Positions 1 through 63,768 of a stretch of DNA of 63,768 bases are shown piece after piece; the stretch's first letter is position 1; each line of letters begins with the position of its first letter. Position numbers and translations under genes: made by a program. The notes under the pieces were generated by a model that ran no database searches, was not told the DNA's origin, and worked only from the letters and a program-made list of their open reading frames with translations. Source of the DNA: an uncultured Monoglobus sp. (lineage in GTDB: Bacteria > Bacillota > Clostridia > Monoglobales > Monoglobaceae); assembly GCA_947630135.1 (NCBI GenBank), contig CANRGH010000011.1:1-63768 (forward strand), written 5' to 3'.

Positions 1-561
1 TTGGAATTGACAAGTTTCTACCCTAACTTTTACATTAGAATCTTACCTTGTGCAATTTCGTCGCAACGGTGTGTTTTCCATTAAAACATCTACCGCTGCC
101 GCTTCTCCACTATTTATTTTTCAAGCATCGAGCAAACAACGCAGTTGTTTGCGAGTAAATTTCCGTTGCCGTAGCAACTTTTTAAGTTTACCACATCTTT
201 TCAGCCTTGTCAAGAACTTTTTTGAACTTTTTTCAAAAATTTTTCGACGCGGCCGAGATTTGGTTTTTAGCGGGCGGATTATATCCGCCCCTACATATTT
301 GGCGATCAATGATTTTCTATCAGCCAAATATTCACGGATTTTCCGCCCCTACAAAACAGAGCTTTATCAGTTTATCACCTTAATTTTACTTTGTCAAGTG
401 CCTTTTTCCTATTTTTTCTTCGTTTTTCCATTTTTATTCATTTTGTATTACCGCACGGATTTTAACATACATTTGGTTGTTATTTTTAACAATTACCCAC
501 GCATTTATTTTGCGTAAAAAACAGGCAAAAGCGAAACGCTTTTGCCCGTTTGGGTTCTTAA
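1..561. other. Gene-free region with several palindromes
   Basis: No convincing gene lies here; the only open frame on the plus strand (50-517) has low-complexity Phe/Leu-rich composition and no ribosome binding site. Visible structures are a perfect 9-bp inverted repeat with a 3-nt loop at 132-152, a small stem at 165-178 followed by five T, an 8-bp palindrome GGGCGGAT-tat-ATCCGCCC at 272-290, a 9-bp inverted repeat at 295-303/322-330, and the terminator of the efp transcript at 512-546. The hexanucleotide CCGCCC followed by CTACA occurs twice (286-295 and 342-351). The region looks like a stack of small intergenic repeats. Confidence 0.6.
512..546 (-). terminator. Terminator of the efp transcript
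   Basis: A perfect 10-bp stem (524-533 with 537-546, loop AAA) is followed on the minus strand by a run of six T (515-520). It lies 16 nt past the stop of the zinc-ribbon gene at 562. Confidence 0.85.
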
Positions 562-978
562 TTATTCGTGATCATGTCCGCAGCCGCAGCCGCAGTCATC
601 ATCAAGCGCGCTGAGGTCAAGCTCGATGATCTCTCCACACTCGGGACATTCAAAGCTGCCGCCGAGCACAGCGTCAAGATCGTCGTCAGTGAACTCGATT
701 ATCGCGCCGCAATTGTCGCACTTGAGCTGATACAGATCATCCTCAAAATCGTCATAATCTTCGATCTCATCGGCGAGGACTTCAATTACATCGTCAAGCT
801 CGTCGATCCGGTCGGCCAGAAATCCCTGCTCGCTGTCAAGCATCTCGACCTCCTCGGCCGCCTTTTCAAGATACGCGATGATATGCGATATGATCTTTGT
901 CTCGCCCTTTTCGGGGTCAAGCTTCATTCCGTCAAACAGACCTTTTATGTAAGCAGCCTCTTTTTTTAATTCAGACAT
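562..978 (-). CDS. CD1247-like acidic zinc-ribbon protein
   Basis: A 138-residue acidic protein. The N-terminal helical part (about 1-85) matches the pattern I know as the CD1247 N-terminal domain of Clostridia. It is followed by a zinc ribbon with Cys87-x2-Cys90 and Cys111-x2-Cys114. The last ten residues form a Cys-Gly/His tail, CGCGCGHDHE, that should bind metal and resembles the tail of the unrelated protein at 18849-19073. It starts 8 nt after the efp stop with an AGGTGAT ribosome site, so it is cotranscribed with efp and terminated at 512-546. The function of the family is not known to me. Placement next to efp suggests a translation-linked role, but this is inference only. Confidence 0.75.
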   Translation of the reverse strand: MSELKKEAAYIKGLFDGMKLDPEKGETKIISHIIAYLEKAAEEVEMLDSEQGFLADRIDELDDVIEVLADEIEDYDDFEDDLYQLKCDNCGAIIEFTDDDLDAVLGGSFECPECGEIIELDLSALDDDCGCGCGHDHE

Positions 979-986
979 ATGATCAC

Positions 987-1544
987 CTATACTCTTTCCA
1001 TATACTCGCCGGTGCGGGTGTCGACTCTTATCATGTCGCCCTCGTTAATGAACATGGGAACGGTTACGACCGCGCCCGTCTCAAGCGTCGCGGGCTTTGT
1101 AACATTGGTGGCCGTGTTGCCCTTAACGCCGGGCTCGGTATGCGTGATCGCGAGCTCGACAAACGTGGGCGGTTCAACCGAGAAAATGTTGCCCTTGAAC
1201 GAGAGGAACTTGACCTGCATGTTTTCCTTAACGAACTTGAGCGCGTCGCCAAGCTGAGACTCGCTCAGCGGAACCTGCTCGTAGGTCTCGGGATCCATGA
1301 AGTAATAAAGATCGCCGTCCTGATAGAGATACTCCATATCGCGTCTCTCGATCATCGCTTTTTCAAATTTCTCGGTGGGGTTGAATGACTTCTCAACAAC
1401 CGCGCCCGTGATAACGTTCTTAAACTTTGTTCTCACGAAGGCCGCGCCTTTGCCGGGTTTTACATGCTGAAACTCAACGACCTGGCAAACGCTGCCGTCA
1501 TATTCAAAAGTTAATCCGTTTCTGAAATCACCTGCTGTTATCAT
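987..1544 (-). CDS. efp: Elongation factor P
   Basis: A 185-residue EF-P of normal length. EF-P binds ribosomes stalled at polyproline stretches, between the P and E sites, and promotes peptide bond formation. The KOW-like N domain is about residues 1-64, followed by two OB-type domains. The loop PGKG carries Lys32, the position that is modified in many bacteria; no modification gene is in this window. ATG at 1544 is preceded by TAGGAGG at good spacing. The gene has its own consensus promoter (1599-1627) and heads a two-gene transcript with the zinc-ribbon protein. Confidence 0.98.
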
Positions 1545-1598
1545 TGGTAAATACCTCCTAAAAACTTATACAATTATTATTCTAAACATATTTATATC

Positions 1599-1627
1599 AG
1601 TATACTTTACTTTAACGGGTTTGTCAA
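1599..1627 (-). promoter_or_regulatory. SigA promoter of efp
   Basis: Minus strand: -35 TTGACA (1622-1627), 17-bp spacer, -10 TATACT (1599-1604). It lies 54 bp upstream of the efp ATG. Confidence 0.8.
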
Positions 1628-1659
1628 GCATATTTGCGGAAAAACAGAACCGCGCCGCT

Positions 1660-2121
1660 CTAAAGGCCCATGATCGGGCAGGCTATAGCGGAAAACAGCA
1701 CTCCGAGTATCGCACCCGCCAGAACCTGAAGAGGCGTGTGGCCAAGAATTTCCTTGAGCTTCTCGTCGGTCAGGATCGGGTTCTTTTCCTCCCAGGCCTC
1801 AACGATTATGTTGATGATCTTGGCATGCTCGCCCGCCGCGCGGCGTATTCCGGACGCGTCATACATAACGATCAGCGCGAACGCGCAGCACACGACAAAC
1901 AGCGTCGAATCAAAGCCCTCGTAAATTCCGACGCAGGTGGCGAGGCTCGTCACGATCGTCGAGTGCGACGACGGCATTCCGCCGGGGCCGAAAAATCTGC
2001 CCCAGTCGATATGCTTTGTTCTGAAAAACTCGATCAAACCCTTTAAAACGCAGGACATGATCCACGCCATAAGCACTATAAAAAATATTTTATTGTCAAA
2101 AAATTCATGTAAACTTCGCAT
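1660..2121 (-). CDS. Divergent PAP2 family membrane protein (DUF212)
   Basis: A 153-residue membrane protein of the divergent PAP2/DUF212 family (B. subtilis YuiD-like). The PAP2-like segment GMPSSHS (residues about 48-54) and the later GIRRAAGEHA (about 99-108) are the family hallmarks. Members are thought to act on lipid phosphates; the substrate is unknown. The ATG at 2121 lies 18 nt after the ispA stop and has an AGGAAG ribosome site, so it is probably the last gene of the nusB-xse-ispA run. Its position after farnesyl diphosphate synthase fits a role in polyprenyl-phosphate turnover, which is inference. Confidence 0.88.
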   Translation of the reverse strand: MRSLHEFFDNKIFFIVLMAWIMSCVLKGLIEFFRTKHIDWGRFFGPGGMPSSHSTIVTSLATCVGIYEGFDSTLFVVCCAFALIVMYDASGIRRAAGEHAKIINIIVEAWEEKNPILTDEKLKEILGHTPLQVLAGAILGVLFSAIACPIMGL

Positions 2122-2139
2122 AAGCTTCCTTTAATTAAT

Positions 2140-3063
2140 TTAACTGTCGCGCGACGCGAGCTTCCGCGCAAGCTCGCGCAGAAACGCTCCTTTTTCTCCG
2201 AAAATTTCAACGGCCCCTATCGCGTCGGCCGTGCATTTTTTGAGCCGCTCTTCGGCCCCGCTTATTCCCAGAAGGGTCACAAACGTGTTTTTACCCTGCT
2301 GCTCGTCGCTGCCCACGGGCTTTCCCAAAACGTTCTCGTCGCCGACAACGTCAAGTATGTCGTCTTTTATCTGGAATGCCAGCCCGAGGTTCATTGCGTA
2401 ATCGCTTATCGCCTTGTATTCGCCGCTGTTCTCGTCGGTGATACCGCCGATAAGCGCGCCCATCAGCGCGGCCGCCTCGATCATCGCGCCCGTCTTTTTG
2501 CGGTGCATAAGCGTCAGCCGCTCCGCCGAAATATTTTCCATATTCTCGCTCTCAAGGTCAATCACCTGGCCGCCGATCATTCCGCCGCAGCCCGCGGCGC
2601 GTGAGAGACACAGCGCAAGCTTGTTCACCGTTTCGGCGCTCAAGGTCCTGAAGCTCTCGGGGTCAGAGATTATCTCAAACGCCTTGGTCAGCAGTCCGTC
2701 ACCCGCGAGCAGGGCTATATTCTCGGGAAAGACCTTGTGGCATGTGGGCTTGCCGCGCCTTAAATCATCATCGTCCATGCACGGCAGGTCGTCATGTATC
2801 AGCGAGTAGGTGTGGACGCACTCAAGCGCGCAGCCCGCCGTCACCGCGTCGTCAAAATCACCGCCCGTCATTAACGCCGCGGCCGCCGTCAGCACCGGCC
2901 TCAGGCGCTTTCCGCCCGCCAAAAGGCTGTAACGCATGGCCTCGTAAACCGATTTTTCGGGCACGTCGGGCACACGCGCGATCTCCTCAAGCTTTGAGTT
3001 GACCGCTTCGGTAATTCTTTTAAGCTCGGTTTCAAGTTCGGTTCTGCTCATATTCTCGCTCAT
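2140..3063 (-). CDS. ispA: Farnesyl diphosphate synthase-type polyprenyl synthetase
   Basis: A 307-residue trans-prenyltransferase that condenses isopentenyl diphosphate with allylic diphosphates, in the cytoplasm. The first Asp-rich motif reads DDLPCMDDDD, with the two-residue insertion typical of bacterial farnesyl diphosphate synthases, preceded by YSLIH. The second is DDILD near residue 236. Two starts are possible: ATG 3069, overlapping the xseB stop as ATGA, or ATG 3063. I choose 3063 because GGGTGA then sits at a usable distance. The order xseB-ispA is typical of Firmicutes. Translation is probably coupled to xseB. Confidence 0.95.
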   Translation of the reverse strand: MSENMSRTELETELKRITEAVNSKLEEIARVPDVPEKSVYEAMRYSLLAGGKRLRPVLTAAAALMTGGDFDDAVTAGCALECVHTYSLIHDDLPCMDDDDLRRGKPTCHKVFPENIALLAGDGLLTKAFEIISDPESFRTLSAETVNKLALCLSRAAGCGGMIGGQVIDLESENMENISAERLTLMHRKKTGAMIEAAALMGALIGGITDENSGEYKAISDYAMNLGLAFQIKDDILDVVGDENVLGKPVGSDEQQGKNTFVTLLGISGAEERLKKCTADAIGAVEIFGEKGAFLRELARKLASRDS

Positions 3064-3065
3064 AA

Positions 3066-3311
3066 TCATTCACCCATGCCCGCAAACGACTGCTCGGTCA
3101 TCTCTCCGGTATCCCTGTTCTTTATCAATATGTTGATTTTCTGCTCCGCCGCGTCAAGCGCCTTTGTGCACTGCTTGGTGAGGCTCACGCCTCTTTCAAA
3201 CAGCTCAAGCATGCGGTCAAGGCTCACCTCGCCGCCCTCAAGCTCCCTGACAACGGTCTCAAGCTCCTTTAAATTTTTTTCAAATAAGTCTTTGTTATTG
3301 TTCGCTTCCAT
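3066..3311 (-). CDS. xseB: Exodeoxyribonuclease VII small subunit
   Basis: An 81-residue XseB, normal length, with the family pattern FEKNLKELETVVRELEGGEV near the N terminus. Several copies associate with XseA to form exonuclease VII, which degrades single-stranded DNA from both ends. It starts 13 nt after the xseA stop with a GAGGAT ribosome site and its stop codon overlaps the region of the ispA start. Confidence 0.97.
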   Translation of the reverse strand: MEANNNKDLFEKNLKELETVVRELEGGEVSLDRMLELFERGVSLTKQCTKALDAAEQKINILIKNRDTGEMTEQSFAGMGE

Positions 3312-3324
3312 AAGTTTTATCCTC

Positions 3325-4542
3325 TTAATTAATGTTGTTCTCCTTCACGTCCGACACAACGGCGCTCACATGGCCGTCGCTCAGCGTGACACCGATCGTA
3401 TCTCCCGCGGTCAGGCTCTTTACGCTTTTCAGCACACTTCCCGACTTATCTCTCGTCAGTGAAAAACCGCGGCTGAGCGCGCTGAGCGGGCTCAACGCCT
3501 CAAGCTTTGACGCGCCCACGGCCAGGCTGTTCCGCTTTTTGTTAAGCGCGCCCGCGCAAGCGTTTTCAATGGCTTTGCTCAAGGTGTCAAGATAGATGCG
3601 GCTGTCGTCGATCTTCGACATCGGATTTTTAAGCGCGCCGCTCTCGCTGAACACCTTTAGCCGCAGCCTGCCGCGCTCGGTCACGCGGTTGGCGCAGGTG
3701 TAAAGCCTTGAATATACATTGTTGAATTTTTCGCGCAGCTCCTTCTGTTCGGGAACCACAAGCTCCGCCGCCGCGCTGGGAGTCGGCGCCCTGAGATCGG
3801 CCGCGAAATCCGAAATGGTGAAGTCCACCTCATGGCCGACGGCGGACACTATCGGAATATGGCTCGCGTATATCGCGCGCGCGACGATCTCTTCGTTAAA
3901 CGACCAAAGATCCTCGATCGAGCCTCCGCCGCGGCCGACGATCAGCACGTCCGCCGAGTTCGTGCGGTTGAAATATTCTATGGCTTCAACGATGCTTTTG
4001 GCCGAGTTTTCGCCCTGGACCAGCACCGGGTAAAGTGTCACGTCGGAATATGAAAACCGCCTTGACAAAATATTCAGAATATCCCTTATCGCCGCTCCGG
4101 TCGGCGCCGTGACGACGCCTATTGTTTTGGGATATTTGGGCAACGGCTTTTTGTGGCGCGGATCAAACAGGCCCTCGGCCTCAAGCTTTTTCTTCAGGCG
4201 CTCAAAGGCTATGTGCAGATCGCCTATCCCGTCCTGCTCCATATGATCGATATAGAGCTGATACTGGCCGTCGCGCTCATACACGCTTATCCTGCCGCGG
4301 GCAATGACCTTCATGCCGTTTTCGGGCCTGAAAGCCAGCCGCGCCGCGGCGCTTCTGAACATAACGGCGCGCATAACGCCGGTCTCGTCCTTAAGCGACA
4401 TATACATATGCCCCGAAGAATGAGCCTTGAAGTTGGAAAGCTCGCCCTTCACAAGTATGTTGTTTAAAATATCGTCCCTACCCAGAACTTGCTTTATGTA
4501 AAGATTTACCTGGGTCACAGACAACGGTTCTCTGTTATACAT
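3325..4542 (-). CDS. xseA: Exodeoxyribonuclease VII large subunit
   Basis: A 405-residue XseA, the catalytic subunit of exonuclease VII. The N-terminal OB fold spans about residues 6-100 and includes the family pattern SGHMYMSLKD. The catalytic domain carries GVVTAPTGAAIRD and GRGGGSIEDLWSFN, followed by a helical part. ATG 4542 is chosen; an in-frame GTG at 4548 overlaps the nusB stop and is possible. It is translationally close-coupled to nusB. Confidence 0.97.
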   Translation of the reverse strand: MYNREPLSVTQVNLYIKQVLGRDDILNNILVKGELSNFKAHSSGHMYMSLKDETGVMRAVMFRSAAARLAFRPENGMKVIARGRISVYERDGQYQLYIDHMEQDGIGDLHIAFERLKKKLEAEGLFDPRHKKPLPKYPKTIGVVTAPTGAAIRDILNILSRRFSYSDVTLYPVLVQGENSAKSIVEAIEYFNRTNSADVLIVGRGGGSIEDLWSFNEEIVARAIYASHIPIVSAVGHEVDFTISDFAADLRAPTPSAAAELVVPEQKELREKFNNVYSRLYTCANRVTERGRLRLKVFSESGALKNPMSKIDDSRIYLDTLSKAIENACAGALNKKRNSLAVGASKLEALSPLSALSRGFSLTRDKSGSVLKSVKSLTAGDTIGVTLSDGHVSAVVSDVKENNIN

Positions 4543-4544
4543 AA

Positions 4545-4931
4545 TCACTTAATATTGCCGAGTATTCCGTTCACAAAATCCACGGTTTCGGGTCCCGCGA
4601 ACTTGCGGGTCAGATTTACCGCCTCGTTGACCGCCACCGGGCCCGGAATATCGTTGTTATATAAGAGCTCGTAAACGCCGAGGCGCAGCGCCGCAAGGCT
4701 GACAGCGCCGATACGCTCGACGCTCCAGCCTTTTGAGTATTCCGTTATTTTGTCGTCGATCGCGTTTATGTTTTCGATAGTTCCACGAACGGCGTCCTCG
4801 ATATATTCCTTCTGACTTCCCGCGTTATATTCCTCGAAAAAGTCGCCGAGAATTTCTTCAATGTCATCCGGGCGGAACTTATACTGAAAAATAATCGTAA
4901 ACGCGTGTTCTCTCGCTTTTGTCCTTTCCAT
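4545..4931 (-). CDS. nusB: Transcription antitermination protein NusB
   Basis: A 128-residue NusB. With NusE (S10) it binds boxA RNA and supports antitermination in rRNA operons. The family pattern AREHAFTIIFQYKF lies at the N terminus, and the C-terminal PVAVNEAVNLTRKFAGPETVDFVNGIL is the conserved half of the helical fold (shown here in parts: NEAVNLTRKFAG, VDFVNGIL). ATG 4931 is chosen; a TTG at 4937 is in frame, and the ribosome site is weak in both cases. It sits between the Asp23-type gene and xseA, a usual Clostridial order. Confidence 0.95.
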   Translation of the reverse strand: MERTKAREHAFTIIFQYKFRPDDIEEILGDFFEEYNAGSQKEYIEDAVRGTIENINAIDDKITEYSKGWSVERIGAVSLAALRLGVYELLYNNDIPGPVAVNEAVNLTRKFAGPETVDFVNGILGNIK

Positions 4932-4987
4932 AATCAATGCAGAAATTAATTTCTTTTTCCTTTCTTTTCTTCGGGTAAATTCAAAGG

Positions 4988-5632
4988 CTACGCCTCGGGC
5001 TCGTCTGCGACCTCGTCGGGCTCGGCGGTGATCTCTATGGAGTCCTCCGCCTCGTCCTCGGCCTCATCGGAGCTTTCGGATGTCTCGTCAACAGCCTCTT
5101 TCGCCTTGTCGATAAGCTCGTCGATTTTTGACTCCGCCTTTTCGGCAAGCTCCGCGGCTCTATCCGCCGCCTTGTCAACAAGCTCCTCGGCGGCGTCCTT
5201 CACCGTCTCGGCAGCGTCAACGCTTTTCACGGGCTGAGCGGCGATCTTACCGGCGTCGCTCTTGGGAACGTTCACACCCTCAACGCTGACGTTGACCGCT
5301 ATAACGTTGAGGCCGGTCATCGCCTCGACCTCGCTCTTTACCTTTTCCTGGATCTCCCACGCGACATCGGGGATTTTCGCGCCGTACTCAACGATTATCG
5401 AAAGGTTGAGCGTAACATCCTTGTCGGAAACGCTTACCTTGACCCCTTTGGACATATTCTTTTTGCCCAGCAGCTCCGCTATGCCGCCCGACATCGAGCT
5501 CACCATGCCCGAAACGCCCTTTACGCTGCTCGCCGCAAGCGAGGCGACGATCGACACAACGTCGTTTGAAATGTTAACGCTTCCCGTTTTCTGGGCCTCG
5601 CTTTCCTTAACAGCCTTGTTCTCCTCTGCCAT
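4988..5632 (-). CDS. Asp23/Gls24 family envelope stress protein
   Basis: A 214-residue Asp23/DUF322 protein. Residues about 20-125 form the Asp23 domain, with NDVVSIVASLAASSVKGVSG at its start. The C-terminal 85 residues are an Ala/Glu/Asp-rich helical, then acidic tail not found in short homologues. Family members form membrane-associated assemblies that affect envelope homeostasis. The start is placed at 5632 because AAGGAGG lies about 8 nt upstream; an upstream TTG at 5665 has no ribosome site. It heads the transcript into nusB and the xse genes, with its own promoter at 5696-5724. Confidence 0.9.
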   Translation of the reverse strand: MAEENKAVKESEAQKTGSVNISNDVVSIVASLAASSVKGVSGMVSSMSGGIAELLGKKNMSKGVKVSVSDKDVTLNLSIIVEYGAKIPDVAWEIQEKVKSEVEAMTGLNVIAVNVSVEGVNVPKSDAGKIAAQPVKSVDAAETVKDAAEELVDKAADRAAELAEKAESKIDELIDKAKEAVDETSESSDEAEDEAEDSIEITAEPDEVADEPEA

Positions 5633-5695
5633 AATAAAAACCTCCTTAACAATATAATTCATCAAAAATTAATCTTCGCATACTTAATCATCATA

Positions 5696-5724
5696 ATTAT
5701 AACATAAGAATTTTTATAATACAA
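5696..5724 (-). promoter_or_regulatory. SigA promoter of the Asp23-nusB-xse-ispA run
   Basis: Minus strand: -35 TTGTAT (5719-5724), 17-bp spacer ending in TGT, -10 TATAAT (5696-5701). Confidence 0.75.
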
Positions 5725-5772
5725 TGATTTTTTTGATTATTTTAGGCGTTTTTATTATTTTTATTTTGTCGG

Positions 5773-6474
5773 CTATTCCTCGGCGCTTATTTTTATCCGC
5801 GCGGCCGACTCTCCGGTCTCGGTCACGATAATGTCCTTTATCTGCGCCACGACCGCGCTGTCGAGCTTGCCGCCCTTGACTATTACCGAAACGCCGCTGT
5901 CGCTTATCTGCGCGAAGCAGTCCTCAAAGCCCTTGGATTTAACGTTGGTTTCAATCACGCTCTCCTTCTCGGTGTTCTCGGTGAGCTTCAGGATATTTTC
6001 CTCCGCCTCCTTTTTGGCGCTCTCCGACGCGTTTGAGTTTGATGATATTTCCTTCCACTTGTCTGAGGTCTCGGCCCTCATTTTGTCTCTGTCGCGGCGC
6101 GACTGCATTATAACGTCCGAGCCGCCGTCATTATTATTGTTTTCATTATTGTTTTCGCCGTTTTCATTATTATTTTCGTCTTTGTTTTCTTCTTCCTTGT
6201 TTTCGCCGCCCTTATCCGAGCCGAACGTCTCGGCGTCGGCCGATTGCGGCGCGGGTGAAGCGGCGGAACTTCCGCCCGCCGTGGAGCCGTTTTCGGGAAC
6301 AGCCGTACTCGACACGCTCACCGCACTCTCCTCAAGGTTCCCGAGCGTCCAGCGGTAATACCCCGCGGCCAGCACCAGGGCCACCAGTCCCACAACCAGA
6401 ATTTGTCTGCCGCCACGAATTCGCGCCGATTTGCCTCCGTTTGTTTTGCTTGTCTTTGATTTTTTTGAGTTCAT
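5773..6474 (-). CDS. spoIIIAH: Stage III sporulation protein AH
   Basis: A 233-residue SpoIIIAH. In sporulation it is made in the mother cell and binds forespore SpoIIQ across the intermembrane space, forming a ring of the feeding-tube channel. One membrane anchor lies at about residues 25-46. A long Asn/Glu/Asp-rich linker (about 85-120) precedes the YscJ/FliF-like ring domain at the C terminus. Such a low-complexity linker is longer than in B. subtilis. ATG 6474 follows AAAGGAG. It is the last gene of the spoIIIA cluster. Confidence 0.93.
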   Translation of the reverse strand: MNSKKSKTSKTNGGKSARIRGGRQILVVGLVALVLAAGYYRWTLGNLEESAVSVSSTAVPENGSTAGGSSAASPAPQSADAETFGSDKGGENKEEENKDENNNENGENNNENNNNDGGSDVIMQSRRDRDKMRAETSDKWKEISSNSNASESAKKEAEENILKLTENTEKESVIETNVKSKGFEDCFAQISDSGVSVIVKGGKLDSAVVAQIKDIIVTETGESAARIKISAEE

Positions 6475-6508
6475 TGCAATTTCTCCTTTTTTATGTATTA
6501 TTTTTATT

Positions 6509-7123
6509 TTAATACGAGACCTTAATTCGATTGGCGGGCAGGCCGTAAAGCGCCTTGACCGCCTCGTATATTTCGTTTTTCACATTTTTGTCTGCCGCGC
6601 CCGACGCCACAACAATTACGCCGATCGGATAAGGCAGCTTTTCGCGCACCACATACGGCTCGCCGCCCGAGCCGAGGCTGCCGCCGGATGACATAGCGGG
6701 CTGCGACTCGCCGGAGCTGCTCTCGGTTTTGCTGTCCCCGCTCTCGCTCGTCTCGCTCTGTGTCTTGCTTTCCTCGGCCAGCACCTTCTCATTGGTGCTG
6801 TCGATATATATCCTGACGCTCACCTCTCCCGCGCCGCTTATCCTGCTTAATATATCCCGAAGCTCGCTCTCCATTGACGCGGTATACTCGGCGCCAGAAT
6901 AGAACTCTGCTCCGGTCTGCGCGGGCTCATCCTTATCCTTTTTGTCGGCGCTGCGCGTCGGCATGAAAGCGAGCGCCAGCGCCGCCGCCGCGATAATGAC
7001 GATAACCGCGGGATTAACCTTCTTTTTCTCATCCTTTGCTCTGTCTTTCCTGTTTGCGCGCAGCGAGGCGAAATATTTTTTCACCGAGTCAAAAAACGTC
7101 GCTTTATTCGTTTGTTCATTCAT
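6509..7123 (-). CDS. spoIIIAG: Stage III sporulation protein AG
   Basis: A 204-residue SpoIIIAG, ring-forming part of the SpoIIIA-SpoIIQ channel. A membrane segment lies near residues 44-62, then a Ser/Glu/Gly-rich linker, then the ring-building motif domain ending with KALYGLPANRIKV. ATG 7123 is chosen because AAGGTG lies 6 nt upstream; a GTG at 7132 is in frame. It follows spoIIIAF closely, with 15 nt between them. Confidence 0.93.
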   Translation of the reverse strand: MNEQTNKATFFDSVKKYFASLRANRKDRAKDEKKKVNPAVIVIIAAAALALAFMPTRSADKKDKDEPAQTGAEFYSGAEYTASMESELRDILSRISGAGEVSVRIYIDSTNEKVLAEESKTQSETSESGDSKTESSSGESQPAMSSGGSLGSGGEPYVVREKLPYPIGVIVVASGAADKNVKNEIYEAVKALYGLPANRIKVSY

Positions 7124-7138
7124 GTCATACACCTTGCG

Positions 7139-7642
7139 CTACGTTTCCTCCAATATAATCTTATCGGGCGTAAGCCCCGTAATTTTTGCCGCCGCGCCGA
7201 CCGCCTCCGCGTTTCTCGCCGCTCCCTTCGGCATGCTGACGGTGACACGCGTCGGCGCGCCGCACTCGTCGCCTTCGTCCGTTTCAACCGACACGCTTAT
7301 CGGAGCCGTTCCGCACGCCGATTTAATTTCGGCCGCTATTCTGCTTTCAAGCGTCGATTTGTATATTTTCGCGATCTCGCTTTTCTGCATTTTCTCCGTC
7401 TCCGCCGCGTACGTCTCGGTGTTTTGGACTGCGGCGTCAAGCTCCGCGGCGTACTCCCCGAGCAACGCCCCGCCGTCCGAAACAAAGCCTATGATCGGAG
7501 CCGCAAGGTTCAGCAGCAAAACCAGGCCCAGCGCCAAATGAATATATTTTTTGTAATCGCCTCCGGGCAGCGCGGTTTCGGCCACGGTGCCGAAAACTAC
7601 CGTTGCCGCCACCGAAAACGCCCATCTTTTCAATTCCTCCAT
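7139..7642 (-). CDS. spoIIIAF: Stage III sporulation protein AF
   Basis: A 167-residue SpoIIIAF. Two membrane segments occupy about residues 7-24 and 35-58 and are followed by a soluble domain. The reading frame is open to 7792, but ATG 7642 is the start: it is preceded by AGGAGG and gives MEELKRW, the usual family beginning, 8 nt after the spoIIIAE stop. The upstream part of the frame overlaps spoIIIAE and is not coding. Confidence 0.93.
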   Translation of the reverse strand: MEELKRWAFSVAATVVFGTVAETALPGGDYKKYIHLALGLVLLLNLAAPIIGFVSDGGALLGEYAAELDAAVQNTETYAAETEKMQKSEIAKIYKSTLESRIAAEIKSACGTAPISVSVETDEGDECGAPTRVTVSMPKGAARNAEAVGAAAKITGLTPDKIILEET

Positions 7643-7650
7643 GCCGCCTC

Positions 7651-8823
7651 CTAAACGGATATATTGATCATCACGGTAAGCATAATTATAAACATGACTG
7701 ACACCGAAATAAGCATCGACAATGCTGCCGCGATCCCGTCGGCCATGCATGACAGACATTCCGTTACGCTCTTTGAGCTTATCGGCTCGCAAAGGGCGGC
7801 GGTCAGGCGGAACACGATGAGCGCGGCCGCGATCTCTATGATCGGCGTCAGGACTATAAAGGCTACCGCCGCAATCCCCAGCACTCCCAAAGCGTTTTTG
7901 ATGACCGTTCCGCAGCGCAGCACCGTCTCGACCGAGTCCGAGAGTATTCCGCCCACAAGCGGAATAAGATTTGACGAAGCGAATTTCGCGAGCTTCAGCG
8001 TCAGCGCGTCCGCGCCCGAGGCCGCGACGCTCCGAAGCCCGGCGAAGGCCACAAATATCGTAAGCAGTACGCTCAGGCCGTATTTGACAAAGCCATTAAT
8101 AAAACCGATCAGCCGTCCGGTTTTGATCTCCTCGGACATGCTGTTCACTATGCCTATCCCCGCGCCTATCATGACCAGCGGCAAAAACAGCGACTTTATC
8201 AGCGTGACTGATATTTCGATAACCGCAAGCAGCGATGGCTCAAGCGCCGACGCGCTGACGACGGCTCCACTTGACATAAGCGCCGCTATCATGACCGGCA
8301 CCACGCACCGCATAAACACCGCCAGGCTCTCAACGCTTTCGATAACCTGCTCGAGACATTCGTAAAACACGGTCGACGCGATCGACGCGGCGGCGATAAG
8401 ACAGGCGTATGACGCGGCCTTAAACGCGCCGCTTTTTTCAAATCCGCTGACCGTTCCGGTAAGAAACGCGCCGAGGATCGCGGCGCCCAGCACCCCCGCC
8501 ATGCTTTTGGCGGCGGCGGTCACGCGCCCGAAAAGCGCGCGGCCAGCCTCGGCAAGCACAGATTTTAAATCTAAATCTATCTCTCCGGCCGCGGCGCGGC
8601 TTAAAAACTCCCTTATCGAAAAGCCTTCCGCATAGGGCGAAACCGCGTCGGATATGAGCCCTCCGACCCCGCTTTCGACGCGCCCGCCGTACAGGTCCGC
8701 GTAGCCGCCGAGAATTTCCCCACTGTAATCCGCGGGCTGCTCCTCGGCGGCGGCCGGAAACGCCGTCACGGCCACGGCAAGAATTAAGATCAATCCGATT
8801 TTTTTCAACAATGTACAGCTCAT
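7651..8823 (-). CDS. spoIIIAE: Stage III sporulation protein AE
   Basis: A 390-residue SpoIIIAE, a multi-spanning membrane protein of the SpoIIIA complex. It has a signal-like N terminus (residues 1-26, cut likely after AAA), a short extracytoplasmic part with an IREFLSRA-like segment, then about seven hydrophobic segments. Length and order match the family. The ribosome site is weak, so the exact start could shift a few codons. It lies 24 nt after spoIIIAD. Confidence 0.95.
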   Translation of the reverse strand: MSCTLLKKIGLILILAVAVTAFPAAAEEQPADYSGEILGGYADLYGGRVESGVGGLISDAVSPYAEGFSIREFLSRAAAGEIDLDLKSVLAEAGRALFGRVTAAAKSMAGVLGAAILGAFLTGTVSGFEKSGAFKAASYACLIAAASIASTVFYECLEQVIESVESLAVFMRCVVPVMIAALMSSGAVVSASALEPSLLAVIEISVTLIKSLFLPLVMIGAGIGIVNSMSEEIKTGRLIGFINGFVKYGLSVLLTIFVAFAGLRSVAASGADALTLKLAKFASSNLIPLVGGILSDSVETVLRCGTVIKNALGVLGIAAVAFIVLTPIIEIAAALIVFRLTAALCEPISSKSVTECLSCMADGIAAALSMLISVSVMFIIMLTVMINISV

Positions 8824-8847
8824 CTCTATAATCTTATCGTTTATATT

Positions 8848-9237
8848 TTATATTCGCATTATCTCCCTCACAAGATCCAGCATGCGGGTTATCAAGGGCA
8901 CCGACATCGCGAGGATCATGAGCTTTCCGCCAAGCTCGATCTTCGCCGCTATCGCCTTTTCGCCCGCGTCTCTGCACAGCTCTGCCGATATTGACGCCAG
9001 ATATGACACCCCTATTATTTTAATGATAACCGTCATATAGGCTCCGTTAATTCCGACGCTCCCCCACAGCGAGGCGAGCTCGCCGACCACCTCTCTGAGG
9101 TACGGCGCGGCGGCCGCCATGATCGTGAAAGAGATAACAACCGGTATCATCATTGAAAACTCGGGCCTCGCGCGGCGTATGAGTATCGAGATAACCGCCC
9201 CGATCAGGCCGACGCCCGCTATTCTGACTATTTCCAT
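8848..9237 (-). CDS. spoIIIAD: Stage III sporulation protein AD
   Basis: A 129-residue membrane protein with about four hydrophobic helices, matching SpoIIIAD in length and in its start MEIVRIAGVGLIGAVISILI. It starts 4 nt after the spoIIIAC stop. It is part of the inner membrane base of the SpoIIIA complex in the mother cell. Confidence 0.95.
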   Translation of the reverse strand: MEIVRIAGVGLIGAVISILIRRARPEFSMMIPVVISFTIMAAAAPYLREVVGELASLWGSVGINGAYMTVIIKIIGVSYLASISAELCRDAGEKAIAAKIELGGKLMILAMSVPLITRMLDLVREIMRI

Positions 9238-9241
9238 AAGA

Positions 9242-9439
9242 TCACAGCCCGAAAATATCCTGAATTGTGGTAAAGAGGTTGCTTATCTCGCGGATAACCA
9301 TGAGCAGCACGACGATCAGCCCGGCAATCGTCGTCATCATCGCCTGATCGTCGCGGCCCGCCCTACACAGCAGCATATTAAGCACCGCCACCAGAATTCC
9401 GATCGCCGCCACTCTGAAAATCAAATCAACACCGGTCAT
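9242..9439 (-). CDS. spoIIIAC: Stage III sporulation protein AC
   Basis: A 65-residue protein with two membrane helices, normal length for SpoIIIAC. The central CRAGRDDQAMMTTIAGLIVV loop-helix pattern is typical. GGAGGGATATGC supplies the ribosome site, 18 nt after spoIIIAB. Confidence 0.95.
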   Translation of the reverse strand: MTGVDLIFRVAAIGILVAVLNMLLCRAGRDDQAMMTTIAGLIVVLLMVIREISNLFTTIQDIFGL

Positions 9440-9457
9440 GCATATCCCTCCGAATTT

Positions 9458-9979
9458 TTATAACAAAAGCACCGTTATAAGTATCCCGCACGCGAAGCCG
9501 AGGCTTCTGTAAAGATTAAAGCTGCCCGCTTTTCTGCGCAGCGCTTCCTCCTCCGCCAGCTTCAGCTTTTCGCGGGCCGCTTTTATATTGTCCGCCTCGC
9601 TTTTGCGGGTGCCTCCCCCAAGCAGGGCCGAGAAATCCCTTAACGTCTCGATCACGTCTCCGCCAACGCAGAGACTTTCGCTATATTCCTCGATCACGCC
9701 GAGCCACACCTCCCTTGTGTCCGTTCCGCCCGAAGCTTCGAGCTTGTCGGCCGCCTCAAGAAACATATCCGCCGCAATCCCTCCGCGGCGCCCCGCCGCG
9801 GCCCGCATCGCCTCGCACAGGACCGTGCCGCTCAAAGCGATCTCTACCTCCAAATATCTTAAAATCTCCGAAAACTCACGGATCTGGACCACTCTCGTTT
9901 CAAAAACCGACGCTTTGACGATCCCGACATATCCGCAGCCCAGCACGACAGCCAAGGCGCAAATCAGCCTGACCGTCAT
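9458..9979 (-). CDS. spoIIIAB: Stage III sporulation protein AB
   Basis: A 173-residue protein with one membrane helix at each end and a helical GspF-like domain between them, carrying REFSEILRYLEVEI. It overlaps spoIIIAA by 4 nt (ATGA), so the two are translationally coupled. It probably anchors the SpoIIIAA ATPase to the membrane complex. Confidence 0.95.
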   Translation of the reverse strand: MTVRLICALAVVLGCGYVGIVKASVFETRVVQIREFSEILRYLEVEIALSGTVLCEAMRAAAGRRGGIAADMFLEAADKLEASGGTDTREVWLGVIEEYSESLCVGGDVIETLRDFSALLGGGTRKSEADNIKAAREKLKLAEEEALRRKAGSFNLYRSLGFACGILITVLLL

Positions 9980-10896
9980 GTCAGCCTCCTTGTCTCGGCG
10001 TCTATCCGTCCATCGCCGTTCCTGCCCCTGAGCAGTATCAGCAGATCAAACACCCGATTTTCAAACAAAGGCCGCATATGCGGACGGCGGCTTATATCGT
10101 CAAACGAGGCGCCGTGAGCCGAGGCGATCACCGCCGCGCCGCTTCCCTTTGCGCACAGGACCGCGTATACCTCGCTTTCGGTCACGATCTCGTCGGTGAT
10201 TATCACGTGCGGCGACATGGTTCTCAGCAATATTTCCGTTCCCTCGCCTTTCGGAGCGTATTCCACAACGTCGGTGTTCGCTCCCACATCGTTTGTCGGA
10301 ACGCCTTTGAACATTGCCGCTATCTCGCCGCGGTCGTCCGATATTCCCACCTTAAAGCCCGCGTTTGATATAAGGCGGGCCGCGTCGCGGAGCAGCGTGG
10401 TCTTGCCGAGGCCGGGAGGGGAAATCACCAGCGCGCTCTTTATTCTGTCTCCCTGAACTATGCCGCCGATAAATGGAGCGGCCGCGCCGACGATCTCGCG
10501 TGATATTCTTATATTTATCGAGCTTATGTCGCGGAAGCTCTCTATCCTTCCGTCACGGCCGCGGATCGCCCTTCCGGTAAATCCCGCTCTGTGCCCTCCG
10601 CGGATCGTCACAAAACCGCGCCTTATCTCGTCGGTGTAGGCGTAGACCGAATTTTCGCAGAGAGACTTAAACACCGCCGAAACCGCCTGCCTGCTGACCG
10701 TGAGCGCCTCGCGCGGCGGGCATATCCCGCCTTCGCGGCCGATATACAGCGGCTTCCCGTCCGCGAAGACCGACAGCGGCCTCTCCGCGCGAAGGCGAAT
10801 CTCCTCCGCGCCGCTTACGCTCTCAAGACCGCGGGCGAGGCTCTGTCTCAGCGCGCCCGAAGGCATAAATTTTAATATCCCGTCAAAATTTTCCAT
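9976..10896 (-). CDS. spoIIIAA: Stage III sporulation protein AA, ATPase
   Basis: A 306-residue ATPase resembling type II/IV secretion motors. Walker A is SPPGLGKTTLLRD (residues 159-171). Family segments YAYTDEIRRGFVTIRGGHR and DEIVTESEVYAVL (Walker B region) are present. It powers the SpoIIIA channel in the mother cell. ATG 10896 follows GGGAGG at 8-nt spacing. It is the first of eight genes in the canonical order AA to AH, so the operon is complete. Confidence 0.97.
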   Translation of the reverse strand: MENFDGILKFMPSGALRQSLARGLESVSGAEEIRLRAERPLSVFADGKPLYIGREGGICPPREALTVSRQAVSAVFKSLCENSVYAYTDEIRRGFVTIRGGHRAGFTGRAIRGRDGRIESFRDISSINIRISREIVGAAAPFIGGIVQGDRIKSALVISPPGLGKTTLLRDAARLISNAGFKVGISDDRGEIAAMFKGVPTNDVGANTDVVEYAPKGEGTEILLRTMSPHVIITDEIVTESEVYAVLCAKGSGAAVIASAHGASFDDISRRPHMRPLFENRVFDLLILLRGRNGDGRIDAETRRLT

Positions 10897-10941
10897 GCTC
10901 TTATCCTCCCGCGAACCGCCTTTGATCGGCTTGTTTGTAGT

Positions 10942-10949
10942 ATTCTATG
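10942..10949 (-). promoter_or_regulatory. Possible SigE -10 element upstream of spoIIIA
   Basis: Minus strand CATAGAAT resembles the SigE -10 consensus CATACAAT and lies 46 bp upstream of spoIIIAA, which SigE controls in B. subtilis. I see no good -35 partner, so this is a weak call. No SigA-like promoter is visible here on this strand. Confidence 0.25.
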
Positions 10950-11000
10950 AGGCTTTGTCCGGAAGTAGAACACCTTATTTGCCGCCGTCATGTTTGGCGG

Positions 11001-11029
11001 TTGACATTTGAACCTTAAATTGATATAAT
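11001..11029 (+). promoter_or_regulatory. SigA promoter of the YjdF-like gene
   Basis: Perfect TTGACA (11001-11006) and TATAAT (11024-11029) with a 17-bp spacer; TGA before the -10 makes an extended -10. Confidence 0.9.
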
Positions 11030-11066
11030 GATTTATGTATGAATAAATTTCCGGAGGCTTTTATTT

Positions 11067-11939
11067 ATGAATAAAAACACTGAACGCGAAACATCGGTAA
11101 AGAAAAAAAGCGACAAGCGCAGAATGATCCATGTTATTCTCAGCGTCCTTGTCGTTATCGTTATGATCAGACAGTTTTTTATGGGGAATTATTCTCATGT
11201 TTTCACCTGTGTGCTCACGATACTGCTGTTCACGATCCCCACATTCGTTGACAGGCACCTCAACATCAAGATGCCGATACTCCTTGAGGTGATCATTCTG
11301 TTCTTTATTTTCGCGGCCGAGATCATGGGCGAGATACAGAGCTTTTACACCCTGATACCTATGTGGGACACAATTCTGCACACGATCAACGGATTTATTA
11401 TGGCGGCCATCGGCTTCGCTCTGATCGACATTCTCAATCAGTCGCCGAGAATTCACATCACAATGTCGCCGTGGTTCGTGGCTTTTGTGACGTTCTGCTT
11501 CTCAATGACGATCGGTGTGCTCTGGGAATTTTTCGAGTACAGCATGGATCAGATCTTCCTGACCGATATGCAGAAGGACTGGCTTGTCCACAACATTTCG
11601 TCGGTCCTGATTAACCCCAGCGGCCTTAACGAGCCGATACTCATCAAGGACGTCACGCGAACGGTTATCTCGGGCACGATCAACGGAGCGCCACAGGACT
11701 GGGTAGTTGACGGCGCGTATCTTGACGTCGGCATAATCGACACCATGAAGGATCTGATAGTTAACTGCATAGGCGCCGTCGTGTTCTCGATCTTCGGATT
11801 TCTTTACATAAAGACCCGCGGCAAGGGCCGGATAGTCACCAGCCTTATACCAAAGCTTAAGACCCGCGAGGAGATCGAGCAGACCCGTCTTGAGCTCAGC
11901 GAGCGCAAAAAGAAAAAGGAAAAGAAAAAGAAAAAATAA
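11067..11939 (+). CDS. YjdF/DUF2238-like multi-spanning membrane protein
   Basis: A 290-residue membrane protein with about six hydrophobic helices (near residues 21-40, 44-62, 68-87, 98-125, 133-155, 233-255). The segments HTINGFIMA, WEFFEYSMDQ and DTMKDLIVNCIGA match the DUF2238/YjdF pattern as I know it. The function is unknown. The C terminus ends in a run of Lys and Glu, expected to be cytoplasmic. A GGAGG site and a perfect promoter precede ATG 11067. It is monocistronic; the tRNA downstream has its own promoter. Confidence 0.75.
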   Translation: MNKNTERETSVKKKSDKRRMIHVILSVLVVIVMIRQFFMGNYSHVFTCVLTILLFTIPTFVDRHLNIKMPILLEVIILFFIFAAEIMGEIQSFYTLIPMWDTILHTINGFIMAAIGFALIDILNQSPRIHITMSPWFVAFVTFCFSMTIGVLWEFFEYSMDQIFLTDMQKDWLVHNISSVLINPSGLNEPILIKDVTRTVISGTINGAPQDWVVDGAYLDVGIIDTMKDLIVNCIGAVVFSIFGFLYIKTRGKGRIVTSLIPKLKTREEIEQTRLELSERKKKKEKKKKK

Positions 11940-11960
11940 TAAAAATTTTTCAAAAATGTC

Positions 11961-11989
11961 TTGACAAACAAATTTTGATTTGCTATAAT
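11961..11989 (+). promoter_or_regulatory. SigA promoter of tRNA-Gly
   Basis: TTGACA (11961-11966), 17-bp spacer ending TGC, TATAAT (11984-11989). The tRNA starts 27 bp further on. Confidence 0.9.
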
Positions 11990-12016
11990 AATTAAGCACT
12001 TGAGAAGAGTGCTTAT

Positions 12017-12091
12017 GCGGGAGTGGCTCAGTGGTAGAGCGTCACCTTGCCAAGGTGAACGTCGCGAGTTCGAATCTCGTCTTCCGCTCCA
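12017..12091 (+). tRNA. tRNA-Gly (anticodon GCC)
   Basis: A 75-nt tRNA with encoded CCA (12089-12091). The acceptor stem GCGGGAG pairs with CTTCCGC with one G-T pair. The D arm GCTC/GAGC, anticodon stem TCACC/GGTGA with loop TTGCCAA, and T arm with TTCGAAT loop are all complete. The anticodon GCC reads GGC and GGU glycine codons. It has its own promoter and terminator. Confidence 0.97.
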
Positions 12092-12093
12092 GT

Positions 12094-12128
12094 GAGGCAT
12101 CGGTTTTCCGGTGCCTCTTTTGTTTTTT
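12094..12128 (+). terminator. Terminator of tRNA-Gly
   Basis: A 10-bp GC-rich stem with a TTTT loop (12094-12117) is followed by a T-rich tract to 12128. Confidence 0.88.
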
Positions 12129-12161
12129 ACAAATTTGTAATATTCAAATCAAAAATAATAA

Positions 12162-12190
12162 TTGAATTTTTTTGGAAACAGTAGTATAAT
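12162..12190 (+). promoter_or_regulatory. SigA promoter of the DUF4330 gene
   Basis: TTGAAT (12162-12167), 17-bp spacer, TATAAT (12185-12190). Confidence 0.75.
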
Positions 12191-12240
12191 GTTTTATTAT
12201 AGATATATTATGTTAATAATACGGTCATGGAGAGAGTGAA

Positions 12241-12831
12241 ATGCTTCAGAAGAAAATTATCTGGAAACTGAATATAATTGACTTGCTGCTCATAATTATT
12301 ATAGCGCTCAGCATTGCCGCGCTCATTTATAAATCCGTATCGGGCGGGGATGACAGCGAGTATCGGAACTATAACCTGACGTTTGTGTGCGAAAGCGCGC
12401 CGATCGGCCTTTTTGACACGATCGACTCCGACCGACTCTGTATTGACGGCGGCACCGGCGAGGAGATAGGCGAGCTCCGCGATTTTGAGATAACTCCGAT
12501 CGTCGAGTACGCCCCCCCGATCGCCGCGCAGCCGACGGCCGAACCCGACGAGAACGAGGACGAAAACGCGTCCGAGGACGAGGAAGCCGATAACGAGAAC
12601 ACCGAAGATGAGGATAATGTTCGGAAAAACCGGGACGAGAGGCGCAGCACGCCGAGACCCGCCCCGACTCCCGAGCCGACGCGGGCCAAGGCCGTGTTCC
12701 ACATAACCTCCGAGGCGGCGAAGGCTGAACACGGAATAAGAATAAACAAAAACGTGTATCTGCTGGGCCAGAGCATGCAGCTTGTTATCGGAGACACGGT
12801 TTTTGACGTTTATATCAGCAATATGGAATAA
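12241..12831 (+). CDS. DUF4330 family single-pass membrane protein
   Basis: A 196-residue protein with the start pattern KINIIDLL-like (KLNIIDLLLIIIIALSI), one membrane helix at about residues 12-31, then an extracytoplasmic domain. It matches DUF4330 as I know it. An Asp/Glu/Asn-rich linker with Pro-Thr repeats spans about residues 98-148, and the C-terminal motif INKNVYLLGQ is conserved in the family. The function is unknown; in Clostridia the family is found beside polysaccharide genes, as here. It is followed 34 nt later by the polymerase-like gene. Confidence 0.7.
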   Translation: MLQKKIIWKLNIIDLLLIIIIALSIAALIYKSVSGGDDSEYRNYNLTFVCESAPIGLFDTIDSDRLCIDGGTGEEIGELRDFEITPIVEYAPPIAAQPTAEPDENEDENASEDEEADNENTEDEDNVRKNRDERRSTPRPAPTPEPTRAKAVFHITSEAAKAEHGIRINKNVYLLGQSMQLVIGDTVFDVYISNME

Positions 12832-12865
12832 GCTAAAGCAGACACGGGAATAATTGGGAAATATT

Positions 12866-14290
12866 ATGAAAGCTACATTGGTCGAAACATATAAAAACAG
12901 TTTTCTTTACGAGATTATCCTTTGGATAACCGGCGTTCTGGTTCCGCGCCTCAAAAATGATTTTTTATCGAGCAGGCTTTCGTCTTTTATCGACTGGGTA
13001 GACAAGTCGGTTATCAGCAACAAATATCTTGAAATATTTTTTGACACAAAAAAGGTCGGCGAGGCGTGGTACGCCAGCGCGTTTTACAGATACACCACCT
13101 ACGCGATAAGGCACATAGCCTTTCATATTCCCAGATCAAAGATAAAGTTCCGCTCGTATTTTATCGGGATCTTCATGCTGTTCGTGCTGCTGTTCCCCGC
13201 GGAATACTGGGATAATTTCTACATGGTCCCGGCATTCGCCTGTATCGCCCTTATATTTATCAGCCGCTACGCCGTTCAGAGGACCGGCGTTATTTTCGTG
13301 CTGATAAACATAATAATAACAATGTTCATCGGAATGATGAGCATTTCAATCCCGATAGCCGCCTGCAAGACCCTATCATACTTTTTGCTGGCGGTCGATC
13401 TGTTTTTCCTTATCTCGTTCGCTATCAGAAACCAGGGCGACCTTGAAAACTACCTCATGTTCCTGTTCATAGCCATGGTCGTTCTCTGCCTTGTGGGAAT
13501 TGTTCAGGCAAACGGCCCGGACGATTTCAATCAGGCCATAACGGGAGTGTACGGCGACCCCGATGTTTTCGCCGAGATCCTTGTGCTTTTGTTCCCGTTC
13601 GCTTTCGTCTATCCCATAACCCTTAACTCAAAATGGCGGAGGCTGATTTACTCGGTTCTGGTCATGGGCGCATCGTTCTGGGTTATCACGGCCACGCAGT
13701 CAATGGCGGCCTTCATCGCGTTTTTTATCGAGCTGATCATAGTCATCGTCCTGATCGACCGCAGATACATTCCGATGATACTCCTGCTTGCCCCCACGTT
13801 CAGCGGCAGAGTTATCAACAACATTGTTCTCATGTGGCACCGCGAGAGCGGAAACGGAAACATATTCCAGAACATAATCAACGCCTTCCGCGGCTTCTGG
13901 CGGAACGGGTTCGGCGTCAGCACCGACAGCTTTGTCAATCTCTACAACGCCTCGGCCCTGCACTACGGCGATAAGCACTCGCTCATCAACCTGCCCAACG
14001 TCACCATAAGCCCGATATATTTCAACATTCTCGCAAACATTGGCGCGATCGTTATGATCGGATTTATGTATTACATCCTGCGGATAGCCCATTCCTCGAT
14101 CACATGCATGTTCAGAGCCACGCCGAGGCAGAGAATAGTGTTCGCGGCGGGTCTGGCGGCGCTGCTCGGCATCTCGGTATCCTCGCTGTTTGAGTCGTCT
14201 CTTTTTGAGCCGAGAGTGCTTATAATGTACTGGTCAATGCTGGGCATACTCAGATCGGGCAGGATCATTAAGCTCGGAATTCTTGATTAA
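12866..14290 (+). CDS. O-antigen ligase/polymerase-like membrane protein
   Basis: A 474-residue protein with about eleven membrane helices and the Wzy/WaaL-type layout. A large extracytoplasmic loop lies near residues 340-385 (MWHRESGNGN, GFGVSTDSF, HYGDKHSLINL), and aromatic/charged residues there are typical of polymerases or ligases that act on lipid-linked glycans. It probably acts in surface polysaccharide synthesis, but the substrate cannot be read from sequence. ATG 12866 is chosen over TTG 12854 although no strong ribosome site is present. It is cotranscribed with the DUF4330 gene; no glycosyltransferase accompanies it. Confidence 0.75.
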   Translation: MKATLVETYKNSFLYEIILWITGVLVPRLKNDFLSSRLSSFIDWVDKSVISNKYLEIFFDTKKVGEAWYASAFYRYTTYAIRHIAFHIPRSKIKFRSYFIGIFMLFVLLFPAEYWDNFYMVPAFACIALIFISRYAVQRTGVIFVLINIIITMFIGMMSISIPIAACKTLSYFLLAVDLFFLISFAIRNQGDLENYLMFLFIAMVVLCLVGIVQANGPDDFNQAITGVYGDPDVFAEILVLLFPFAFVYPITLNSKWRRLIYSVLVMGASFWVITATQSMAAFIAFFIELIIVIVLIDRRYIPMILLLAPTFSGRVINNIVLMWHRESGNGNIFQNIINAFRGFWRNGFGVSTDSFVNLYNASALHYGDKHSLINLPNVTISPIYFNILANIGAIVMIGFMYYILRIAHSSITCMFRATPRQRIVFAAGLAALLGISVSSLFESSLFEPRVLIMYWSMLGILRSGRIIKLGILD

Positions 14291-14324
14291 TCGTCACAAA
14301 GCCAACAAATTTTTTAAATTTATA

Positions 14325-14353
14325 TTGACGCGGCGCGATATTTTTATTATAAT
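14325..14353 (+). promoter_or_regulatory. SigA promoter of the membrane protein at 14383
   Basis: TTGACG (14325-14330), 17-bp spacer, TATAAT (14348-14353). Confidence 0.85.
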
Positions 14354-14382
14354 AGTACCGACAGACAAAAGGAGGAACTCAG

Positions 14383-15402
14383 ATGAAATCCGAAAAATTA
14401 TATATAAAGGCGCCGCAGAAGATAGGCTTTAAGGCGTTCGCCGTTATAGCCTACATACTTCTGTTCGCGATCCAAAGGCTTCCGGCGCTGTCGATCGAGG
14501 CGGCGGAGCTCCGTGACGTTTCCGAAAACTTCAGCGTCTCGTCGCTGGCTCTCGGCAATTTTATTAAATTTTTCGATTATTTCGCCGTGCCCGTCGGCGG
14601 CGGCGCCATATCTATAATCGTTATCGCGGCTGTCGCTCTCGTGCTGGGTCTGGTCGTTCTGGCGCTCTCGCTGTTCCCGTACCGCAGGGTCCAGGTCGTA
14701 AATTTTGTTTTGTCGGTTCTGGGCACATTGGTGTCTGTCGCGCTTGCGATCCTTATCACCGTTTTTGTTCCGCTCTGGAACGCGGACGGCGCGTTGTCGG
14801 ACATACTGGGCTTTTCGGCTCATTACATAATAACATGGCTTCCCGCGGTTCTGTTCATGTTCGGAACGATATTTATATACGCCTACGCGAAAATGCCTTC
14901 ATACAGGCTTTCAGACGGCAGATTTTTTAAAACGCTGCTGAACGCGCTGGCACCGAAGAATTTCACCTCGACATTCAAAAAGCGCGACAATACCGAGGCG
15001 CTGTTCAGGGCCACCGTTCCGCTCAAGCAAAAAAAATACGCGACAATGTCCGAACCCGCCTCTATCAAAAAGGCGAGAAAAGAGTCGGCGAAAAGGCGCG
15101 GCAAAATGGATTACACTCAGGTGCTTGACGAGTTTGAGGCCACAGACAAAAAGCTCTCAAAGCTCCAAATGGCCGTCAACCGCCGCGAGCACGCGGAGCG
15201 GATAGCGAACAGATCGGTCGAAAGCGAGAACCGCGCGCTGCTCAACAAAAAGAAAAAACGAACCTCCGCGCGGACAAGCGCGGGCGCGGCCCAAAGACGC
15301 GCGTCGGCGCCTGTCGACAATCGGGCAAGGGCGCTCGAGATAGCAAAGCTCAAGGCAAAGCACGCCGAGGAAGTCGCGGGCCGAAACAAGGAAATATATT
15401 AA
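14383..15402 (+). CDS. Unrecognised membrane protein with basic coiled tail
   Basis: I do not recognise this 339-residue protein. It shows four hydrophobic helices (about 19-37, 72-97, 103-127, 143-167) followed by a 170-residue soluble tail. The tail is strongly basic and helical, with many Lys, Arg and Ala and a segment of Lys/Arg runs near 285-300. It would lie in the cytoplasm if the N terminus is inside. The basic tail could bind nucleic acid or acidic lipids, which is a guess. A strong AAAGGAGG site precedes ATG 14383. It has its own promoter and terminator and therefore stands alone. Confidence 0.7.
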   Translation: MKSEKLYIKAPQKIGFKAFAVIAYILLFAIQRLPALSIEAAELRDVSENFSVSSLALGNFIKFFDYFAVPVGGGAISIIVIAAVALVLGLVVLALSLFPYRRVQVVNFVLSVLGTLVSVALAILITVFVPLWNADGALSDILGFSAHYIITWLPAVLFMFGTIFIYAYAKMPSYRLSDGRFFKTLLNALAPKNFTSTFKKRDNTEALFRATVPLKQKKYATMSEPASIKKARKESAKRRGKMDYTQVLDEFEATDKKLSKLQMAVNRREHAERIANRSVESENRALLNKKKKRTSARTSAGAAQRRASAPVDNRARALEIAKLKAKHAEEVAGRNKEIY

Positions 15403-15411
15403 ATATCGCTC

Positions 15412-15447
15412 AATGAAGAGGGAGTTTTCCTTCTTCATTATTTTTTT
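15412..15447 (+). terminator. Terminator after the membrane protein gene
   Basis: Stem AATGAAGAGGG/CCTTCTTCATT (15412-15439) with one G-T pair, followed by a T-rich tract to 15447. Confidence 0.8.
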
Positions 15448-15468
15448 AACAAACTGTTAACAAAACAC

Positions 15469-15497
15469 TTGCTATTTCACAGAAAATCTGTTATTAT
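15469..15497 (+). promoter_or_regulatory. SigA promoter of the amino-acid ABC operon
   Basis: TTGCTA (15469-15474), 17-bp spacer, TATTAT (15492-15497). Confidence 0.7.
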
Positions 15498-15534
15498 ATA
15501 AATTAGATAATTTTTACATAAGGACGGTGAGTTT

Positions 15535-16227
15535 ATGGACTTTTTCCAGCCAATGCTTAACGGCTTATACGCCACATTTATTTATGACGACCGATGGGTG
15601 CTGTTTGTGCGCGGTATCGGCTACACGCTGCTTATCTCGCTTTTCGCGGTTCTGTTCGGACTGATTTTGGGCATAATCGCGGCTCTCGGCAGACTGTCAA
15701 AGGTCAAAATTTTCAACTGGATATCGGGGCTTTATATCGACATCATCCGCGGAACTCCGACCATGGTTCAGGTGCTTATATTCTACTTCGTTATTCTCGC
15801 GGGCGCCAGAAACATTCCCGCATGGTTTATCGGCGTTATTGCCTTTAGTATCAACAGCGGAGCGTACATAGCGGAAATCGTGAGAGGCGGAATTCTCTCG
15901 ATCGACAAGGGCCAGACCGAGGCGGGACGATCTCTCGGCCTCACTCAGGCGCAGACTATGCGGCTTATAATCATGCCGCAAACGCTTAAAAACATCCTGC
16001 CCGCTCTTGTTAACGAGTTTATCGTGCTTATAAAAGAGACGGCGGTTATCGGTATGATCAACAATATCGACCTGCTGGGCGCGGCGAAAAAGGTCCAGAC
16101 TCTTACATATGACTTTTTGTGGCCGCTGGTATCCTGCGCCGCGATATACTATGTGATAATAAAAATCTTTTCCGTGCTTTTGTCGAGGCTTGAGAAGCGG
16201 CTTCGCGCAAGCGACGACAGACGTTAG
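15535..16227 (+). CDS. Polar amino-acid ABC transporter permease
   Basis: A 230-residue inner membrane permease of the His/Glu/Gln family (HisM/GlnP type). About five membrane helices and the EAA loop (EAGRSLGLTQAQ, then IIMPQ) that docks on the ATPase are visible, as is the N-terminal segment FVRGIGYTLLISL typical of the family. It is the first gene of a complete importer: permease, ATPase, binding protein. A single permease gene implies a homodimer. Confidence 0.95.
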   Translation: MDFFQPMLNGLYATFIYDDRWVLFVRGIGYTLLISLFAVLFGLILGIIAALGRLSKVKIFNWISGLYIDIIRGTPTMVQVLIFYFVILAGARNIPAWFIGVIAFSINSGAYIAEIVRGGILSIDKGQTEAGRSLGLTQAQTMRLIIMPQTLKNILPALVNEFIVLIKETAVIGMINNIDLLGAAKKVQTLTYDFLWPLVSCAAIYYVIIKIFSVLLSRLEKRLRASDDRR

Positions 16228-16239
16228 GAGGGAAAGCGC

Positions 16240-16968
16240 ATGTCAATGATTGAAGTAAAAAACTTAAAGAAAAGCTTCGGTGATCTGGTTGTCCTCAAGG
16301 ACATAACCGAGAGCATCGAAAAGGGTGAAAAAATCGTTGTTATCGGGCCGTCGGGCAGCGGAAAGTCCACCTTCCTCCGCTGCATCAACAGGCTTGAGGA
16401 GCCCACGGACGGACATATTTTTGTGGACGGCGAGGATATTTGCGACAAAAAGTGCAACATCAACCACGTCCGCGAAAAAATGGGAATGGTGTTCCAGCGT
16501 TTCAATCTGTTCCCGCATCTGACCGTGCTTGACAACATAACCTTGGCGCCGCTCAACGTTAAAAAGCAAAACAAGGACGCCGCGAGACGGAGGGCCATGG
16601 AGCTGCTTAAAACCGTGGGCCTTGAGGAAAAAGCGGACTCATATCCCAACCAGCTCTCGGGCGGACAGCAGCAGAGAATAGCGATCGCCCGCGCTTTGGC
16701 TATGGATCCCGAGATCATGCTGTTTGACGAACCCACCTCGGCGCTTGACCCCGAAATGGTCGGCGAGGTTTTGGACGTTATGAAAAATCTGGCGGAGGCT
16801 GGAATGACGATGATCGTCGTTACCCACGAAATGGGCTTTGCCCGCGAGATCGCCTCGAGAGTGTTCTTCATGGACGAGGGAATAATCTACGAGCAGGGCA
16901 CGCCCTCCGAGATTTTTGACACACCTAAAAATCCGAGGACGCAATCATTTTTAAGTAAGATTTTATAA
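16240..16968 (+). CDS. Polar amino-acid ABC transporter ATP-binding protein
   Basis: A 242-residue GlnQ-like ATPase. Walker A is GPSGSGKST (about 36-44), the signature is LSGGQQQR, and Walker B is [12 protein letters not shown]. The C-terminal [20 protein letters not shown] contains the switch His. AGGAGGG precedes ATG 16240, 12 nt after the permease gene. It energises uptake by the permease at 15535. Confidence 0.97.
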
Positions 16969-17048
16969 TGCTTTTTTCAAAAGCATTGCAATTCATTTTA
17001 AACAAAATTTTATAAAAAAAATAAAAAATATAAAAAGGAGAGATGAAA

Positions 17049-17879
17049 ATGAAAAATTTCAAAAAGGCACTGGCGCTTATTCTGGCGCTCTCGCTCTGCG
17101 TCTGCATGCTCGCGGCCTGCGGAGGCACAACATCAACCGACACATCAAATAATACGGAAAGCGCTTCGAGCGAAGAGCTGATCATGGCCACAAACGCCGC
17201 CTTCCCTCCGTTTGAGTTCACAACATCAAACGGTCTGGTTGGCGAGTATGACGGCATTGACGTCGCGATCGCTCAGAAAATCGCCGAGAAGGCGGGCAAG
17301 ACGCTCAAGGTTTCGGACATGGAGTTTGACGGCATTATCGCCGCGGTTTCGACCGGCAAGGTTGACATGGGCATTGCCGGCATGACCATCACCGAGGAGA
17401 GAAAGAACAACGTTGACTTCTCTGATCCCTACTATGTAGCCGAGCAGGTTATCGTTGTTCCCGCCGACAACACCGACATCACAAGCGCAGAGGACCTTAA
17501 GAACGACAAAAAGGTCGGCGTTGTTATCGGCTATACCGCCGACTCTATCGTAACCGAAGATCTGGCGCTTGACGAGGGCAACATTGTTCGCGCAAACAGA
17601 GGTATCGACGTTGTTCAGGACGTTAAGAACGGCAGACTTGACGCGGTCGTTATCGACTCTTACACAGGCATCAAGCTCGCCGAGAGCACCGGCCTCAAGG
17701 TTATTGAGGATCCCGAGGCGTTTGAGTCCGAGGAATACGCAATCGCCGTTCAAAAGGGCAACAGCGAGCTGCTTGAGACAATAAACAGCACTCTGGCCGA
17801 GATGAAAGAAAACGGCGAGATCGAGGAGCTGGCCGCCAAGTATAACGACACAGCAGTTGACGAGACAACGGCGGAATAA
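17049..17879 (+). CDS. Amino-acid ABC transporter substrate-binding lipoprotein
   Basis: A 276-residue family 3 binding protein. The signal peptide ends in the lipobox LAAC (Cys at residue 24), so it is a lipoprotein on the outside of the membrane. The core starts with ELIMATNAAFPPFEF and continues with GEYDGIDVAIAQKIAE, the usual pattern for polar amino-acid binders; the ligand is not certain. Two ATGs lie close together; 17049 is chosen because AGGAG is then 8 nt away. It is last in the ABC operon and is followed by a terminator. Confidence 0.95.
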   Translation: MKNFKKALALILALSLCVCMLAACGGTTSTDTSNNTESASSEELIMATNAAFPPFEFTTSNGLVGEYDGIDVAIAQKIAEKAGKTLKVSDMEFDGIIAAVSTGKVDMGIAGMTITEERKNNVDFSDPYYVAEQVIVVPADNTDITSAEDLKNDKKVGVVIGYTADSIVTEDLALDEGNIVRANRGIDVVQDVKNGRLDAVVIDSYTGIKLAESTGLKVIEDPEAFESEEYAIAVQKGNSELLETINSTLAEMKENGEIEELAAKYNDTAVDETTAE

Positions 17880-17901
17880 AATCACGCGCGCTTAACTCAA
17901 G

Positions 17902-17930
17902 GGGATGCAGCTCGGCTGTATCCCATTTTT
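17902..17930 (+). terminator. Terminator of the amino-acid ABC operon
   Basis: Stem GGGATGCAG/CTGTATCCC with loop CTCGG (17902-17924) and five T (17926-17930). Confidence 0.82.
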
Positions 17931-17937
17931 ATAGATA

Positions 17938-17967
17938 TTGACACCGATATTATACATATGATATAAT
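17938..17967 (+). promoter_or_regulatory. SigA promoter of larE
   Basis: TTGACA (17938-17943), 18-bp spacer ending TGA, TATAAT (17962-17967). Confidence 0.85.
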
Positions 17968-18015
17968 TATGTAAAATAAATTGATTTCATAAAATAAAAG
18001 GTGGGAAACAGACCA

Positions 18016-18807
18016 TTGAACGCAAAATATAACACTCTTAAAGAATACATAAAATCGCTCGGGTCCGTCGCGGTCGCGTTTTCGGGCGGAGTTGACTCGA
18101 CGTTTCTCTTAAAAACGGCGCATGATGTTTTGGGCGATAACTGCGCCGCTCTGACCGCCCGCTCCGTTTTGTTCCCCGAGCGCGAGTCGGTCGAAGCGAT
18201 AGAATTCTGCGCCGCCGAGGGAATAAAGCAAATCATGATCGACCTGGACGCGCTCAAGATCGACGGCCTTGCTCAAAACCCCGAAAACCGCTGTTATCTC
18301 TGCAAAACCGAGATCTTTAAAAAAATGCGCGAGGCGGCGAACAAATTGGGCATTGAGAATATAGCCGAGGGCTCAAACCTTGACGACAACGGCGACTACC
18401 GCCCCGGGCACATCGCGGTCGCGGAGCAGAATATAAAAAGCCCGCTCAGACACGCGCGCCTGAATAAAAACGAGATACGCGCGCTGTCGAGAGAGCTCGG
18501 GCTTAAAACATGGGACAAACCCTCATACGCCTGCTTAGCCTCGCGCTTTGTTTACGGCGAGACAATAACCGAGGAAAAGCTTGGCATGGTTGACGCCGCG
18601 GAACAGCTTTTGCGGGATTTGGGCTTCGCCCAGTCGCGCGTCCGCATCCACGGAAAAATGGCCCGCATAGAAGTCATGCCCGAGGATTTCGCGAAAATAA
18701 TCAGCGTGTCAGAAAAAGTCCATGACGCTTTAAAAGCTCTCGGCTTCACCTATGTTTCGCTTGACCTCGGAGGCTACAGGACCGGAAGCATGAACGAAAC
18801 TCTCTAA
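18016..18807 (+). CDS. larE: ATP-dependent sacrificial sulfur transferase LarE
   Basis: A LarE-family PP-loop protein of 263 residues. LarE adenylates a nicotinic-acid-derived cofactor precursor and donates sulfur from its own cysteine while building the nickel-pincer nucleotide of lactate racemase. The PP-loop SGGVDS lies near residue 23. NRCYLCK follows, and PSYACLASR contains the cysteine at the place of the sacrificial Cys176 of Lactobacillus plantarum LarE. The start is uncertain: TTG 18016, with AAGGTGG upstream, gives the usual family length; GTG 18001 is also in frame. larB, larC and larA are not in the window. Confidence 0.9.
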   Translation: MNAKYNTLKEYIKSLGSVAVAFSGGVDSTFLLKTAHDVLGDNCAALTARSVLFPERESVEAIEFCAAEGIKQIMIDLDALKIDGLAQNPENRCYLCKTEIFKKMREAANKLGIENIAEGSNLDDNGDYRPGHIAVAEQNIKSPLRHARLNKNEIRALSRELGLKTWDKPSYACLASRFVYGETITEEKLGMVDAAEQLLRDLGFAQSRVRIHGKMARIEVMPEDFAKIISVSEKVHDALKALGFTYVSLDLGGYRTGSMNETL

Positions 18808-18812
18808 ACGCG

Positions 18813-18840
18813 AAAGAGCGGCTTTTCGCCGCTCTTTTTC
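18813..18840. terminator. Bidirectional terminator between convergent genes
   Basis: A perfect 10-bp stem AAAGAGCGGC/GCCGCTCTTT (18813-18822, 18828-18837) with T tracts possible on both sides. It separates larE from the convergent Cys/His-rich gene. Confidence 0.85.
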
Positions 18841-18848
18841 TTATTTTA

Positions 18849-19073
18849 TCAATGGTTATGTCCGCAGCCGCAGTCATGATCATGATGATCATGGCCGCCG
18901 TGATCTCTGTCTTTGGGCAGTATCACGCTGTCGATCCTGATCTCGTTGAACTCCTTGCCGGAGTCAATGCATTTGCCGCAGTTGTCGCATATTTTAAGCG
19001 GGTTCAGATCGCAGTAATCACATTCTCCGCAGTCATTGCATATCCGGTCATATAAAACGCATTGCTTGGCCAT
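18849..19073 (-). CDS. Small Cys/His-rich metal-binding protein
   Basis: A 74-residue protein with ten Cys and seven His. Cys12, 15, 18 and 21 form a CxxCxxCxxC array and Cys29, 32 and 35 a second cluster, suggesting zinc or iron-sulfur binding. The end, from residue 58, is a His/Asp stretch closing with CGCGHNH. Similar His-rich tails are known in nickel-binding chaperones such as HypB, SlyD and CooJ. A GGAGG site 6 nt before ATG 19073 supports expression. The family is not named to my knowledge. It lies convergent to larE, whose cofactor contains nickel, so a nickel link is attractive but not shown. Confidence 0.8.
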   Translation of the reverse strand: MAKQCVLYDRICNDCGECDYCDLNPLKICDNCGKCIDSGKEFNEIRIDSVILPKDRDHGGHDHHDHDCGCGHNH

Positions 19074-19128
19074 ATTTTACCTCCGATAAAAAATATGCTA
19101 CTTTCCTTAAAGGCAGGACATAAAAGCG

Positions 19129-20415
19129 TCAAAATTCCGACGCGGCGCGGAGTATGGCGATTTTCGCGCTGTCATATATTACTCCGCCCTGCATGTAGGC
19201 CGTATACGGCTCACAGATCGGCGCGTCAGCCGAAAGCTCGATCGAAGCCCCCTGAACAAACGCTCCCGCGGCCATGATGACCGGATCGTCGTAGCCCGGC
19301 ATGTCCCACGGTTCGGGCGTCACATAGCTGTCTATCGGCGAGCCCTTCTGGATTGCCTGACAGAATTTTATGACGTTCTCTGCGCTGCCGAATTTTACCG
19401 CCTGAATTATATCGCTGCGCTCGACAGTACTTGACGGACAGACCTCAAATCCGAGCTCCTCAAACATGGCGGCGCACAGCGCCGCTGTTTTTATGCTCTC
19501 GGCCACGATATGCGGCGCCTGATAAAGGCCCTGGTACATATTTCGGTTCATGCCGAGGCTCGCGCCCACATGCTTGCCGAGCCCGGGCGCGGTCAGACGA
19601 AATCCGACCTTGCGCACACATTCACGCGTACCCGCGATATAGCCGCCGCTTAACGCCAGACTGCCGCCCGCGTTCTTGATAAGCGAGCCGACGATCAGAT
19701 CGGCTCCGACCTCGGTCGGCTCCTTTGTCTCGACAAATATTCCGTAGCAGTTGTCAACAATGCAAAGCGTGTCGGGGCTTATTGACTTAACGGTTTTTAT
19801 GATTTTTCCGATCTCGTCAACCGAAAGCGAGTCGCGCCAGTCATAGCCCCTTGAGCGCTGAATGAGCACGGCCTTTATCTTTTCGCTTTTAAGCAGGCTC
19901 TCTATCCCCGCGTGATCGGGCATGCCGTCCTTTAAGTCAACTTGGCGGTAGCCCACGCCGAAATCCCTGAGCGAGCCCGGATCGGGATGATCGCCCTCGC
20001 GGATGCCTATTACCTCTTCCATTGTGTCATACGGCGCGCCGACAACCGAGGCCATAACATCCCCGGGGCGCAGGACCGCGAAAAGGCAGGCGGAGATCGC
20101 CTGAGTTCCCGAAACTATGTTGTGCCGCACCATGGCGTCCTCCGCGCCGCAAATCTCGGCGTATACCTTGTCGAGGGCGTCGCGGCCCAGATCGTCATAG
20201 CCGTAGCCCGTAGTCTCGCCGAAGTGGGCGTAGGAGATACGATTGTTCTGAAAGGCTTTCAGAACCTTCGCCTGATTAAACGCGGCCGTCCGTCCGATCC
20301 TTTCAAAAACGTTCTCAAGCCGCGCCTCGGCCTTCATATAAAGCTCGATTGCCTTATCGCTGATCCCGAAATTATTTTTTAAATACTCAATATATTCCGC
20401 CGAATTATTCCGCAT
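19129..20415 (-). CDS. Methionine gamma-lyase family PLP protein (YnbB type)
   Basis: A 428-residue PLP-dependent protein of the family annotated as Met_gamma_lyase or aluminium resistance protein (PF06838, B. subtilis YnbB). Family segments FGETTGYGYDDLGRD, RHNIVSGTQAISACL and the likely PLP lysine in GSLIKNAGG are present. The true reaction is not established. The ATG at 20415 overlaps the preceding ACT gene by 11 nt, so the two are coupled, which suggests an amino-acid-linked role. Confidence 0.9.
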   Translation of the reverse strand: MRNNSAEYIEYLKNNFGISDKAIELYMKAEARLENVFERIGRTAAFNQAKVLKAFQNNRISYAHFGETTGYGYDDLGRDALDKVYAEICGAEDAMVRHNIVSGTQAISACLFAVLRPGDVMASVVGAPYDTMEEVIGIREGDHPDPGSLRDFGVGYRQVDLKDGMPDHAGIESLLKSEKIKAVLIQRSRGYDWRDSLSVDEIGKIIKTVKSISPDTLCIVDNCYGIFVETKEPTEVGADLIVGSLIKNAGGSLALSGGYIAGTRECVRKVGFRLTAPGLGKHVGASLGMNRNMYQGLYQAPHIVAESIKTAALCAAMFEELGFEVCPSSTVERSDIIQAVKFGSAENVIKFCQAIQKGSPIDSYVTPEPWDMPGYDDPVIMAAGAFVQGASIELSADAPICEPYTAYMQGGVIYDSAKIAILRAASEF

Positions 20416-20848
20416 AGTTGAGCTCGTTCACTTCCTTGCCCGAAAGAACCTTAACGCCGCCCGCCTTGAGCGCCGCTACCGAATTCTCAAGATCGTTTGT
20501 CTTGACTATAATAACCGCCTTGCTGGACTTCTCGCCGATGAACGAATAGATATATTCAATGCTTATATCCTTATCCTTGAGGAGCGTGATAACGTCGCTG
20601 AAAGCGCCGATATTGTCCTCGATCGAAATCGCGATAACGTCCGCCACATTGGCGGTCATGCTGTTGGCGCGGAGCACGCGCTCGGCCTCCGCGGGGTCGT
20701 TTACGATCATGCGGAGTATGCCGAAATCGGTGGTGTCAGCGATGTTTATGGCGCGGATATCAATATTGTTGTCCTTTAAAACCTTGGTTATCGCCGCCAG
20801 TCTGCCGGGCCTGTTTTCCATAAATACCGAAATTTGTTTTACATACAT
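20405..20848 (-). CDS. Tandem ACT-domain protein
   Basis: A 147-residue protein made of two ACT domains (about 1-66 and 72-140). The first starts with VKQISVFMENRPGRLAAI, the typical ligand-binding strand and loop. ACT domains bind amino acids. AGGAGG precedes ATG 20848. It lies downstream of iorAB and overlaps the YnbB-like gene; such stand-alone ACT proteins commonly sit near the indolepyruvate oxidoreductase and arylacetate-CoA ligase genes in Clostridia. A repeat and a weak hairpin separate it from iorB. Confidence 0.92.
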   Translation of the reverse strand: MYVKQISVFMENRPGRLAAITKVLKDNNIDIRAINIADTTDFGILRMIVNDPAEAERVLRANSMTANVADVIAISIEDNIGAFSDVITLLKDKDISIEYIYSFIGEKSSKAVIIVKTNDLENSVAALKAGGVKVLSGKEVNELNYAE

Positions 20849-20863
20849 TTTATTTTACCTCCT

Positions 20864-20894
20864 AACGTAGTGATTAGCAATTAGTGAATAGCGA
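20864..20894. repeat. Copy of a dispersed AT-rich repeat
   Basis: The stretch beginning AACGTAGTGATTAGCAATTA recurs at 63545 and, with one change, at 63676. It sits between the ACT gene and iorB. Confidence 0.7.
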
Positions 20895-20916
20895 ATACGC
20901 GAAAATACGATGTGCA

Positions 20917-20944
20917 AAACATTCGCTTATCGCCGCGAATGTTT
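20917..20944 (-). terminator. Possible terminator of the iorAB transcript
   Basis: A perfect 10-bp inverted repeat AAACATTCGC/GCGAATGTTT with an 8-nt loop lies 21 nt past the iorB stop. Its T tract is only four long, so it may be leaky. Confidence 0.5.
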
Positions 20945-20964
20945 CTCCGCGTATATCAATTCAT

Positions 20965-21546
20965 TTACGCCTCGCGGCCTAAGGCGAAGGCTTTGAGGTT
21001 CACATCTACCGCCTTTTGAGGCACGGTCGATTTTATCGTATCTATCCACGCCTGCTCGGGAATATCGACCCGCTTTGACAGCACGCCGATAAGCGCGACG
21101 TTGGCGCATCTTATGTTGCCGGCCTTGACCGCGATGTCGGCCGCGTCAGCGGGAACAATATCAACGCCCTTTGCCTTGATCTTTTCGATTATGTTTTCGG
21201 GATATTTTTTCGCTCCTATTATAACCGGCATCGGGTCAATGTTCTGGGTGTTGCAGATTATCGTGCCGCCTTTTTTGAGATACGGCAGGTATCTGTACGC
21301 CTCAAGCTCCTCAAAGGCAAGGATAACGTCGGCCTCGCCCTTGTCGATTATCGGCGACGCGACGCGCTTTCCGTATTTAACGTAAGTCACAACGCTGCCG
21401 CCGCGCTGAGACATTCCGTGGACCTCCGACACCTTCACGTCATAGCCCTCGCTGAGGAGCAGATTTCCCAATATGCGGCTGGCGAGCAATGTTCCCTGGC
21501 CGCCGACGCCAACTATCATTATTGATTTGCAATTTGTGTTGTTCAT
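20965..21546 (-). CDS. iorB: Indolepyruvate ferredoxin oxidoreductase, beta subunit
   Basis: A 193-residue IorB, gamma-type domain of 2-oxoacid oxidoreductases. The N terminus IMIVGVGGQGTLLASRIL and the HGMSQRGGSVVTYV motif are diagnostic. With IorA it oxidises arylpyruvates from aromatic amino acids to arylacetyl-CoA, reducing ferredoxin. TAGGAGG precedes ATG 21546, 10 nt after iorA. Confidence 0.96.
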   Translation of the reverse strand: MNNTNCKSIMIVGVGGQGTLLASRILGNLLLSEGYDVKVSEVHGMSQRGGSVVTYVKYGKRVASPIIDKGEADVILAFEELEAYRYLPYLKKGGTIICNTQNIDPMPVIIGAKKYPENIIEKIKAKGVDIVPADAADIAVKAGNIRCANVALIGVLSKRVDIPEQAWIDTIKSTVPQKAVDVNLKAFALGREA

Positions 21547-21556
21547 AGTCCGCCTC

Positions 21557-23287
21557 CTACTCTATCGCGCCGAAAGCGCACACGCCTCTGCACAGGCCGC
21601 AGCCCACGCACTGGGTTGCGTCGATCTCTATGCTGCCGCCCTTGTCAACAATGGCGGGGCAGCCGAGCTTCATGCACATTCTGCATTTTTTGCATTTGTC
21701 ACGGTCGATCGCGATCGGGCCGGGGAATTTGACCGACTTAAGCAGCGCGCAGGGCCTCTGCACTATGATAAGCGACGGCTCCTCGGCCGCGAGCTCCTCT
21801 TTGATGACCTTTTCGGTTCCCTTTAAGTCAAACGGATCAACGATCGCTATCCTGTCAATGCCCACGGCTTTTCCCAGAAGCTCAAGATCAACCTCGCGCG
21901 TCTTTTCGCCCTTCAAGGTCTTGCCGGTCGTGGGATTGTCCTGGTGGCCCGTCATTCCCGTGATCGAGTTGTCAAGGATCATAACGGTGTTTATTCCCTT
22001 GTTATACACAATATCAATAAGGCCGGTTATTCCGCTGTGGATAAACGTTGAGTCGCCCAGCACCGCGACGGTCTTTTTGGCGTAATCCTTTCCTCTCGCA
22101 AGCGACATGCCGAACGCCATGCCGATCGAGGCGCCCATGCAGACAACCGAATGGATCGACTGAAGCGGCGCGGCAGCGCCCAATGTATAGCAGCCGATGT
22201 CGCCGCACACGTTGACGCCGAGCTTTTTCAATATATAAAACGTGCCTCTGTGGGGGCAGCCCGCGCACAGCACCGGCGGACGAACCGGGACCTCCTCGTC
22301 GGGCTCGTCATAAGCCGCGCCCTTGGTTCCGCTTATCAGCTCCTTGATCTGCCTTGTCGAAAACTCATAGCACATCGGGAACAGCTCTTTGCCGATCGGG
22401 TTTAAGCCGATACAGCGGCAGTGCTCCTCAATAAACGGGTCAAGCTCCTCGACCACATACAGCTTATCAACCTTTGAGGCGAAGTCCTTTATCAGCTTTA
22501 CGGGCATCGGATACGCCATGCCGAGCTTTAATATCGAAACGTCGCTTCCGAACGCCTCGCGCACATAGTTATAGCACATTCCGCTCGTTATGATACCGAT
22601 CTTTGTGTCGCCGTATTCCGCGCGGTTAAGCGGCGAGGTCTCGGCGTACTCGCGAAGCTTCTCGGTTCGCTCCTCCACAAACGGGTGGCGGCGTATCGCG
22701 CTTGACGGCATCATAACATATTTTGATATGTCCGTTTTATACTTGCGAAGCTCGGGCACGATCCTCTCCCCGACAGGCGTCACGCTCTGCGAGTGCGCGA
22801 CTCTGGTCGACAGACGGAACAACACGGGCGTATCAAACTCCTCGCTTATCTCATAGGCCGTTTTCACGAACTCCTTACATTCCTTGCTGTCAGACGGCTC
22901 AAGCATAGGGATTTTCGCCGCCTTCGCGTAATTGCGGCTGTCCTGCTCGTTCTGGGACGAGTGCATGCTCGGGTCGTCGGCGACCGCGATAACAAGCCCT
23001 CCGTTCACCCCGGTATATGACGCGGTGAAAAGCGGGTCAGCCGCCACATTGAGGCCGACATGCTTCATGGCGCAGAACGCTCTGGCTCCGCCCACAGCCG
23101 CGCCCAGCGCGACCTCTGTGGCGACCTTCTCGTTCGGCGCCCATTCGGCGTAGATCTCGTCATACTTCGCCGCAAATTCCGAAATCTCGGTGCTGGGCGT
23201 TCCGGGATAGGCCGAGGAAACGGTCACGCCGCACTCCCACAGGCCCCGGGCAACGGCCTCATTGCCGAGCATAAGTTTCTTTTGCAT
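21557..23287 (-). CDS. iorA: Indolepyruvate ferredoxin oxidoreductase, alpha subunit
   Basis: A 576-residue IorA. It contains the pyrimidine domain (AYPGTPSTE near residue 30), the thiamine diphosphate domain (GDIGCYTLG, then GDSTFIHSGI), and a C-terminal pair of [4Fe-4S] motifs, CKKCRMCMKLGCP and CVGCGLCRGVC. It runs aromatic amino-acid fermentation with IorB in the cytoplasm. The frame is open to 23302, but ATG 23287 has GGAGGAG at correct spacing. It lies 15 nt after the CoA ligase gene. Confidence 0.97.
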   Translation of the reverse strand: MQKKLMLGNEAVARGLWECGVTVSSAYPGTPSTEISEFAAKYDEIYAEWAPNEKVATEVALGAAVGGARAFCAMKHVGLNVAADPLFTASYTGVNGGLVIAVADDPSMHSSQNEQDSRNYAKAAKIPMLEPSDSKECKEFVKTAYEISEEFDTPVLFRLSTRVAHSQSVTPVGERIVPELRKYKTDISKYVMMPSSAIRRHPFVEERTEKLREYAETSPLNRAEYGDTKIGIITSGMCYNYVREAFGSDVSILKLGMAYPMPVKLIKDFASKVDKLYVVEELDPFIEEHCRCIGLNPIGKELFPMCYEFSTRQIKELISGTKGAAYDEPDEEVPVRPPVLCAGCPHRGTFYILKKLGVNVCGDIGCYTLGAAAPLQSIHSVVCMGASIGMAFGMSLARGKDYAKKTVAVLGDSTFIHSGITGLIDIVYNKGINTVMILDNSITGMTGHQDNPTTGKTLKGEKTREVDLELLGKAVGIDRIAIVDPFDLKGTEKVIKEELAAEEPSLIIVQRPCALLKSVKFPGPIAIDRDKCKKCRMCMKLGCPAIVDKGGSIEIDATQCVGCGLCRGVCAFGAIE

Positions 23288-23302
23288 TAATATCTCCTCC
23301 AA

Positions 23303-24619
23303 TTAGTCAATCTCTCTCAAATCCACTATTCTTTTCGCCTTGCCGGCGGTTCTTTCAATCGTTTTGGGCTCCGCCAGTCTCAGCTTGGCTCTGAGGCCCA
23401 GCACGCTGTTCAGGCGCTCGGATATTTCGCGGCTCAGCTTCTCGACCTCGGAATATCTTTCAAGCAGTGAGCCGTCAACAAGCTCAACCACGATCTCAAG
23501 GTTGTCAAGCATGTTTTCGCGGCGCAGAATAAGCTGGTAATTCGGGCTTACCTGCGGGAACTCAAGCACAACGCTCTCGATCTCCGACGGGAACAGATTA
23601 ACGCCCTTGATCTTGATCATATCGTCGGTCCTGCCCTGAATGGGAGCCAGACGGTATGAGGTCCTGCCGCACTTGCACGGCTCGGGGATCAGATAAGAAA
23701 TGTCGCGCGTCCTGTAACGGATAACCGGCATCGCCTCTTTCGCGAGGGTGGTTATAACCACCTCGCCCGCCTCGCCGGGAGGCAGCACGTCGCCGGTTTT
23801 GGGATCAATGATCTCAACAATGAACATATCCTCGTTAATATGCTCGCCGCACTTATAGATGCACTCGCCCGAAACGCCGGGGCCCATTACCTCGGTGAGT
23901 CCGTAGTTCGACGTGACGAGCATGTTGAGCGACTGCTCAAGGCCGCTGCGCATGTTCTCGCTCATGGCCTCGGAGCCGAACAGACCGTATTTGAGCTTAA
24001 GCTTCTTAAGCAGGTCTTTCTCTTTGATGATCTCGGCCAGATATGTAGCGTATGACGGAGTGGCGACCAGTCCGGTCGCGCCGAAGTCCTCCATAAGCAT
24101 AAGCTGGCGCTGGGTGTTTCCGCTTGAGATCGGCACTATTGTCGCGCCGACCTTTTCAATTCCGTAGTGGAGGCCGAAGCCGCCGGTGAACAGTCCGTAG
24201 CCGAATGAGATCTGCACCACGTCGGTCTCATCAATGCCCGCGCCCATAACAATTCTCGCTATGGCCTCGGACCATGTGTCAAGGTCTTTTTGCGTGTAGC
24301 CCGCGACGACCGGCTTTCCGGTCGTGCCCGAGGACGCGTGGATACGCACGACCTTGCTCATCGGCTCGGCGAACAGGCCGAACGGATAGTTGTCGCGCAG
24401 ATCGTCCTTTGTGGTAAAGGGCAGATTTTTAAGATCATCCAGAGACTTGACCTGATCGGGCTTGATACCCAGACTGTCAAATCTGTCGCGATAGAACTTA
24501 ACGTTCTCATAAGCCTTGTTAAGCATGTAACGCAGCCGCTCGAGCTGTATCGCCTCGATCTTTGAATGATCCTTTTCACACTCAATGTCTTTGTTCCAGA
24601 TTTTTACTTGTTCCTGCAT
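23303..24619 (-). CDS. paaK: Arylacetate/phenylacetate-CoA ligase
   Basis: A 438-residue AMP-forming acyl-CoA ligase of the PaaK family. The AMP-binding motif HASSGTTGKPVV (about 94-105), SNYGLTEVMGPGVSGEC and the C-terminal GRTDDMIKIKGVNLFPSEIE fit the family. Next to iorAB it may run in reverse, converting arylacetyl-CoA to the acid with ATP gain, or activate the acid; sequence cannot decide. It is first in the operon with a promoter at 24685-24713 and an AAGGAG site. Confidence 0.93.
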   Translation of the reverse strand: MQEQVKIWNKDIECEKDHSKIEAIQLERLRYMLNKAYENVKFYRDRFDSLGIKPDQVKSLDDLKNLPFTTKDDLRDNYPFGLFAEPMSKVVRIHASSGTTGKPVVAGYTQKDLDTWSEAIARIVMGAGIDETDVVQISFGYGLFTGGFGLHYGIEKVGATIVPISSGNTQRQLMLMEDFGATGLVATPSYATYLAEIIKEKDLLKKLKLKYGLFGSEAMSENMRSGLEQSLNMLVTSNYGLTEVMGPGVSGECIYKCGEHINEDMFIVEIIDPKTGDVLPPGEAGEVVITTLAKEAMPVIRYRTRDISYLIPEPCKCGRTSYRLAPIQGRTDDMIKIKGVNLFPSEIESVVLEFPQVSPNYQLILRRENMLDNLEIVVELVDGSLLERYSEVEKLSREISERLNSVLGLRAKLRLAEPKTIERTAGKAKRIVDLREID

Positions 24620-24684
24620 ATTTATCTCCTTCTTTCGGACGGCTGCCCGCCCGATAATATAATAAACGAAAAACGTTCCGCTTA

Positions 24685-24713
24685 ATTATATCACTTATCA
24701 GAATATAATGCAA
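24685..24713 (-). promoter_or_regulatory. SigA promoter of the paaK-iorAB operon
   Basis: Minus strand: TTGCAT (24708-24713), 17-bp spacer ending TGA, TATAAT (24685-24690). The leader of about 60 nt holds a 7-bp GC-rich hairpin just before the ribosome site. Confidence 0.82.
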
Positions 24714-24741
24714 GACATATTTCTTTCATATCCGCCAAAAC

Positions 24742-24780
24742 GCAAAAAAACATCGGCAAAGCCGCGAAAGCGTTGCCGAT
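24742..24780 (-). terminator. Terminator of the oxidoreductase gene
   Basis: Minus strand stem ATCGGCAA/TTGCCGAT (24773-24780 with 24752-24759) followed by seven T (24744-24750). Confidence 0.85.
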
Positions 24781-24833
24781 ATTCTTTATGTACGCTGTCA
24801 ATACGCAAGGCAAAAAAATTTGCCGCGCAGATT

Positions 24834-26057
24834 TTACTTGTCGAGGCTTTGCATATATTCGTCCATGGCGTCGGCGACCTGCTTTGAGTATTTCACCGCC
24901 TCGACCACGGTCTTAGCACCGCGCACTATATCGCCCGAGGCGAAAATGCCGTCGCGTGTTGTCTCACCGTATTTGTTGGTAATGAGCAAACCCTTTTTGG
25001 TGGTGTCTATGCCCTGAGTTCTTGACAGGATCTGATCCTGCGCGCCTTGGCTTATTGAGATTATAACCGAATCGGAAGGATAAAGCTTTTCGGTTCCCTC
25101 GATCTTCTCAATGCTGCCGTCCTCATTTATTTTAGCGTCGGCAAAAATCACGCCGTCGGTCTTGATCTCAACGGGTATCTTGCGGTTCTGGAACAGCACT
25201 CCGTCGATCTTGGCGTACTCATATTCCTGATTGCTCGCCGCGACCTCGTCTGTGCGGTTGAACACCGTGACATAGCGCACACCGTGGCGGATCGCCGTTC
25301 TCGCAACGTCCATCGCGGCGTTGCCCGCGCCGATTATATTAAGGCTGTTGCCAAGGTTATACTCGTCGGGATTGATAAGATAAGCGATCGCGTAATGCAC
25401 ATTGCCGAGGCTCTCGCCCTTGATCTTAAGGCTGTTCGGCTTCCAGACGCCGGTGCCGATAAACAGCGCGTCGTAGCCGTCTCTGAATATATCCTCAATG
25501 CTGATCGCGCCGCCGATCGTGGCGTTGGGTCTGATCTTTATATCGAGCTCAAGCAGCAGCTTTTTGTATTTTTCAAGAATGATCTTGGGCAGACGGAACT
25601 CCGGAATTCCGTATCTGAGCACTCCGCCTATTTTGTCCTTGGCCTCAAATATCGTCACGGAATAGCCGCGCTTGGCAAGCTCGATCGCAATGGTTATGCC
25701 CGCCGGCCCCGAGCCGACTATGCCGACCATCTTTCCGTTCGGCTCGGGCTTCTCATACTCAAGACGCTCAAGATAAGCCGAAGAAATATAGTTCTCAATG
25801 CTGCTGATATGCACAGGGTTTCCCTTTCTGCCGAGGACGCAATGGCCCTGGCACTGGTTCTCGTGCGCACACACCAGCGAGCAGACAACCGACAGCGGAT
25901 TGTTATCGAACAGCATTTTGCCCGCGTCGTTCATCTTTCCGTTCAAAAACATCTGGATCATGTCGGGAATATTTGTATGTATGGGGCAGCCCTCTCTGCA
26001 CATAGGCTTTTTGCAGTGCAGGCAGCGCTTTGCCTCGCTTATAAGATTAAATGCCAA
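24834..26057 (-). CDS. Glutamate synthase beta-like FAD/NAD(P) oxidoreductase
   Basis: A 407-residue protein related to GltD and NfnB-type subunits. The N-terminal Cys motifs CLHCKKPMCREGCP and CSLVCAHENQCQGHC would hold [4Fe-4S] clusters. VGIVGSGPAGITIA binds FAD and NIIGAGNAAMDVA binds NAD(P)H. The start is TTG 26057: GGAGG lies 8 nt upstream, and the promoter at 26078-26106 excludes the upstream frame extension to 26087. No glutamate synthase large subunit is near, so it may pass electrons to another partner. It is monocistronic with a strong terminator. Confidence 0.9.
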   Translation of the reverse strand: MAFNLISEAKRCLHCKKPMCREGCPIHTNIPDMIQMFLNGKMNDAGKMLFDNNPLSVVCSLVCAHENQCQGHCVLGRKGNPVHISSIENYISSAYLERLEYEKPEPNGKMVGIVGSGPAGITIAIELAKRGYSVTIFEAKDKIGGVLRYGIPEFRLPKIILEKYKKLLLELDIKIRPNATIGGAISIEDIFRDGYDALFIGTGVWKPNSLKIKGESLGNVHYAIAYLINPDEYNLGNSLNIIGAGNAAMDVARTAIRHGVRYVTVFNRTDEVAASNQEYEYAKIDGVLFQNRKIPVEIKTDGVIFADAKINEDGSIEKIEGTEKLYPSDSVIISISQGAQDQILSRTQGIDTTKKGLLITNKYGETTRDGIFASGDIVRGAKTVVEAVKYSKQVADAMDEYMQSLDK

Positions 26058-26077
26058 TTTAAACACCTCCAATTTAA

Positions 26078-26106
26078 ATAATATCACAGGTTATAGAAAA
26101 CGTCAA
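26078..26106 (-). promoter_or_regulatory. SigA promoter of the oxidoreductase gene
   Basis: Minus strand: TTGACG (26101-26106), 17-bp spacer ending TGA, TATTAT (26078-26083). The ribosome site begins only about 8 nt downstream, so the leader is very short. Confidence 0.78.
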
Positions 26107-26164
26107 TAATATTTTGAAAATATAACAATAATTTATATGTTTTGCACAAATTAATCCGCGAAAT

Positions 26165-27181
26165 TTATATAATCGGATCCGCGATATCCATGTTGGCGTA
26201 AGCGTTCAGCCTCATATCCGCGGTGACTCCCGCCAGATATTCATAATACGCCGCACAGCCTATCATTGCCGCGTTGTCGGTGCAGAGCAGAGGCTTCGGA
26301 TAATAAAGCTTAAATCCGCTTTTTTTGGCCTTCTTTTGAATAAGCTCACGCAGCGGCAGATTGGCCGCGACGCCGCCCGCAAGGGCTATGTTTTTTACTC
26401 CCGCATCCTTCGCGGCGATTATCAGGTGATCCGACAGCACGTCGATCACCGCCTGCTGAAACGAGGCTGCAACGTCGTTTTTGTTTATCTCGCCGCCCTT
26501 TTGCTCGGTGTTGTGTATGTAGTTCAACACTGCCGTCTTGACGCCGCTGAAGCTGAAATCAAGGCCGCCCTCGCCCATGTTGACGCGCGGGAACCTTATT
26601 GCCTCGGGATCGCCGCTCTCGGCGGCTTTCTGGATCGCGGGGCCGCCGGGATAACCGAGGCCCAGCACTCTTGAAACCTTGTCAAAGGCCTCGCCCGCCG
26701 CGTCGTCATTGGTTGAGGCGATCACCTCATATTCCGTCTTTGATTTGACGTTCACGATATTGCTGTGCCCGCCCGAGGCCACAAGACACACAAAAGGCGG
26801 CTCGAGGCTCGGATCCTCAATATAGTTGGCGCAGATGTGGCCGCGGATATGGTGCACCGGAACGAGCGGCTTCCCCGCTGCGAAGCTCAGGCCCTTGGCG
26901 TATGACACTCCGACGAGCAGCGCCCCGATAAGCCCGGGGGCGTATGTCACCGCTACCGCGTCAACATCCTCGAGCGAAAGGCCCGCGTCGTCGAGCGCTT
27001 TGTCGACCACGGCGCTGATGTTTTCGATATGCTTGCGCGAGGCGATCTCGGGCACAACGCCGCCGTAGAGCTTGTGCAGCCCGATCTGCGTGTTTATCAC
27101 GTTCGAGAGCACGCGCGTTCCGTCCTCGACCACCGCGGCGGCGGTCTCGTCGCAGGAGCTTTCAATCGCTAAAATCTTCAA
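26165..27181 (-). CDS. tsaD: tRNA threonylcarbamoyladenosine transferase TsaD
   Basis: A 338-residue TsaD that transfers the threonylcarbamoyl group to A37 of tRNAs reading ANN codons. [11 protein letters not shown] opens the ASKHA fold, and His111 and His115 in HHIRGH are the metal ligands. The start is TTG 27181 with AGAGGTGAT upstream. It lies 4 nt after rimI. The Sua5 domain that makes its substrate is encoded two genes upstream; tsaB and tsaE are not in the window. Confidence 0.97.
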
Positions 27182-27185
27182 AATA

Positions 27186-27641
27186 TCACCTCTGTAAATT
27201 TTTAGTCATAAGTATCGCGTCGTGTTTGTTGTTATAGTATTTTTTGCGCCGTCCCACAGCCTCAAAGCCGAGCTTTTCATAAAGCCCGAGCGCCGCGGCG
27301 TTGTTTTCCCTGACCTCAAGGTTGACCGCCGCAAGGCCTCTCTCGCGGCAAACGTCAAGCAGGATATTCAGCGTCTTTTCGCCGAGGCCCTGCCTCTGCG
27401 CGTTCGGCGCAACCGCTATATTGGTGATTTCGGCAATATCCGCTATGATCCACATTCCGCCGTAGCACACAACGTCTCCGCTGTTCTCGTCAACGCCGAC
27501 AATGAACGCCGAGATCATGTTTTCAAGCTCGCTCTCAAACATTTTTCTCGTCCACGGCTCGTCGGGAAAGCACTTTTTCTCGATTTCTAAAATCCCGTCG
27601 ATATGGGTCTCGTTCATCATCTCAATTTTCACAACGCTCAT
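27186..27641 (-). CDS. rimI: Ribosomal protein S18-alanine N-acetyltransferase
   Basis: A 151-residue GNAT acetyltransferase. The acetyl-CoA motif appears as [20 protein letters not shown], and the C-terminal [20 protein letters not shown] is typical of RimI (given here in part: [15 protein letters not shown]). It acetylates the N terminus of S18 in E. coli. It overlaps the fusion gene upstream by 4 nt (ATGA) and precedes tsaD, a common order. Confidence 0.93.
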
Positions 27642-29134
27642 TGGGTTTCAAGCCTCTTTATTATCTTGTCGATCTTAACTTTGATCTCGCGCATACATTT
27701 TTCGTACACCTCAAGGCTTCCGCCGAACGGGTCGGATATTTCGCCTCTGCCGCCCGCATAATCGCACAGAGTAAACGTTTTGCCCTTTGCCTCGGGCATC
27801 GACGCTATCATCATCTTATGTCCGCTCGACATGGTTAAGATCAGATCGCTCCGCTCTATCAGTTCCGATGTGATCCGCGTCGGCCTATGCCCGCTGATGT
27901 CAACGCCGATCTCCGCGGCGGCCTTGACCGAATTTTCCGATACTTCCGATCCCGGCGCGACGAACAGACCCGCGGAACCCGCCGTTATATTCAGTCCGCG
28001 CTCCTTAGCCGCGTGATTAAATATTCCCTCGGCCATAGGGCTTCTGCAGGTGTTGCCCGTGCACACAAAAAGCACGGTTTTTATCTCTTTTTTATTCCCG
28101 TCCCCGGCGAACTCCGCGGCGTTATACACTTTGCCGCCGGCGGCTCTGTAAAGGCGGTTGCGGACGCCCGCCCATTTGTCGGTGTCGGGTATCTCGGGAG
28201 CGAAAATGATCTCCGCGCCCAGCTCGTCCATTTTTCGCAGCGCGGCGAACAGCGCCGCGGCTGCCTCGTCGGGCTTGTTTATTCCGCCCAGAGAGACACA
28301 CCTAACGCCGTCCTTGAGCTTCGGCTTTATCTCTTTTAAAATCTCGTCAAACAAAATCACGCCCGTCGGCTTTGTCTGCGAATTCACGCAGTCCGCCGCC
28401 TCGTCAAGGCTGCCTCGGATGATCACGACTCTGCCCTTTGGCGAGTAATGCTTATATTTGAGGCCGGGCGATCTCGGCTTTTCGCCGTCCTTTACCGACT
28501 CGGCCGCCCGCACCTTTTTGCCTAGGACTTCTTCGATCTGCGCGCGGCTTATCATTCCGGGGCGGTAAATCACCGGTTCGCCGCTCATGTCGATCACGGT
28601 GGACTCGATCCCCACGTCACAGGGGCCGCCGTCGATTATCGCCGCAGTCCTGCCGCTCATGTCCTCGACGCAGTGCTCAAAGGCCGTGGGGCTCGGTTTG
28701 CCCGAAAGATTTGCGCTTGGCGCCGCGACTGGGCAGCCGCAAAGACGCAGAAATTCCGATGCGGTTTTGTTTGACGGCATGCGGATCCCGACCGTGTCAA
28801 GCCCGGCCGTGACCTCGTTCGGAACGTCCGCCCTTTTCTTTAAAATAACCGTTATCGGGCCGGGCATGAAGGCGTCGATCAGCTTTTGCGCATCCTCGGT
28901 GATCTCGGCCGCGATCTCGGCGATCTGTGATTTTTCGGAGACATGAACGATCAAAGGGTTGTCCGCGGGACGGCCCTTTGCCTCGAATATTTTTTTAACG
29001 GCCCCGGGATTTTTGGCGTCGGCTCCTATGCCGTAAACCGTTTCGGTCGGGAAAACCACAGTTTGCCCCGACCGAATTAATTCCGCTGCCGTTTGCAGAT
29101 CAGTTGTGTTGTTTGTGAGTAATTTTGTTTGCAT
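27638..29134 (-). CDS. Fusion: threonylcarbamoyl-AMP synthase (Sua5) + protein-arginine phosphatase
   Basis: A single 498-residue frame joins two enzymes that are adjacent separate genes in B. subtilis (ywlC, ywlE). Residues 1-335 are a full Sua5: PTETVYGIGADA and GRPADNPLIVH of the YrdC domain, the linker motif SPGLKYKHYSP (222-232), and the C-terminal Sua5 domain. Residues 352-498 are a low-molecular-weight phosphatase with CTGNTCRS (358-365), nucleophile Cys358, Arg364, and the DPFGG acid loop. Thr362 corresponds to YwlE Thr11, which favours phosphoarginine over phosphotyrosine. The Sua5 part makes the substrate of TsaD. The ribosome site is weak. Confidence 0.9.
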   Translation of the reverse strand: MQTKLLTNNTTDLQTAAELIRSGQTVVFPTETVYGIGADAKNPGAVKKIFEAKGRPADNPLIVHVSEKSQIAEIAAEITEDAQKLIDAFMPGPITVILKKRADVPNEVTAGLDTVGIRMPSNKTASEFLRLCGCPVAAPSANLSGKPSPTAFEHCVEDMSGRTAAIIDGGPCDVGIESTVIDMSGEPVIYRPGMISRAQIEEVLGKKVRAAESVKDGEKPRSPGLKYKHYSPKGRVVIIRGSLDEAADCVNSQTKPTGVILFDEILKEIKPKLKDGVRCVSLGGINKPDEAAAALFAALRKMDELGAEIIFAPEIPDTDKWAGVRNRLYRAAGGKVYNAAEFAGDGNKKEIKTVLFVCTGNTCRSPMAEGIFNHAAKERGLNITAGSAGLFVAPGSEVSENSVKAAAEIGVDISGHRPTRITSELIERSDLILTMSSGHKMMIASMPEAKGKTFTLCDYAGGRGEISDPFGGSLEVYEKCMREIKVKIDKIIKRLETQ

Positions 29135-29149
29135 GATAATGTTTTTGGG

Positions 29150-30220
29150 TTACTCCGTGCGTTTTAATTTTTCGCTCTGGTCGGTGGTGATAAGGGCGTC
29201 GATGATCTCGTCAAGGTCACCGTTTAATATCTGCTCAAGTTTATAAAGCGTGAGGCCGATCCTGTGGTCTGTCATTCTGCCCTGCGGGAAGTTGTAGGTC
29301 CTTATCCGCTCGCTGCGGTCGCCCGTTCCCACCTGGCTCTTTCTGTCCGCCGCGATCGCCGCGTTGCGCTCCTGCTCCATCTTGTCATACAGTCTTGAGC
29401 GCAGCATCTTCATTGCCGCCTCGCGGTTCTTGTGCTGGCTCCGCTCGTCCTGGCACGTCACGACTATTCCGGTCGGCTTGTGGGTTATTCTGATCGCCGA
29501 CTCGGTCTTGTTTATATGCTGGCCGCCCGCGCCGCTTGAGCGGTAAGTGTCGATCTCCAGATCGTCGGGGTTGATCTCTACCTCAACGTCGTCGACCTCG
29601 GGCAGCACCGCGACAGTCACTGTCGAGGTGTGTATCCTGCCGCTTGACTCGGTCTCGGGCACGCGCTGAACGCGGTGCACGCCGCTCTCGAATTTCAGGC
29701 GGCTGTAAGCGCCCTCTCCGTTTATCATAAACGTTATTTCTTTTATGCCTCCTATGCCGATCTCGTTAAGGCTCAAAACCTCGATCTTCCAGCGCTTTGA
29801 GTCGGCGTACATCGAGTACATTCTGTAAAGGTCGCCCGCGAACAGAGCCGCCTCGTCGCCGCCCGCGCCGCCGCGTATCTCAACCATAACGTTTTTGTCG
29901 TCGTTAGGGTCCTTGGGCAGCAGCAGTATCTTAAGCTCTTCCTCTATTTTTTCTATGTTGGCCTTGGCCTCTTTAGTCTCCTCGACCAGCATTTCGCGGA
30001 ACTCCTTGTCGGTCTCGGGGTCGTCCATCATGGCCGCCGCGTCGTCGATCGTCTCTTTGTTCTTTTTGTATTCTCTGTATTTTTCAACTATCGGGGTCAG
30101 ATCGGAATGTTCCTTGCACAGCTTGCGCCACGTCTCCTGATCCGCGATGACCTCGGGGTCGCTTATCTTCCGCGCCAGCTCCTCAAACTGCTCCTCTAAG
30201 AATGAAAGCTTTTCAAACAT
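29150..30220 (-). CDS. prfA: Peptide chain release factor 1
   Basis: A 356-residue RF1 recognising UAA and UAG. The catalytic GGQ is in [14 protein letters not shown]. The segment [20 protein letters not shown] marks RF1 rather than RF2. It starts 11 nt after the prfB stop, so both release factors are made from one transcript. Confidence 0.95.
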
Positions 30221-30231
30221 ATAATTCTCCT

Positions 30232-31345
30232 TTAAATCTCGCCTTTGGACTTCGCCTTAAGATAGGCGTTGATAAATCCGTTTATATCGCCGTTCATGAC
30301 CGCGTTCACATTGCCCACCTCGTAATTTGTCCTGTGGTCCTTGACCATTGTGTATGGCTGGAAAACATAGGAACGTATCTGGCTGCCCCACGCGATCTCG
30401 GTCTGAACGCCCTTTAAGTCCTCAATTTTGTCCTTCTGCTCGCGCTCCGCGATCTCGACCAGCTTTGATTTCAAGACCTTCATGGCGGTCTCCTTGTTCT
30501 TGTGCTGGCTGCGCTCGTTCTGGCAGGTCACAACAATTCCGGTGGGCAGATGCGTTATCCTGATCGCCGACTCGGTCTTGTTTATGTGCTGGCCTCCCGC
30601 GCCGCTTGAGCGGTAGGTGTCGATCCTCAGATCCTCCGGATTGATCTCAACGTCAAGCTCCTCGTCAAGCTCGGGCACGACCTCGCATGACGCGAAGGAC
30701 GTGTGCCGCCTCGCCGCGGAATCAAACGGCGATATGCGCACCAGACGGTGGACGCCCTTCTCGGACTGCATATAGCCGTAGGCGTTGAGCCCGTTTATCG
30801 AGAACGTGACGCTCTTTATTCCGGCCTCCTCGCCGTCAAGATAGTCAATGACCTCGGTCTTAAAGCCGCGGCGGTCGGCCCACATGTTATACATGCGGTA
30901 AAGCATCTCGCACCAATCCTGCGCCTCGGTTCCTCCCGCTCCCGCGTGGAGCGTCACTATCGCGTTCAGGCGGTCGTATTTGCCCGAGAGCAGCGTGTCA
31001 AGCTTCATTGAGTCAATACCCTCGCGCAGCTCCTTGTATCCGGTCTTGACCTCACCGAGGACGCTCTCGTCCTCTTCCTCCATTCCGAGCTCCACAAGCG
31101 TCGTGAGGTCCTCCCATTTTGAGCGAATGTTCTCAAAGCTTGAGACTTTGTCTTTGAGCGACTTTATCTTTTGCAGGGTCCTGCCCGCCTTTTCCATATC
31201 GGAATAAAAGTCGGGCTCAAAGCTCTCGGCCTCAAGAGTTTTTATTTCATCGTTCAGTCCGGCTAAGTTAAAGTGAATCCCTCAGTTCCGTAATATCTTT
31301 TTGCATTCCTTCAAGCCCAAGCTTGTATTCATCAAACGCTATCAC
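30232..31345 (-). CDS. prfB: Peptide chain release factor 2, programmed +1 frameshift
   Basis: RF2 (UAA/UGA) of about 370 residues encoded in two frames. The first is GTG 31345 to TAA 31268-31270 (25 codons, [11 protein letters not shown] start), with AAGGGGTGAT upstream. The second runs from 31269 to 30232 and holds RISPF (RF2 anticodon-like tripeptide SPF) and GGQ. The shift site is CTT-TAA-C with AGGGA placed as in E. coli. Reading only the downstream frame from 31197 would lose about 49 residues. It lies 32 nt after secA and 11 nt before prfA. Confidence 0.95.
31267..31283 (-). promoter_or_regulatory. RF2 frameshift site with UAA
   Basis: Minus strand: internal Shine-Dalgarno-like GAGGGA (31283-31278), TTCA, then CTT TAA C (31273-31267). 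Most described RF2 sites read CTT TGA C; here the stop is TAA. Slippage on CTT gives Leu-Asn and restores the RF2 frame. Confidence 0.88.
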
Positions 31346-31377
31346 TATATCACCCCTTAATAATATTATGTCCGAAT

Positions 31378-34155
31378 TTAAGCGCGGCCTTCCGCCTTGT
31401 CTTTATCGAGGCAGCAGTTCTTATACTTCTTGCCCGAGCCGCAGGGGCACGGATCGTTCCTGCCGATTTTTGTCACACGGCGCACCGGTTTTTTCTTGAC
31501 AGTCCCGTCGCTGCCCGCGTTCTCTGAAGTGGGCTTCGCCACCTGCAGGCGCTCGATCTTTGTCTGGGGCACAACGTGGAACAGGTGCTTCACGGTGTCC
31601 TCTTTTATGGCCTCTGTCATTTCCTCGAACATATCCATGGCCGCGAACTTGTATTCCACGACCGGATCGTGCTGCGCGTAAGCTCTCAGGTGGATACCCT
31701 GACGCATCTGCTCCATGTTGTCGATGTGGTCCATCCACTTCTGGTCAACAACGCGGAGCATTATAACGCGCTCGACCTCGCGCATGTTATCGCCGAACTC
31801 GGCCTCTTTCTCCTTGTATTTCTTCTCGGCGTCCTCAAAGATATAGTCGGTCAGACGCTCAAGCGTCATCTTGTCTATCTCAACGTCGGTGAACTTCATA
31901 AACGTGTCGGGCATCTCGCCGAATATGGTCTCAAAGTGATCGCGCATGCCCTTCCAGTCCCATTCCTCCGGAACGTTGCCCTTGTCGCCGATATACATGG
32001 CGGCGGTATTGCTGATAACGTCGCGCATCATTTTCATAATGCTCTCGCGCAGGTCCCCGCCGTCAAGCACCTGATCGCGCTGCTTGTAAATTATCTCTCT
32101 CTGCTGGTTGTTAACGTCGTCATACTGAAGAACGTTCTTTCTTATATCGAAGTTCCTGCCCTCGACCCGCTCCTGCGCGGTCTCTATGGTGCCGCTGAGC
32201 ATCCTGCTCTCAATGGCCTCGTTCTCGTCCATTTTAAGAGTCTCCATAACTCTCGCAATGCGCTCGGGAGCGAACAGACGCATAAGATCGTCCTCAAGCG
32301 AGATATAGAACTTCGATTTGCCGACGTCGCCCTGACGGCCGGAACGGCCGCGGAGCTGATTGTCAATACGCCTGCTCTCGTGGCGCTCGGTGCCCATTAT
32401 ATTGAGTCCGCCCGCAGCCAGAACCTCTTTCTGCTCGGGCTCGATCTCGGCCTTGAACCTGTCGTTAAGCTCCTTGAATTTGGCTCTCGCCTCAAGTATC
32501 TCCTCATTGTCTGTCTCGGCGAAACCCGTGGCCTGCACGATCATTTCCTCGGAATATCCCTGCTTTTCCATTTCGCTCCGCGCGAGGAACTCGGCGTTTC
32601 CGCCAAGCACAATATCGGTTCCGCGGCCCGCCATGTTCGTGGCGATCGTGACCGCACCCTTTTTTCCCGCCTGAGCGACGATCTCGGCCTCCTTCTCGTG
32701 GAATTTGGCGTTTAAAACGTTGTGCTTTATTCCGCGCTTGCGCAGCATGCGGCTCAGCTTCTCGGACTTTTCGATCGAAACCGTGCCGATAAGCACGGGC
32801 TGACCCTTTTCGTGCGCCTTCACCGCGTCCTCGATAACCGCGTTAAACTTGGCGTCCTCGGTCTTATAAACGCTGTCGGGTTCGTCGACCCTCACAAGCG
32901 GCTTGTTGGTCGGGATAACGATAACGTCGAGGCTGTAAATCTCCTGGAACTCCTCTTCCTCGGTCTGAGCCGTACCGGTCATGCCGGACAGCTTTTTGTA
33001 GAGTCTGAAATAGTTCTGGAACGTGATCGTGGCAAGGGTTTTTGACTCGCGCTCGACCTTAACGCCCTCTTTCGCTTCGATCGCCTGGTGCAGGCCGTCG
33101 TTATATCTTCTGCCGAACATCATGCGGCCCGTGAACTCGTCTACTATGATGACCTCGCCGTCTTTTAAAACATAGTCCTTATCCCTTTTCATAACGCCGA
33201 TAGCCTTTATCGCCTGATTGATGTGGTGCGACAGCGTCATGTTGGCCGGGTCGGTCAGGTTGTCGATATGGAAATGCTCCTCCGCCTTTTTGACGCCCTT
33301 TGGGGTCAGCGTGGCGGTCTTTGCCTTCTCGTCAACGATATAGTCATACTGGTTGAGCTCGTCCTCATCCTCGATCTCGACCTTGGTGTCCGTCTCGGTA
33401 ATGCGTTTGAATGTCAGCGTCTTTGCGAAGCGGTCGGCCTGCTCGTACAGATCGGTCGACTTGTCGCCCATACCCGAGATAATAAGGGGGGTCCTTGCCT
33501 CGTCGACAAGAATGCTGTCCACCTCGTCGACTATGGCGTAGTTATGGCCGCGCTGAACCTTGTTCTCTTTATATATAACCATGTTGTCGCGCAGATAGTC
33601 AAATCCCATCTCGTTGTTGGTGCCGTAGGTTATGTCGGCGTTATAGGCCTCCTTGCGCTCCGCGTTGGTCTTGTCGTGAATAATAAGGCCGACCGTCAGG
33701 CCCAGATAGTTATAGAGCTTGCCCATCCACTCGCTGTCGCGCTTCGCCAGATAGTCGTTGACCGTGACGATGTGCACGCCGTTGCCCGAAAGCGCGTTAA
33801 GATACGCCGGGAGCGTCGCCACCAGCGTCTTTCCTTCACCGGTTTTCATCTCGGCGATCCTGCCCTGATGCAGCACTACTCCGCCGACGACCTGAACGCG
33901 GAAATGCTTCATTCCCAGCACTCTCCACGCCGCCTCGCGGCACACCGCGAAGGCCTCGGGCAATATATCGTCAAGCGTCTCGCCGCTGCTCAGCCGCTCC
34001 TTGAGCTTTGGCGTCATGGCCTTAAGCTCGGCGTCGCTGAGCTTTTCCATGTCGCCCTCAAGGGCCATTACCTTATCGACAATGGGATAAATCTTTTTAA
34101 GCTCCCTGTCGCTGTATGTTCCGATGACCTTTTCAATCATCTTTTTTATACCCAT
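31378..34155 (-). CDS. secA: Preprotein translocase ATPase SecA
   Basis: A 925-residue SecA that drives proteins through SecYEG at the membrane. Walker [12 protein letters not shown], the DEAD-like [17 protein letters not shown] and the second helicase lobe with [17 protein letters not shown] are present. The C-terminal zinc motif [13 protein letters not shown] binds SecB-like or ribosomal partners in other bacteria. GGAGG precedes ATG 34155. It heads the run secA-prfB-prfA-Sua5-rimI-tsaD; secA-prfB adjacency is common in Firmicutes. Confidence 0.98.
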
Positions 34156-34195
34156 TTGAGTAAACCTCCAAATCTTGTTTTGCGATAACTGTACT

Positions 34196-34224
34196 ATTAT
34201 AACGCTGTTTTAAGAATAATGCAA
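34196..34224 (-). promoter_or_regulatory. SigA promoter of secA
   Basis: Minus strand: TTGCAT (34219-34224), 17-bp spacer, TATAAT (34196-34201), 40 bp upstream of the ATG. Confidence 0.85.
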
Positions 34225-34235
34225 GCTTTTTCTCG

Positions 34236-34814
34236 CTATTGCTTAATTTGCTTTATGGCGTTTAAGGTGTTTCCGATAAGCTTGTCGGGCAGGCTGCTGT
34301 CACTGAGCTTCCACTGTCCGTTCTCTTTGGTCATTTCTATCGTCTCATCCGTTGTAACCGTGCCGATCTCGCCGCTTGACAGAATATTTATAAGCTGCGC
34401 GTTCATCAGCGCGTCATACTCTTCTTTCGTCATTGTGCCGACCTTGCTCTGATAATCGGGGCTTGACACAAGAGCCGCCACGCTCTCGATATACTTCTGC
34501 ATAACCTGTGATGTATCAAGCGAGGTTACGGACGCGTCAACAGTCGCTTTGTTCCCGTCCGCCTGTACCGACTTGACCTCAAAGTTGATGTTGCCGAGTG
34601 ACGCGGTCAGCGCCGCGCTGAGCTCCGGGTCGTCGCCAAGGTCCACATATTCTCCGATAACCGCCGCGTCACCGCTTTTGAAGCCGTCCATAACTGTTCC
34701 AAAGGCCTGCGTGGCCTGACTGACTTTCTCCTCGTCGTTTCCGCCGCATGCCGCGAGGGCGAGCACCGAAACGGCCGCCATAACGACCGCCAAAAATTTT
34801 AATGTCTTTCTCAT
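34236..34814 (-). CDS. Lipoprotein of unknown function
   Basis: A 192-residue protein with a signal peptide ending in the lipobox LAAC (Cys near residue 22), so it is anchored outside the membrane. The mature part, with FKSGDAAVIGEYV at the start and a C-terminal ENGQWKLSDSSLPDKL, looks like small NTF2-like or DUF4878/DUF5105-type lipoproteins; I cannot name the family with certainty. ATG 34814 has AAAGGAGAG upstream and is preferred to TTG 34820. It lies 18 nt after the kinase-like gene and is cotranscribed with it. Confidence 0.75.
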   Translation of the reverse strand: MRKTLKFLAVVMAAVSVLALAACGGNDEEKVSQATQAFGTVMDGFKSGDAAVIGEYVDLGDDPELSAALTASLGNINFEVKSVQADGNKATVDASVTSLDTSQVMQKYIESVAALVSSPDYQSKVGTMTKEEYDALMNAQLINILSSGEIGTVTTDETIEMTKENGQWKLSDSSLPDKLIGNTLNAIKQIKQ

Positions 34815-34832
34815 AATCAAACTCTCCTTTTA

Positions 34833-35774
34833 TTATTTAAGTTCGCTTTCTATTCCCGTAAAAGCAATTTTTATGAAATTAATGTCGGGGCTGTTAGTCT
34901 CCGACGCCTTATCGCGGATTATGTTATATCCGTATTTTTCAACGACCTGCGGATCGCAGAGCATAACCGTGAACATGGCTCCGCCTCCGCTGACGTTGGT
35001 CATCAGGATTTTGGCTCCCATAAGCTCCGCCAGCTTCTGGCATGCCAGCAGTCCGCAGCCGTTATAGTTTTTAAAGCCGCCGAAACCGTTGCCGTAGTTT
35101 ATTATCCCAGACTCGATCGCGCGGTACATCTTCTCACGGTCAATTCCCGTTCCGTAATCAATAACAGACACTGCCGCGCATTTGTTTTTGCTCTGCCTTG
35201 TCACCACTATGTCTATGCGGTTGTCAACCGTTCGGCTGTGAATGAGGGCGTTGCGCAAGAAATTTATAAGAATAAGCGTAAGGGAGCTTTGCTCCGCGGC
35301 GCATATCAAATCGTTCCTCGCCCCGTTTACGATCCGTATGTTTTCACACAGATCCGCGGGAAGCAGCGTGTTTAAAGCTTTAACAAATTTTGAAACAAAC
35401 TCTTTAAGCTCAATATATCTGAGGCTGAGTTCGCCCGATTTCCCTGTGTATGTCAGTTCGGAAAGATTACGGAACCCGATAAACGCCGTGCCGCACGCGT
35501 TTGTCAGCTTGCTTAAAATATCCCTGCCTTTCGGGCTCAGATCCTCGATGCGCAAAATTATATCGGTCAGGCTTTTCACATAGAAAAAGCAATCCTCCGC
35601 CATTTTTGAGACTATGCTGTTAGAGTCGGCAAATCTCATCTTGGCAAACCGGGAATAAAAAACCGTGTCTCTGTTCATATAATTACTCTCAAGGAACTGT
35701 TTTAAGCTCGATATAATTATTTTCCCGTTCTCGCCTATGCAGTCAACCTCGTTGGGAGAACCGATGCTTTTCAT
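34833..35774 (-). CDS. Histidine-kinase-like ATPase without phosphohistidine
   Basis: A 313-residue protein whose C-terminal half is a GHKL ATPase: N box INFLRNALIHS (about 176-186), DYGTGI and a G2 box with NGCGLLACQKLAELMGA. The N-terminal helical half has the layout of a dimerisation domain, but the whole protein contains a single His, the one in the N box. It therefore lacks the usual phospho-accepting residue. It has no membrane helix and no partner response regulator nearby. AAGGTGTGAT precedes ATG 35774. It could be a pseudokinase or a Ser/Thr kinase-type regulator. Confidence 0.78.
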   Translation of the reverse strand: MKSIGSPNEVDCIGENGKIIISSLKQFLESNYMNRDTVFYSRFAKMRFADSNSIVSKMAEDCFFYVKSLTDIILRIEDLSPKGRDILSKLTNACGTAFIGFRNLSELTYTGKSGELSLRYIELKEFVSKFVKALNTLLPADLCENIRIVNGARNDLICAAEQSSLTLILINFLRNALIHSRTVDNRIDIVVTRQSKNKCAAVSVIDYGTGIDREKMYRAIESGIINYGNGFGGFKNYNGCGLLACQKLAELMGAKILMTNVSGGGAMFTVMLCDPQVVEKYGYNIIRDKASETNSPDINFIKIAFTGIESELK

Positions 35775-35813
35775 GTGATCACACCTTGTATCTTATTGTA
35801 AGAATTTTCTTAT

Positions 35814-35842
35814 ATTATAATCCATTTTACTTTTCGCGTCAA
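35814..35842 (-). promoter_or_regulatory. SigA promoter of the kinase-lipoprotein pair
   Basis: Minus strand: TTGACG (35837-35842), 17-bp spacer, TATAAT (35814-35819). The -35 lies 2 bp past the stop of the glucanase gene. Confidence 0.8.
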
Positions 35843-35844
35843 GA

Positions 35845-37413
35845 TTATCGCCGAAATTCCCCGAACACAAATCTGCCCGATTCGCTGAGATCGGCTTCGG
35901 TCCACACCGCCTCCGGATCGGTTCCGCCTTGAAGCGCGGCCGAACTCTCGTTTTTGTCACACAGCGACCAGTTAGCCCAGCTGATATTTCGCTCGGCGAG
36001 GAAGCTCATCCACTCGGCGGACTCGGCGGGAAAAACTCCGCCGCTGCCGTCCGCCGCGCTGGTTCCCCACTCGCTTATGAAGATCGGCGCGCCCTTTGAG
36101 CGGGCGTAGTCTATCCTGTCGCGCAGCCATGAGCCGTGGGTGCCGGCGTAGAAATGGCAGGTGTACATTATGTTTGAAAAATTCAGCGGGTCGTCCGCGG
36201 CCTTGTCTATGTCCTGGCTCCATGTGGGAGAACCGACAAGGATCACCGCGTCGCTGTTTTGCCTTATTATCGGAATGATCCTCTCGGCGTAGGGCTTCAC
36301 GTTTCCGCTCCATGTGATATTTCCGTTGGGCTCATTGCATATCTCAAAGATCACGTTCGGCACACCGGCGTATTTGGCCGAGGCCTCGGCGAAAAATTCC
36401 GCCGCCTCATCAGCGTACCGCAGCGGGTCGCCGTCACTTAAAATATGCCAGTCCAGAATAACGTACATATCATTCGCTATCGCGTTGTCAACGGCGGCAT
36501 ACGCCGCGTTCTTCACGCTCTCCTTCTGATCGATATATCCGTTTTCGGCAGTGTACATTGCCGCGCGGAACAGGTTCGCCCCGAAATCCGCGGTGTTCTT
36601 TATCGCGTTATATGACGCGAAGTTTCCGTACCACTGAATTCCGTGGCCGCTCATGCCGCGCAGAACGACAGGCTCGCCGTTTTGGTTGACAAGCTGGACC
36701 CCGGACACCGAAAGCTTACCGTTTTGCGACACGCCGCCGCTTATCGCCTGTGTCGGCGGCGCTGTCGCTGTATCGGGCGGCGCTGCAACATTCGGCGCAG
36801 ACGAATTCGCCGCAGCCGCTTTCTTGCCGTTTGCCCGCATGATGATCGCGCAGGCCTCGGCGCGGGTCAGGTTCGACATCGGATTAAAATTGCCGTTTTC
36901 GTCGCCGGTCAGGATCCCGTTGTTATAGGCGCGGACGACCAGATAGCCGTACCGCCCCGGTATCTCGTTAAAATCCTTTATAGAGGTCATGTATTTGTAA
37001 TAGGCGTTGTCCTCCTGCTCATTCTGCGGGATATTAAACGCCAGATCGACGATCTTGACCGCCATCTGCCGCGTTATCGGCTTGTCAAAATCCGCCTCGT
37101 AGATCTCGTCATAGTCATACCAGCCGCTCTCATAGGCACGCTTCATATAGCCTGACGCCCAGTGCGGGCCGCTCGGCGGTACGTTCCCCGAGACGCAGCG
37201 CGCGGCGACGCTCACGAACTCGGCGTAGGTGATCGTTCCCTCAGGTCGGAACGTTCCGTCCTCATAGCCGTTCAAAAGGCCGGAGTCGGCCATTGCCTCT
37301 ATATTTTCCGTGTACCACTGCCCGGGCGCGACGTCCGAAAACTTAAAGGCCGAGCAGACAAAAACCATGCACAAAGCGGCGAGCGCCGCGGTAAATCTTA
37401 AGCTTTTTTTCAT
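35845..37413 (-). CDS. SLH-anchored GH5-type endoglucanase
   Basis: A 522-residue secreted enzyme. A signal peptide (1-22) is followed by three S-layer homology repeats (about 24-65, 85-130, 143-196) that bind cell-wall polymer. A Pro/Thr/Ala linker (about 200-225) leads to a GH5 barrel of cellulase type. Glu361 in ICNEPNG is the acid/base and Glu448 in ISEWGTS the nucleophile; LRGMSGHGIQWYG and DWHILSDGDP are typical. It should cut beta-glucan at the cell surface. GGAGAAG precedes ATG 37413, 9 nt after the DNA glycosylase gene. The substrate is an inference. Confidence 0.92.
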   Translation of the reverse strand: MKKSLRFTAALAALCMVFVCSAFKFSDVAPGQWYTENIEAMADSGLLNGYEDGTFRPEGTITYAEFVSVAARCVSGNVPPSGPHWASGYMKRAYESGWYDYDEIYEADFDKPITRQMAVKIVDLAFNIPQNEQEDNAYYKYMTSIKDFNEIPGRYGYLVVRAYNNGILTGDENGNFNPMSNLTRAEACAIIMRANGKKAAAANSSAPNVAAPPDTATAPPTQAISGGVSQNGKLSVSGVQLVNQNGEPVVLRGMSGHGIQWYGNFASYNAIKNTADFGANLFRAAMYTAENGYIDQKESVKNAAYAAVDNAIANDMYVILDWHILSDGDPLRYADEAAEFFAEASAKYAGVPNVIFEICNEPNGNITWSGNVKPYAERIIPIIRQNSDAVILVGSPTWSQDIDKAADDPLNFSNIMYTCHFYAGTHGSWLRDRIDYARSKGAPIFISEWGTSAADGSGGVFPAESAEWMSFLAERNISWANWSLCDKNESSAALQGGTDPEAVWTEADLSESGRFVFGEFRR

Positions 37414-37422
37414 GATCTTCTC

Positions 37423-37902
37423 CTATAAATATTTTAGAATTACTGTCCATTCATTGATCAGTCTCTCGAGCGAGAAGGCCGCGTTTGCGGGGCTGGTCGA
37501 GGGCAGTCTTAACGCTTCCGGAGCCGGATTAAACTTTTTATACAAACGGTAAGCCGTGCCTCCGTTTGCGAACACCGCCTTTATATCGGCGGCGCCGAAG
37601 ATACGGTCAAGCTTGTTGGGCTCCGCTTTCCTGATCGAGCTGTCCGCCGAGCCGCTTATCTCGCACGACTTTATAACGTCCCACACCGCGATTTTATGCG
37701 AGAGCAAAAAATCTTTTTTCTCCTCGACCGCAGAGGGACATTCGGCATTAAGCACTGCCGCAAGGGTCTTCCAGAACCGGTTTTGCGGATGGCCGTAGAA
37801 AAACCGCGCCTCCCGCGATTTGACCGACGGAAAGCTGCCGAGAATAAGTATTTTTGAGTTTTCGTCAAATACCGGCGGTATCGGATGAATTTGAACAGAC
37901 AT
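37423..37902 (-). CDS. DNA-deoxyinosine glycosylase (UDG superfamily)
   Basis: A 159-residue protein of the uracil-DNA glycosylase superfamily, the branch annotated as hypoxanthine-DNA glycosylase. ILGSFPSVKSREARFFYGHP near the N terminus and the C-terminal LPSTSPANA match. It removes deaminated bases from DNA. The frame is open to 37932, but ATG 37902 has GGAGGG upstream and follows the promoter. It is the first gene of a pair with the glucanase, which looks accidental. Confidence 0.88.
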   Translation of the reverse strand: MSVQIHPIPPVFDENSKILILGSFPSVKSREARFFYGHPQNRFWKTLAAVLNAECPSAVEEKKDFLLSHKIAVWDVIKSCEISGSADSSIRKAEPNKLDRIFGAADIKAVFANGGTAYRLYKKFNPAPEALRLPSTSPANAAFSLERLINEWTVILKYL

Positions 37903-37922
37903 ATTGACCCTCCATGCATATA

Positions 37923-37951
37923 ATAATACCATTCTTTTTTAATGTTTGCAA
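37923..37951 (-). promoter_or_regulatory. SigA promoter of the glycosylase-glucanase pair
   Basis: Minus strand: TTGCAA (37946-37951), 17-bp spacer ending TGG, TATTAT (37923-37928). It is divergent from the promoter at 37973. Confidence 0.75.
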
Positions 37952-37972
37952 TAAAAAACAGTCTAAATTATA

Positions 37973-38001
37973 TTGATTTTGCAAAAAATTTATGCTATGC
38001 T
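37973..38001 (+). promoter_or_regulatory. Probable promoter of the radical SAM pair
   Basis: TTGATT (37973-37978), 17-bp spacer, TATGCT (37996-38001); weaker than most in the window. Confidence 0.5.
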
Positions 38002-38032
38002 ATATTTAACATTATTTTAAACGAGGTAACAG

Positions 38033-39886
38033 ATGAGAGACTACAAAACAGATTATGAGGACTGCCTGCGGCGGGTGCAGAAGCCCGCGCGCTATATCGG
38101 CAACGAGTTCGGCAGCGTGCATAAGGAAAGAACCGACGATATGATGTCATTCGCGTTCTGCTTTCCGGATGTGTACGAGGTCGGCATGTCGCACCTTGGA
38201 ATGAAAATCCTCTATCATATGCTCAACGAACGCGACGACACGGTGTGCGAGCGCGTTTTCGCCCCATGGGGCGATATGGAGGACGAGATGCGCGGCCGCG
38301 GCATACCCCTGCTTTCAATGGAAAGCTATACTCCGGTCCGCGAGTTTGACATTGTCGGCTTTACGCTGCAATATGAGATGAGCTATTCAAACGTTGTAAA
38401 CATGCTCGACCTCGCCGGGATCCCGCTGAGGAGCCTCGAGCGCGGTTTGGACGACCCGTTCGTCTGCTGTGGCGGCCCCTGCGCCTACCACGCGGAGCCG
38501 CTCGCGGAGCTTGTGGATTTCTTCATTCTCGGCGAGGGCGAGGAAGTCAACAACGAGATCATGGACGCGTACAAAAAGTGGCGTGGCAGCGGCAAGAGCC
38601 GCGACGATTTTCTGCTCTCCATAGTCGCTTTGGGCGGGGTCTATGTGCCGAAATTTTACGACGTGGAGTTTAACGACGACAACACAATAAAGCGTTTTGA
38701 GCCCAACCGTCCCGGCGTTCCGAAGCAGGTCAGGAAGCGTATCATACTTGACTTTGACAAATGCTACGCGCCCGAGAAGCTGATCGTGCCGTTTATGGAG
38801 ACGGTGCATGACAGAATTCAGCTCGAGCTGTTCCGCGGCTGCATTCGCGGCTGCCGTTTCTGTCAGGCGGGATATATCTACCGCCCCGTCCGCGAACGCG
38901 GAACGGAGCGCCTGACCAAGATCGCCGAAAGCTGCATCAAAAACACCGGCTATGACGAAATGTCAATGACATCGCTTTCGACCAGCGACTACCGAAATTT
39001 GCAGGAGCTTATTGACAGCCTGCTTGAGCTGACCGTGGACAAACGGATCAACCTTTCGCTGCCCTCGCTCAGAGTGGACAACTTTTCAATGGAGCTTATG
39101 GAAAAGGTGCAGAAAGTGAAAAAGAGCGGCCTCACGTTCGCGCCCGAGGCGGGAACTCAGCGCCTAAGGGACGTTATCAACAAAAATGTGGTCGAGAGCG
39201 ACCTGATAAGGACATCAAAAATCGCTTTCGGCGGCGGCTATAACCGGATAAAGCTGTACTTCATGCTGGGCCTGCCCACCGAGACCTATGACGATGTGAA
39301 GGGCATTGCCGACCTTGCCAAAAAGGTCATTGACGAGGGATTTTTCTCGATCCCGCCCGAGGAGCGCAAGGGCAGGAGCGTCAGCATAACGGTGAGCACC
39401 TCATTTTTTGTGCCAAAGCCGTTCACACCGTTTCAGTGGGAACCGCAGAACCTCATTTCCGAAATGGAGGACAAGGCGAGATTTTTAAAAGAAAATATCC
39501 GCTCAAAAAAAATCGTCTACAACTGGCACAACAGCGACATCAGTCTGCTTGAGGCGGTGTTCGCCAAAGGCGACAGACGGCTGTCGGAGGTGCTGATAAC
39601 CGCACAGAAGCTTGGCTGCAAATTTGACGGCTGGAGCGACTTTTTCGACTATGAAAAATGGCTCGAGGCGTTTAAGATACACAATATCGACCCCGCGTTT
39701 TACGCAAACCGCAGAATTTCGTACGACGAGATCCTGCCTTGGGACTACGCCGACATCGGAGTTCCGAAATCCTTTTTGATAAAAGAGCACAAAAAGGCGT
39801 ATGAGGGCAGAACCACGCCCGGCTGCCGCGAGAAATGCAGCGGCTGCGGCGCGGCGTCATTCGGGGGAGGTGTGTGCTTTGAGTAA
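38033..39886 (+). CDS. TIGR03960-family radical SAM protein
   Basis: A 617-residue protein with an N-terminal B12-binding-like domain (VYEVGMSHLGMKILYHMLNE region; quoted part VYEVGMSHLGMKIL) and a radical SAM core whose cluster motif is CIRGCRFCQAGY (CxxxCxxC, about residue 266). It matches TIGR03960, a family of unknown substrate whose gene is nearly always followed by the TIGR03936 gene, as here. Cys-rich C terminus (CREKCSGCGA) suggests a second metal site. ACGAGG precedes ATG 38033. A role in RNA or ribosome modification has been suspected from context in other genomes, but is unproven. Confidence 0.92.
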   Translation: MRDYKTDYEDCLRRVQKPARYIGNEFGSVHKERTDDMMSFAFCFPDVYEVGMSHLGMKILYHMLNERDDTVCERVFAPWGDMEDEMRGRGIPLLSMESYTPVREFDIVGFTLQYEMSYSNVVNMLDLAGIPLRSLERGLDDPFVCCGGPCAYHAEPLAELVDFFILGEGEEVNNEIMDAYKKWRGSGKSRDDFLLSIVALGGVYVPKFYDVEFNDDNTIKRFEPNRPGVPKQVRKRIILDFDKCYAPEKLIVPFMETVHDRIQLELFRGCIRGCRFCQAGYIYRPVRERGTERLTKIAESCIKNTGYDEMSMTSLSTSDYRNLQELIDSLLELTVDKRINLSLPSLRVDNFSMELMEKVQKVKKSGLTFAPEAGTQRLRDVINKNVVESDLIRTSKIAFGGGYNRIKLYFMLGLPTETYDDVKGIADLAKKVIDEGFFSIPPEERKGRSVSITVSTSFFVPKPFTPFQWEPQNLISEMEDKARFLKENIRSKKIVYNWHNSDISLLEAVFAKGDRRLSEVLITAQKLGCKFDGWSDFFDYEKWLEAFKIHNIDPAFYANRRISYDEILPWDYADIGVPKSFLIKEHKKAYEGRTTPGCREKCSGCGAASFGGGVCFE

Positions 39887-40559
39887 GAGACGGCTGATGT
39901 TTTCAAAGCTCGGAATGGCAAAATATATTTCCCACCTTGACCTCCTGCGCTGCTTCACCCGCTCGATCATGCGCGCGGAGCTGCCGGTGGTATACAGTCA
40001 AGGCTTTAATCCCCACCAGAAAATGACGTTCTCGCTCCCTCTGTCTGTCGGAGTCACAAGCGGCTGCGAGTGCGCGGACATTGAGTTCCTCGACGGGATC
40101 GCAGACGACGAAATTATGGAGCGCCTTAATGCGAGCCTGCCGCCCGACATCAGAATTATATCGGTCGGCGATCCGAAAATTTCCGCAAACGACATTTTCG
40201 CGGCGGAATACAGAGTGACGCTGCTTTGCGATGATCCCGACGGAACCGCGACGCGAGCGGTCGATGATTTCTTCGCGCTGCCGGAGGCCGCGATAATCAA
40301 ACGCACCAAGAAAAAGGGCGAGCAAGAGATGAACCTTATGGATTTTGTTATCGGCGCCGAGGCTCCGAAAATCACGGACGAGGGGATCGAGTTTTATCTC
40401 ACGCTGTCGGCGGGCGGACAGAAAAACCTAAAGCCCGAGATCGCCGTCGAGGCCCTGATCAAATATCTGAAATCAAACCGCGGCGTTGACGTCGCGGGAT
40501 ACAATATTCACCGAACCAAAATACTTTACGACAAAAACAACCCGAAAATATTTAAATAA
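39879..40559 (+). CDS. TIGR03936-family (DUF2344) partner of the radical SAM protein
   Basis: A 226-residue DUF2344 protein. KLGMAKYISHLDLLRCFTRS near the N terminus is the family signature. The start is TTG 39879, overlapping the end of the upstream gene by 8 nt, with GGGGGAGG eight nt upstream; the longer frame from 39801 lies inside the neighbour and is not coding. In some bacteria the two are one fused protein, so they probably act together. The rng and rplU genes that often follow are absent here. Confidence 0.92.
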   Translation: MSKRRLMFSKLGMAKYISHLDLLRCFTRSIMRAELPVVYSQGFNPHQKMTFSLPLSVGVTSGCECADIEFLDGIADDEIMERLNASLPPDIRIISVGDPKISANDIFAAEYRVTLLCDDPDGTATRAVDDFFALPEAAIIKRTKKKGEQEMNLMDFVIGAEAPKITDEGIEFYLTLSAGGQKNLKPEIAVEALIKYLKSNRGVDVAGYNIHRTKILYDKNNPKIFK

Positions 40560-40583
40560 AATTCATATACAGGAGGTAACAAG

Positions 40584-41660
40584 ATGAAAAGAATTGGTAT
40601 TCTCACGAGCGGCGGCGACTGTCAGGGCCTTAACTCGGCTATAAGAGGCGTCGCGAAGGCGCTCTACGAGCACTTCGGGGCCGACCTTGAGATCTACGGA
40701 ATTAAAAACGGTTATCACGGCCTCATCAACGGCATTTACCGCAAAATGGAGCCGATAGATTTTTCGGGCCTGCTTATCCGAGGCGGCACGATCCTCGGCA
40801 CGTCGCGCCAGCCCTTCAAGACCATGCAGGACAAGGACAAGGACGGAGTGACAAAAGTCGAGAAGATGAAAAAGAACTACAAAAAGATGAAGCTCGACTG
40901 TCTGGTCGTTCTGGGCGGAAACGGAACGCACAAGACCGCCAACCTGCTCAGCGAGGAGGGCCTTAACGTTATCGGTCTGCCGAAAACGATAGACAACGAC
41001 CTTTGGGGCACCGACATGACCTTCGGTTTTTACAGCGCGCTGAACGTCGCGACCGACGTTATCGACCGCATACACACAACCGCGACATCGCACAGCCGCG
41101 TGTTTATCGTTGAGATAATGGGCCACAAGGTCGGCTGGCTCACGCTTTACGCCGGAATTGCCGGAGGCGCGGACGTTATACTCCTGCCCGAGATCCCCTA
41201 TGACATCGACAGCGTCAACCGCGAGCTCGCCAAGCGCGCCAGCATCGGCAAAAGCTTCTCGATAATCGCGGTCGCCGAGGGCGCGATCTCAAAAGAGGAA
41301 GCCGCGATGAGCAAAAAGGAGTTCAAAAAGCACCGTGCCAAGATGAAGCAGCCCTCGATCGCCTATCGCGTGGCCGACGAGCTGCGCGACAAGCACCCGA
41401 ACGAAATTCGCGTGTGCGTTCCGGGCCACTTCCAGCGCGGTGGCAGCCCCTGCCCCTATGACAGAGTTCTGACGACCCGCATAGGCACAAGCGCGGCACA
41501 GCTTATCGCCAAGAAAAAATACGGCTACATGATCGCCCTCAAGGACAACGAGATCGTTCCCGTTCCGCTGAAGGACGTTGCGGGAAAGCTCAAGGTCGTG
41601 ACCCCCGACTGCAACGAGGTCGTAACGGCCCGCCAGATGGGAATTTGCTTCGGTGACTAA
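40584..41660 (+). CDS. pfkA: 6-phosphofructokinase
   Basis: A 358-residue phosphofructokinase, committing step of glycolysis. TSGGDCQGLNSAIRG binds the phosphoryl donor. The donor-specificity positions are mixed: GGNGTHKT has Gly at the place of E. coli Gly104, as in ATP enzymes, but Asn instead of Asp103. PKTIDNDL has Lys at the place of Gly124, as in pyrophosphate-type enzymes. This pattern is common in Clostridia, and ATP use is likely but not certain. GGAGG precedes ATG 40584. A terminator follows, so it is transcribed with or shortly after the radical SAM pair. Confidence 0.94.
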   Translation: MKRIGILTSGGDCQGLNSAIRGVAKALYEHFGADLEIYGIKNGYHGLINGIYRKMEPIDFSGLLIRGGTILGTSRQPFKTMQDKDKDGVTKVEKMKKNYKKMKLDCLVVLGGNGTHKTANLLSEEGLNVIGLPKTIDNDLWGTDMTFGFYSALNVATDVIDRIHTTATSHSRVFIVEIMGHKVGWLTLYAGIAGGADVILLPEIPYDIDSVNRELAKRASIGKSFSIIAVAEGAISKEEAAMSKKEFKKHRAKMKQPSIAYRVADELRDKHPNEIRVCVPGHFQRGGSPCPYDRVLTTRIGTSAAQLIAKKKYGYMIALKDNEIVPVPLKDVAGKLKVVTPDCNEVVTARQMGICFGD

Positions 41661-41672
41661 AACATAAACTTT

Positions 41673-41702
41673 ATGCCTCGGCACATATGCCGGGGCATTT
41701 TT
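41673..41702 (+). terminator. Terminator after pfkA
   Basis: Stem ATGCCTCGGC/GCCGGGGCAT (41673-41698) with one G-T pair and loop ACATAT, followed by five T. Confidence 0.85.
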
Positions 41703-41732
41703 GGTTATTCTAAGCAATATTGAGGTGATTTT

Positions 41733-42734
41733 ATGAAAGAACAGATAAGATGCGATCTCGCGCTTGAGGCAAAGGAGCTGTATTCCGAGAGCGTCGAGCA
41801 GGAGCCCGACATGAGCGGCATCAGCATCAGGGAATACTCCGAGCAGGACATAATAAAAGTGACGCGTGTCATCATTCACAACTCAAAGGGTGAGGAAAGC
41901 CTCGGCAAGCCGATCGGCGATTATATAACGATCGAGATGCCGAGCAGGTTTTACGGCGAGCAAAAGATATACGAGGAAATGTGCCGCGTGTGCGCGAAGG
42001 AGCTCAAGACGCTGACCGACAAGTTTTTAAGCGGCGACGACGATGTTGTCCTCGTTGTGGGGCTAGGCAACCAGAACATCACCGCGGACGCGCTGGGGCC
42101 GAAGGTGATCTCGTCGCTGATGATAACGAGGCACCTTAAGGAATATGTTCCCGACGAGATCCAGAAGGGCGTGCGCTCGGTCTGCGGAATTGTACCCGGA
42201 GTGCTGGGTCTGACAGGGATCGAGACCGGCGAGATAATCCAGGGCGTGACCGACAGGATAAAGCCGAAGCTCGTTATCGCGATAGACGCGCTGTGCTCGC
42301 GCAAAATGGAAAGGGTAAACACCACCATTCAGATCGCCGACACGGGAATAACGCCCGGCGAGGGCGTCGGGAACAAGCGCAAGGGCTTAAACCGCGACAC
42401 GCTCGGCGTTCCGGTCATCGCGATCGGTGTGCCGACAGTGGTGGACGCGGCGACCATAGCCGGCGACACTCTCGACATGCTCGTTGACGCGGCCGGCGGC
42501 GACAGCAAAATAAAGGACAAGCCCACCGCAAAGATCTTAAAGATCATAGGCGACATGGCCGACGAGAAATACGATCTGATACGCGAGGTGATACGCCCCG
42601 AGTTCGGCAGCTTTATCGTCGCGCCGAAGGACGTTGACACGATAATTGACGACATATCCTCGGTGGTCGCGAACGGAATAAACATAGCCGTAAACGAGGG
42701 GATAACGCTGAGCGATGTTGACAGATACAGATAA
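41733..42734 (+). CDS. gpr: Spore germination protease GPR
   Basis: A 333-residue GPR, the aspartic-type protease that degrades small acid-soluble proteins when spores germinate. IRCDLALEAKE at the start, KVTRVII, VVGLGNQNITADALGPKV and FCSR-like ALCSRKMERVNTTIQIADTG (in part) fit the family. It is made as an inactive precursor in B. subtilis. TGAGGTGAT precedes ATG 41733. A SigG promoter is expected but I could not point to one with confidence. Confidence 0.95.
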   Translation: MKEQIRCDLALEAKELYSESVEQEPDMSGISIREYSEQDIIKVTRVIIHNSKGEESLGKPIGDYITIEMPSRFYGEQKIYEEMCRVCAKELKTLTDKFLSGDDDVVLVVGLGNQNITADALGPKVISSLMITRHLKEYVPDEIQKGVRSVCGIVPGVLGLTGIETGEIIQGVTDRIKPKLVIAIDALCSRKMERVNTTIQIADTGITPGEGVGNKRKGLNRDTLGVPVIAIGVPTVVDAATIAGDTLDMLVDAAGGDSKIKDKPTAKILKIIGDMADEKYDLIREVIRPEFGSFIVAPKDVDTIIDDISSVVANGINIAVNEGITLSDVDRYR

Positions 42735-42744
42735 GAATACTAAA

Positions 42745-42763
42745 ACAGGGCCGCGGAGCGGCC
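42745..42763. terminator. Terminator between gpr and the thioesterase gene
   Basis: GC-rich stem ACAGGGCCG/CGGCCCTGT with a short loop. The minus side continues with TTTTAG and suits the mtrB-pyk transcript; the plus side has only a poor T tract. Confidence 0.65.
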
Positions 42764-42770
42764 CTGTCTG

Positions 42771-43178
42771 TTAAAGCAGCGTTTTTAACGCCTCATATAT
42801 TTCCGGATATTTTTTCTTGAGGTTCAAAGGCTTAAAGCTTTTGTCGGTGAAACCGTGGGTGGTATAGCCCTCGGCAAGCAGCGCATCGTCGGCACAGCGG
42901 ATTATTTTATATTCAAATCCACATTTCGCGACGCCGAGACGGCTTAATCTGACCTCGATCCACACGTCGTCCTGGTAGCGCGCGCCCTCGATAAATTTCG
43001 CGTAGCAGTCAAGGAGCGGCAGCAGCACGCCCCGCTCCTCCACTTCGCGATATGACATTCCGCAGGTTTTGAAAAACTCGGTTCTGCCGACCTCGAACCA
43101 CGGAAAATATCTCGAGTGGTGCACCACGCCCATGCTGTCGGTCTCGGCATAGCGCACCGTTATCTTGGTTCTGAACAT
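42771..43178 (-). CDS. Acyl-CoA thioesterase, YbgC/4HBT type
   Basis: A 135-residue hot-dog thioesterase. VRYAETDSMGVVHHSRYFPW (first 20 residues after the start region) contains the catalytic Asp and the typical substrate loop. The ATG shares its A with the last base of the pyk stop (TAATG), so translation is coupled. The substrate is unknown; the family includes 4-hydroxybenzoyl-CoA and short acyl-CoA thioesterases. Confidence 0.88.
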   Translation of the reverse strand: MFRTKITVRYAETDSMGVVHHSRYFPWFEVGRTEFFKTCGMSYREVEERGVLLPLLDCYAKFIEGARYQDDVWIEVRLSRLGVAKCGFEYKIIRCADDALLAEGYTTHGFTDKSFKPLNLKKKYPEIYEALKTLL

Positions 43179-44938
43179 TACATTATCTTGGCCACGCCGG
43201 AGTATACCTGGCCCCTCGGGCCGTCGATCGTCACGGTCGTGCCGTTCTTGAGTATCTTTGTCGCTCCGTCAACGCCGACAAGAACCGGAATATCCAGAGT
43301 CATTCCCACAACGGCCGCGTGAGACGTGGCGCCGCCGACCTCGGTGATAATGGCCGCGGCGCGTCTGCAAAGGGAAATGAGCTCGTTATTCGTCTCGTGG
43401 ATAACCAGAATGTCTCCGTCCTCAAAGTTCTTGAGCGCGTCGTTGTTGCTTGCCGCGACGCAAACCTTGCCGCTGACCGAATTGGTCGAGAAGCTCTGGC
43501 CCGCAGCCAGCATATCTCCGACAAGCTGAACCTTGAGCACGTTTGTGGTTCCGCTGATGCCGAGCGGCGATCCGCCCGTCAGAACGACAACGTCGCCCTT
43601 TTTGACTATATCGGTCTCCTCAACGGCGCAATCTACCGCGTGGGTAAACAGCTCGTCGCTGGTGTTCTTCATCTCGGTCAGTATCGGCGTAATGCCCCAG
43701 CTCAGATTAAGCTGACGCCACGCCTTTTTGCTCATGGTTCCCGCGATGATTGGGCAGCTCGGGCGGTACGCGGCGATCTGGCGCGGGGTGTATCCCGACT
43801 TTGAAACCGTGATGATCGCCGTGGCTCCAAGATCATGAGCGGTGGTGCATGACGAATGGCTTATGGCGTTTGAAACGCTGGGCGACTGCTCAATGTGCCG
43901 CGACTCAAACTGAGCTATGTAATCTATCTTTTCCTCGGTCTTGTTGCAGATCTGCGCCATTGTCTTGAGCGCGCGGACGGGATATTTGCCCACCGCCGTC
44001 TCGCCGGACAGCATAACGATCGAGGTGCCGTCATAAACGGCGTTCGCGACGTCGGAGATCTCCGCACGGGTCGGGCGCGGATTGTGGGTTATGCTCTCAA
44101 GCATCTGCGTCGCGGTGACAACCATCTTGCCCGCGCTGTAGCACTGCTGAATGAGCTTTTTCTGGATCGCGGGCAGCTCGTCAAACGAGATCTCAACGCC
44201 CATGTCGCCTCTGGCGACCATGATGCCGTCGCTGACCTTTAAGATCGACTCAACGTTGTCAACGCCCTGCTTGTTCTCTATCTTTGAGATGATCTGGATA
44301 TCCTCTCCGCCGTTCTGCTCAAGGATCCTCTTGATCTCAAGCACGTCAAACGCCGAGCGCACGAACGATGCGGCGATAAAGTCAAAGTCCTGCTCAATGC
44401 CGAACTTGATGTCGGCCTCATCCTTCTCGCTCATATACTCCATGCTGAGCTCTATTCCCGGGATGTTGATGCTCTTGTGGTTGCTGACCGGGCCGCCGTT
44501 CATGACCTCGCAGACCACGTCGCCGCCCTTGACGTTCGACACTACCATCTCAATCAGGCCGTCGTCGATCAAAATTCTGTCGCCCGGGCGCACGTCCTCG
44601 GCGAGATGCTTGTATGTAATCATTGTGCGCTTTTGGTCGCCCAGTATCTTTTTGGGCGTCAAGGTGAACATCTGACCGGTCTCAAGCATTATGCCGCCGT
44701 CTTTAAAGTCGCCGGTCCTGACCTCGGGGCCCTTGGTGTCAAGCAGCAGCGCGATCGGCAGATTGAGCTCCTCGCGCATTTTCTTTACCGCGTTTATGCG
44801 CACAAGATGCTCCTCGTGCGTACCGTGCGAAAAGTTAATTCTGGCGCAGTTCATTCCGCCCAGCATAAGCTTTCTCAGCACCTCGGGATCGTCGGTGGCG
44901 GGACCTAAGGTGCAGATGATTTTTGTTTTTCTTGTCAT
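43178..44938 (-). CDS. pyk: Pyruvate kinase with C-terminal PEP-utiliser-like domain
   Basis: A 586-residue pyruvate kinase making pyruvate and ATP. TKIICTLGPATDD, the catalytic-loop IISKIENKQGVDN and MVARGDMGVEI are the family motifs. Residues about 475-586 are the extra mobile domain of Bacillus and Clostridium enzymes, with GGATSHAAVVGMTLDIPVLVG-type sequence (quoted part GGATSHAAVVG). It starts 5 nt after mtrB and overlaps the thioesterase gene, so the three form one operon. Placement behind mtrB is the odd point. Confidence 0.97.
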   Translation of the reverse strand: MTRKTKIICTLGPATDDPEVLRKLMLGGMNCARINFSHGTHEEHLVRINAVKKMREELNLPIALLLDTKGPEVRTGDFKDGGIMLETGQMFTLTPKKILGDQKRTMITYKHLAEDVRPGDRILIDDGLIEMVVSNVKGGDVVCEVMNGGPVSNHKSINIPGIELSMEYMSEKDEADIKFGIEQDFDFIAASFVRSAFDVLEIKRILEQNGGEDIQIISKIENKQGVDNVESILKVSDGIMVARGDMGVEISFDELPAIQKKLIQQCYSAGKMVVTATQMLESITHNPRPTRAEISDVANAVYDGTSIVMLSGETAVGKYPVRALKTMAQICNKTEEKIDYIAQFESRHIEQSPSVSNAISHSSCTTAHDLGATAIITVSKSGYTPRQIAAYRPSCPIIAGTMSKKAWRQLNLSWGITPILTEMKNTSDELFTHAVDCAVEETDIVKKGDVVVLTGGSPLGISGTTNVLKVQLVGDMLAAGQSFSTNSVSGKVCVAASNNDALKNFEDGDILVIHETNNELISLCRRAAAIITEVGGATSHAAVVGMTLDIPVLVGVDGATKILKNGTTVTIDGPRGQVYSGVAKIM

Positions 44939-44943
44939 GTTTT

Positions 44944-45171
44944 TTATACCTCCCCTACGTTTATTACTCCTGTTTTCGTATATAATTTTGCTTTTCCTCT
45001 GATTTTTATCGCCGACGTGTTCTCGGTGAACTGGGCGATATACGCCTCACCCTTGTCAAGCTTCTCGGTGTGATGAAACTTCGTGTCTCTGCCGCGCGTG
45101 AGGCCGATGATCGTGACACCGTCCTCCTCGGCGAGAACAGTCACATAATCTCCGAAAGCGTTAACGTCCAT
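44944..45171 (-). CDS. mtrB: Tryptophan RNA-binding attenuation protein TRAP
   Basis: A 75-residue protein that aligns with B. subtilis TRAP without gaps and with the same numbering. The blocks DGV, IGLTRG, DTKFHH, EKLDKGE, IAQFTE and TSAIK are shared. RNA-contact residues Lys37, Lys56 and Arg58 and tryptophan-pocket residues Thr25, Gln47, Thr49 and Thr52 are kept. TRAP forms an 11-subunit ring that binds G/UAG repeats when loaded with tryptophan. In B. subtilis the gene is next to folE; here it precedes pyk by 5 nt. I see no run of G/UAG repeats in its leader or elsewhere in untranslated parts of the window. Confidence 0.95.
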   Translation of the reverse strand: MDVNAFGDYVTVLAEEDGVTIIGLTRGRDTKFHHTEKLDKGEAYIAQFTENTSAIKIRGKAKLYTKTGVINVGEV

Positions 45172-45204
45172 ACTCTGACCCCCTTAAAATTACTCTATGG
45201 AATA

Positions 45205-45233
45205 ATTATATAACAACCAAGACAAAAATGCAA
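45205..45233 (-). promoter_or_regulatory. SigA promoter of mtrB-pyk
   Basis: Minus strand: TTGCAT (45228-45233), 17-bp spacer, TATAAT (45205-45210), 33 bp upstream of the mtrB ATG. Confidence 0.85.
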
Positions 45234-45261
45234 GAAAAATATATTTAAAATTTATATAATT

Positions 45262-45292
45262 TTACAAAAATATTGTTTTAAATCAATATTTT
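45262..45292 (-). terminator. Terminator of yunB
   Basis: AT-rich stem AAAATATTG/CAATATTTT (45284-45292 with 45267-45275) followed by T-rich sequence on the minus strand; overlaps the stop codon. Confidence 0.6.
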
Positions 45293-46014
45293 CATTGTTT
45301 TTCGGCTGCCTGACCTCCGCCGATCGCCGCCAATGGCGTGTCCCCAACTATTATCGTTTCGGCTATGGGGATCTCGGTCACTATGTCGTCCCCGCTCGCG
45401 CGCACGGGGGTGTTAACGCCCATTTCAGCGGTCACTTTCACGCTTATCAGGTGGCGCGTCTGATTGATTCCCGCCGCTTCAAACGAGTCGCTGAAATCTA
45501 TATGTATATTCTCGTCGGTCATGACCTTGATTTTTACCGGAAATCCCAGCGCGGAATAAAAACGATCGGAAAACATCGACATGATCGGGATAAAAACCTC
45601 AACGCTGTTTATTCTGTCGATCCTGTTTTGAATATCCCGGGTCAGCCGCGACTTGAAGGTGTTAAAGCTCTTGTAATCTACCGAAAGGCTCAATATCCTT
45701 CCCCGGCTGTCCGTCTCCTTTTTTACAAGCGCGTCATAATTAACGCCGCCGTTTTCCACTGCGTCGCTCACCGCGTCATTACATTCCCTGATGACAAGGC
45801 TGCTCAAATTTGAAAGCGCCATATCCCGCACAAGCGGATCGATCCGCCGCTCAATCCCCGAGAACGTATACGCTAAAGCCGTGGCGGTCAGTATCAGCAC
45901 AACGATCAGCTTGAGCCTCTTTTTCGCTCTCTTAAAATCCCCGCGCGGCCTACGCGGTCTTTTCCTCTTTTTTGTCGCAAATCTCCCCCTCAGCCTCCCG
46001 AAGCGCCGTTTCAT
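45292..46014 (-). CDS. yunB: Sporulation protein YunB
   Basis: A 240-residue protein with a strongly basic N terminus (about 35 residues, many Arg/Lys), one membrane helix near residues 36-52, and an extracytoplasmic domain typical of YunB, with ECNDAVSDAV and NRINSVEVFIPI-like segments (IDRINSVEVFIPI). YunB is needed for normal sporulation in B. subtilis; its biochemical role is unknown. ATG 46014 is chosen with GGGTGAT upstream; GTG 46023 is in frame. It is monocistronic. Confidence 0.9.
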   Translation of the reverse strand: MKRRFGRLRGRFATKKRKRPRRPRGDFKRAKKRLKLIVVLILTATALAYTFSGIERRIDPLVRDMALSNLSSLVIRECNDAVSDAVENGGVNYDALVKKETDSRGRILSLSVDYKSFNTFKSRLTRDIQNRIDRINSVEVFIPIMSMFSDRFYSALGFPVKIKVMTDENIHIDFSDSFEAAGINQTRHLISVKVTAEMGVNTPVRASGDDIVTEIPIAETIIVGDTPLAAIGGGQAAEKQ

Positions 46015-46030
46015 AGCAATCACCCGATTT

Positions 46031-46059
46031 ATTATATGCGGGTTTTCAATTCGTGTTAA
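46031..46059 (-). promoter_or_regulatory. Possible promoter of yunB
   Basis: Minus strand: TTAACA (46054-46059), 17-bp spacer, TATAAT (46031-46036). This looks like SigA, although the gene is under sporulation control in B. subtilis. The -35 overlaps the T tract of the hairpin at 46063. Confidence 0.55.
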
Positions 46060-46062
46060 AAA

Positions 46063-46079
46063 GTCGCCCGCTGGGCGAC
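46063..46079 (-). terminator. Second hairpin terminator upstream of yunB
   Basis: Perfect 7-bp stem GTCGCCC/GGGCGAC with a 3-nt loop, followed on the minus strand by five T. It is 63 nt beyond the tmcAL terminator. Confidence 0.75.
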
Positions 46080-46142
46080 CATATAAAAACGTGCGTGGTT
46101 ATACTTAATATGTAAGAGCTTTGGTGAGTTTTTACATATAAA

Positions 46143-46176
46143 AAAGCCGGATGCGCCATGAGGCAAATCCGGCTTT
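46143..46176 (-). terminator. Terminator of tmcAL
   Basis: Perfect 10-bp stem AAAGCCGGAT/ATCCGGCTTT (46167-46176 with 46143-46152), then T-rich sequence on the minus strand. Confidence 0.88.
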
Positions 46177-46180
46177 CATC

Positions 46181-47311
46181 TTACGCCAAATCATATATCG
46201 CGTCAAAGACAAGCTCCTTGTCCCATATCTTAACCGCTTTGGGATCGTCTTTTACGTTGTTGCGGTTTTTGGCGAGCGGCAGCGAGGCGGTCTTTTTCGC
46301 TTCGTGGAGCAGAGCGCGGCCTCGGTCGTTAAAATCAAGAATTTTAATATATCGTGGCGGGGCCGCCGCGTCGGCGCGGGTGATCCCCAGAAACGCGCTT
46401 AACACAACGCGTCTTATTCTGCTGTGGGCGTATCGCTTGGATTTTATGTTATCGCAAAGCTCCGCGAATGACCGCGAGCCGCGGGCCGCCGCTATCAGCT
46501 TGTTTTCAAGGCCCTCGGCAATGTCGGCAATATATTTCAGCTCATCCGGGCCAGAGAGCAGCAGCTTTGAGATAATCGCGGCGCTCAGATTTTCAATATC
46601 ATGAATTTCGGCGTTTTTATAAAGCCTATCAAGATTTTCTGGCACCGCGTCAAAGGCTTTTCCTCCTCCGCTGAGCAGCGCTTTCCGCACGGCTGACGCG
46701 GACGCGAATTTTCCGCTTATCACGCCGTCGTCATGTTCGGACACATGCCGCTTCACGGCTATCGGCTTCATTCCGCTCTCAAAGCGCAGCAGCGCCTTTA
46801 TATACTCGACCGCGAGGATATTGTTTGGACCCGAGATAAGCTCCGCCGCGCGTCCGCCGAGCATACGTCCGACCGCCACGGCCCGCGCGGTGAAAAACGG
46901 CTTTCCGAAATCAAGCTCCGACTTCAGCGCGTCCTTAAAACGCGGCGGCTCAAAAGCCAGCAACTCCGCGGTTTTTTTAAGCAGCTCCGTGTCCGCCGCC
47001 TCGGTTCCGAAAGCGAGGCTGTCGATCACGCCGAGGCTGTCCAGAACATAAACGGCGTTCCGCGCGAACCGTTCCGCCGTCTGTACGGCGTGGACTGCGG
47101 GCAGCTCAAGCACCAGATCCATGCCGCATTTGAGCGCGGCTCGGGCGCGTATGCTTTTATCAAAAACCGCTATGTCGCCGCGCTGCATATAATTTCCGCT
47201 CATAACACCGACAACGGCGTCAAAGCCGTACTCGTTTTTCAATATGTCGATCAGATACTTGTGGCCGTTGTGGAACGGATTGAACTCACAGACCACTCCG
47301 CATACATTCAT
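46181..47311 (-). CDS. tmcAL: tRNA(Met) cytidine acetate ligase TmcAL
   Basis: A 376-residue nucleotidyltransferase-fold enzyme (YlbM). CGVVCEFNPFHNGHKYLI holds the nucleotide-binding HxGH motif, and SGNYMQRGD is typical. TmcAL makes N4-acetylcytidine at the wobble base of elongator tRNA-Met with acetate and ATP. It follows proC by 58 nt, with an inverted repeat between them, and ends at a strong terminator. Confidence 0.93.
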   Translation of the reverse strand: MNVCGVVCEFNPFHNGHKYLIDILKNEYGFDAVVGVMSGNYMQRGDIAVFDKSIRARAALKCGMDLVLELPAVHAVQTAERFARNAVYVLDSLGVIDSLAFGTEAADTELLKKTAELLAFEPPRFKDALKSELDFGKPFFTARAVAVGRMLGGRAAELISGPNNILAVEYIKALLRFESGMKPIAVKRHVSEHDDGVISGKFASASAVRKALLSGGGKAFDAVPENLDRLYKNAEIHDIENLSAAIISKLLLSGPDELKYIADIAEGLENKLIAAARGSRSFAELCDNIKSKRYAHSRIRRVVLSAFLGITRADAAAPPRYIKILDFNDRGRALLHEAKKTASLPLAKNRNNVKDDPKAVKIWDKELVFDAIYDLA

Positions 47312-47331
47312 GGAACGACCTCCTAAAATCT

Positions 47332-47354
47332 ATCCGCCGGGCATGCCCGACGGA
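47332..47354. repeat. Palindrome between proC and tmcAL
   Basis: Near-perfect palindrome ATCCG-C-CGGGCATGCCCG-A-CGGAT; no T tract. It may be a weak attenuator or an operator; its role is unknown. Confidence 0.5.
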
Positions 47355-47369
47355 TGAAGCAATTGCAAA

Positions 47370-48158
47370 TTATAACGCGTCCGCTTTGCTGACGCAGGCG
47401 TCGATCGCGCTCTGCACCGACGATCTGAAGCCCGTTCTCTCAAGCTCGCACACCGCCGCAATCGTGGTGCCGCCGGGGCTGCACACATTATCCTTGAGCT
47501 GCTCGGGATGCGCGCCGGTCTCAAGAACCATTTTCGCGCTGCCCTCAACCGCCTTGGCCGCGAGCTTAAGCGCCAAGGCTTTGGGAATTCCGTATTTCAC
47601 GCCGCTGTCGGCCATCGCGTCGATCAGCATGTAGATATATGCCGGGCTGCTGCTGTGGAGGGCGATCGCTGCGTTCACGTATTTTTCCTCAAGAATTACC
47701 GTCTCGCCTATTCCCTCAAGCAGATCACCGATCATTTTAAGCTCCTCGCCGCTTATGTTCTTGTTCGGCGTTATAACCGTCATGCCGCAGCCGACAAGCG
47801 CGGGGGTGTTGGGCATGGTGCGGATAATTTTTTTATCTTCCCCGATAGATTTTTCCAAGGTCTCAAGGCTTATTCCCGCGGCGATCGAAACATATATCCT
47901 GCCGTCTTTGCCGCTAAGCTCATCCAAAACTGCGGGCATGACGTTCGGCTTGACCGCGAGGACGACAATGTCAGCCACATCCTCAACCCCGGCGGCAGAG
48001 CCCGCGGGGGTTATGCCCTCGCTTTCAGCCATCGCTCCGAGCTTTTCAGCGTCGGTGTCAAACACAACGATGTTTTCCGCCGGAACCTTTCCGGATGAAA
48101 TAAAGCCTTTGATCAGCGCGGAAGCCATGTTGCCGCCGCCGATAAATCCGATAGTCAT
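47370..48158 (-). CDS. proC: Pyrroline-5-carboxylate reductase
   Basis: A 262-residue ProC, last step of proline synthesis. IGFIGGGNMASALIKG binds NAD(P)H. The C-terminal CSPGGTTIAAVCELE is the substrate-site signature. GGAGAG precedes ATG 48158. No proA or proB is near, so 1-pyrroline-5-carboxylate may come from elsewhere. Confidence 0.97.
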   Translation of the reverse strand: MTIGFIGGGNMASALIKGFISSGKVPAENIVVFDTDAEKLGAMAESEGITPAGSAAGVEDVADIVVLAVKPNVMPAVLDELSGKDGRIYVSIAAGISLETLEKSIGEDKKIIRTMPNTPALVGCGMTVITPNKNISGEELKMIGDLLEGIGETVILEEKYVNAAIALHSSSPAYIYMLIDAMADSGVKYGIPKALALKLAAKAVEGSAKMVLETGAHPEQLKDNVCSPGGTTIAAVCELERTGFRSSVQSAIDACVSKADAL

Positions 48159-48189
48159 AATTATCTCTCCAATCTTAATAAAACGGAAC

Positions 48190-48208
48190 GGGCGGATCAG
48201 ATCCGCCC
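48190..48208 (-). terminator. Hairpin after purB
   Basis: Perfect 8-bp stem GGGCGGAT/ATCCGCCC with a 3-nt loop; minus strand continues GTTCCGTTTTAT, a weak T tract. The stem is the same as in the palindrome at 272-290. Confidence 0.55.
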
Positions 48209-48214
48209 TCGTTA

Positions 48215-49642
48215 TTACACGGTCAGCTCAACCTCGTCCGCCGCGGCGCTTCCGGCGAGTACCGGATCAACGTATTCGGCGATAAACTCGGTCACCTGAC
48301 TTTCGCTTCTGCCTATGAAATTCTCGGGCTTTAATATGCCCTCAATGTCGTCTCTGCTTAAGTTAAACGCCGGGTCGGCGATTATGCGCTCGATCAGATC
48401 GTTGGCGCCGCCCTGCTCTTTAACGACCTTTCCGGCCTCCATTGAATGTTCGCGGATAAGCTCGTGAAGCTCCTGACGGTCCCCGCCCGCCTTGACCGCG
48501 TCCATAAGAATGTTTTCGGTGGCCATAAACGGCAGCTCCGACATTATCCTGTTGCGTATCACTTTGGGATAAACCACAAGCCCCGAGGCGACGTTCATAT
48601 AAATATTGAGTATCGCGTCAACCGCCAGAAATCCCTCGGCGACGCTCAAACGTTTGTTTGCCGAGTCGTCGAGAGTGCGCTCGAACCACTGTGTGGACGA
48701 GGTTATGGCGGGATTCACCGCGTCAACCAGCACATAGCGGGCCAGCGAGCATATGCGCTCGCTGCGCATCGGGTTGCGCTTGTACGCCATCGCCGACGAG
48801 CCGATCTGCGATTTTTCAAACGGCTCCTCGATCTCCTTGAGGTGCTGGAGCAGACGTATGTCGTTGGCGAACTTATACGCGCTCTGCGCTATGTCGCTCA
48901 GCACCGACAGCATGTGATAGTCGACCTTTCTCGAATAGGTCTGGCCCGAAACAGGATAGAAGTTGTCATATCCCATCTTCTCGCAGATCTTTTTGTCAAG
49001 CTCCTTGACCTTCTCTATATCATTGTCAAACAGTTCCATAAAGCTGGCCTGGGTTCCGGTCGTGCCCTTGCAGCCGAGCAGCGCCTTGCGCGAGAGCTGA
49101 AAGTCGATATTCTCAAGGTCCATCAAAAGCTCCCATATCCACAGCGACGCGCGCTTGCCCACAGTCGTGAGCTGCGCCGCCTGAAAATGAGTAAATCCGA
49201 GCGTAGGCATCGCCTTATATTTAAGCGCGAAATCGCGCAGCAGCGAGATCACCTTGACCACCTTGCCGCGGATAAGCTCAAGCGCCTCGTTCATGATAAT
49301 AAGGTCTGTGTTGTCGCCCACATAGCACGATGTGGCACCGAGATGAATTATGCCCTTCGCCTTCGGGCACTGCAGGCCGTAGGCGTAAACATGGGACATA
49401 ACGTCATGGCGCACCTCTTTTTCACGGGCTTCGGCCTCGGCGTAATTTATATTGTCCATATTGGCCCTGAGCTCGTCGACCTGCTCGCGGGTCACGTTAA
49501 GGCCAAGCTCCATCTCGGACTCGGCCAGAGCGACCCACAGTCTGCGCCATGTTTTAAATTTCTTATCGGGCGAGAAGAGATACTTCATCTCGCTGCTCGC
49601 GTAGCGCGAGCTTAACGGGCTTTCGTATATATCCTTGCTCAT
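48215..49642 (-). CDS. purB: Adenylosuccinate lyase
   Basis: A 475-residue PurB acting twice in purine synthesis. The fumarase/aspartase signature GSSAMAYKRNPMRSE (catalytic Ser region) is present, with HLGATSCYVGDN in the middle. It overlaps the aspartate aminotransferase gene by 4 nt (ATGA). The pairing fits, since aspartate feeds the reaction before PurB. Confidence 0.97.
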   Translation of the reverse strand: MSKDIYESPLSSRYASSEMKYLFSPDKKFKTWRRLWVALAESEMELGLNVTREQVDELRANMDNINYAEAEAREKEVRHDVMSHVYAYGLQCPKAKGIIHLGATSCYVGDNTDLIIMNEALELIRGKVVKVISLLRDFALKYKAMPTLGFTHFQAAQLTTVGKRASLWIWELLMDLENIDFQLSRKALLGCKGTTGTQASFMELFDNDIEKVKELDKKICEKMGYDNFYPVSGQTYSRKVDYHMLSVLSDIAQSAYKFANDIRLLQHLKEIEEPFEKSQIGSSAMAYKRNPMRSERICSLARYVLVDAVNPAITSSTQWFERTLDDSANKRLSVAEGFLAVDAILNIYMNVASGLVVYPKVIRNRIMSELPFMATENILMDAVKAGGDRQELHELIREHSMEAGKVVKEQGGANDLIERIIADPAFNLSRDDIEGILKPENFIGRSESQVTEFIAEYVDPVLAGSAAADEVELTV

Positions 49643-50838
49643 TTACATTCTCCTTTTAAATACTTCTCCAGACGGTCAAGTCCGGTCTTGATATTCTCCA
49701 TTGACGTGGCGTAGGACAGGCGGACATAGCCGTCAATTCCGAAGCCCTCGCTGGGCACCATGGCCACCAGCGCCTTGTCAAGCACGTCGGCGCAGAACTC
49801 GTTGGCGGTGTTGATCATCTTTCCGTAATGCTCCTTACCCAGGGAATCGCGCACATTCATAAAGATATAAAACGCACCGTGGGGATTGAGGCAGCTTACG
49901 CCGTCGATCGAGTTGATGCGCTTCACCATATAGTCGCGGCGGGATATGTATTCGCGTCTCATGTCGTCGATCACGCTCTGGTCGCCGTCAAGCGCCTCGA
50001 CCGAGGCGGCCTGCGCGATCGAGCAGGGGTTTGAGGTCATGTGGCTCTGAATATTCGACACAGCCTTGGCGATCTCGGGCTCGGCTGCGATATAGCCTAT
50101 TCTCCAGCCGGTCATGCAGTAGGCCTTTGCCATTCCGTTCACGATTATCGTCAGCCTTCTTATATCATCGCCCAGAGTCGCGATGTTAACATGCTCTCCC
50201 TCATAGGCCAGCTTTTCATATATTTCGTCAAACACAACATAGATATTATACTCGACGCAGATCTTCGCGATCTCCTCAAGCTCCGCTTTGGTGTAAAGCA
50301 TACCCGTGGGGTTGCTCGGGGTGTTGAGGATAAGCGCTCTTGTCTTCGGAGTGATCGCCGCCCGAAGCTGGTCGGGAGTGAACTTGAACTCATTCTCCTC
50401 GGTGGTGTCGATGTAAACCGGAACAGCATCCGCGATCTTTATCATCTCTGGATAGCTTACCCAATACGGCGCGGGCAGGATGACCTCGTCGCCGGGGTCG
50501 CATATGCAGATAAACACGTTTGACAGCGCGTGCTTTCCGCCGTTGCTGACCGCTATGTTTGAAACGTCATAGTCAAGGCCCGTGTCGCGCTTGATCTTGC
50601 GGCAGATCGCGCGCTTGAGCTCGAGCGTTCCGGAAGCGGGGGTGTATCTCGTGAAGTTGTCGTTAATGGCCTTAATTCCCGCTTGTTTTACGTTTTCGGG
50701 AGTGTCAAAGTCGGGCTCGCCCGCTCCGAAACCGACGACCGGGATGCCCTCTTTTTTCATTTCCTTATATCTCGCGTCAATGGCGAGTGTGGGTGAAGGA
50801 GAAATCTTTTTAGCTTTTTCAGAAATATACAGTGACAT
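49639..50838 (-). CDS. aspB: Aspartate aminotransferase, class I
   Basis: A 399-residue PLP enzyme of the AspB/1-beta subgroup, converting oxaloacetate and glutamate to aspartate. FGAGEPDFDTP opens the fold, NTPSNPTG contacts substrate, and the PLP lysine lies in NGMAKAYCMTGWRIGY. ATG 50838 has AGGAGG six nt upstream and is preferred to TTG 50844. It heads a transcript with purB. Confidence 0.93.
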   Translation of the reverse strand: MSLYISEKAKKISPSPTLAIDARYKEMKKEGIPVVGFGAGEPDFDTPENVKQAGIKAINDNFTRYTPASGTLELKRAICRKIKRDTGLDYDVSNIAVSNGGKHALSNVFICICDPGDEVILPAPYWVSYPEMIKIADAVPVYIDTTEENEFKFTPDQLRAAITPKTRALILNTPSNPTGMLYTKAELEEIAKICVEYNIYVVFDEIYEKLAYEGEHVNIATLGDDIRRLTIIVNGMAKAYCMTGWRIGYIAAEPEIAKAVSNIQSHMTSNPCSIAQAASVEALDGDQSVIDDMRREYISRRDYMVKRINSIDGVSCLNPHGAFYIFMNVRDSLGKEHYGKMINTANEFCADVLDKALVAMVPSEGFGIDGYVRLSYATSMENIKTGLDRLEKYLKGECK

Positions 50839-50870
50839 AATCAACCTCCTGATATAAATTAACTGTTAAT

Positions 50871-50899
50871 ATTTTAATATATTGACCCGCAAAATGCAA
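50871..50899 (-). promoter_or_regulatory. SigA promoter of aspB-purB
   Basis: Minus strand: TTGCAT (50894-50899), 17-bp spacer, TAAAAT (50871-50876). Confidence 0.72.
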
Positions 50900-50949
50900 G
50901 GTTATATTCAACAAAATTTGCACACTTGCGAGACTATTTTACAACATTC

Positions 50950-51336
50950 TTAAAAATCAATAAACTCGCCGACATCCGGGAACGCGTTTTCAATGTGATT
51001 TATCTCAAGCTCCGCAAGGTCGGTGTAGACCTCGATCACGTCGAACCTGAAGTCCGCCTCGATCGGATTTTCAAACAGGTACTGCTGCGCGGACTTTACC
51101 ATTCTTGCGACCTTGGTCCTGCTTACGCTCTCGGCGGCAAGTCCGTGCTCAATGTTCCTGCGCGTCTTGACCTCGGCAAACACCACCGCGCTTTCGTCCG
51201 GCGTTACTGCTATTATATCAAGCTCGCCGAATTTTGTGCGGTACTGCCGCTCCAGAATACGGTAGCCTTTGGAACGGAGCATTTCTTCGGCCGCGTTCTC
51301 GCCGAAATCGCCCATGTTTTTCTTATATCTGCTCAT
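50950..51336 (-). CDS. yraN: UPF0102 endonuclease-like protein YraN
   Basis: A 128-residue protein of the YraN/UPF0102 family, with a restriction-endonuclease-like fold. GENAAEEMLRSKGYRILERQ, FGELDIIA and VVFAEVKTRR carry the Glu, Asp and ExK residues of the fold. The function is unknown. It overlaps rnhB by 4 nt (ATGA), a common neighbourhood. Confidence 0.95.
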   Translation of the reverse strand: MSRYKKNMGDFGENAAEEMLRSKGYRILERQYRTKFGELDIIAVTPDESAVVFAEVKTRRNIEHGLAAESVSRTKVARMVKSAQQYLFENPIEADFRFDVIEVYTDLAELEINHIENAFPDVGEFIDF

Positions 51337-51947
51337 TTCGCGATCCCCAGCACCTTGTCGGTCATAAAGGTTTTTCTGTGGACTTCGCTTACGCCGAGCG
51401 CGCGTATCGCCTCGCAGTGCGCCTTGGTCCCGTAGCCCTTGTGCTTTTCAAATCCGTAGCCCGGATATTTTTCCGAAAGCTTGACCATGTACCTGTCCCT
51501 TGTCACCTTTGCCAAAATCGACGCCGCGGCGATCGTCTGCGATTTCGCGTCGCCTTTTACTATGTAGCGGCTTTCGATATTGTCAAACGGAATTCCGTCA
51601 TTGCCGTCAACAAGCAGAATGTCGGGCCTGATCTTAAGTCCGTTCACCGCGTTCTGCATGGCCTCATGCGTCGCGCGGCGGATGTTGATCTCGTCGATCA
51701 CGCTCTCGGGCACAAGGCTTACCGAATATGCGGCTGCCTTTTCGCAAATCACGTCAAAAAGCGCCTCGCGCTTTTTTTCGGAAAGCTTTTTTGAGTCGTT
51801 TATCCCGTCAATTATCAAGCCCTCGGGCAGGATAACGGCGGCCGCGCACACGGGACCCGCCAAAGGGCCGCGTCCCGCCTCGTCAATTCCGCATATCAGC
51901 TTTTTCCCCGATCCGTACAATTCGGTTTCAATTTCCAGCATACTCAT
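51333..51947 (-). CDS. rnhB: Ribonuclease HII
   Basis: A 204-residue RNase HII that removes RNA paired to DNA, including single ribonucleotides. GIDEAGRGPLAGPV holds the first acidic residues and LLVDGND a further catalytic Asp. It is in the run rbgA-rnhB-yraN, as in B. subtilis. Confidence 0.97.
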   Translation of the reverse strand: MSMLEIETELYGSGKKLICGIDEAGRGPLAGPVCAAAVILPEGLIIDGINDSKKLSEKKREALFDVICEKAAAYSVSLVPESVIDEINIRRATHEAMQNAVNGLKIRPDILLVDGNDGIPFDNIESRYIVKGDAKSQTIAAASILAKVTRDRYMVKLSEKYPGYGFEKHKGYGTKAHCEAIRALGVSEVHRKTFMTDKVLGIAK

Positions 51948-51967
51948 TGTTTTTCCCCCGTTTCGCG

Positions 51968-52837
51968 TTAATCCTCCGGCGTCTCAAGCGTGATGTTGCC
52001 GAGGCGCGCGCCCCGAAAGTCGTTTAAAACTATATTCGCCGCGCGGAACGCGTCGATCTCGCCGCCGGACACGACGCAGCCGCGTTTTCTTCCGATCAGC
52101 TCAAGAAGCTCGTATTTATCCGCCTCGTCGGCCTTGCCGTCAAGCTTATACACCGTTTTGAGGCTCTCAAAATAATTTTCTTTAAGGTACCCCAAAAGCT
52201 CATACGCCAGATCCTCAACGTCGAGTATCTCGTCTTTGATGCCGCCCGTGAACGCAATTTTTCTCGCAACGTCCTCGCTCTCAAACTTGGGCCATAAAAT
52301 ACCCGGAGTGTCAAGAAGCTCGTATCTGCCCGCGATTTTTATCCACTGCTTGGTCTGCGTTATGCCCGGGCGGTCCCCGGTTTTCGCGGCGGCTCTGCCC
52401 GACAGACGGTTTATGAACGACGACTTGCCCACGTTGGGTATGCCGATCACCATCATTTTTACCGCGTGTCGCTGTATGCCCCGCTTCTCGTCGCGCAGGA
52501 ACTTGTCGCGCAGCACGGTCTCGATCGCGCCGTCAAGACTTTTTCTGAGTCCTTTGCCCGAGCGGCTGTCGGCCGCGACCGCGGTCAGCCCCAGACCGCC
52601 GAAATACTTGAGCCACTTGTCGGTGGCGGCCCTGTCGGCGATGTCCGCCTTGTTAAGCACGACGACTCTCGGCTTTGAGGCGGTTATTTTATCGGTCTCC
52701 GGATTGCGCGACGACAGCGGGATGCGGGCGTCAACAAGCTCGATCACAACGTCCACAAGCCTGAGATTATCCTTTATCATGCGGCGGGTCTTTGTCATAT
52801 GACCGGGGAACCACTGAAGCTGATATTGATTTTCCAT
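51968..52837 (-). CDS. rbgA: Ribosome biogenesis GTPase RbgA (YlqF)
   Basis: A 289-residue circularly permuted GTPase. The motif order is G4 (LNKAD), then G1 (GIPNVGKSSF) and G3 (DTPGILWP). The N-terminal QWFPGHMTKTRRMI is typical. It is required for late 50S subunit assembly, around L16, in B. subtilis. It starts after the lepB terminator, and no separate promoter is evident, so some read-through is likely. Confidence 0.96.
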   Translation of the reverse strand: MENQYQLQWFPGHMTKTRRMIKDNLRLVDVVIELVDARIPLSSRNPETDKITASKPRVVVLNKADIADRAATDKWLKYFGGLGLTAVAADSRSGKGLRKSLDGAIETVLRDKFLRDEKRGIQRHAVKMMVIGIPNVGKSSFINRLSGRAAAKTGDRPGITQTKQWIKIAGRYELLDTPGILWPKFESEDVARKIAFTGGIKDEILDVEDLAYELLGYLKENYFESLKTVYKLDGKADEADKYELLELIGRKRGCVVSGGEIDAFRAANIVLNDFRGARLGNITLETPED

Positions 52838-52874
52838 ACGTTTTCTCCTTGTTTTCGCTCAATTTTACAAAAAC

Positions 52875-52909
52875 GGACTGTATCACACTGTTCGCCGGTG
52901 ATACAGTCC
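52875..52909 (-). terminator. Terminator of lepB
   Basis: Perfect 12-bp stem GGACTGTATCAC/GTGATACAGTCC with an 11-nt loop; minus strand continues G then TTTTTG. Confidence 0.8.
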
Positions 52910-52916
52910 TCGTTTT

Positions 52917-54257
52917 TTAAGAAACAAATGTAAAGTTGTGATCCTTATCCTCAACGAGATACGAGGTCTCGATCGGATAAGCCACGGAGCCGAAATCGCC
53001 TATCGGCCAAAATCTGAACACCGCTCCGCCTATAATCTCGTCCTCGGGCACCTGTCCGAGCTCGCGGCTGTCCTTGCTGTTGTTTCTGTTGTCTCCCATT
53101 ACAAAGATCTTATCCTTCTCAACAACGATTGGGTTATCCTTGCTGTACCGACCGCTCGCTATAAGCTCCATGATATACGAGCCCGTGTGAGTTGTTTTTT
53201 CTTTGATATACGGCTCGTCAAGAAGCTGATCGTTAACGTAAACGTCACCCGTTTCAAAATCAATATAAACCGTGTCGCCCTCGGTGGCTATGACTCTCTT
53301 GACATACGGTCTGTCGGGGTCGCTCGCCGGCTCGAAAATCACGACGTCTCCCTTTTCGGGCTTATAGAAAAAGCGGTTCACATAAAGTCTGTCGTTCTCG
53401 TGAAGCGTGGGCTGCATCGACGCGCCCTGAACCTTTACCAGCGTGAACACAAAGTTTCTGATAAGCAAAGCCAGAACAATTGCTATGGCAATCGCCACAA
53501 CCCAGTCTCTGATCTCTTTAAGCATATTAATTTCTCCATCCTTCTTTTTGGTCTTTGCCTTCTTTTTCGGACTTTTTTCGGGAACGGACGCGTTCCGTTC
53601 CGCGTTTTGCCTCGGGGCGCTGCCGCCGCTCCGCGACGGGTTTCTCGAGCCGAAAACGTCCTGATCCTGCCGGGCCGCTGCTCCGCGCTGCGGCGCGGCC
53701 TTGTTATCCTTCGGGGTCGACGGCCGCTGTGGAACCGCCTCGGTGATCTTTGGCATCACCTGTGTCTGTCCGGGCTTTATCGTCTGCCGCTTTGAGGGCC
53801 TGTCCGCGCTTTGAGCGGGCGCCTCCGCGGGTCTGCGCCGAACTGCTCTGTTCTCCGTCTGGCGGGCCGCGCGCGCCGACGGTCTCTGCTGGTTGCTGAA
53901 AACGCTGTCGCTTGACGAAACCGTGGGAACGGGCTTCCGCGCCTGTGATCCCGCGGACGGACGCGCCGTCTGCGCCGCCGCCTCACTCGCTCTGATCCTC
54001 GCCATGCGTCTTGCCTTCGCCTCTTCCTCGGCCGCGAGCTGCTGCTGTATCTCAAGCTGACGGGCCTGTCGCCGCGCGCGGCGCTCCTCTATCTCCTTCA
54101 GCATTGAGTCGGCCCGGGCGTTTATTTCCGAACGCGCCTTTTCGATTGTCGGATCAACCGGGGAGGATGACCGCGAGGCCTTGCTCGCCGCCTCGTCTAA
54201 AATTCTGTCCAGATCAGCGCTGTTTCCTCCGGCGGAATTTCTGTTGTTATTATCCAT
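52917..54257 (-). CDS. lepB: Signal peptidase I with long disordered N-terminal extension
   Basis: A 446-residue type I signal peptidase, cutting signal peptides outside the membrane. The enzyme part is residues 246-446: membrane helix about 252-270, catalytic Ser280 in QGASMQPT, Lys320 in YVKRVIA, and MGDNRNNSKDSR. In front lies a 240-residue cytoplasmic extension: a charged helical part (45-95, many Arg, Glu, Ala), then a Pro/Ser/Arg/Gln-rich disordered part and a Lys run (231-239). Usual homologues have only a short N terminus. AGGGGT precedes ATG 54257, and base composition is like the rest. Confidence 0.93.
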   Translation of the reverse strand: MDNNNRNSAGGNSADLDRILDEAASKASRSSSPVDPTIEKARSEINARADSMLKEIEERRARRQARQLEIQQQLAAEEEAKARRMARIRASEAAAQTARPSAGSQARKPVPTVSSSDSVFSNQQRPSARAARQTENRAVRRRPAEAPAQSADRPSKRQTIKPGQTQVMPKITEAVPQRPSTPKDNKAAPQRGAAARQDQDVFGSRNPSRSGGSAPRQNAERNASVPEKSPKKKAKTKKKDGEINMLKEIRDWVVAIAIAIVLALLIRNFVFTLVKVQGASMQPTLHENDRLYVNRFFYKPEKGDVVIFEPASDPDRPYVKRVIATEGDTVYIDFETGDVYVNDQLLDEPYIKEKTTHTGSYIMELIASGRYSKDNPIVVEKDKIFVMGDNRNNSKDSRELGQVPEDEIIGGAVFRFWPIGDFGSVAYPIETSYLVEDKDHNFTFVS

Positions 54258-54334
54258 AATAATTACCCCTGTTTTTCACTTGTTAAAATGCCAAAGAGTG
54301 GTGATTAAAAATAACCACCACCGCGTTTTGACTA

Positions 54335-54676
54335 TTAAAGCTTTTCCTTGATCTTGGCAGCCTTACCCGCTCTGTCGCGCAGATAGTAAAGCTTGGCGCG
54401 CCTTACTCTACCGTGTCTTACGACCTCGATACGGTCGATCTTGGGCGAGTTGACAGGGAACGTCCTCTCAACGCCTACGCCGTATGAAATACGTCTTACG
54501 GTGAATGTCTCCTGAATGCCGCCGTGGTTTTTCTTGATAACGGCGCCCTCAAACATCTGAACTCTTTCTCTGTTGCCCTCTTTTACCTTAACGTAAACGC
54601 GAACCGTGTCGCCTATCGCAAGCTTGGGCAGATCCGTTCTGATTTGTTCCTGTGTGATTTGCTGTAAAATGTCCAT
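54335..54676 (-). CDS. rplS: 50S ribosomal protein L19
   Basis: A 113-residue L19 of normal length with [13 protein letters not shown] and the C-terminal [21 protein letters not shown] 54676 follows AAAGGA; the frame is open to 54712 but that start has no site. It is the first gene of the rplS-lepB-rbgA-rnhB-yraN neighbourhood. Confidence 0.98.
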
Positions 54677-54750
54677 TAAAAAAATCCTTTCTATTATACC
54701 ATTCTTAGACATTCATGCCCGAAGGGACAGCGGACTGTCTGATATTAACT
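54677..54750 (-). promoter_or_regulatory. Leader of rplS, possible L19 leader
   Basis: About 70 nt between the promoter and the rplS ATG contain a short hairpin-forming stretch (GTCCGCTG... CCCTTCGGG). Firmicute L19 genes often carry a structured autoregulatory leader; I cannot confirm the fold by eye. Confidence 0.3.
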
Positions 54751-54755
54751 ATATT

Positions 54756-54784
54756 ATAGTAACATATATTCGGTAAAAGTGCAA
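54756..54784 (-). promoter_or_regulatory. SigA promoter of rplS
   Basis: Minus strand: TTGCAC (54779-54784), 17-bp spacer ending TGT, TACTAT (54756-54761). Confidence 0.75.
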
Positions 54785-54865
54785 GTTTTTTTGCGAAAAA
54801 TATAATTTTCGATTAAATTAACCAAAATTGCTCATGATGATTTTGCCCGAGTTGTGAAAAATAAA

Positions 54866-55792
54866 CTATTCCTCCTCATCCTCGGGCGATATTATCGCGT
54901 CCACAAATTCCCGCGGGTCAAACGGCTCTATATCGTCGATCTTCTCGCCGACGCCGATAAACTTCACCGGAATATTATAGTCGTTCTTGATCGCCAGAAC
55001 TATGCCGCCCTTAGCCGTTCCGTCGAGCTTCGTGAGGATTATGCCGGTTATGTCGGCGGCCTCTTTGAACTGCTCGGCCTGCTGAACGGCGTTCTGACCG
55101 GTCGTGGCGTCAAGCACAAGCAGTACCTCTTTGCTTGACTCCGGAAGCTCGCGGTCAAGTATGCGGTATATCTTTTTAAGCTCTGCCATGAGGTTCTTTT
55201 TGTTGTGGAGCCGTCCCGCTGTGTCGCACAGCAGCACGTCAATTCCTCTGGCCTTTGCCGCGTTCACCGCGTCGAATATGACCGCGGCGGGGTCCGAGCC
55301 CTCCTGCTGCTTTATAATGCCGACGCCGGCCCTGTCGGCCCAGACCTCAAGCTGCTCGATCGCCGCAGCGCGGAAGGTGTCGGCCGCCGCGATGAGCACC
55401 GATTTGCCCTGATTTTTATACATGTTCGCCAGCTTGCCGATCGACGTGGTCTTGCCCACGCCGTTAACCCCGATAACCATAATGACCGCGGGAGTTCCAT
55501 AAAGCTCGACCGAGTTGTCGCCCTCGGTGAGTATCTCGGCCATTATGCGGTTAAGCTCGCCGCGGAGCTCGCCGCTGTCGCGCAGGGTCTTTTCCTCCGC
55601 GGCCCCGCGCAGCCTCTCGATTATATCCATCGAGGTGTTAACGCCCAGGTCCGCTGTTATCAGCGCCTCCTCGAGCTCGTCGAACAGATCGTCGTCGATC
55701 TTTCTGAACGATTTTATGACCGTGTTGAACTTATCGTTGATCGAGTCTCTTGTCTTGCTTAAACTGTTTTTTAATTTGTTGAATAATCCCAT
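54866..55792 (-). CDS. ftsY: Signal recognition particle receptor FtsY
   Basis: A 308-residue SRP GTPase that docks nascent membrane proteins to the translocon. It has the short N terminus without a long acidic domain, the NG domain with GVNGVGKTTSIGKLA, DTAGRLHNK and TKLDGTAKGG. The ATG shares a base with the smc stop (TAATG). smc-ftsY order is typical of Firmicutes. Confidence 0.97.
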   Translation of the reverse strand: MGLFNKLKNSLSKTRDSINDKFNTVIKSFRKIDDDLFDELEEALITADLGVNTSMDIIERLRGAAEEKTLRDSGELRGELNRIMAEILTEGDNSVELYGTPAVIMVIGVNGVGKTTSIGKLANMYKNQGKSVLIAAADTFRAAAIEQLEVWADRAGVGIIKQQEGSDPAAVIFDAVNAAKARGIDVLLCDTAGRLHNKKNLMAELKKIYRILDRELPESSKEVLLVLDATTGQNAVQQAEQFKEAADITGIILTKLDGTAKGGIVLAIKNDYNIPVKFIGVGEKIDDIEPFDPREFVDAIISPEDEEE

Positions 55793-58700
55793 TACTCGCT
55801 CACCTCGTCAATATTTAATGATAATAATTTGGACACGCCTTTTTCCTGCATGGTCACGCCGTAAAGCACATTGGCGGCCTCCATCGTTCCCCTCTTGTGG
55901 GTAACGACGATAAACTGCGTCTTCTCGCTGTACCGCTTGAGATACGCCGCGAAACGATAAACGTTAACGTCGTCAAGCGCGGCCTCGACCTCGTCGAGTA
56001 TGCAGAACGGCGTGGGCCGCACGTTTAAGATCGCAAACAGCAGCGCAATCGCGGACAGCGCCTTCTCGCCGCCCGAAAGCAGCGTCAGGCTCTGGAGCTT
56101 TTTGCCCGGCGGCTGCGCCTCGATCTCTATTCCGCTCTCAAGCACGTTGTCGGGATCGGACAGCGTGAGCTTCGCGCGTCCGCCGCCGAACAGGCTGGCG
56201 AACACCTTGTTGAAGTTCTCGTTTATCTTAACGAACTGCTCCGCGAACTGCGTTTTCATTATGCTCATCATCTCGGCGATGATTTTCTTAAGCTCCTTTT
56301 TGGATTTGTTGAGGTCGTCGACCTGCGCGGTCAGGAAATCGGCGCGCTCCTTAACGCTCTTATACTCCTCTATGGCCTCGACGTTTATGCTGCCGAGGTT
56401 CCTGATCTGCCGCCTCAGCGCGTTAACGCGCTTTGTCGCGGCCTCAAAGTCAAAATCGCTGAGGTCGCGGCCTTCCTTGGCGTCGCTGTAGGTCAGCTCG
56501 TATTCCTCCCAAAGGCGGTTGATTATGCTCTCAAGCTCGGAGTCGATATTTTCATAGCCCGAGCGGGCCTTGGTGTGGACGTTTGAAAGCTCCATAAGAC
56601 TGTCGCGCACGTCGTTGACCGCCTCCTGCTGCTGCTTGACTCGGCTTTCGGTCTCGCGGCGCTTTTCCGTCATGCCGCTCAAAGACACGGCCAAATTCTT
56701 AAGGGCCTCCTCGTTGCTCTCGGCGCTCGCCTCAAAGCTTTTGATCTCGGCGGCGGTTTTCTCTATATGTTTTTCAAGGCCGCGTATCTCGTCAAGCCGC
56801 GAGGCGGTCGATGAAATGATCTGCGCCTTCTCGTTGTTCACGCTTCGGATCTTATCGTTTGTCTGCTCTATATCCTTTATCACCGAATTGCGCCTGATCG
56901 TCAGATCCAGAAGGGCGCGGCTGATCTTTTCGTTCTCGCCGCTCAATAAAGCATACGATTTCTCGCGCTTGTCGGCCGCCCTGCTCAGTTCCTCGGTCTC
57001 CGCCTCAAGCCTGTCCGCGATCAGCGAGGCCTCGCTGATCTCCTTTTTTACCGAGGCGATGCTTTTGTTCAGCTCCTCAAGCTCGGCCGCCATTTTTTCG
57101 CGGTCCGCGCCGCTCGACTCGATAACGCTGCTCAAATGTCCGCGCTCCGAAGTGAGCCGCGCCAGCTCCTCGCCGCATTCCGAAAGCCTGCTGTTGTTGT
57201 TCTTAATATCCTCAAGAAGGTCGGCCGCCTCGATCGACAGCTTGTTTATGCTCTTGGCCTGATTTGCGATATCCTTTTCGGCGGATTTTATTTTTTCCTC
57301 AAGCTCGGTTATCTCGCTCACTCTTGACAGCGAGCCGATCGACTTCAGCGCGCTGCCGCCTGTCATGGCGCCGCCCGGCTGAACAACGTCTCCGCCCAAC
57401 GTGACGATTCTGAACTTATAGCCGCATTTTTTGCCCATTGCGGCGGCGTTGTCAATGTTGTCAACGATTACCACCGGCCCGAGAATGTTGCTCACTATCT
57501 CGGAATATTTCTCGTCATGCTCCACCAGCGACTCGGCCGTGCCTATAAAGCCGGGCAGCTTTTCCGCCTTTTTATCCTCAAGGCCGCGTCCGCGGATGTT
57601 GGAAATCGGAAGGAACGTCGCGCGTCCCAGCCGACGGTCCTTCAAATATTTTATCGCGCGCTTCGCGTCCTCGGCGTCGTCGGTGACTATGTTCTGTGCC
57701 GCGCTGCCCAGCGCGGTCTCGATCGCCGTTATGTACTTCCTGTCGGTCTTGATGAGCTGGGACAGCGGGCCGTGTATCCCCGCGCTGAGCCTGCCGCTCT
57801 TAAAGGCGGCCATGACTCCTCTGACGCCGCGGCTGTAACCCTCCAGATCGCGCTCCATAGTCTCAAGCATTTTCTTTCTTGACGATATTTCACCGAGCTT
57901 CAGCGTGCTTTGATTTTTGCGGTTGATCATCTTCTGCATCTCGGCGTTTTTGGCGCCGTAGAGCTCGTCCGATTTATTCGTCTCGGCCTTCAGAGTCTCG
58001 GCGTAGGCCTCGGTTTTATCGATCTCGCCGTCAAGCTCGCCGAGCCGCTTTTTCATCTCGTTCAATGACGAGCTCTTGTTTTCAAGCTCGTCTTTTATCA
58101 CGTCCGCGCGGGACACAAAGCTGTCCAGAAGGATCTGCCTGCTTGAGATCTCGCTCCGCTTGCCGCCCGCCTCGGCGGTCTTTTCGATTATTTCGGCGCG
58201 CAGCTCCTCAAGCGCCTTGCTCTCCTCGCTGACGTCAAGACCCGATTTGCGCGACTTTTCCGAAAGTTCCTCCGCGCTTTTCTCAAGCGCCACGCTTTGT
58301 GAGCCCAAAGACTCAAGCGCGGATTTCAGTTCCTCGATTTGCTTGTCCAGCTCCATAGCGCGTTTGTCGCCGCCGCTTATCTCATTTTTCAGGCGGTCGA
58401 TCGTGCCCTCGGAGTGGCTTATCTCGTTTTCGGCCAGGCTTATTTTACCGCGTATCTCGTGCCCCTCCGCGGTGAGGGCCTTTTCGGTCTCGCGGCCCTT
58501 CTCGGTGTCCGCGTCGATTTTTTCCATCTCGGAATAGAGCGCCTCGACCTTTTTGTCATTGTCGGCGATCTCTCCGCGCATTTTTTCCATCTGGCCCTCA
58601 TAGATCTCAATATCGGCGGCGAGCTTTTTCATTGCCTCGCGCTTTTTCTCGATATTGATGACCGAGGCATTGATCTCAAGGTCCTTCATCTCGTCGCGCA

Positions 58701-59352
58701 GGACCAGATATTTTTTCGCCTTCTCTGACTGCCGTCTTAGGGGCTCAAGCTGATTTTCAAGCTCGCCTAAAATATCCTCAATCCTCGTTATGTTGTCAGC
58801 GGTGCGCTCAAGCTTGCGCTCCGCCTCGATCTTTCTGTATTTGTATTTTGAAATTCCCGACGCTTCCTCAAAGATATGGCGGCGGTCCTCCGACTTAGTG
58901 CTCAGGATATTGTCGATCTGGCCCTGACCGATGATCGAATATCCGTCGCGTCCGAGACCCGTGTCCATAAACAGCTCGTGCACGTCCTTCAAGCGGCACA
59001 GGGTCTTGTTTATGTAATACTCGCTCTCGCCGCTGCGGTAAAGGCGCCGCGAGACCCGTATCTCTGGAAAGTCAATGTTGAATATGCCGCTCTCGTTGTC
59101 AAGATTAAGGACGACCTCGGCAAAGCCCAAAGCCTTTCGGCTTTCGGTTCCCGCGAATATTACGTCCTCCATGCGGCTGCCGCGAAGGGACTTTATGCTC
59201 TGCTCGCCCATTACCCAGCGGATCGCGTCCGAAATATTGCTCTTTCCCGAGCCGTTCGGGCCCACTATCGCGGTGATCCCCGAGTTGAAATCCAGATAAA
59301 TCTTGTCGGCGAAGGACTTAAAGCCCTGCATCTCAATGCTTTTTAATATCAT
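55792..59352 (-). CDS. smc: Chromosome segregation protein SMC
   Basis: A 1186-residue SMC of normal length. Walker A GPNGSGKSNISDAI is near residue 32, then a long coiled coil. The hinge spans about residues 515-650 (GPLSQLIKTDRKY, GGDVVQPGGAMTGGS), followed by the returning coil. The signature LLSGGEKALSAIALLFA and Walker B FCILDEVEAALDD lie at the C-terminal head. It dimerises and loads on DNA with ScpAB, which are not in this window. It starts 38 nt after the Clp gene. Confidence 0.98.
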   Translation of the reverse strand: MILKSIEMQGFKSFADKIYLDFNSGITAIVGPNGSGKSNISDAIRWVMGEQSIKSLRGSRMEDVIFAGTESRKALGFAEVVLNLDNESGIFNIDFPEIRVSRRLYRSGESEYYINKTLCRLKDVHELFMDTGLGRDGYSIIGQGQIDNILSTKSEDRRHIFEEASGISKYKYRKIEAERKLERTADNITRIEDILGELENQLEPLRRQSEKAKKYLVLRDEMKDLEINASVINIEKKREAMKKLAADIEIYEGQMEKMRGEIADNDKKVEALYSEMEKIDADTEKGRETEKALTAEGHEIRGKISLAENEISHSEGTIDRLKNEISGGDKRAMELDKQIEELKSALESLGSQSVALEKSAEELSEKSRKSGLDVSEESKALEELRAEIIEKTAEAGGKRSEISSRQILLDSFVSRADVIKDELENKSSSLNEMKKRLGELDGEIDKTEAYAETLKAETNKSDELYGAKNAEMQKMINRKNQSTLKLGEISSRKKMLETMERDLEGYSRGVRGVMAAFKSGRLSAGIHGPLSQLIKTDRKYITAIETALGSAAQNIVTDDAEDAKRAIKYLKDRRLGRATFLPISNIRGRGLEDKKAEKLPGFIGTAESLVEHDEKYSEIVSNILGPVVIVDNIDNAAAMGKKCGYKFRIVTLGGDVVQPGGAMTGGSALKSIGSLSRVSEITELEEKIKSAEKDIANQAKSINKLSIEAADLLEDIKNNNSRLSECGEELARLTSERGHLSSVIESSGADREKMAAELEELNKSIASVKKEISEASLIADRLEAETEELSRAADKREKSYALLSGENEKISRALLDLTIRRNSVIKDIEQTNDKIRSVNNEKAQIISSTASRLDEIRGLEKHIEKTAAEIKSFEASAESNEEALKNLAVSLSGMTEKRRETESRVKQQQEAVNDVRDSLMELSNVHTKARSGYENIDSELESIINRLWEEYELTYSDAKEGRDLSDFDFEAATKRVNALRRQIRNLGSINVEAIEEYKSVKERADFLTAQVDDLNKSKKELKKIIAEMMSIMKTQFAEQFVKINENFNKVFASLFGGGRAKLTLSDPDNVLESGIEIEAQPPGKKLQSLTLLSGGEKALSAIALLFAILNVRPTPFCILDEVEAALDDVNVYRFAAYLKRYSEKTQFIVVTHKRGTMEAANVLYGVTMQEKGVSKLLSLNIDEVSE

Positions 59353-59390
59353 GTTTTATTCTCCGAATAAATATTTTGCGGAATTACGCG

Positions 59391-61757
59391 TCAATCCCCG
59401 AGAAGCTCCACGTTTATCTTGTCGCCGCGCGCGTCCACCCGTGCGGTCATGCCGTGAGCGAGTTTGCCGCCGATAAGCAGCCGCGCCAGCTCATCCTCAA
59501 TATTCTTTTCGATATACCTGCGCATCGGGCGCGCGCCGTAAAGCCTGTCGTATGACTTTTCAACGACCAGCGCCTTCGCGTTTTCCGAAACATCAAGCGT
59601 GATCTCCTTTTCGCGGAGCCCCGCGCGGAGATCGTCGAGCATCAGATCGACAATGTCCACAAGCTCCTCTTTTTTAAGCTCACTGAAAATGATCACATCG
59701 TCAACGCGGTTCAAAAACTCGGGTCTGAACAGCTGCTTCAGCGCCCTCTCGATCTTGATGCGCGTTGCCTCCTCGGCCTCGTTGAAGCCGACCACGTTTG
59801 ACTTGTTGTCGCTTCCGGCGTTTGAGGTCATTATTATTATCGTGTTTTCAAACGACACGACCTTGCCGTGACTGTCGGTGATCCTGCCGTCGTCGAGGAT
59901 TTGCAGCAGAATGTTGAACACGTCCTCATGGGCCTTTTCGATCTCGTCAAGCAGCACCACGCTGTAAGGCCTGCGGCGGATCTTCTCGGTAAGCTGCCCC
60001 GCCTCGTCATAGCCGACATAGCCCGGAGGCGAGCCGATTATTTTTGAAACCGAGTGCTTTTCCATGTATTCCGACATGTCGAGGCGTATCAGCGACTCCT
60101 CGCCGTCGAACACCTCGCGCGCGATCTGCTTGGCGAGCTCGGTTTTTCCGACTCCCGTGGGGCCAACGAAAATAAACGATACCGGTCTGCGTTTCAGGTT
60201 TATTCCGGCCCTCTTGCGCCTGATGGCGTTGGCCGCTCCGCTCACAGCCTCGTCCTGTCCGATAACGCCCTTGTGCAGGCGATTCTCAAGGTCCGTGAGC
60301 CGCTCGGACTCATACTCCGTGATGTGCTTCACCGGAATTTTGGTCCAATTTTCAATAACCGCCGCGATGTCCTCGGGTTCGAGATATTTCACGGCCGACT
60401 TCTCAACCTCGGCGATCTTTGCCTTAAGCTGCAGCTCATGCACCTTGAGATCGGCGGCCTCCTGATAATTATCTGCCTCGGCCGCCGCGTCCTTTTTGGA
60501 GATCGTTTTCCCGAGCTCGGTGTTCAGCTTCTCAAGCTCGATAAGCTCGCGGTTGTTAAGGTTTACCTTGCTGGCCGCCTCGTCGATAACGTCGATCGCC
60601 TTGTCGGGCAGAAATCTGTCCTGAATGTACCGCTCGGAAAGCACCGCCGCGGTTCTTATTATCTCGTCGGTGATCTTCACCTTATGATAGCTTTCGTAAT
60701 AATTCTTTATTCCCTTTAAAATCTCGATCGTCTCGTCGACCGTCGGCTCGTCAATCATAACGGTCTGGAACCTGCGCTCTAAGGCCGAGTCCTTCTCGAT
60801 ATGCTTTCTGTACTCGTCGATCGTGGTCGCGCCGATCACCTGGATCTCGCCCTTTGAAAGCGCGGGCTTTAAGATGTTTCCGGCGTTCATGCCGCCTTCG
60901 GCGTCTCCGGCGGAGGCGATCGTGTGTATCTCGTCGATCACAAGCACGATATTGCCCGCCCGTTTTACTTCTTCAATAATGTTCTTGAGCCTCGACTCAA
61001 ACTGGCCGCGGAACTGTGTGCCCGCGATAACCGAGGTCATATCGAGCAGGTATATCTCGGTGTTCATAAGCTTGTGCGGAACCTCGCCGTTTGCGATCCT
61101 CAGTGCGAGGCCCTCGGCGATCGCGGTCTTTCCCACGCCGGGCTCGCCGATCAAGCAGGGATTGTTCTTGGTGCGGCGGTTGAGTATCTGAATTGTCCGC
61201 TCGATCTCGGTATCTCTGCCGATAACAGCGTCGATCCCACCGACCGCAGCCTTGGCGGTAAGGTTCACGCCGTAGGTGTCAAGCATGCGGTTCTTTTTGC
61301 GCTGCTTTTCCCTGACGGCCTTTCTCGGCCCGCCGCGGTTCTCGCCCTGCGGCTCCTGCCGTGGGCCGCCCATAAAGCTCCCGAACAGGCTGAACGGATT
61401 GCGCTGTCTGCTGCGGCTCATCGGCTCCTCGCCGCTTTTGTCATCGTCCGGCTCTTCCTCGGCTGCCTCCATTGAAACAATGTCCGCGTCGCCACTGAGC
61501 TCCTGGCGCAGCATGTTTATGCTCTCGCCTATGTCAAAATCGTCGCCCATCTCGTCGAGCACATCCTTCATCTCGCCGTTGAGACGGTCCATTTCCTCGG
61601 CGTCTATTCCCATTTTGCTCAGAATATTATCTATCGGGCCCAGGTTCAGCTCCTTCGCACACGACAGGCAATAGCCCTCGTTGCGCTGGGAACCGTCCGG
61701 GCTTATTTTTGAAATAAACACAACAGCAATATTTTTATGGCATCTGCAGCAAAGCAT
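59391..61757 (-). CDS. ClpE-like Clp ATPase with N-terminal zinc finger
   Basis: A 788-residue two-ring Clp ATPase. Instead of the usual double Clp N domain it begins with a small zinc finger (Cys3-x2-Cys6 and Cys30-x2-Cys33), followed by an acidic and a basic linker (about 45-165). AAA1 has GEPGVGKTAIAEG, the middle has a short UVR-like helical part, and AAA2 has GPTGVGKTELAKQIA. This layout is that of ClpE, which unfolds proteins for ClpP. The start is ATG 61757 with AGGAGGGG; 61778 has no site. No CtsR-type operator is visible upstream. Confidence 0.9.
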   Translation of the reverse strand: MLCCRCHKNIAVVFISKISPDGSQRNEGYCLSCAKELNLGPIDNILSKMGIDAEEMDRLNGEMKDVLDEMGDDFDIGESINMLRQELSGDADIVSMEAAEEEPDDDKSGEEPMSRSRQRNPFSLFGSFMGGPRQEPQGENRGGPRKAVREKQRKKNRMLDTYGVNLTAKAAVGGIDAVIGRDTEIERTIQILNRRTKNNPCLIGEPGVGKTAIAEGLALRIANGEVPHKLMNTEIYLLDMTSVIAGTQFRGQFESRLKNIIEEVKRAGNIVLVIDEIHTIASAGDAEGGMNAGNILKPALSKGEIQVIGATTIDEYRKHIEKDSALERRFQTVMIDEPTVDETIEILKGIKNYYESYHKVKITDEIIRTAAVLSERYIQDRFLPDKAIDVIDEAASKVNLNNRELIELEKLNTELGKTISKKDAAAEADNYQEAADLKVHELQLKAKIAEVEKSAVKYLEPEDIAAVIENWTKIPVKHITEYESERLTDLENRLHKGVIGQDEAVSGAANAIRRKRAGINLKRRPVSFIFVGPTGVGKTELAKQIAREVFDGEESLIRLDMSEYMEKHSVSKIIGSPPGYVGYDEAGQLTEKIRRRPYSVVLLDEIEKAHEDVFNILLQILDDGRITDSHGKVVSFENTIIIMTSNAGSDNKSNVVGFNEAEEATRIKIERALKQLFRPEFLNRVDDVIIFSELKKEELVDIVDLMLDDLRAGLREKEITLDVSENAKALVVEKSYDRLYGARPMRRYIEKNIEDELARLLIGGKLAHGMTARVDARGDKINVELLGD

Positions 61758-61789
61758 TATACCCCTCCTATTTGCCAATATATTTATAC

Positions 61790-61818
61790 ATTATAGCACA
61801 ACAAAATTCTTTTCGCAA
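61790..61818 (-). promoter_or_regulatory. SigA promoter of the Clp-smc-ftsY run
   Basis: Minus strand: TTGCGA (61813-61818), 17-bp spacer ending TGC, TATAAT (61790-61795). Confidence 0.78.
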
Positions 61819-61878
61819 CAATAATATTAATAAAGTTTTTGCCATTCTGTAAATTTTGTAAAAATATAATATGTAATC

Positions 61879-61907
61879 TTGAACTTTTTTCGGATTTGTG
61901 GTATAAT
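61879..61907 (+). promoter_or_regulatory. SigA promoter of the MocR-type gene
   Basis: TTGAAC (61879-61884), 17-bp spacer ending TGG, TATAAT (61902-61907). Confidence 0.8.
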
Positions 61908-61955
61908 TACTATGTATTTGCGGGTAAACGCCATATGAAAACGGAGATGGATTTT

Positions 61956-63347
61956 ATGTCGGTTTACAGTTTTATTGCCAAGGATAACGGAGTGCCGGTC
62001 TACCGCCAGCTTCAGCAGGCGCTGACCGACGATATTAAGTCGGGCAAATATGACAATATGCAAAAGCTGCCCTCGCGCCGCAGACTCGCGCGGGAGTTGG
62101 GTCTCAGCACAACAACGATAAACAACGCGTATCAGGCGCTTGTTGACGACGGCTATGCGGTCACGGTCGACCGAAGCGGCTTTTACGTCAAGGCCCCTGA
62201 CATTTCCGCCGAGATCTACGACGACGTCAAATGGGAAGCCAGCGCGGATTATAAATATAATTTCAGCTACAACAACTGCGAAAGCGCCGCGTTCAAGGAA
62301 TACTGCGCGAGGCCCGCGGAAAAATTCATCCGTGACTCGGGTGGGATCGCGTCCTCTTTTTTCGGCCACGGGAACAAGCGCGGCGAAAGCGCTTTCAGAA
62401 TATCCCTCTCGAAGTATCTGAGCGAAACGCGCGGAATAGACTGCACGATCGGCGACATTATCGTGGGCGCGGGAATTCAGTATCTTCTGACGGTTATCGT
62501 TATGATACTGGGCCGCGACAGAGTGTACGGCTTTGAAAACCCCACCGATTATAAAATGTATGTATGGCTCAAAAACCTGGGCGCGAACATTAAGCTTTTG
62601 AACATTTCAGCCGAAAAGCCCGTGACCCCCACAGCCCTTGACGAGGCCGGAATCGACGTCATGTTTCTCATGCCCGAGAACCAGCTCCCCACCGGCCGCA
62701 GAATGGAGCTTAAGGAGCGCCGCGCGCTCGCGGAATGGTGCGCCTCGGGCAAGGGAAAATATGTGATCGAGGTCGCCTCCGACGGCAATCTCAACTACGC
62801 GGGCAAGAAGATAAGCACGATCTACACTCTGTCGGGCGGCGCGAATGTCATATACGTCGAAAGCCTCGAGCACACCATAGCGTCCAACGTGAAAACGTCG
62901 TTTATGGTGATGCCGCCCGAGAGCATGGACTCGGTCATAAAGAGGCTTGAGATGTACTCGCCATCCGTCACGATATACGAGCAGCTTCTTTACTCGAACC
63001 TGATAAACGACGGACACCTTAGGCGGCTCATATCAAAAAACAACAAGCTTATGAAAGAAAAGCGGGATTTTCTTATATCCGGCCTTAAAAGCTCCAAGCT
63101 CGGCGAAAGGTTCACCGCTCTTAACGCCGACGCAGGCATGAACTTTTTGGGGATGATAAAGAGCGAAAAGAGCGGGCCGGAGCTGACCCGCGCCGCCTAC
63201 GACGAGGGTGTGAAAATTTTTGAGATGAGCAAATTTTTGCTCGCTCCAAACCCGGGCATTGAGCGCGGAGCCTTTGTTTTCGGCTACGCCGGCCTGAACC
63301 TCGCCGAAATCGAAGACGCGATAAAAAAACTCGAAAAAGCCTGGTGA
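61956..63347 (+). CDS. MocR/GntR-type regulator with degenerate aminotransferase domain
   Basis: A 463-residue regulator with a winged helix (about 10-78; PVYRQLQQALTDDIKSGKY, then LPSRRRLARELGLS) and a class I aminotransferase-like domain (about 110-463). In MocR proteins the second domain binds PLP through a Lys in a S-K-T-L-A-P segment. Here the gapless equivalent, ESLEHTIASNVKTSF, has His306 at that place. The EDDYD element, whose Asp contacts the PLP ring, reads EVASD. Cofactor binding is thus doubtful. ATG 61956 is chosen with GGAG upstream; ATG 61935 is in frame. Target genes are unknown; it stands alone. Confidence 0.85.
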   Translation: MSVYSFIAKDNGVPVYRQLQQALTDDIKSGKYDNMQKLPSRRRLARELGLSTTTINNAYQALVDDGYAVTVDRSGFYVKAPDISAEIYDDVKWEASADYKYNFSYNNCESAAFKEYCARPAEKFIRDSGGIASSFFGHGNKRGESAFRISLSKYLSETRGIDCTIGDIIVGAGIQYLLTVIVMILGRDRVYGFENPTDYKMYVWLKNLGANIKLLNISAEKPVTPTALDEAGIDVMFLMPENQLPTGRRMELKERRALAEWCASGKGKYVIEVASDGNLNYAGKKISTIYTLSGGANVIYVESLEHTIASNVKTSFMVMPPESMDSVIKRLEMYSPSVTIYEQLLYSNLINDGHLRRLISKNNKLMKEKRDFLISGLKSSKLGERFTALNADAGMNFLGMIKSEKSGPELTRAAYDEGVKIFEMSKFLLAPNPGIERGAFVFGYAGLNLAEIEDAIKKLEKAW

Positions 63348-63351
63348 CCAA

Positions 63352-63395
63352 CTCCCTCCACCGCTTCCGCGGTCCCCCTCCCTCAAAGAGGGAGG
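63352..63395. repeat. Palindromic repeat fragment
   Basis: Two neighbouring hairpins: ACCGC-ttcc-GCGGT (63360-63373) and CCTCCCTC-aaa-GAGGGAGG (63377-63395). It is related in its CTCCCTC/GAGGGAG core to the elements that follow and may be an inverted partial copy. Confidence 0.6.
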
Positions 63396-63466
63396 CGTTT
63401 GTGAAAGCTGTCGAAACGGCATAACTCAGCGAATAGCCTTCCAAACACAAAGTGCCTCAATTTACA

Positions 63467-63515
63467 GCTCCCTCCGGGAGGGGGCTGGCTGCGGCTTGTC
63501 CGCAGACTGAGGGAG
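63467..63515. repeat. Two-hairpin palindromic element, copy A
   Basis: Starts GCTCCCTCCGGGAG, then a second stem CTGCGG-cttgt-CCGCAG (63489-63505), and ends TGAGGGAG. CTCCCTC can pair with either of the two downstream GGGAG-type segments. Confidence 0.7.
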
Positions 63516-63540
63516 AACGCGCGCTTACTCCCTCCACCGC

Positions 63541-63768
63541 TATCAACGTAGTGATTAGCAATTAGTAAATAGTGATTAGACAATAAAACACCACAAACAA
63601 CGGCTCCATCCGGGAGGGAGCTGTCGCCGAAGGCGACTGAGGGAGATCGGCGCGCTTACTCCTTCCACCGCTATCAACGTAGTGATTAGCGATTAGTAAA
63701 TAGTGATTAGACAATAAAACACCACAAACAACGGCTCCATCCGGGAGGGAGCTGTCGCCGAAGGCGAC
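63541..63768. repeat. Tandem 131-bp direct repeats, cut by the window end
   Basis: The unit starting TATCAACGTAGTGATTAGC occurs at 63541-63671 and again at 63672-63768, almost identical, with the second copy truncated by the window edge. Each unit has an AT-rich half (with the element also found at 20864) and a two-hairpin half (copy B 63603-63645, copy C from 63734) whose second stem is GTCGCC-gaa-GGCGAC. No gene lies between 63348 and the end. Confidence 0.85.

Follow-up and report, generated by a model that had tools for sequence, protein, structure and literature searches.

A MocR-lineage regulator encoded near the end of the window (the whole 63,768-nucleotide stretch of DNA from an uncultured Monoglobus sp. 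that was analysed) lacks the lysine to which PLP is bound in this family, together with most other PLP contacts, and these losses are fixed among its orthologues in the genus, where the aminotransferase fold of the effector domain is retained under purifying selection. The reading favoured here, with moderate confidence, is that of a living, PLP-independent regulator of MocR descent in which a remodelled pocket senses a small ligand directly. PLP dependence is part of how MocR regulators are described, and no account of MocR proteins naturally without the lysine was found in the literature accessible in full or in part, a weak negative in that subscription papers fell outside its scope.

Domain structure and fold

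The regulator and its two domains are placed as follows.
61956..63347, forward strand: MocR-lineage regulator of 463 aa (ATG at 61956, stop at 63345-63347)
62001..62189, forward strand: GntR-type winged helix-turn-helix, residues 16-78 (Pfam PF00392, E 2.3e-13, 50 bits against a cut-off of 27)
62244..63344, forward strand: aminotransferase-fold effector domain, residues 97-463 (AlphaFold2 domain model)

Descent from MocR proteins, as proposed in a preliminary description of this DNA, is borne out by both sequence and fold. The domain order is that of GabR of Bacillus subtilis (PDB 4n0b, 6uxz, 5t4j), to which the protein aligns over its full length by phmmer (E 3e-50, residues 14-462), and the two share the AAT fold. 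The comparison of a predicted structure with GabR that the preliminary description had called for was made with a model of the effector domain (residues 97-463; mean pLDDT 83.7, pTM 0.85), which superposes along its whole length on GabR residues 107-468, with a VIA Z of 43.4 and 2.0 A over 356 residues. PdxR (Bacillus clausii, PDB 7pq9), of like fold, is second with a Z of 42.0, GabR and PdxR being the top matches in both Foldseek and VIA-align. The N-terminal GntR winged helix and C-terminal fold type I aminotransferase-like domain expected of a MocR protein were found by Pfam and by the model, respectively, and by its Pfam score the DNA-binding domain is intact, as had been supposed. All AlphaFold2 predictions are of the monomer; a full-length model was dropped for the pocket in favour of the domain-only one, its mean pLDDT being 67.6, its TM to GabR 0.39, and the pocket loops 242-248, 276-285 and 306-313 lying below 50 pLDDT.

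The best NCBIfam model is PdxR (NF052282), at 296.7 bits under its 320-bit cut-off, and the GabR model scores 229.5 bits against a cut-off of 600. The protein was classed neither as PdxR, being below that cut-off and flanked by ClpC-like and SMC-like genes rather than by a divergent pdxST, nor as GabR, being likewise below cut-off and having lysines 200 and 426 at GabR Arg207 and Arg430.

Pocket residues and their conservation

Contact residues of GabR were those of Table 2 of PMC6917764, and their counterparts were located by alignment.
62547..62555, forward strand: Asp198-Tyr199-Lys200, with Asp at GabR Tyr205 (ring stacking) and Lys at Arg207 (carboxylate)
62769..62783, forward strand: EVASD (272-276) replacing EDDYD, with Val273 at Asp279 and Ser275 at Tyr281
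62871..62873, forward strand: His306 codon, at GabR Lys312 (PLP Schiff base)
62892..62894, forward strand: Lys313 codon, at GabR Arg319 (PLP phosphate)
63231..63233, forward strand: Lys426 codon, at GabR Arg430 (carboxylate)

The phmmer alignment runs without gaps around residues 297-320 and sets His306 on Lys312, in agreement with the preliminary description, and this register is independent of any single short match because the domain model superposes on GabR over its whole length. The replacement of EDDYD by EVASD was also recovered in the GabR alignment. Of the further claim that a lysine stands where an arginine binds the carboxylate, the substitution holds, Lys313 lying on Arg319, but the role does not: according to PMC6917764 (Table 2), Arg319 contacts the PLP phosphate, and it is Arg207 and Arg430 that hold the carboxylate. 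The alignment also places Leu244 at GabR Phe250 and Tyr105 at His114. The window protein thus differs from GabR in that Lys312, Asp279, Tyr205, Tyr281, Phe250, Arg319, Arg207 and Arg430 are all replaced, and at the three positions used to recognize a PLP-dependent MocR, namely Lys312, Asp279 (the pyridine-nitrogen residue) and Arg319, it carries His306, Val273 and Lys313.

Orthologues with 54-98% identity were found in 10 of the 11 other genomes of the genus, and none was found in G008, a 74% complete genome. Nine are full-length without internal stops and the tenth (L015) is truncated by a contig end, giving an alignment of 11 sequences, the window protein included, of which 10 are full-length. 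Lysine is absent from the Lys312 site in all 11, which hold Tyr (six), His (three), Leu (one) or Phe (one), so that the lysine-keeping orthologues that would have spoken against the loss did not appear; and because 10 other genomes of the genus carry the gene, none with the lysine, chance or sequencing error is ruled out as its source. His306 as a conserved functional residue, the importance given to it in the preliminary description, was rejected on this variation, the absence of lysine being the conserved trait. At the Asp279 site all 11 have Val, Thr or Phe, the equivalents of Tyr205, Tyr281 and Phe250 are lost throughout, and the Arg319 site is Lys in six, His in four and Arg in one. Asp198 and Lys200 are kept in 11 of 11, and Lys426 in the 10 that cover its position.

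The ligand-side positions (105, 198, 200, 244 and 426) are invariant in all 10 full-length orthologues (permutation p 0.008), as are the pocket loops 193-200 and 239-247, in closely related sequences that share 139 of 367 AAT positions in any case. Mean conservation at the four PLP-chemistry positions is 0.60, that of the domain being 0.78 (p 0.08 for a low value), and lower conservation there is only suggestive. With a dN/dS of 0.037-0.136 (Nei-Gojobori) in five of seven pairs tried, dS being saturated in the other two, the AAT domain is by this measure under purifying selection; this is a living gene whose effector domain is constrained.

MocR proteins of the genus, the family and the phylum

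Three further MocR proteins were found in the same genome, L002, L003 and L004, each with Arg at the site, so that all four lack the lysine, a circumstance missed in the preliminary description; the EDDYD element of the three reads EADFD, EDDIS and EYGYD, respectively. Among the matches listed for 12 Monoglobus genomes are 46 MocR proteins, a set that leaves out the short G010:C40 fragment, a second piece of the G001 orthologue and short GntR-only matches, and at the Lys312 site these have Arg (34), Tyr (six), His (three), Leu, Phe or Thr (one each) and in no case Lys. Nine proteins from other genera of the family comprise six with Arg, two with Lys and one with Asn.

For comparison with Bacillota at large, 149 genomes were searched with the PdxR model and 89 proteins fetched, these being essentially all the full-length ones among the matches listed; the three other own-genome rows, a frame-split G158 hit and aminotransferases without a DNA-binding part were omitted, and removal of an own-genome duplicate (L100) left 88. 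Among these listed matches 81 have Lys, three Arg, two Asn and two Gln, and Asp279 and Arg319 are kept in 81 of the 81 with Lys. The difference from the genus in presence of the lysine has a Fisher p of 8e-29, a value that overstates the contrast because the proteins are related. The seven proteins without Lys (L093, L099, L101, L102, L124, L127 and L173) mostly have an otherwise intact PLP pocket, and a full-length MocR on a contig from a viral collection (L177:442-1839) has Asp at the site and an intact EDDYD. A 2019 classification gives Asp279 and Lys312 as conserved across all MocR clusters (PMC6677901).

A tree was made by a quick method, with SH-aLRT support only, from 94 of the 163 rows and without the Lys column, the rows dropped being duplicates, fragments and most of the distant MocRs. 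The window group branches off on a long stem, 1.23 changes per column in length, inside a 44-row clade with an SH-aLRT of 99 in which most proteins are of the Arg type. This clade also holds the Arg-type MocRs of the family (L002, L004, L016, L045 and others), with the lysine replaced mostly by Arg; several of them retain EDDYD or aromatic stacking residues, whereas the window group is the most altered. At least eight changes between Lys and non-Lys are required on the tree, and the direction of some is ambiguous because three rows within the clade, L044, L078 and L079, have Lys. Three of the four own-genome MocRs pass the PdxR cut-off, yet none has the lysine; profile-based annotation thus misses its loss.

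Unlike PdxR, the window regulator does not lie beside pdxST, and the MocR protein of its genome that does is L003, on contig C3.
L176:4346-5821, divergent from pdxS: PdxR-type regulator L003
L176:3398-4270, reverse strand: pdxS
L176:2824-3393, reverse strand: gene that we take, from its start sequence, to be pdxT-like

With the NCBIfam PdxR model L003 reaches 495 bits. A pdxS gene was found in nine of the 12 genomes of the genus, and in all nine an L003-type MocR adjoins it divergently; the other three, with no pdxS match, gave no such protein. The lysine is replaced by Arg in every one of the nine, with Asp279 and Arg319 kept and Ile in place of Tyr281. Because of the missing lysine, any PLP sensing by the pdxS-linked regulator must do without the usual aldimine. 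The lysine-less MocR proteins of the genus must sense otherwise or be fixed in one state.

Neighbourhood and possible mode of action

Upstream of the regulator lie two promoter-like sequences and a divergent gene.
61879..61907, forward strand: promoter-like TTGAAC-17-TATAAT on the regulator side (consensus scan; TATAAT retained in most aligned upstream regions)
61790..61818, reverse strand: promoter-like TTGCGA-17-TATAAT before the divergent ClpC-like gene (consensus scan)
59391..61778, reverse strand: ClpC-like ATPase, divergent neighbour, with a short cysteine-rich N-terminus

The consensus scan found three sites against 1.7 expected. The window's intergenic region holds no shared direct repeat, and those seen in some orthologous regions were short, AT-rich and not common to all six regions searched; the search yielded no operator, and an Rfam search over 61000-63768 gave no match. 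In nine of 11 loci (the window and L035-L042) the divergent neighbour is the ClpC-like gene; L043 has different neighbours, and in G009 the regulator and the ClpC-like gene are separated by a protein of 2130 residues (L081:10309-16698) that matches pectinesterase and, weakly, GDSL lipase. For the ATPase, Pfam gave AAA_2 and ClpB_D2-small in the L036 copy, with no Clp N-domain among the best 25 families listed; in the window copy the usual Clp N domain is replaced by a short N-terminus with two Cys-x2-Cys pairs. The other neighbour of the regulator is, as we presume from its sequence, SMC-like. An Hpt protein and an HD-domain response regulator lie downstream in six of the nine loci with downstream sequence, their domains being named by Pfam on the L036 copies only (L036:12064-13586), a place before which the window ends. 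The end of the window, 63455-63768, is repetitive with a period of about 131-136 bases: two copies of 119 nt match at 98%, and a third copy is partial.

By analogy with GabR and EnuR, the winged helix would bind DNA and the aminotransferase-fold domain would hold the dimer. The PLP half of the pocket appears dismantled, the equivalents of Lys312, Asp279, Arg319, Tyr205 and Tyr281 being gone, and the ligand half conserved, with two lysines (200 and 426) where GabR holds a carboxylate. In the most likely mechanism, a small and probably acidic ligand would bind without PLP and change the shape of the dimer and its binding to DNA; the protein itself would then bind no PLP, and both the ligand and its charge are deduced from the pocket. 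Control would probably extend to its own promoter and perhaps also to the divergent ClpC-like gene. Fixation throughout the genus together with a constrained effector domain suggests a changed way of working, and direct binding of a ligand is favoured by the lysines at the carboxylate site and the invariant loops.

The chief competing explanation, possible but less probable, is that the effector domain is a dimerisation scaffold only, the protein binding DNA constitutively or being regulated through its abundance or by another protein as partner; signalling proteins are encoded nearby, downstream in six of nine loci. The laboratory mutant EnuR Lys302His, which carries the same change as the window protein, binds no PLP, persists as a dimer and acts as a constitutive repressor, according to PMC8739950, and variation among H, Y, L and F at the lysine site would fit mere filling of a silent pocket. 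In that mutant, however, induction is lost, whereas in the window protein the change is natural, the absence of the lysine is fixed in the genus, and most other PLP contacts are lost with it. Function was also lost in BioL Lys340Ala (PMC12915131) and MpaR Lys314Ala (PMC10790758), and loss of the lysine alone is thus harmful in PLP-dependent regulators. A bare scaffold would have no need of two lysines at the carboxylate site, nor of invariant ligand-side positions and loops, and of the two options left by the preliminary description, a different ligand or a pure dimerisation module, the pattern of conservation appears to favour the first; invariance of the pocket need not mean ligand binding, however, because the orthologues are few and close and the pocket loops contribute to folding and to the dimer interface as well.

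Retention of PLP or PMP, bound non-covalently or through Lys200 or Lys426, is improbable. Both lysines are invariant and by alignment line the old pocket, so that either could in principle carry PLP, and there are lysine-less relatives whose pockets are otherwise mostly intact, the Arg-bearing PdxR beside pdxS for example, but in the window group the equivalents of Asp279, Tyr205, Tyr281 and Phe250 are absent from 11 of 11 sequences and that of Arg319 from 10 of 11. That the gene is decaying, or is a product of faulty assembly or sequencing, might be imagined because the window stops in repeats 421 bases beyond it and the genome is a 42-contig draft; this is contradicted by nine other genomes in which the orthologue is full-length and free of internal stops and by a dN/dS well below 1, and is most improbable.

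The PLP-independent, ligand-sensing reading can be extended, as a speculation that we consider rather doubtful, to a genus-wide move of MocR proteins off covalent PLP, in which the pdxST regulator would need no Schiff base to sense PLP and the window group would directly sense another small acid, possibly a pectin sugar acid; the pectin idea comes from G009 only, in which a pectinesterase-domain protein is the divergent neighbour. A genus without the lysine in all of its sampled MocR proteins, with one tested group under purifying selection, constitutes a natural test of PLP-free sensing by the AAT domain.
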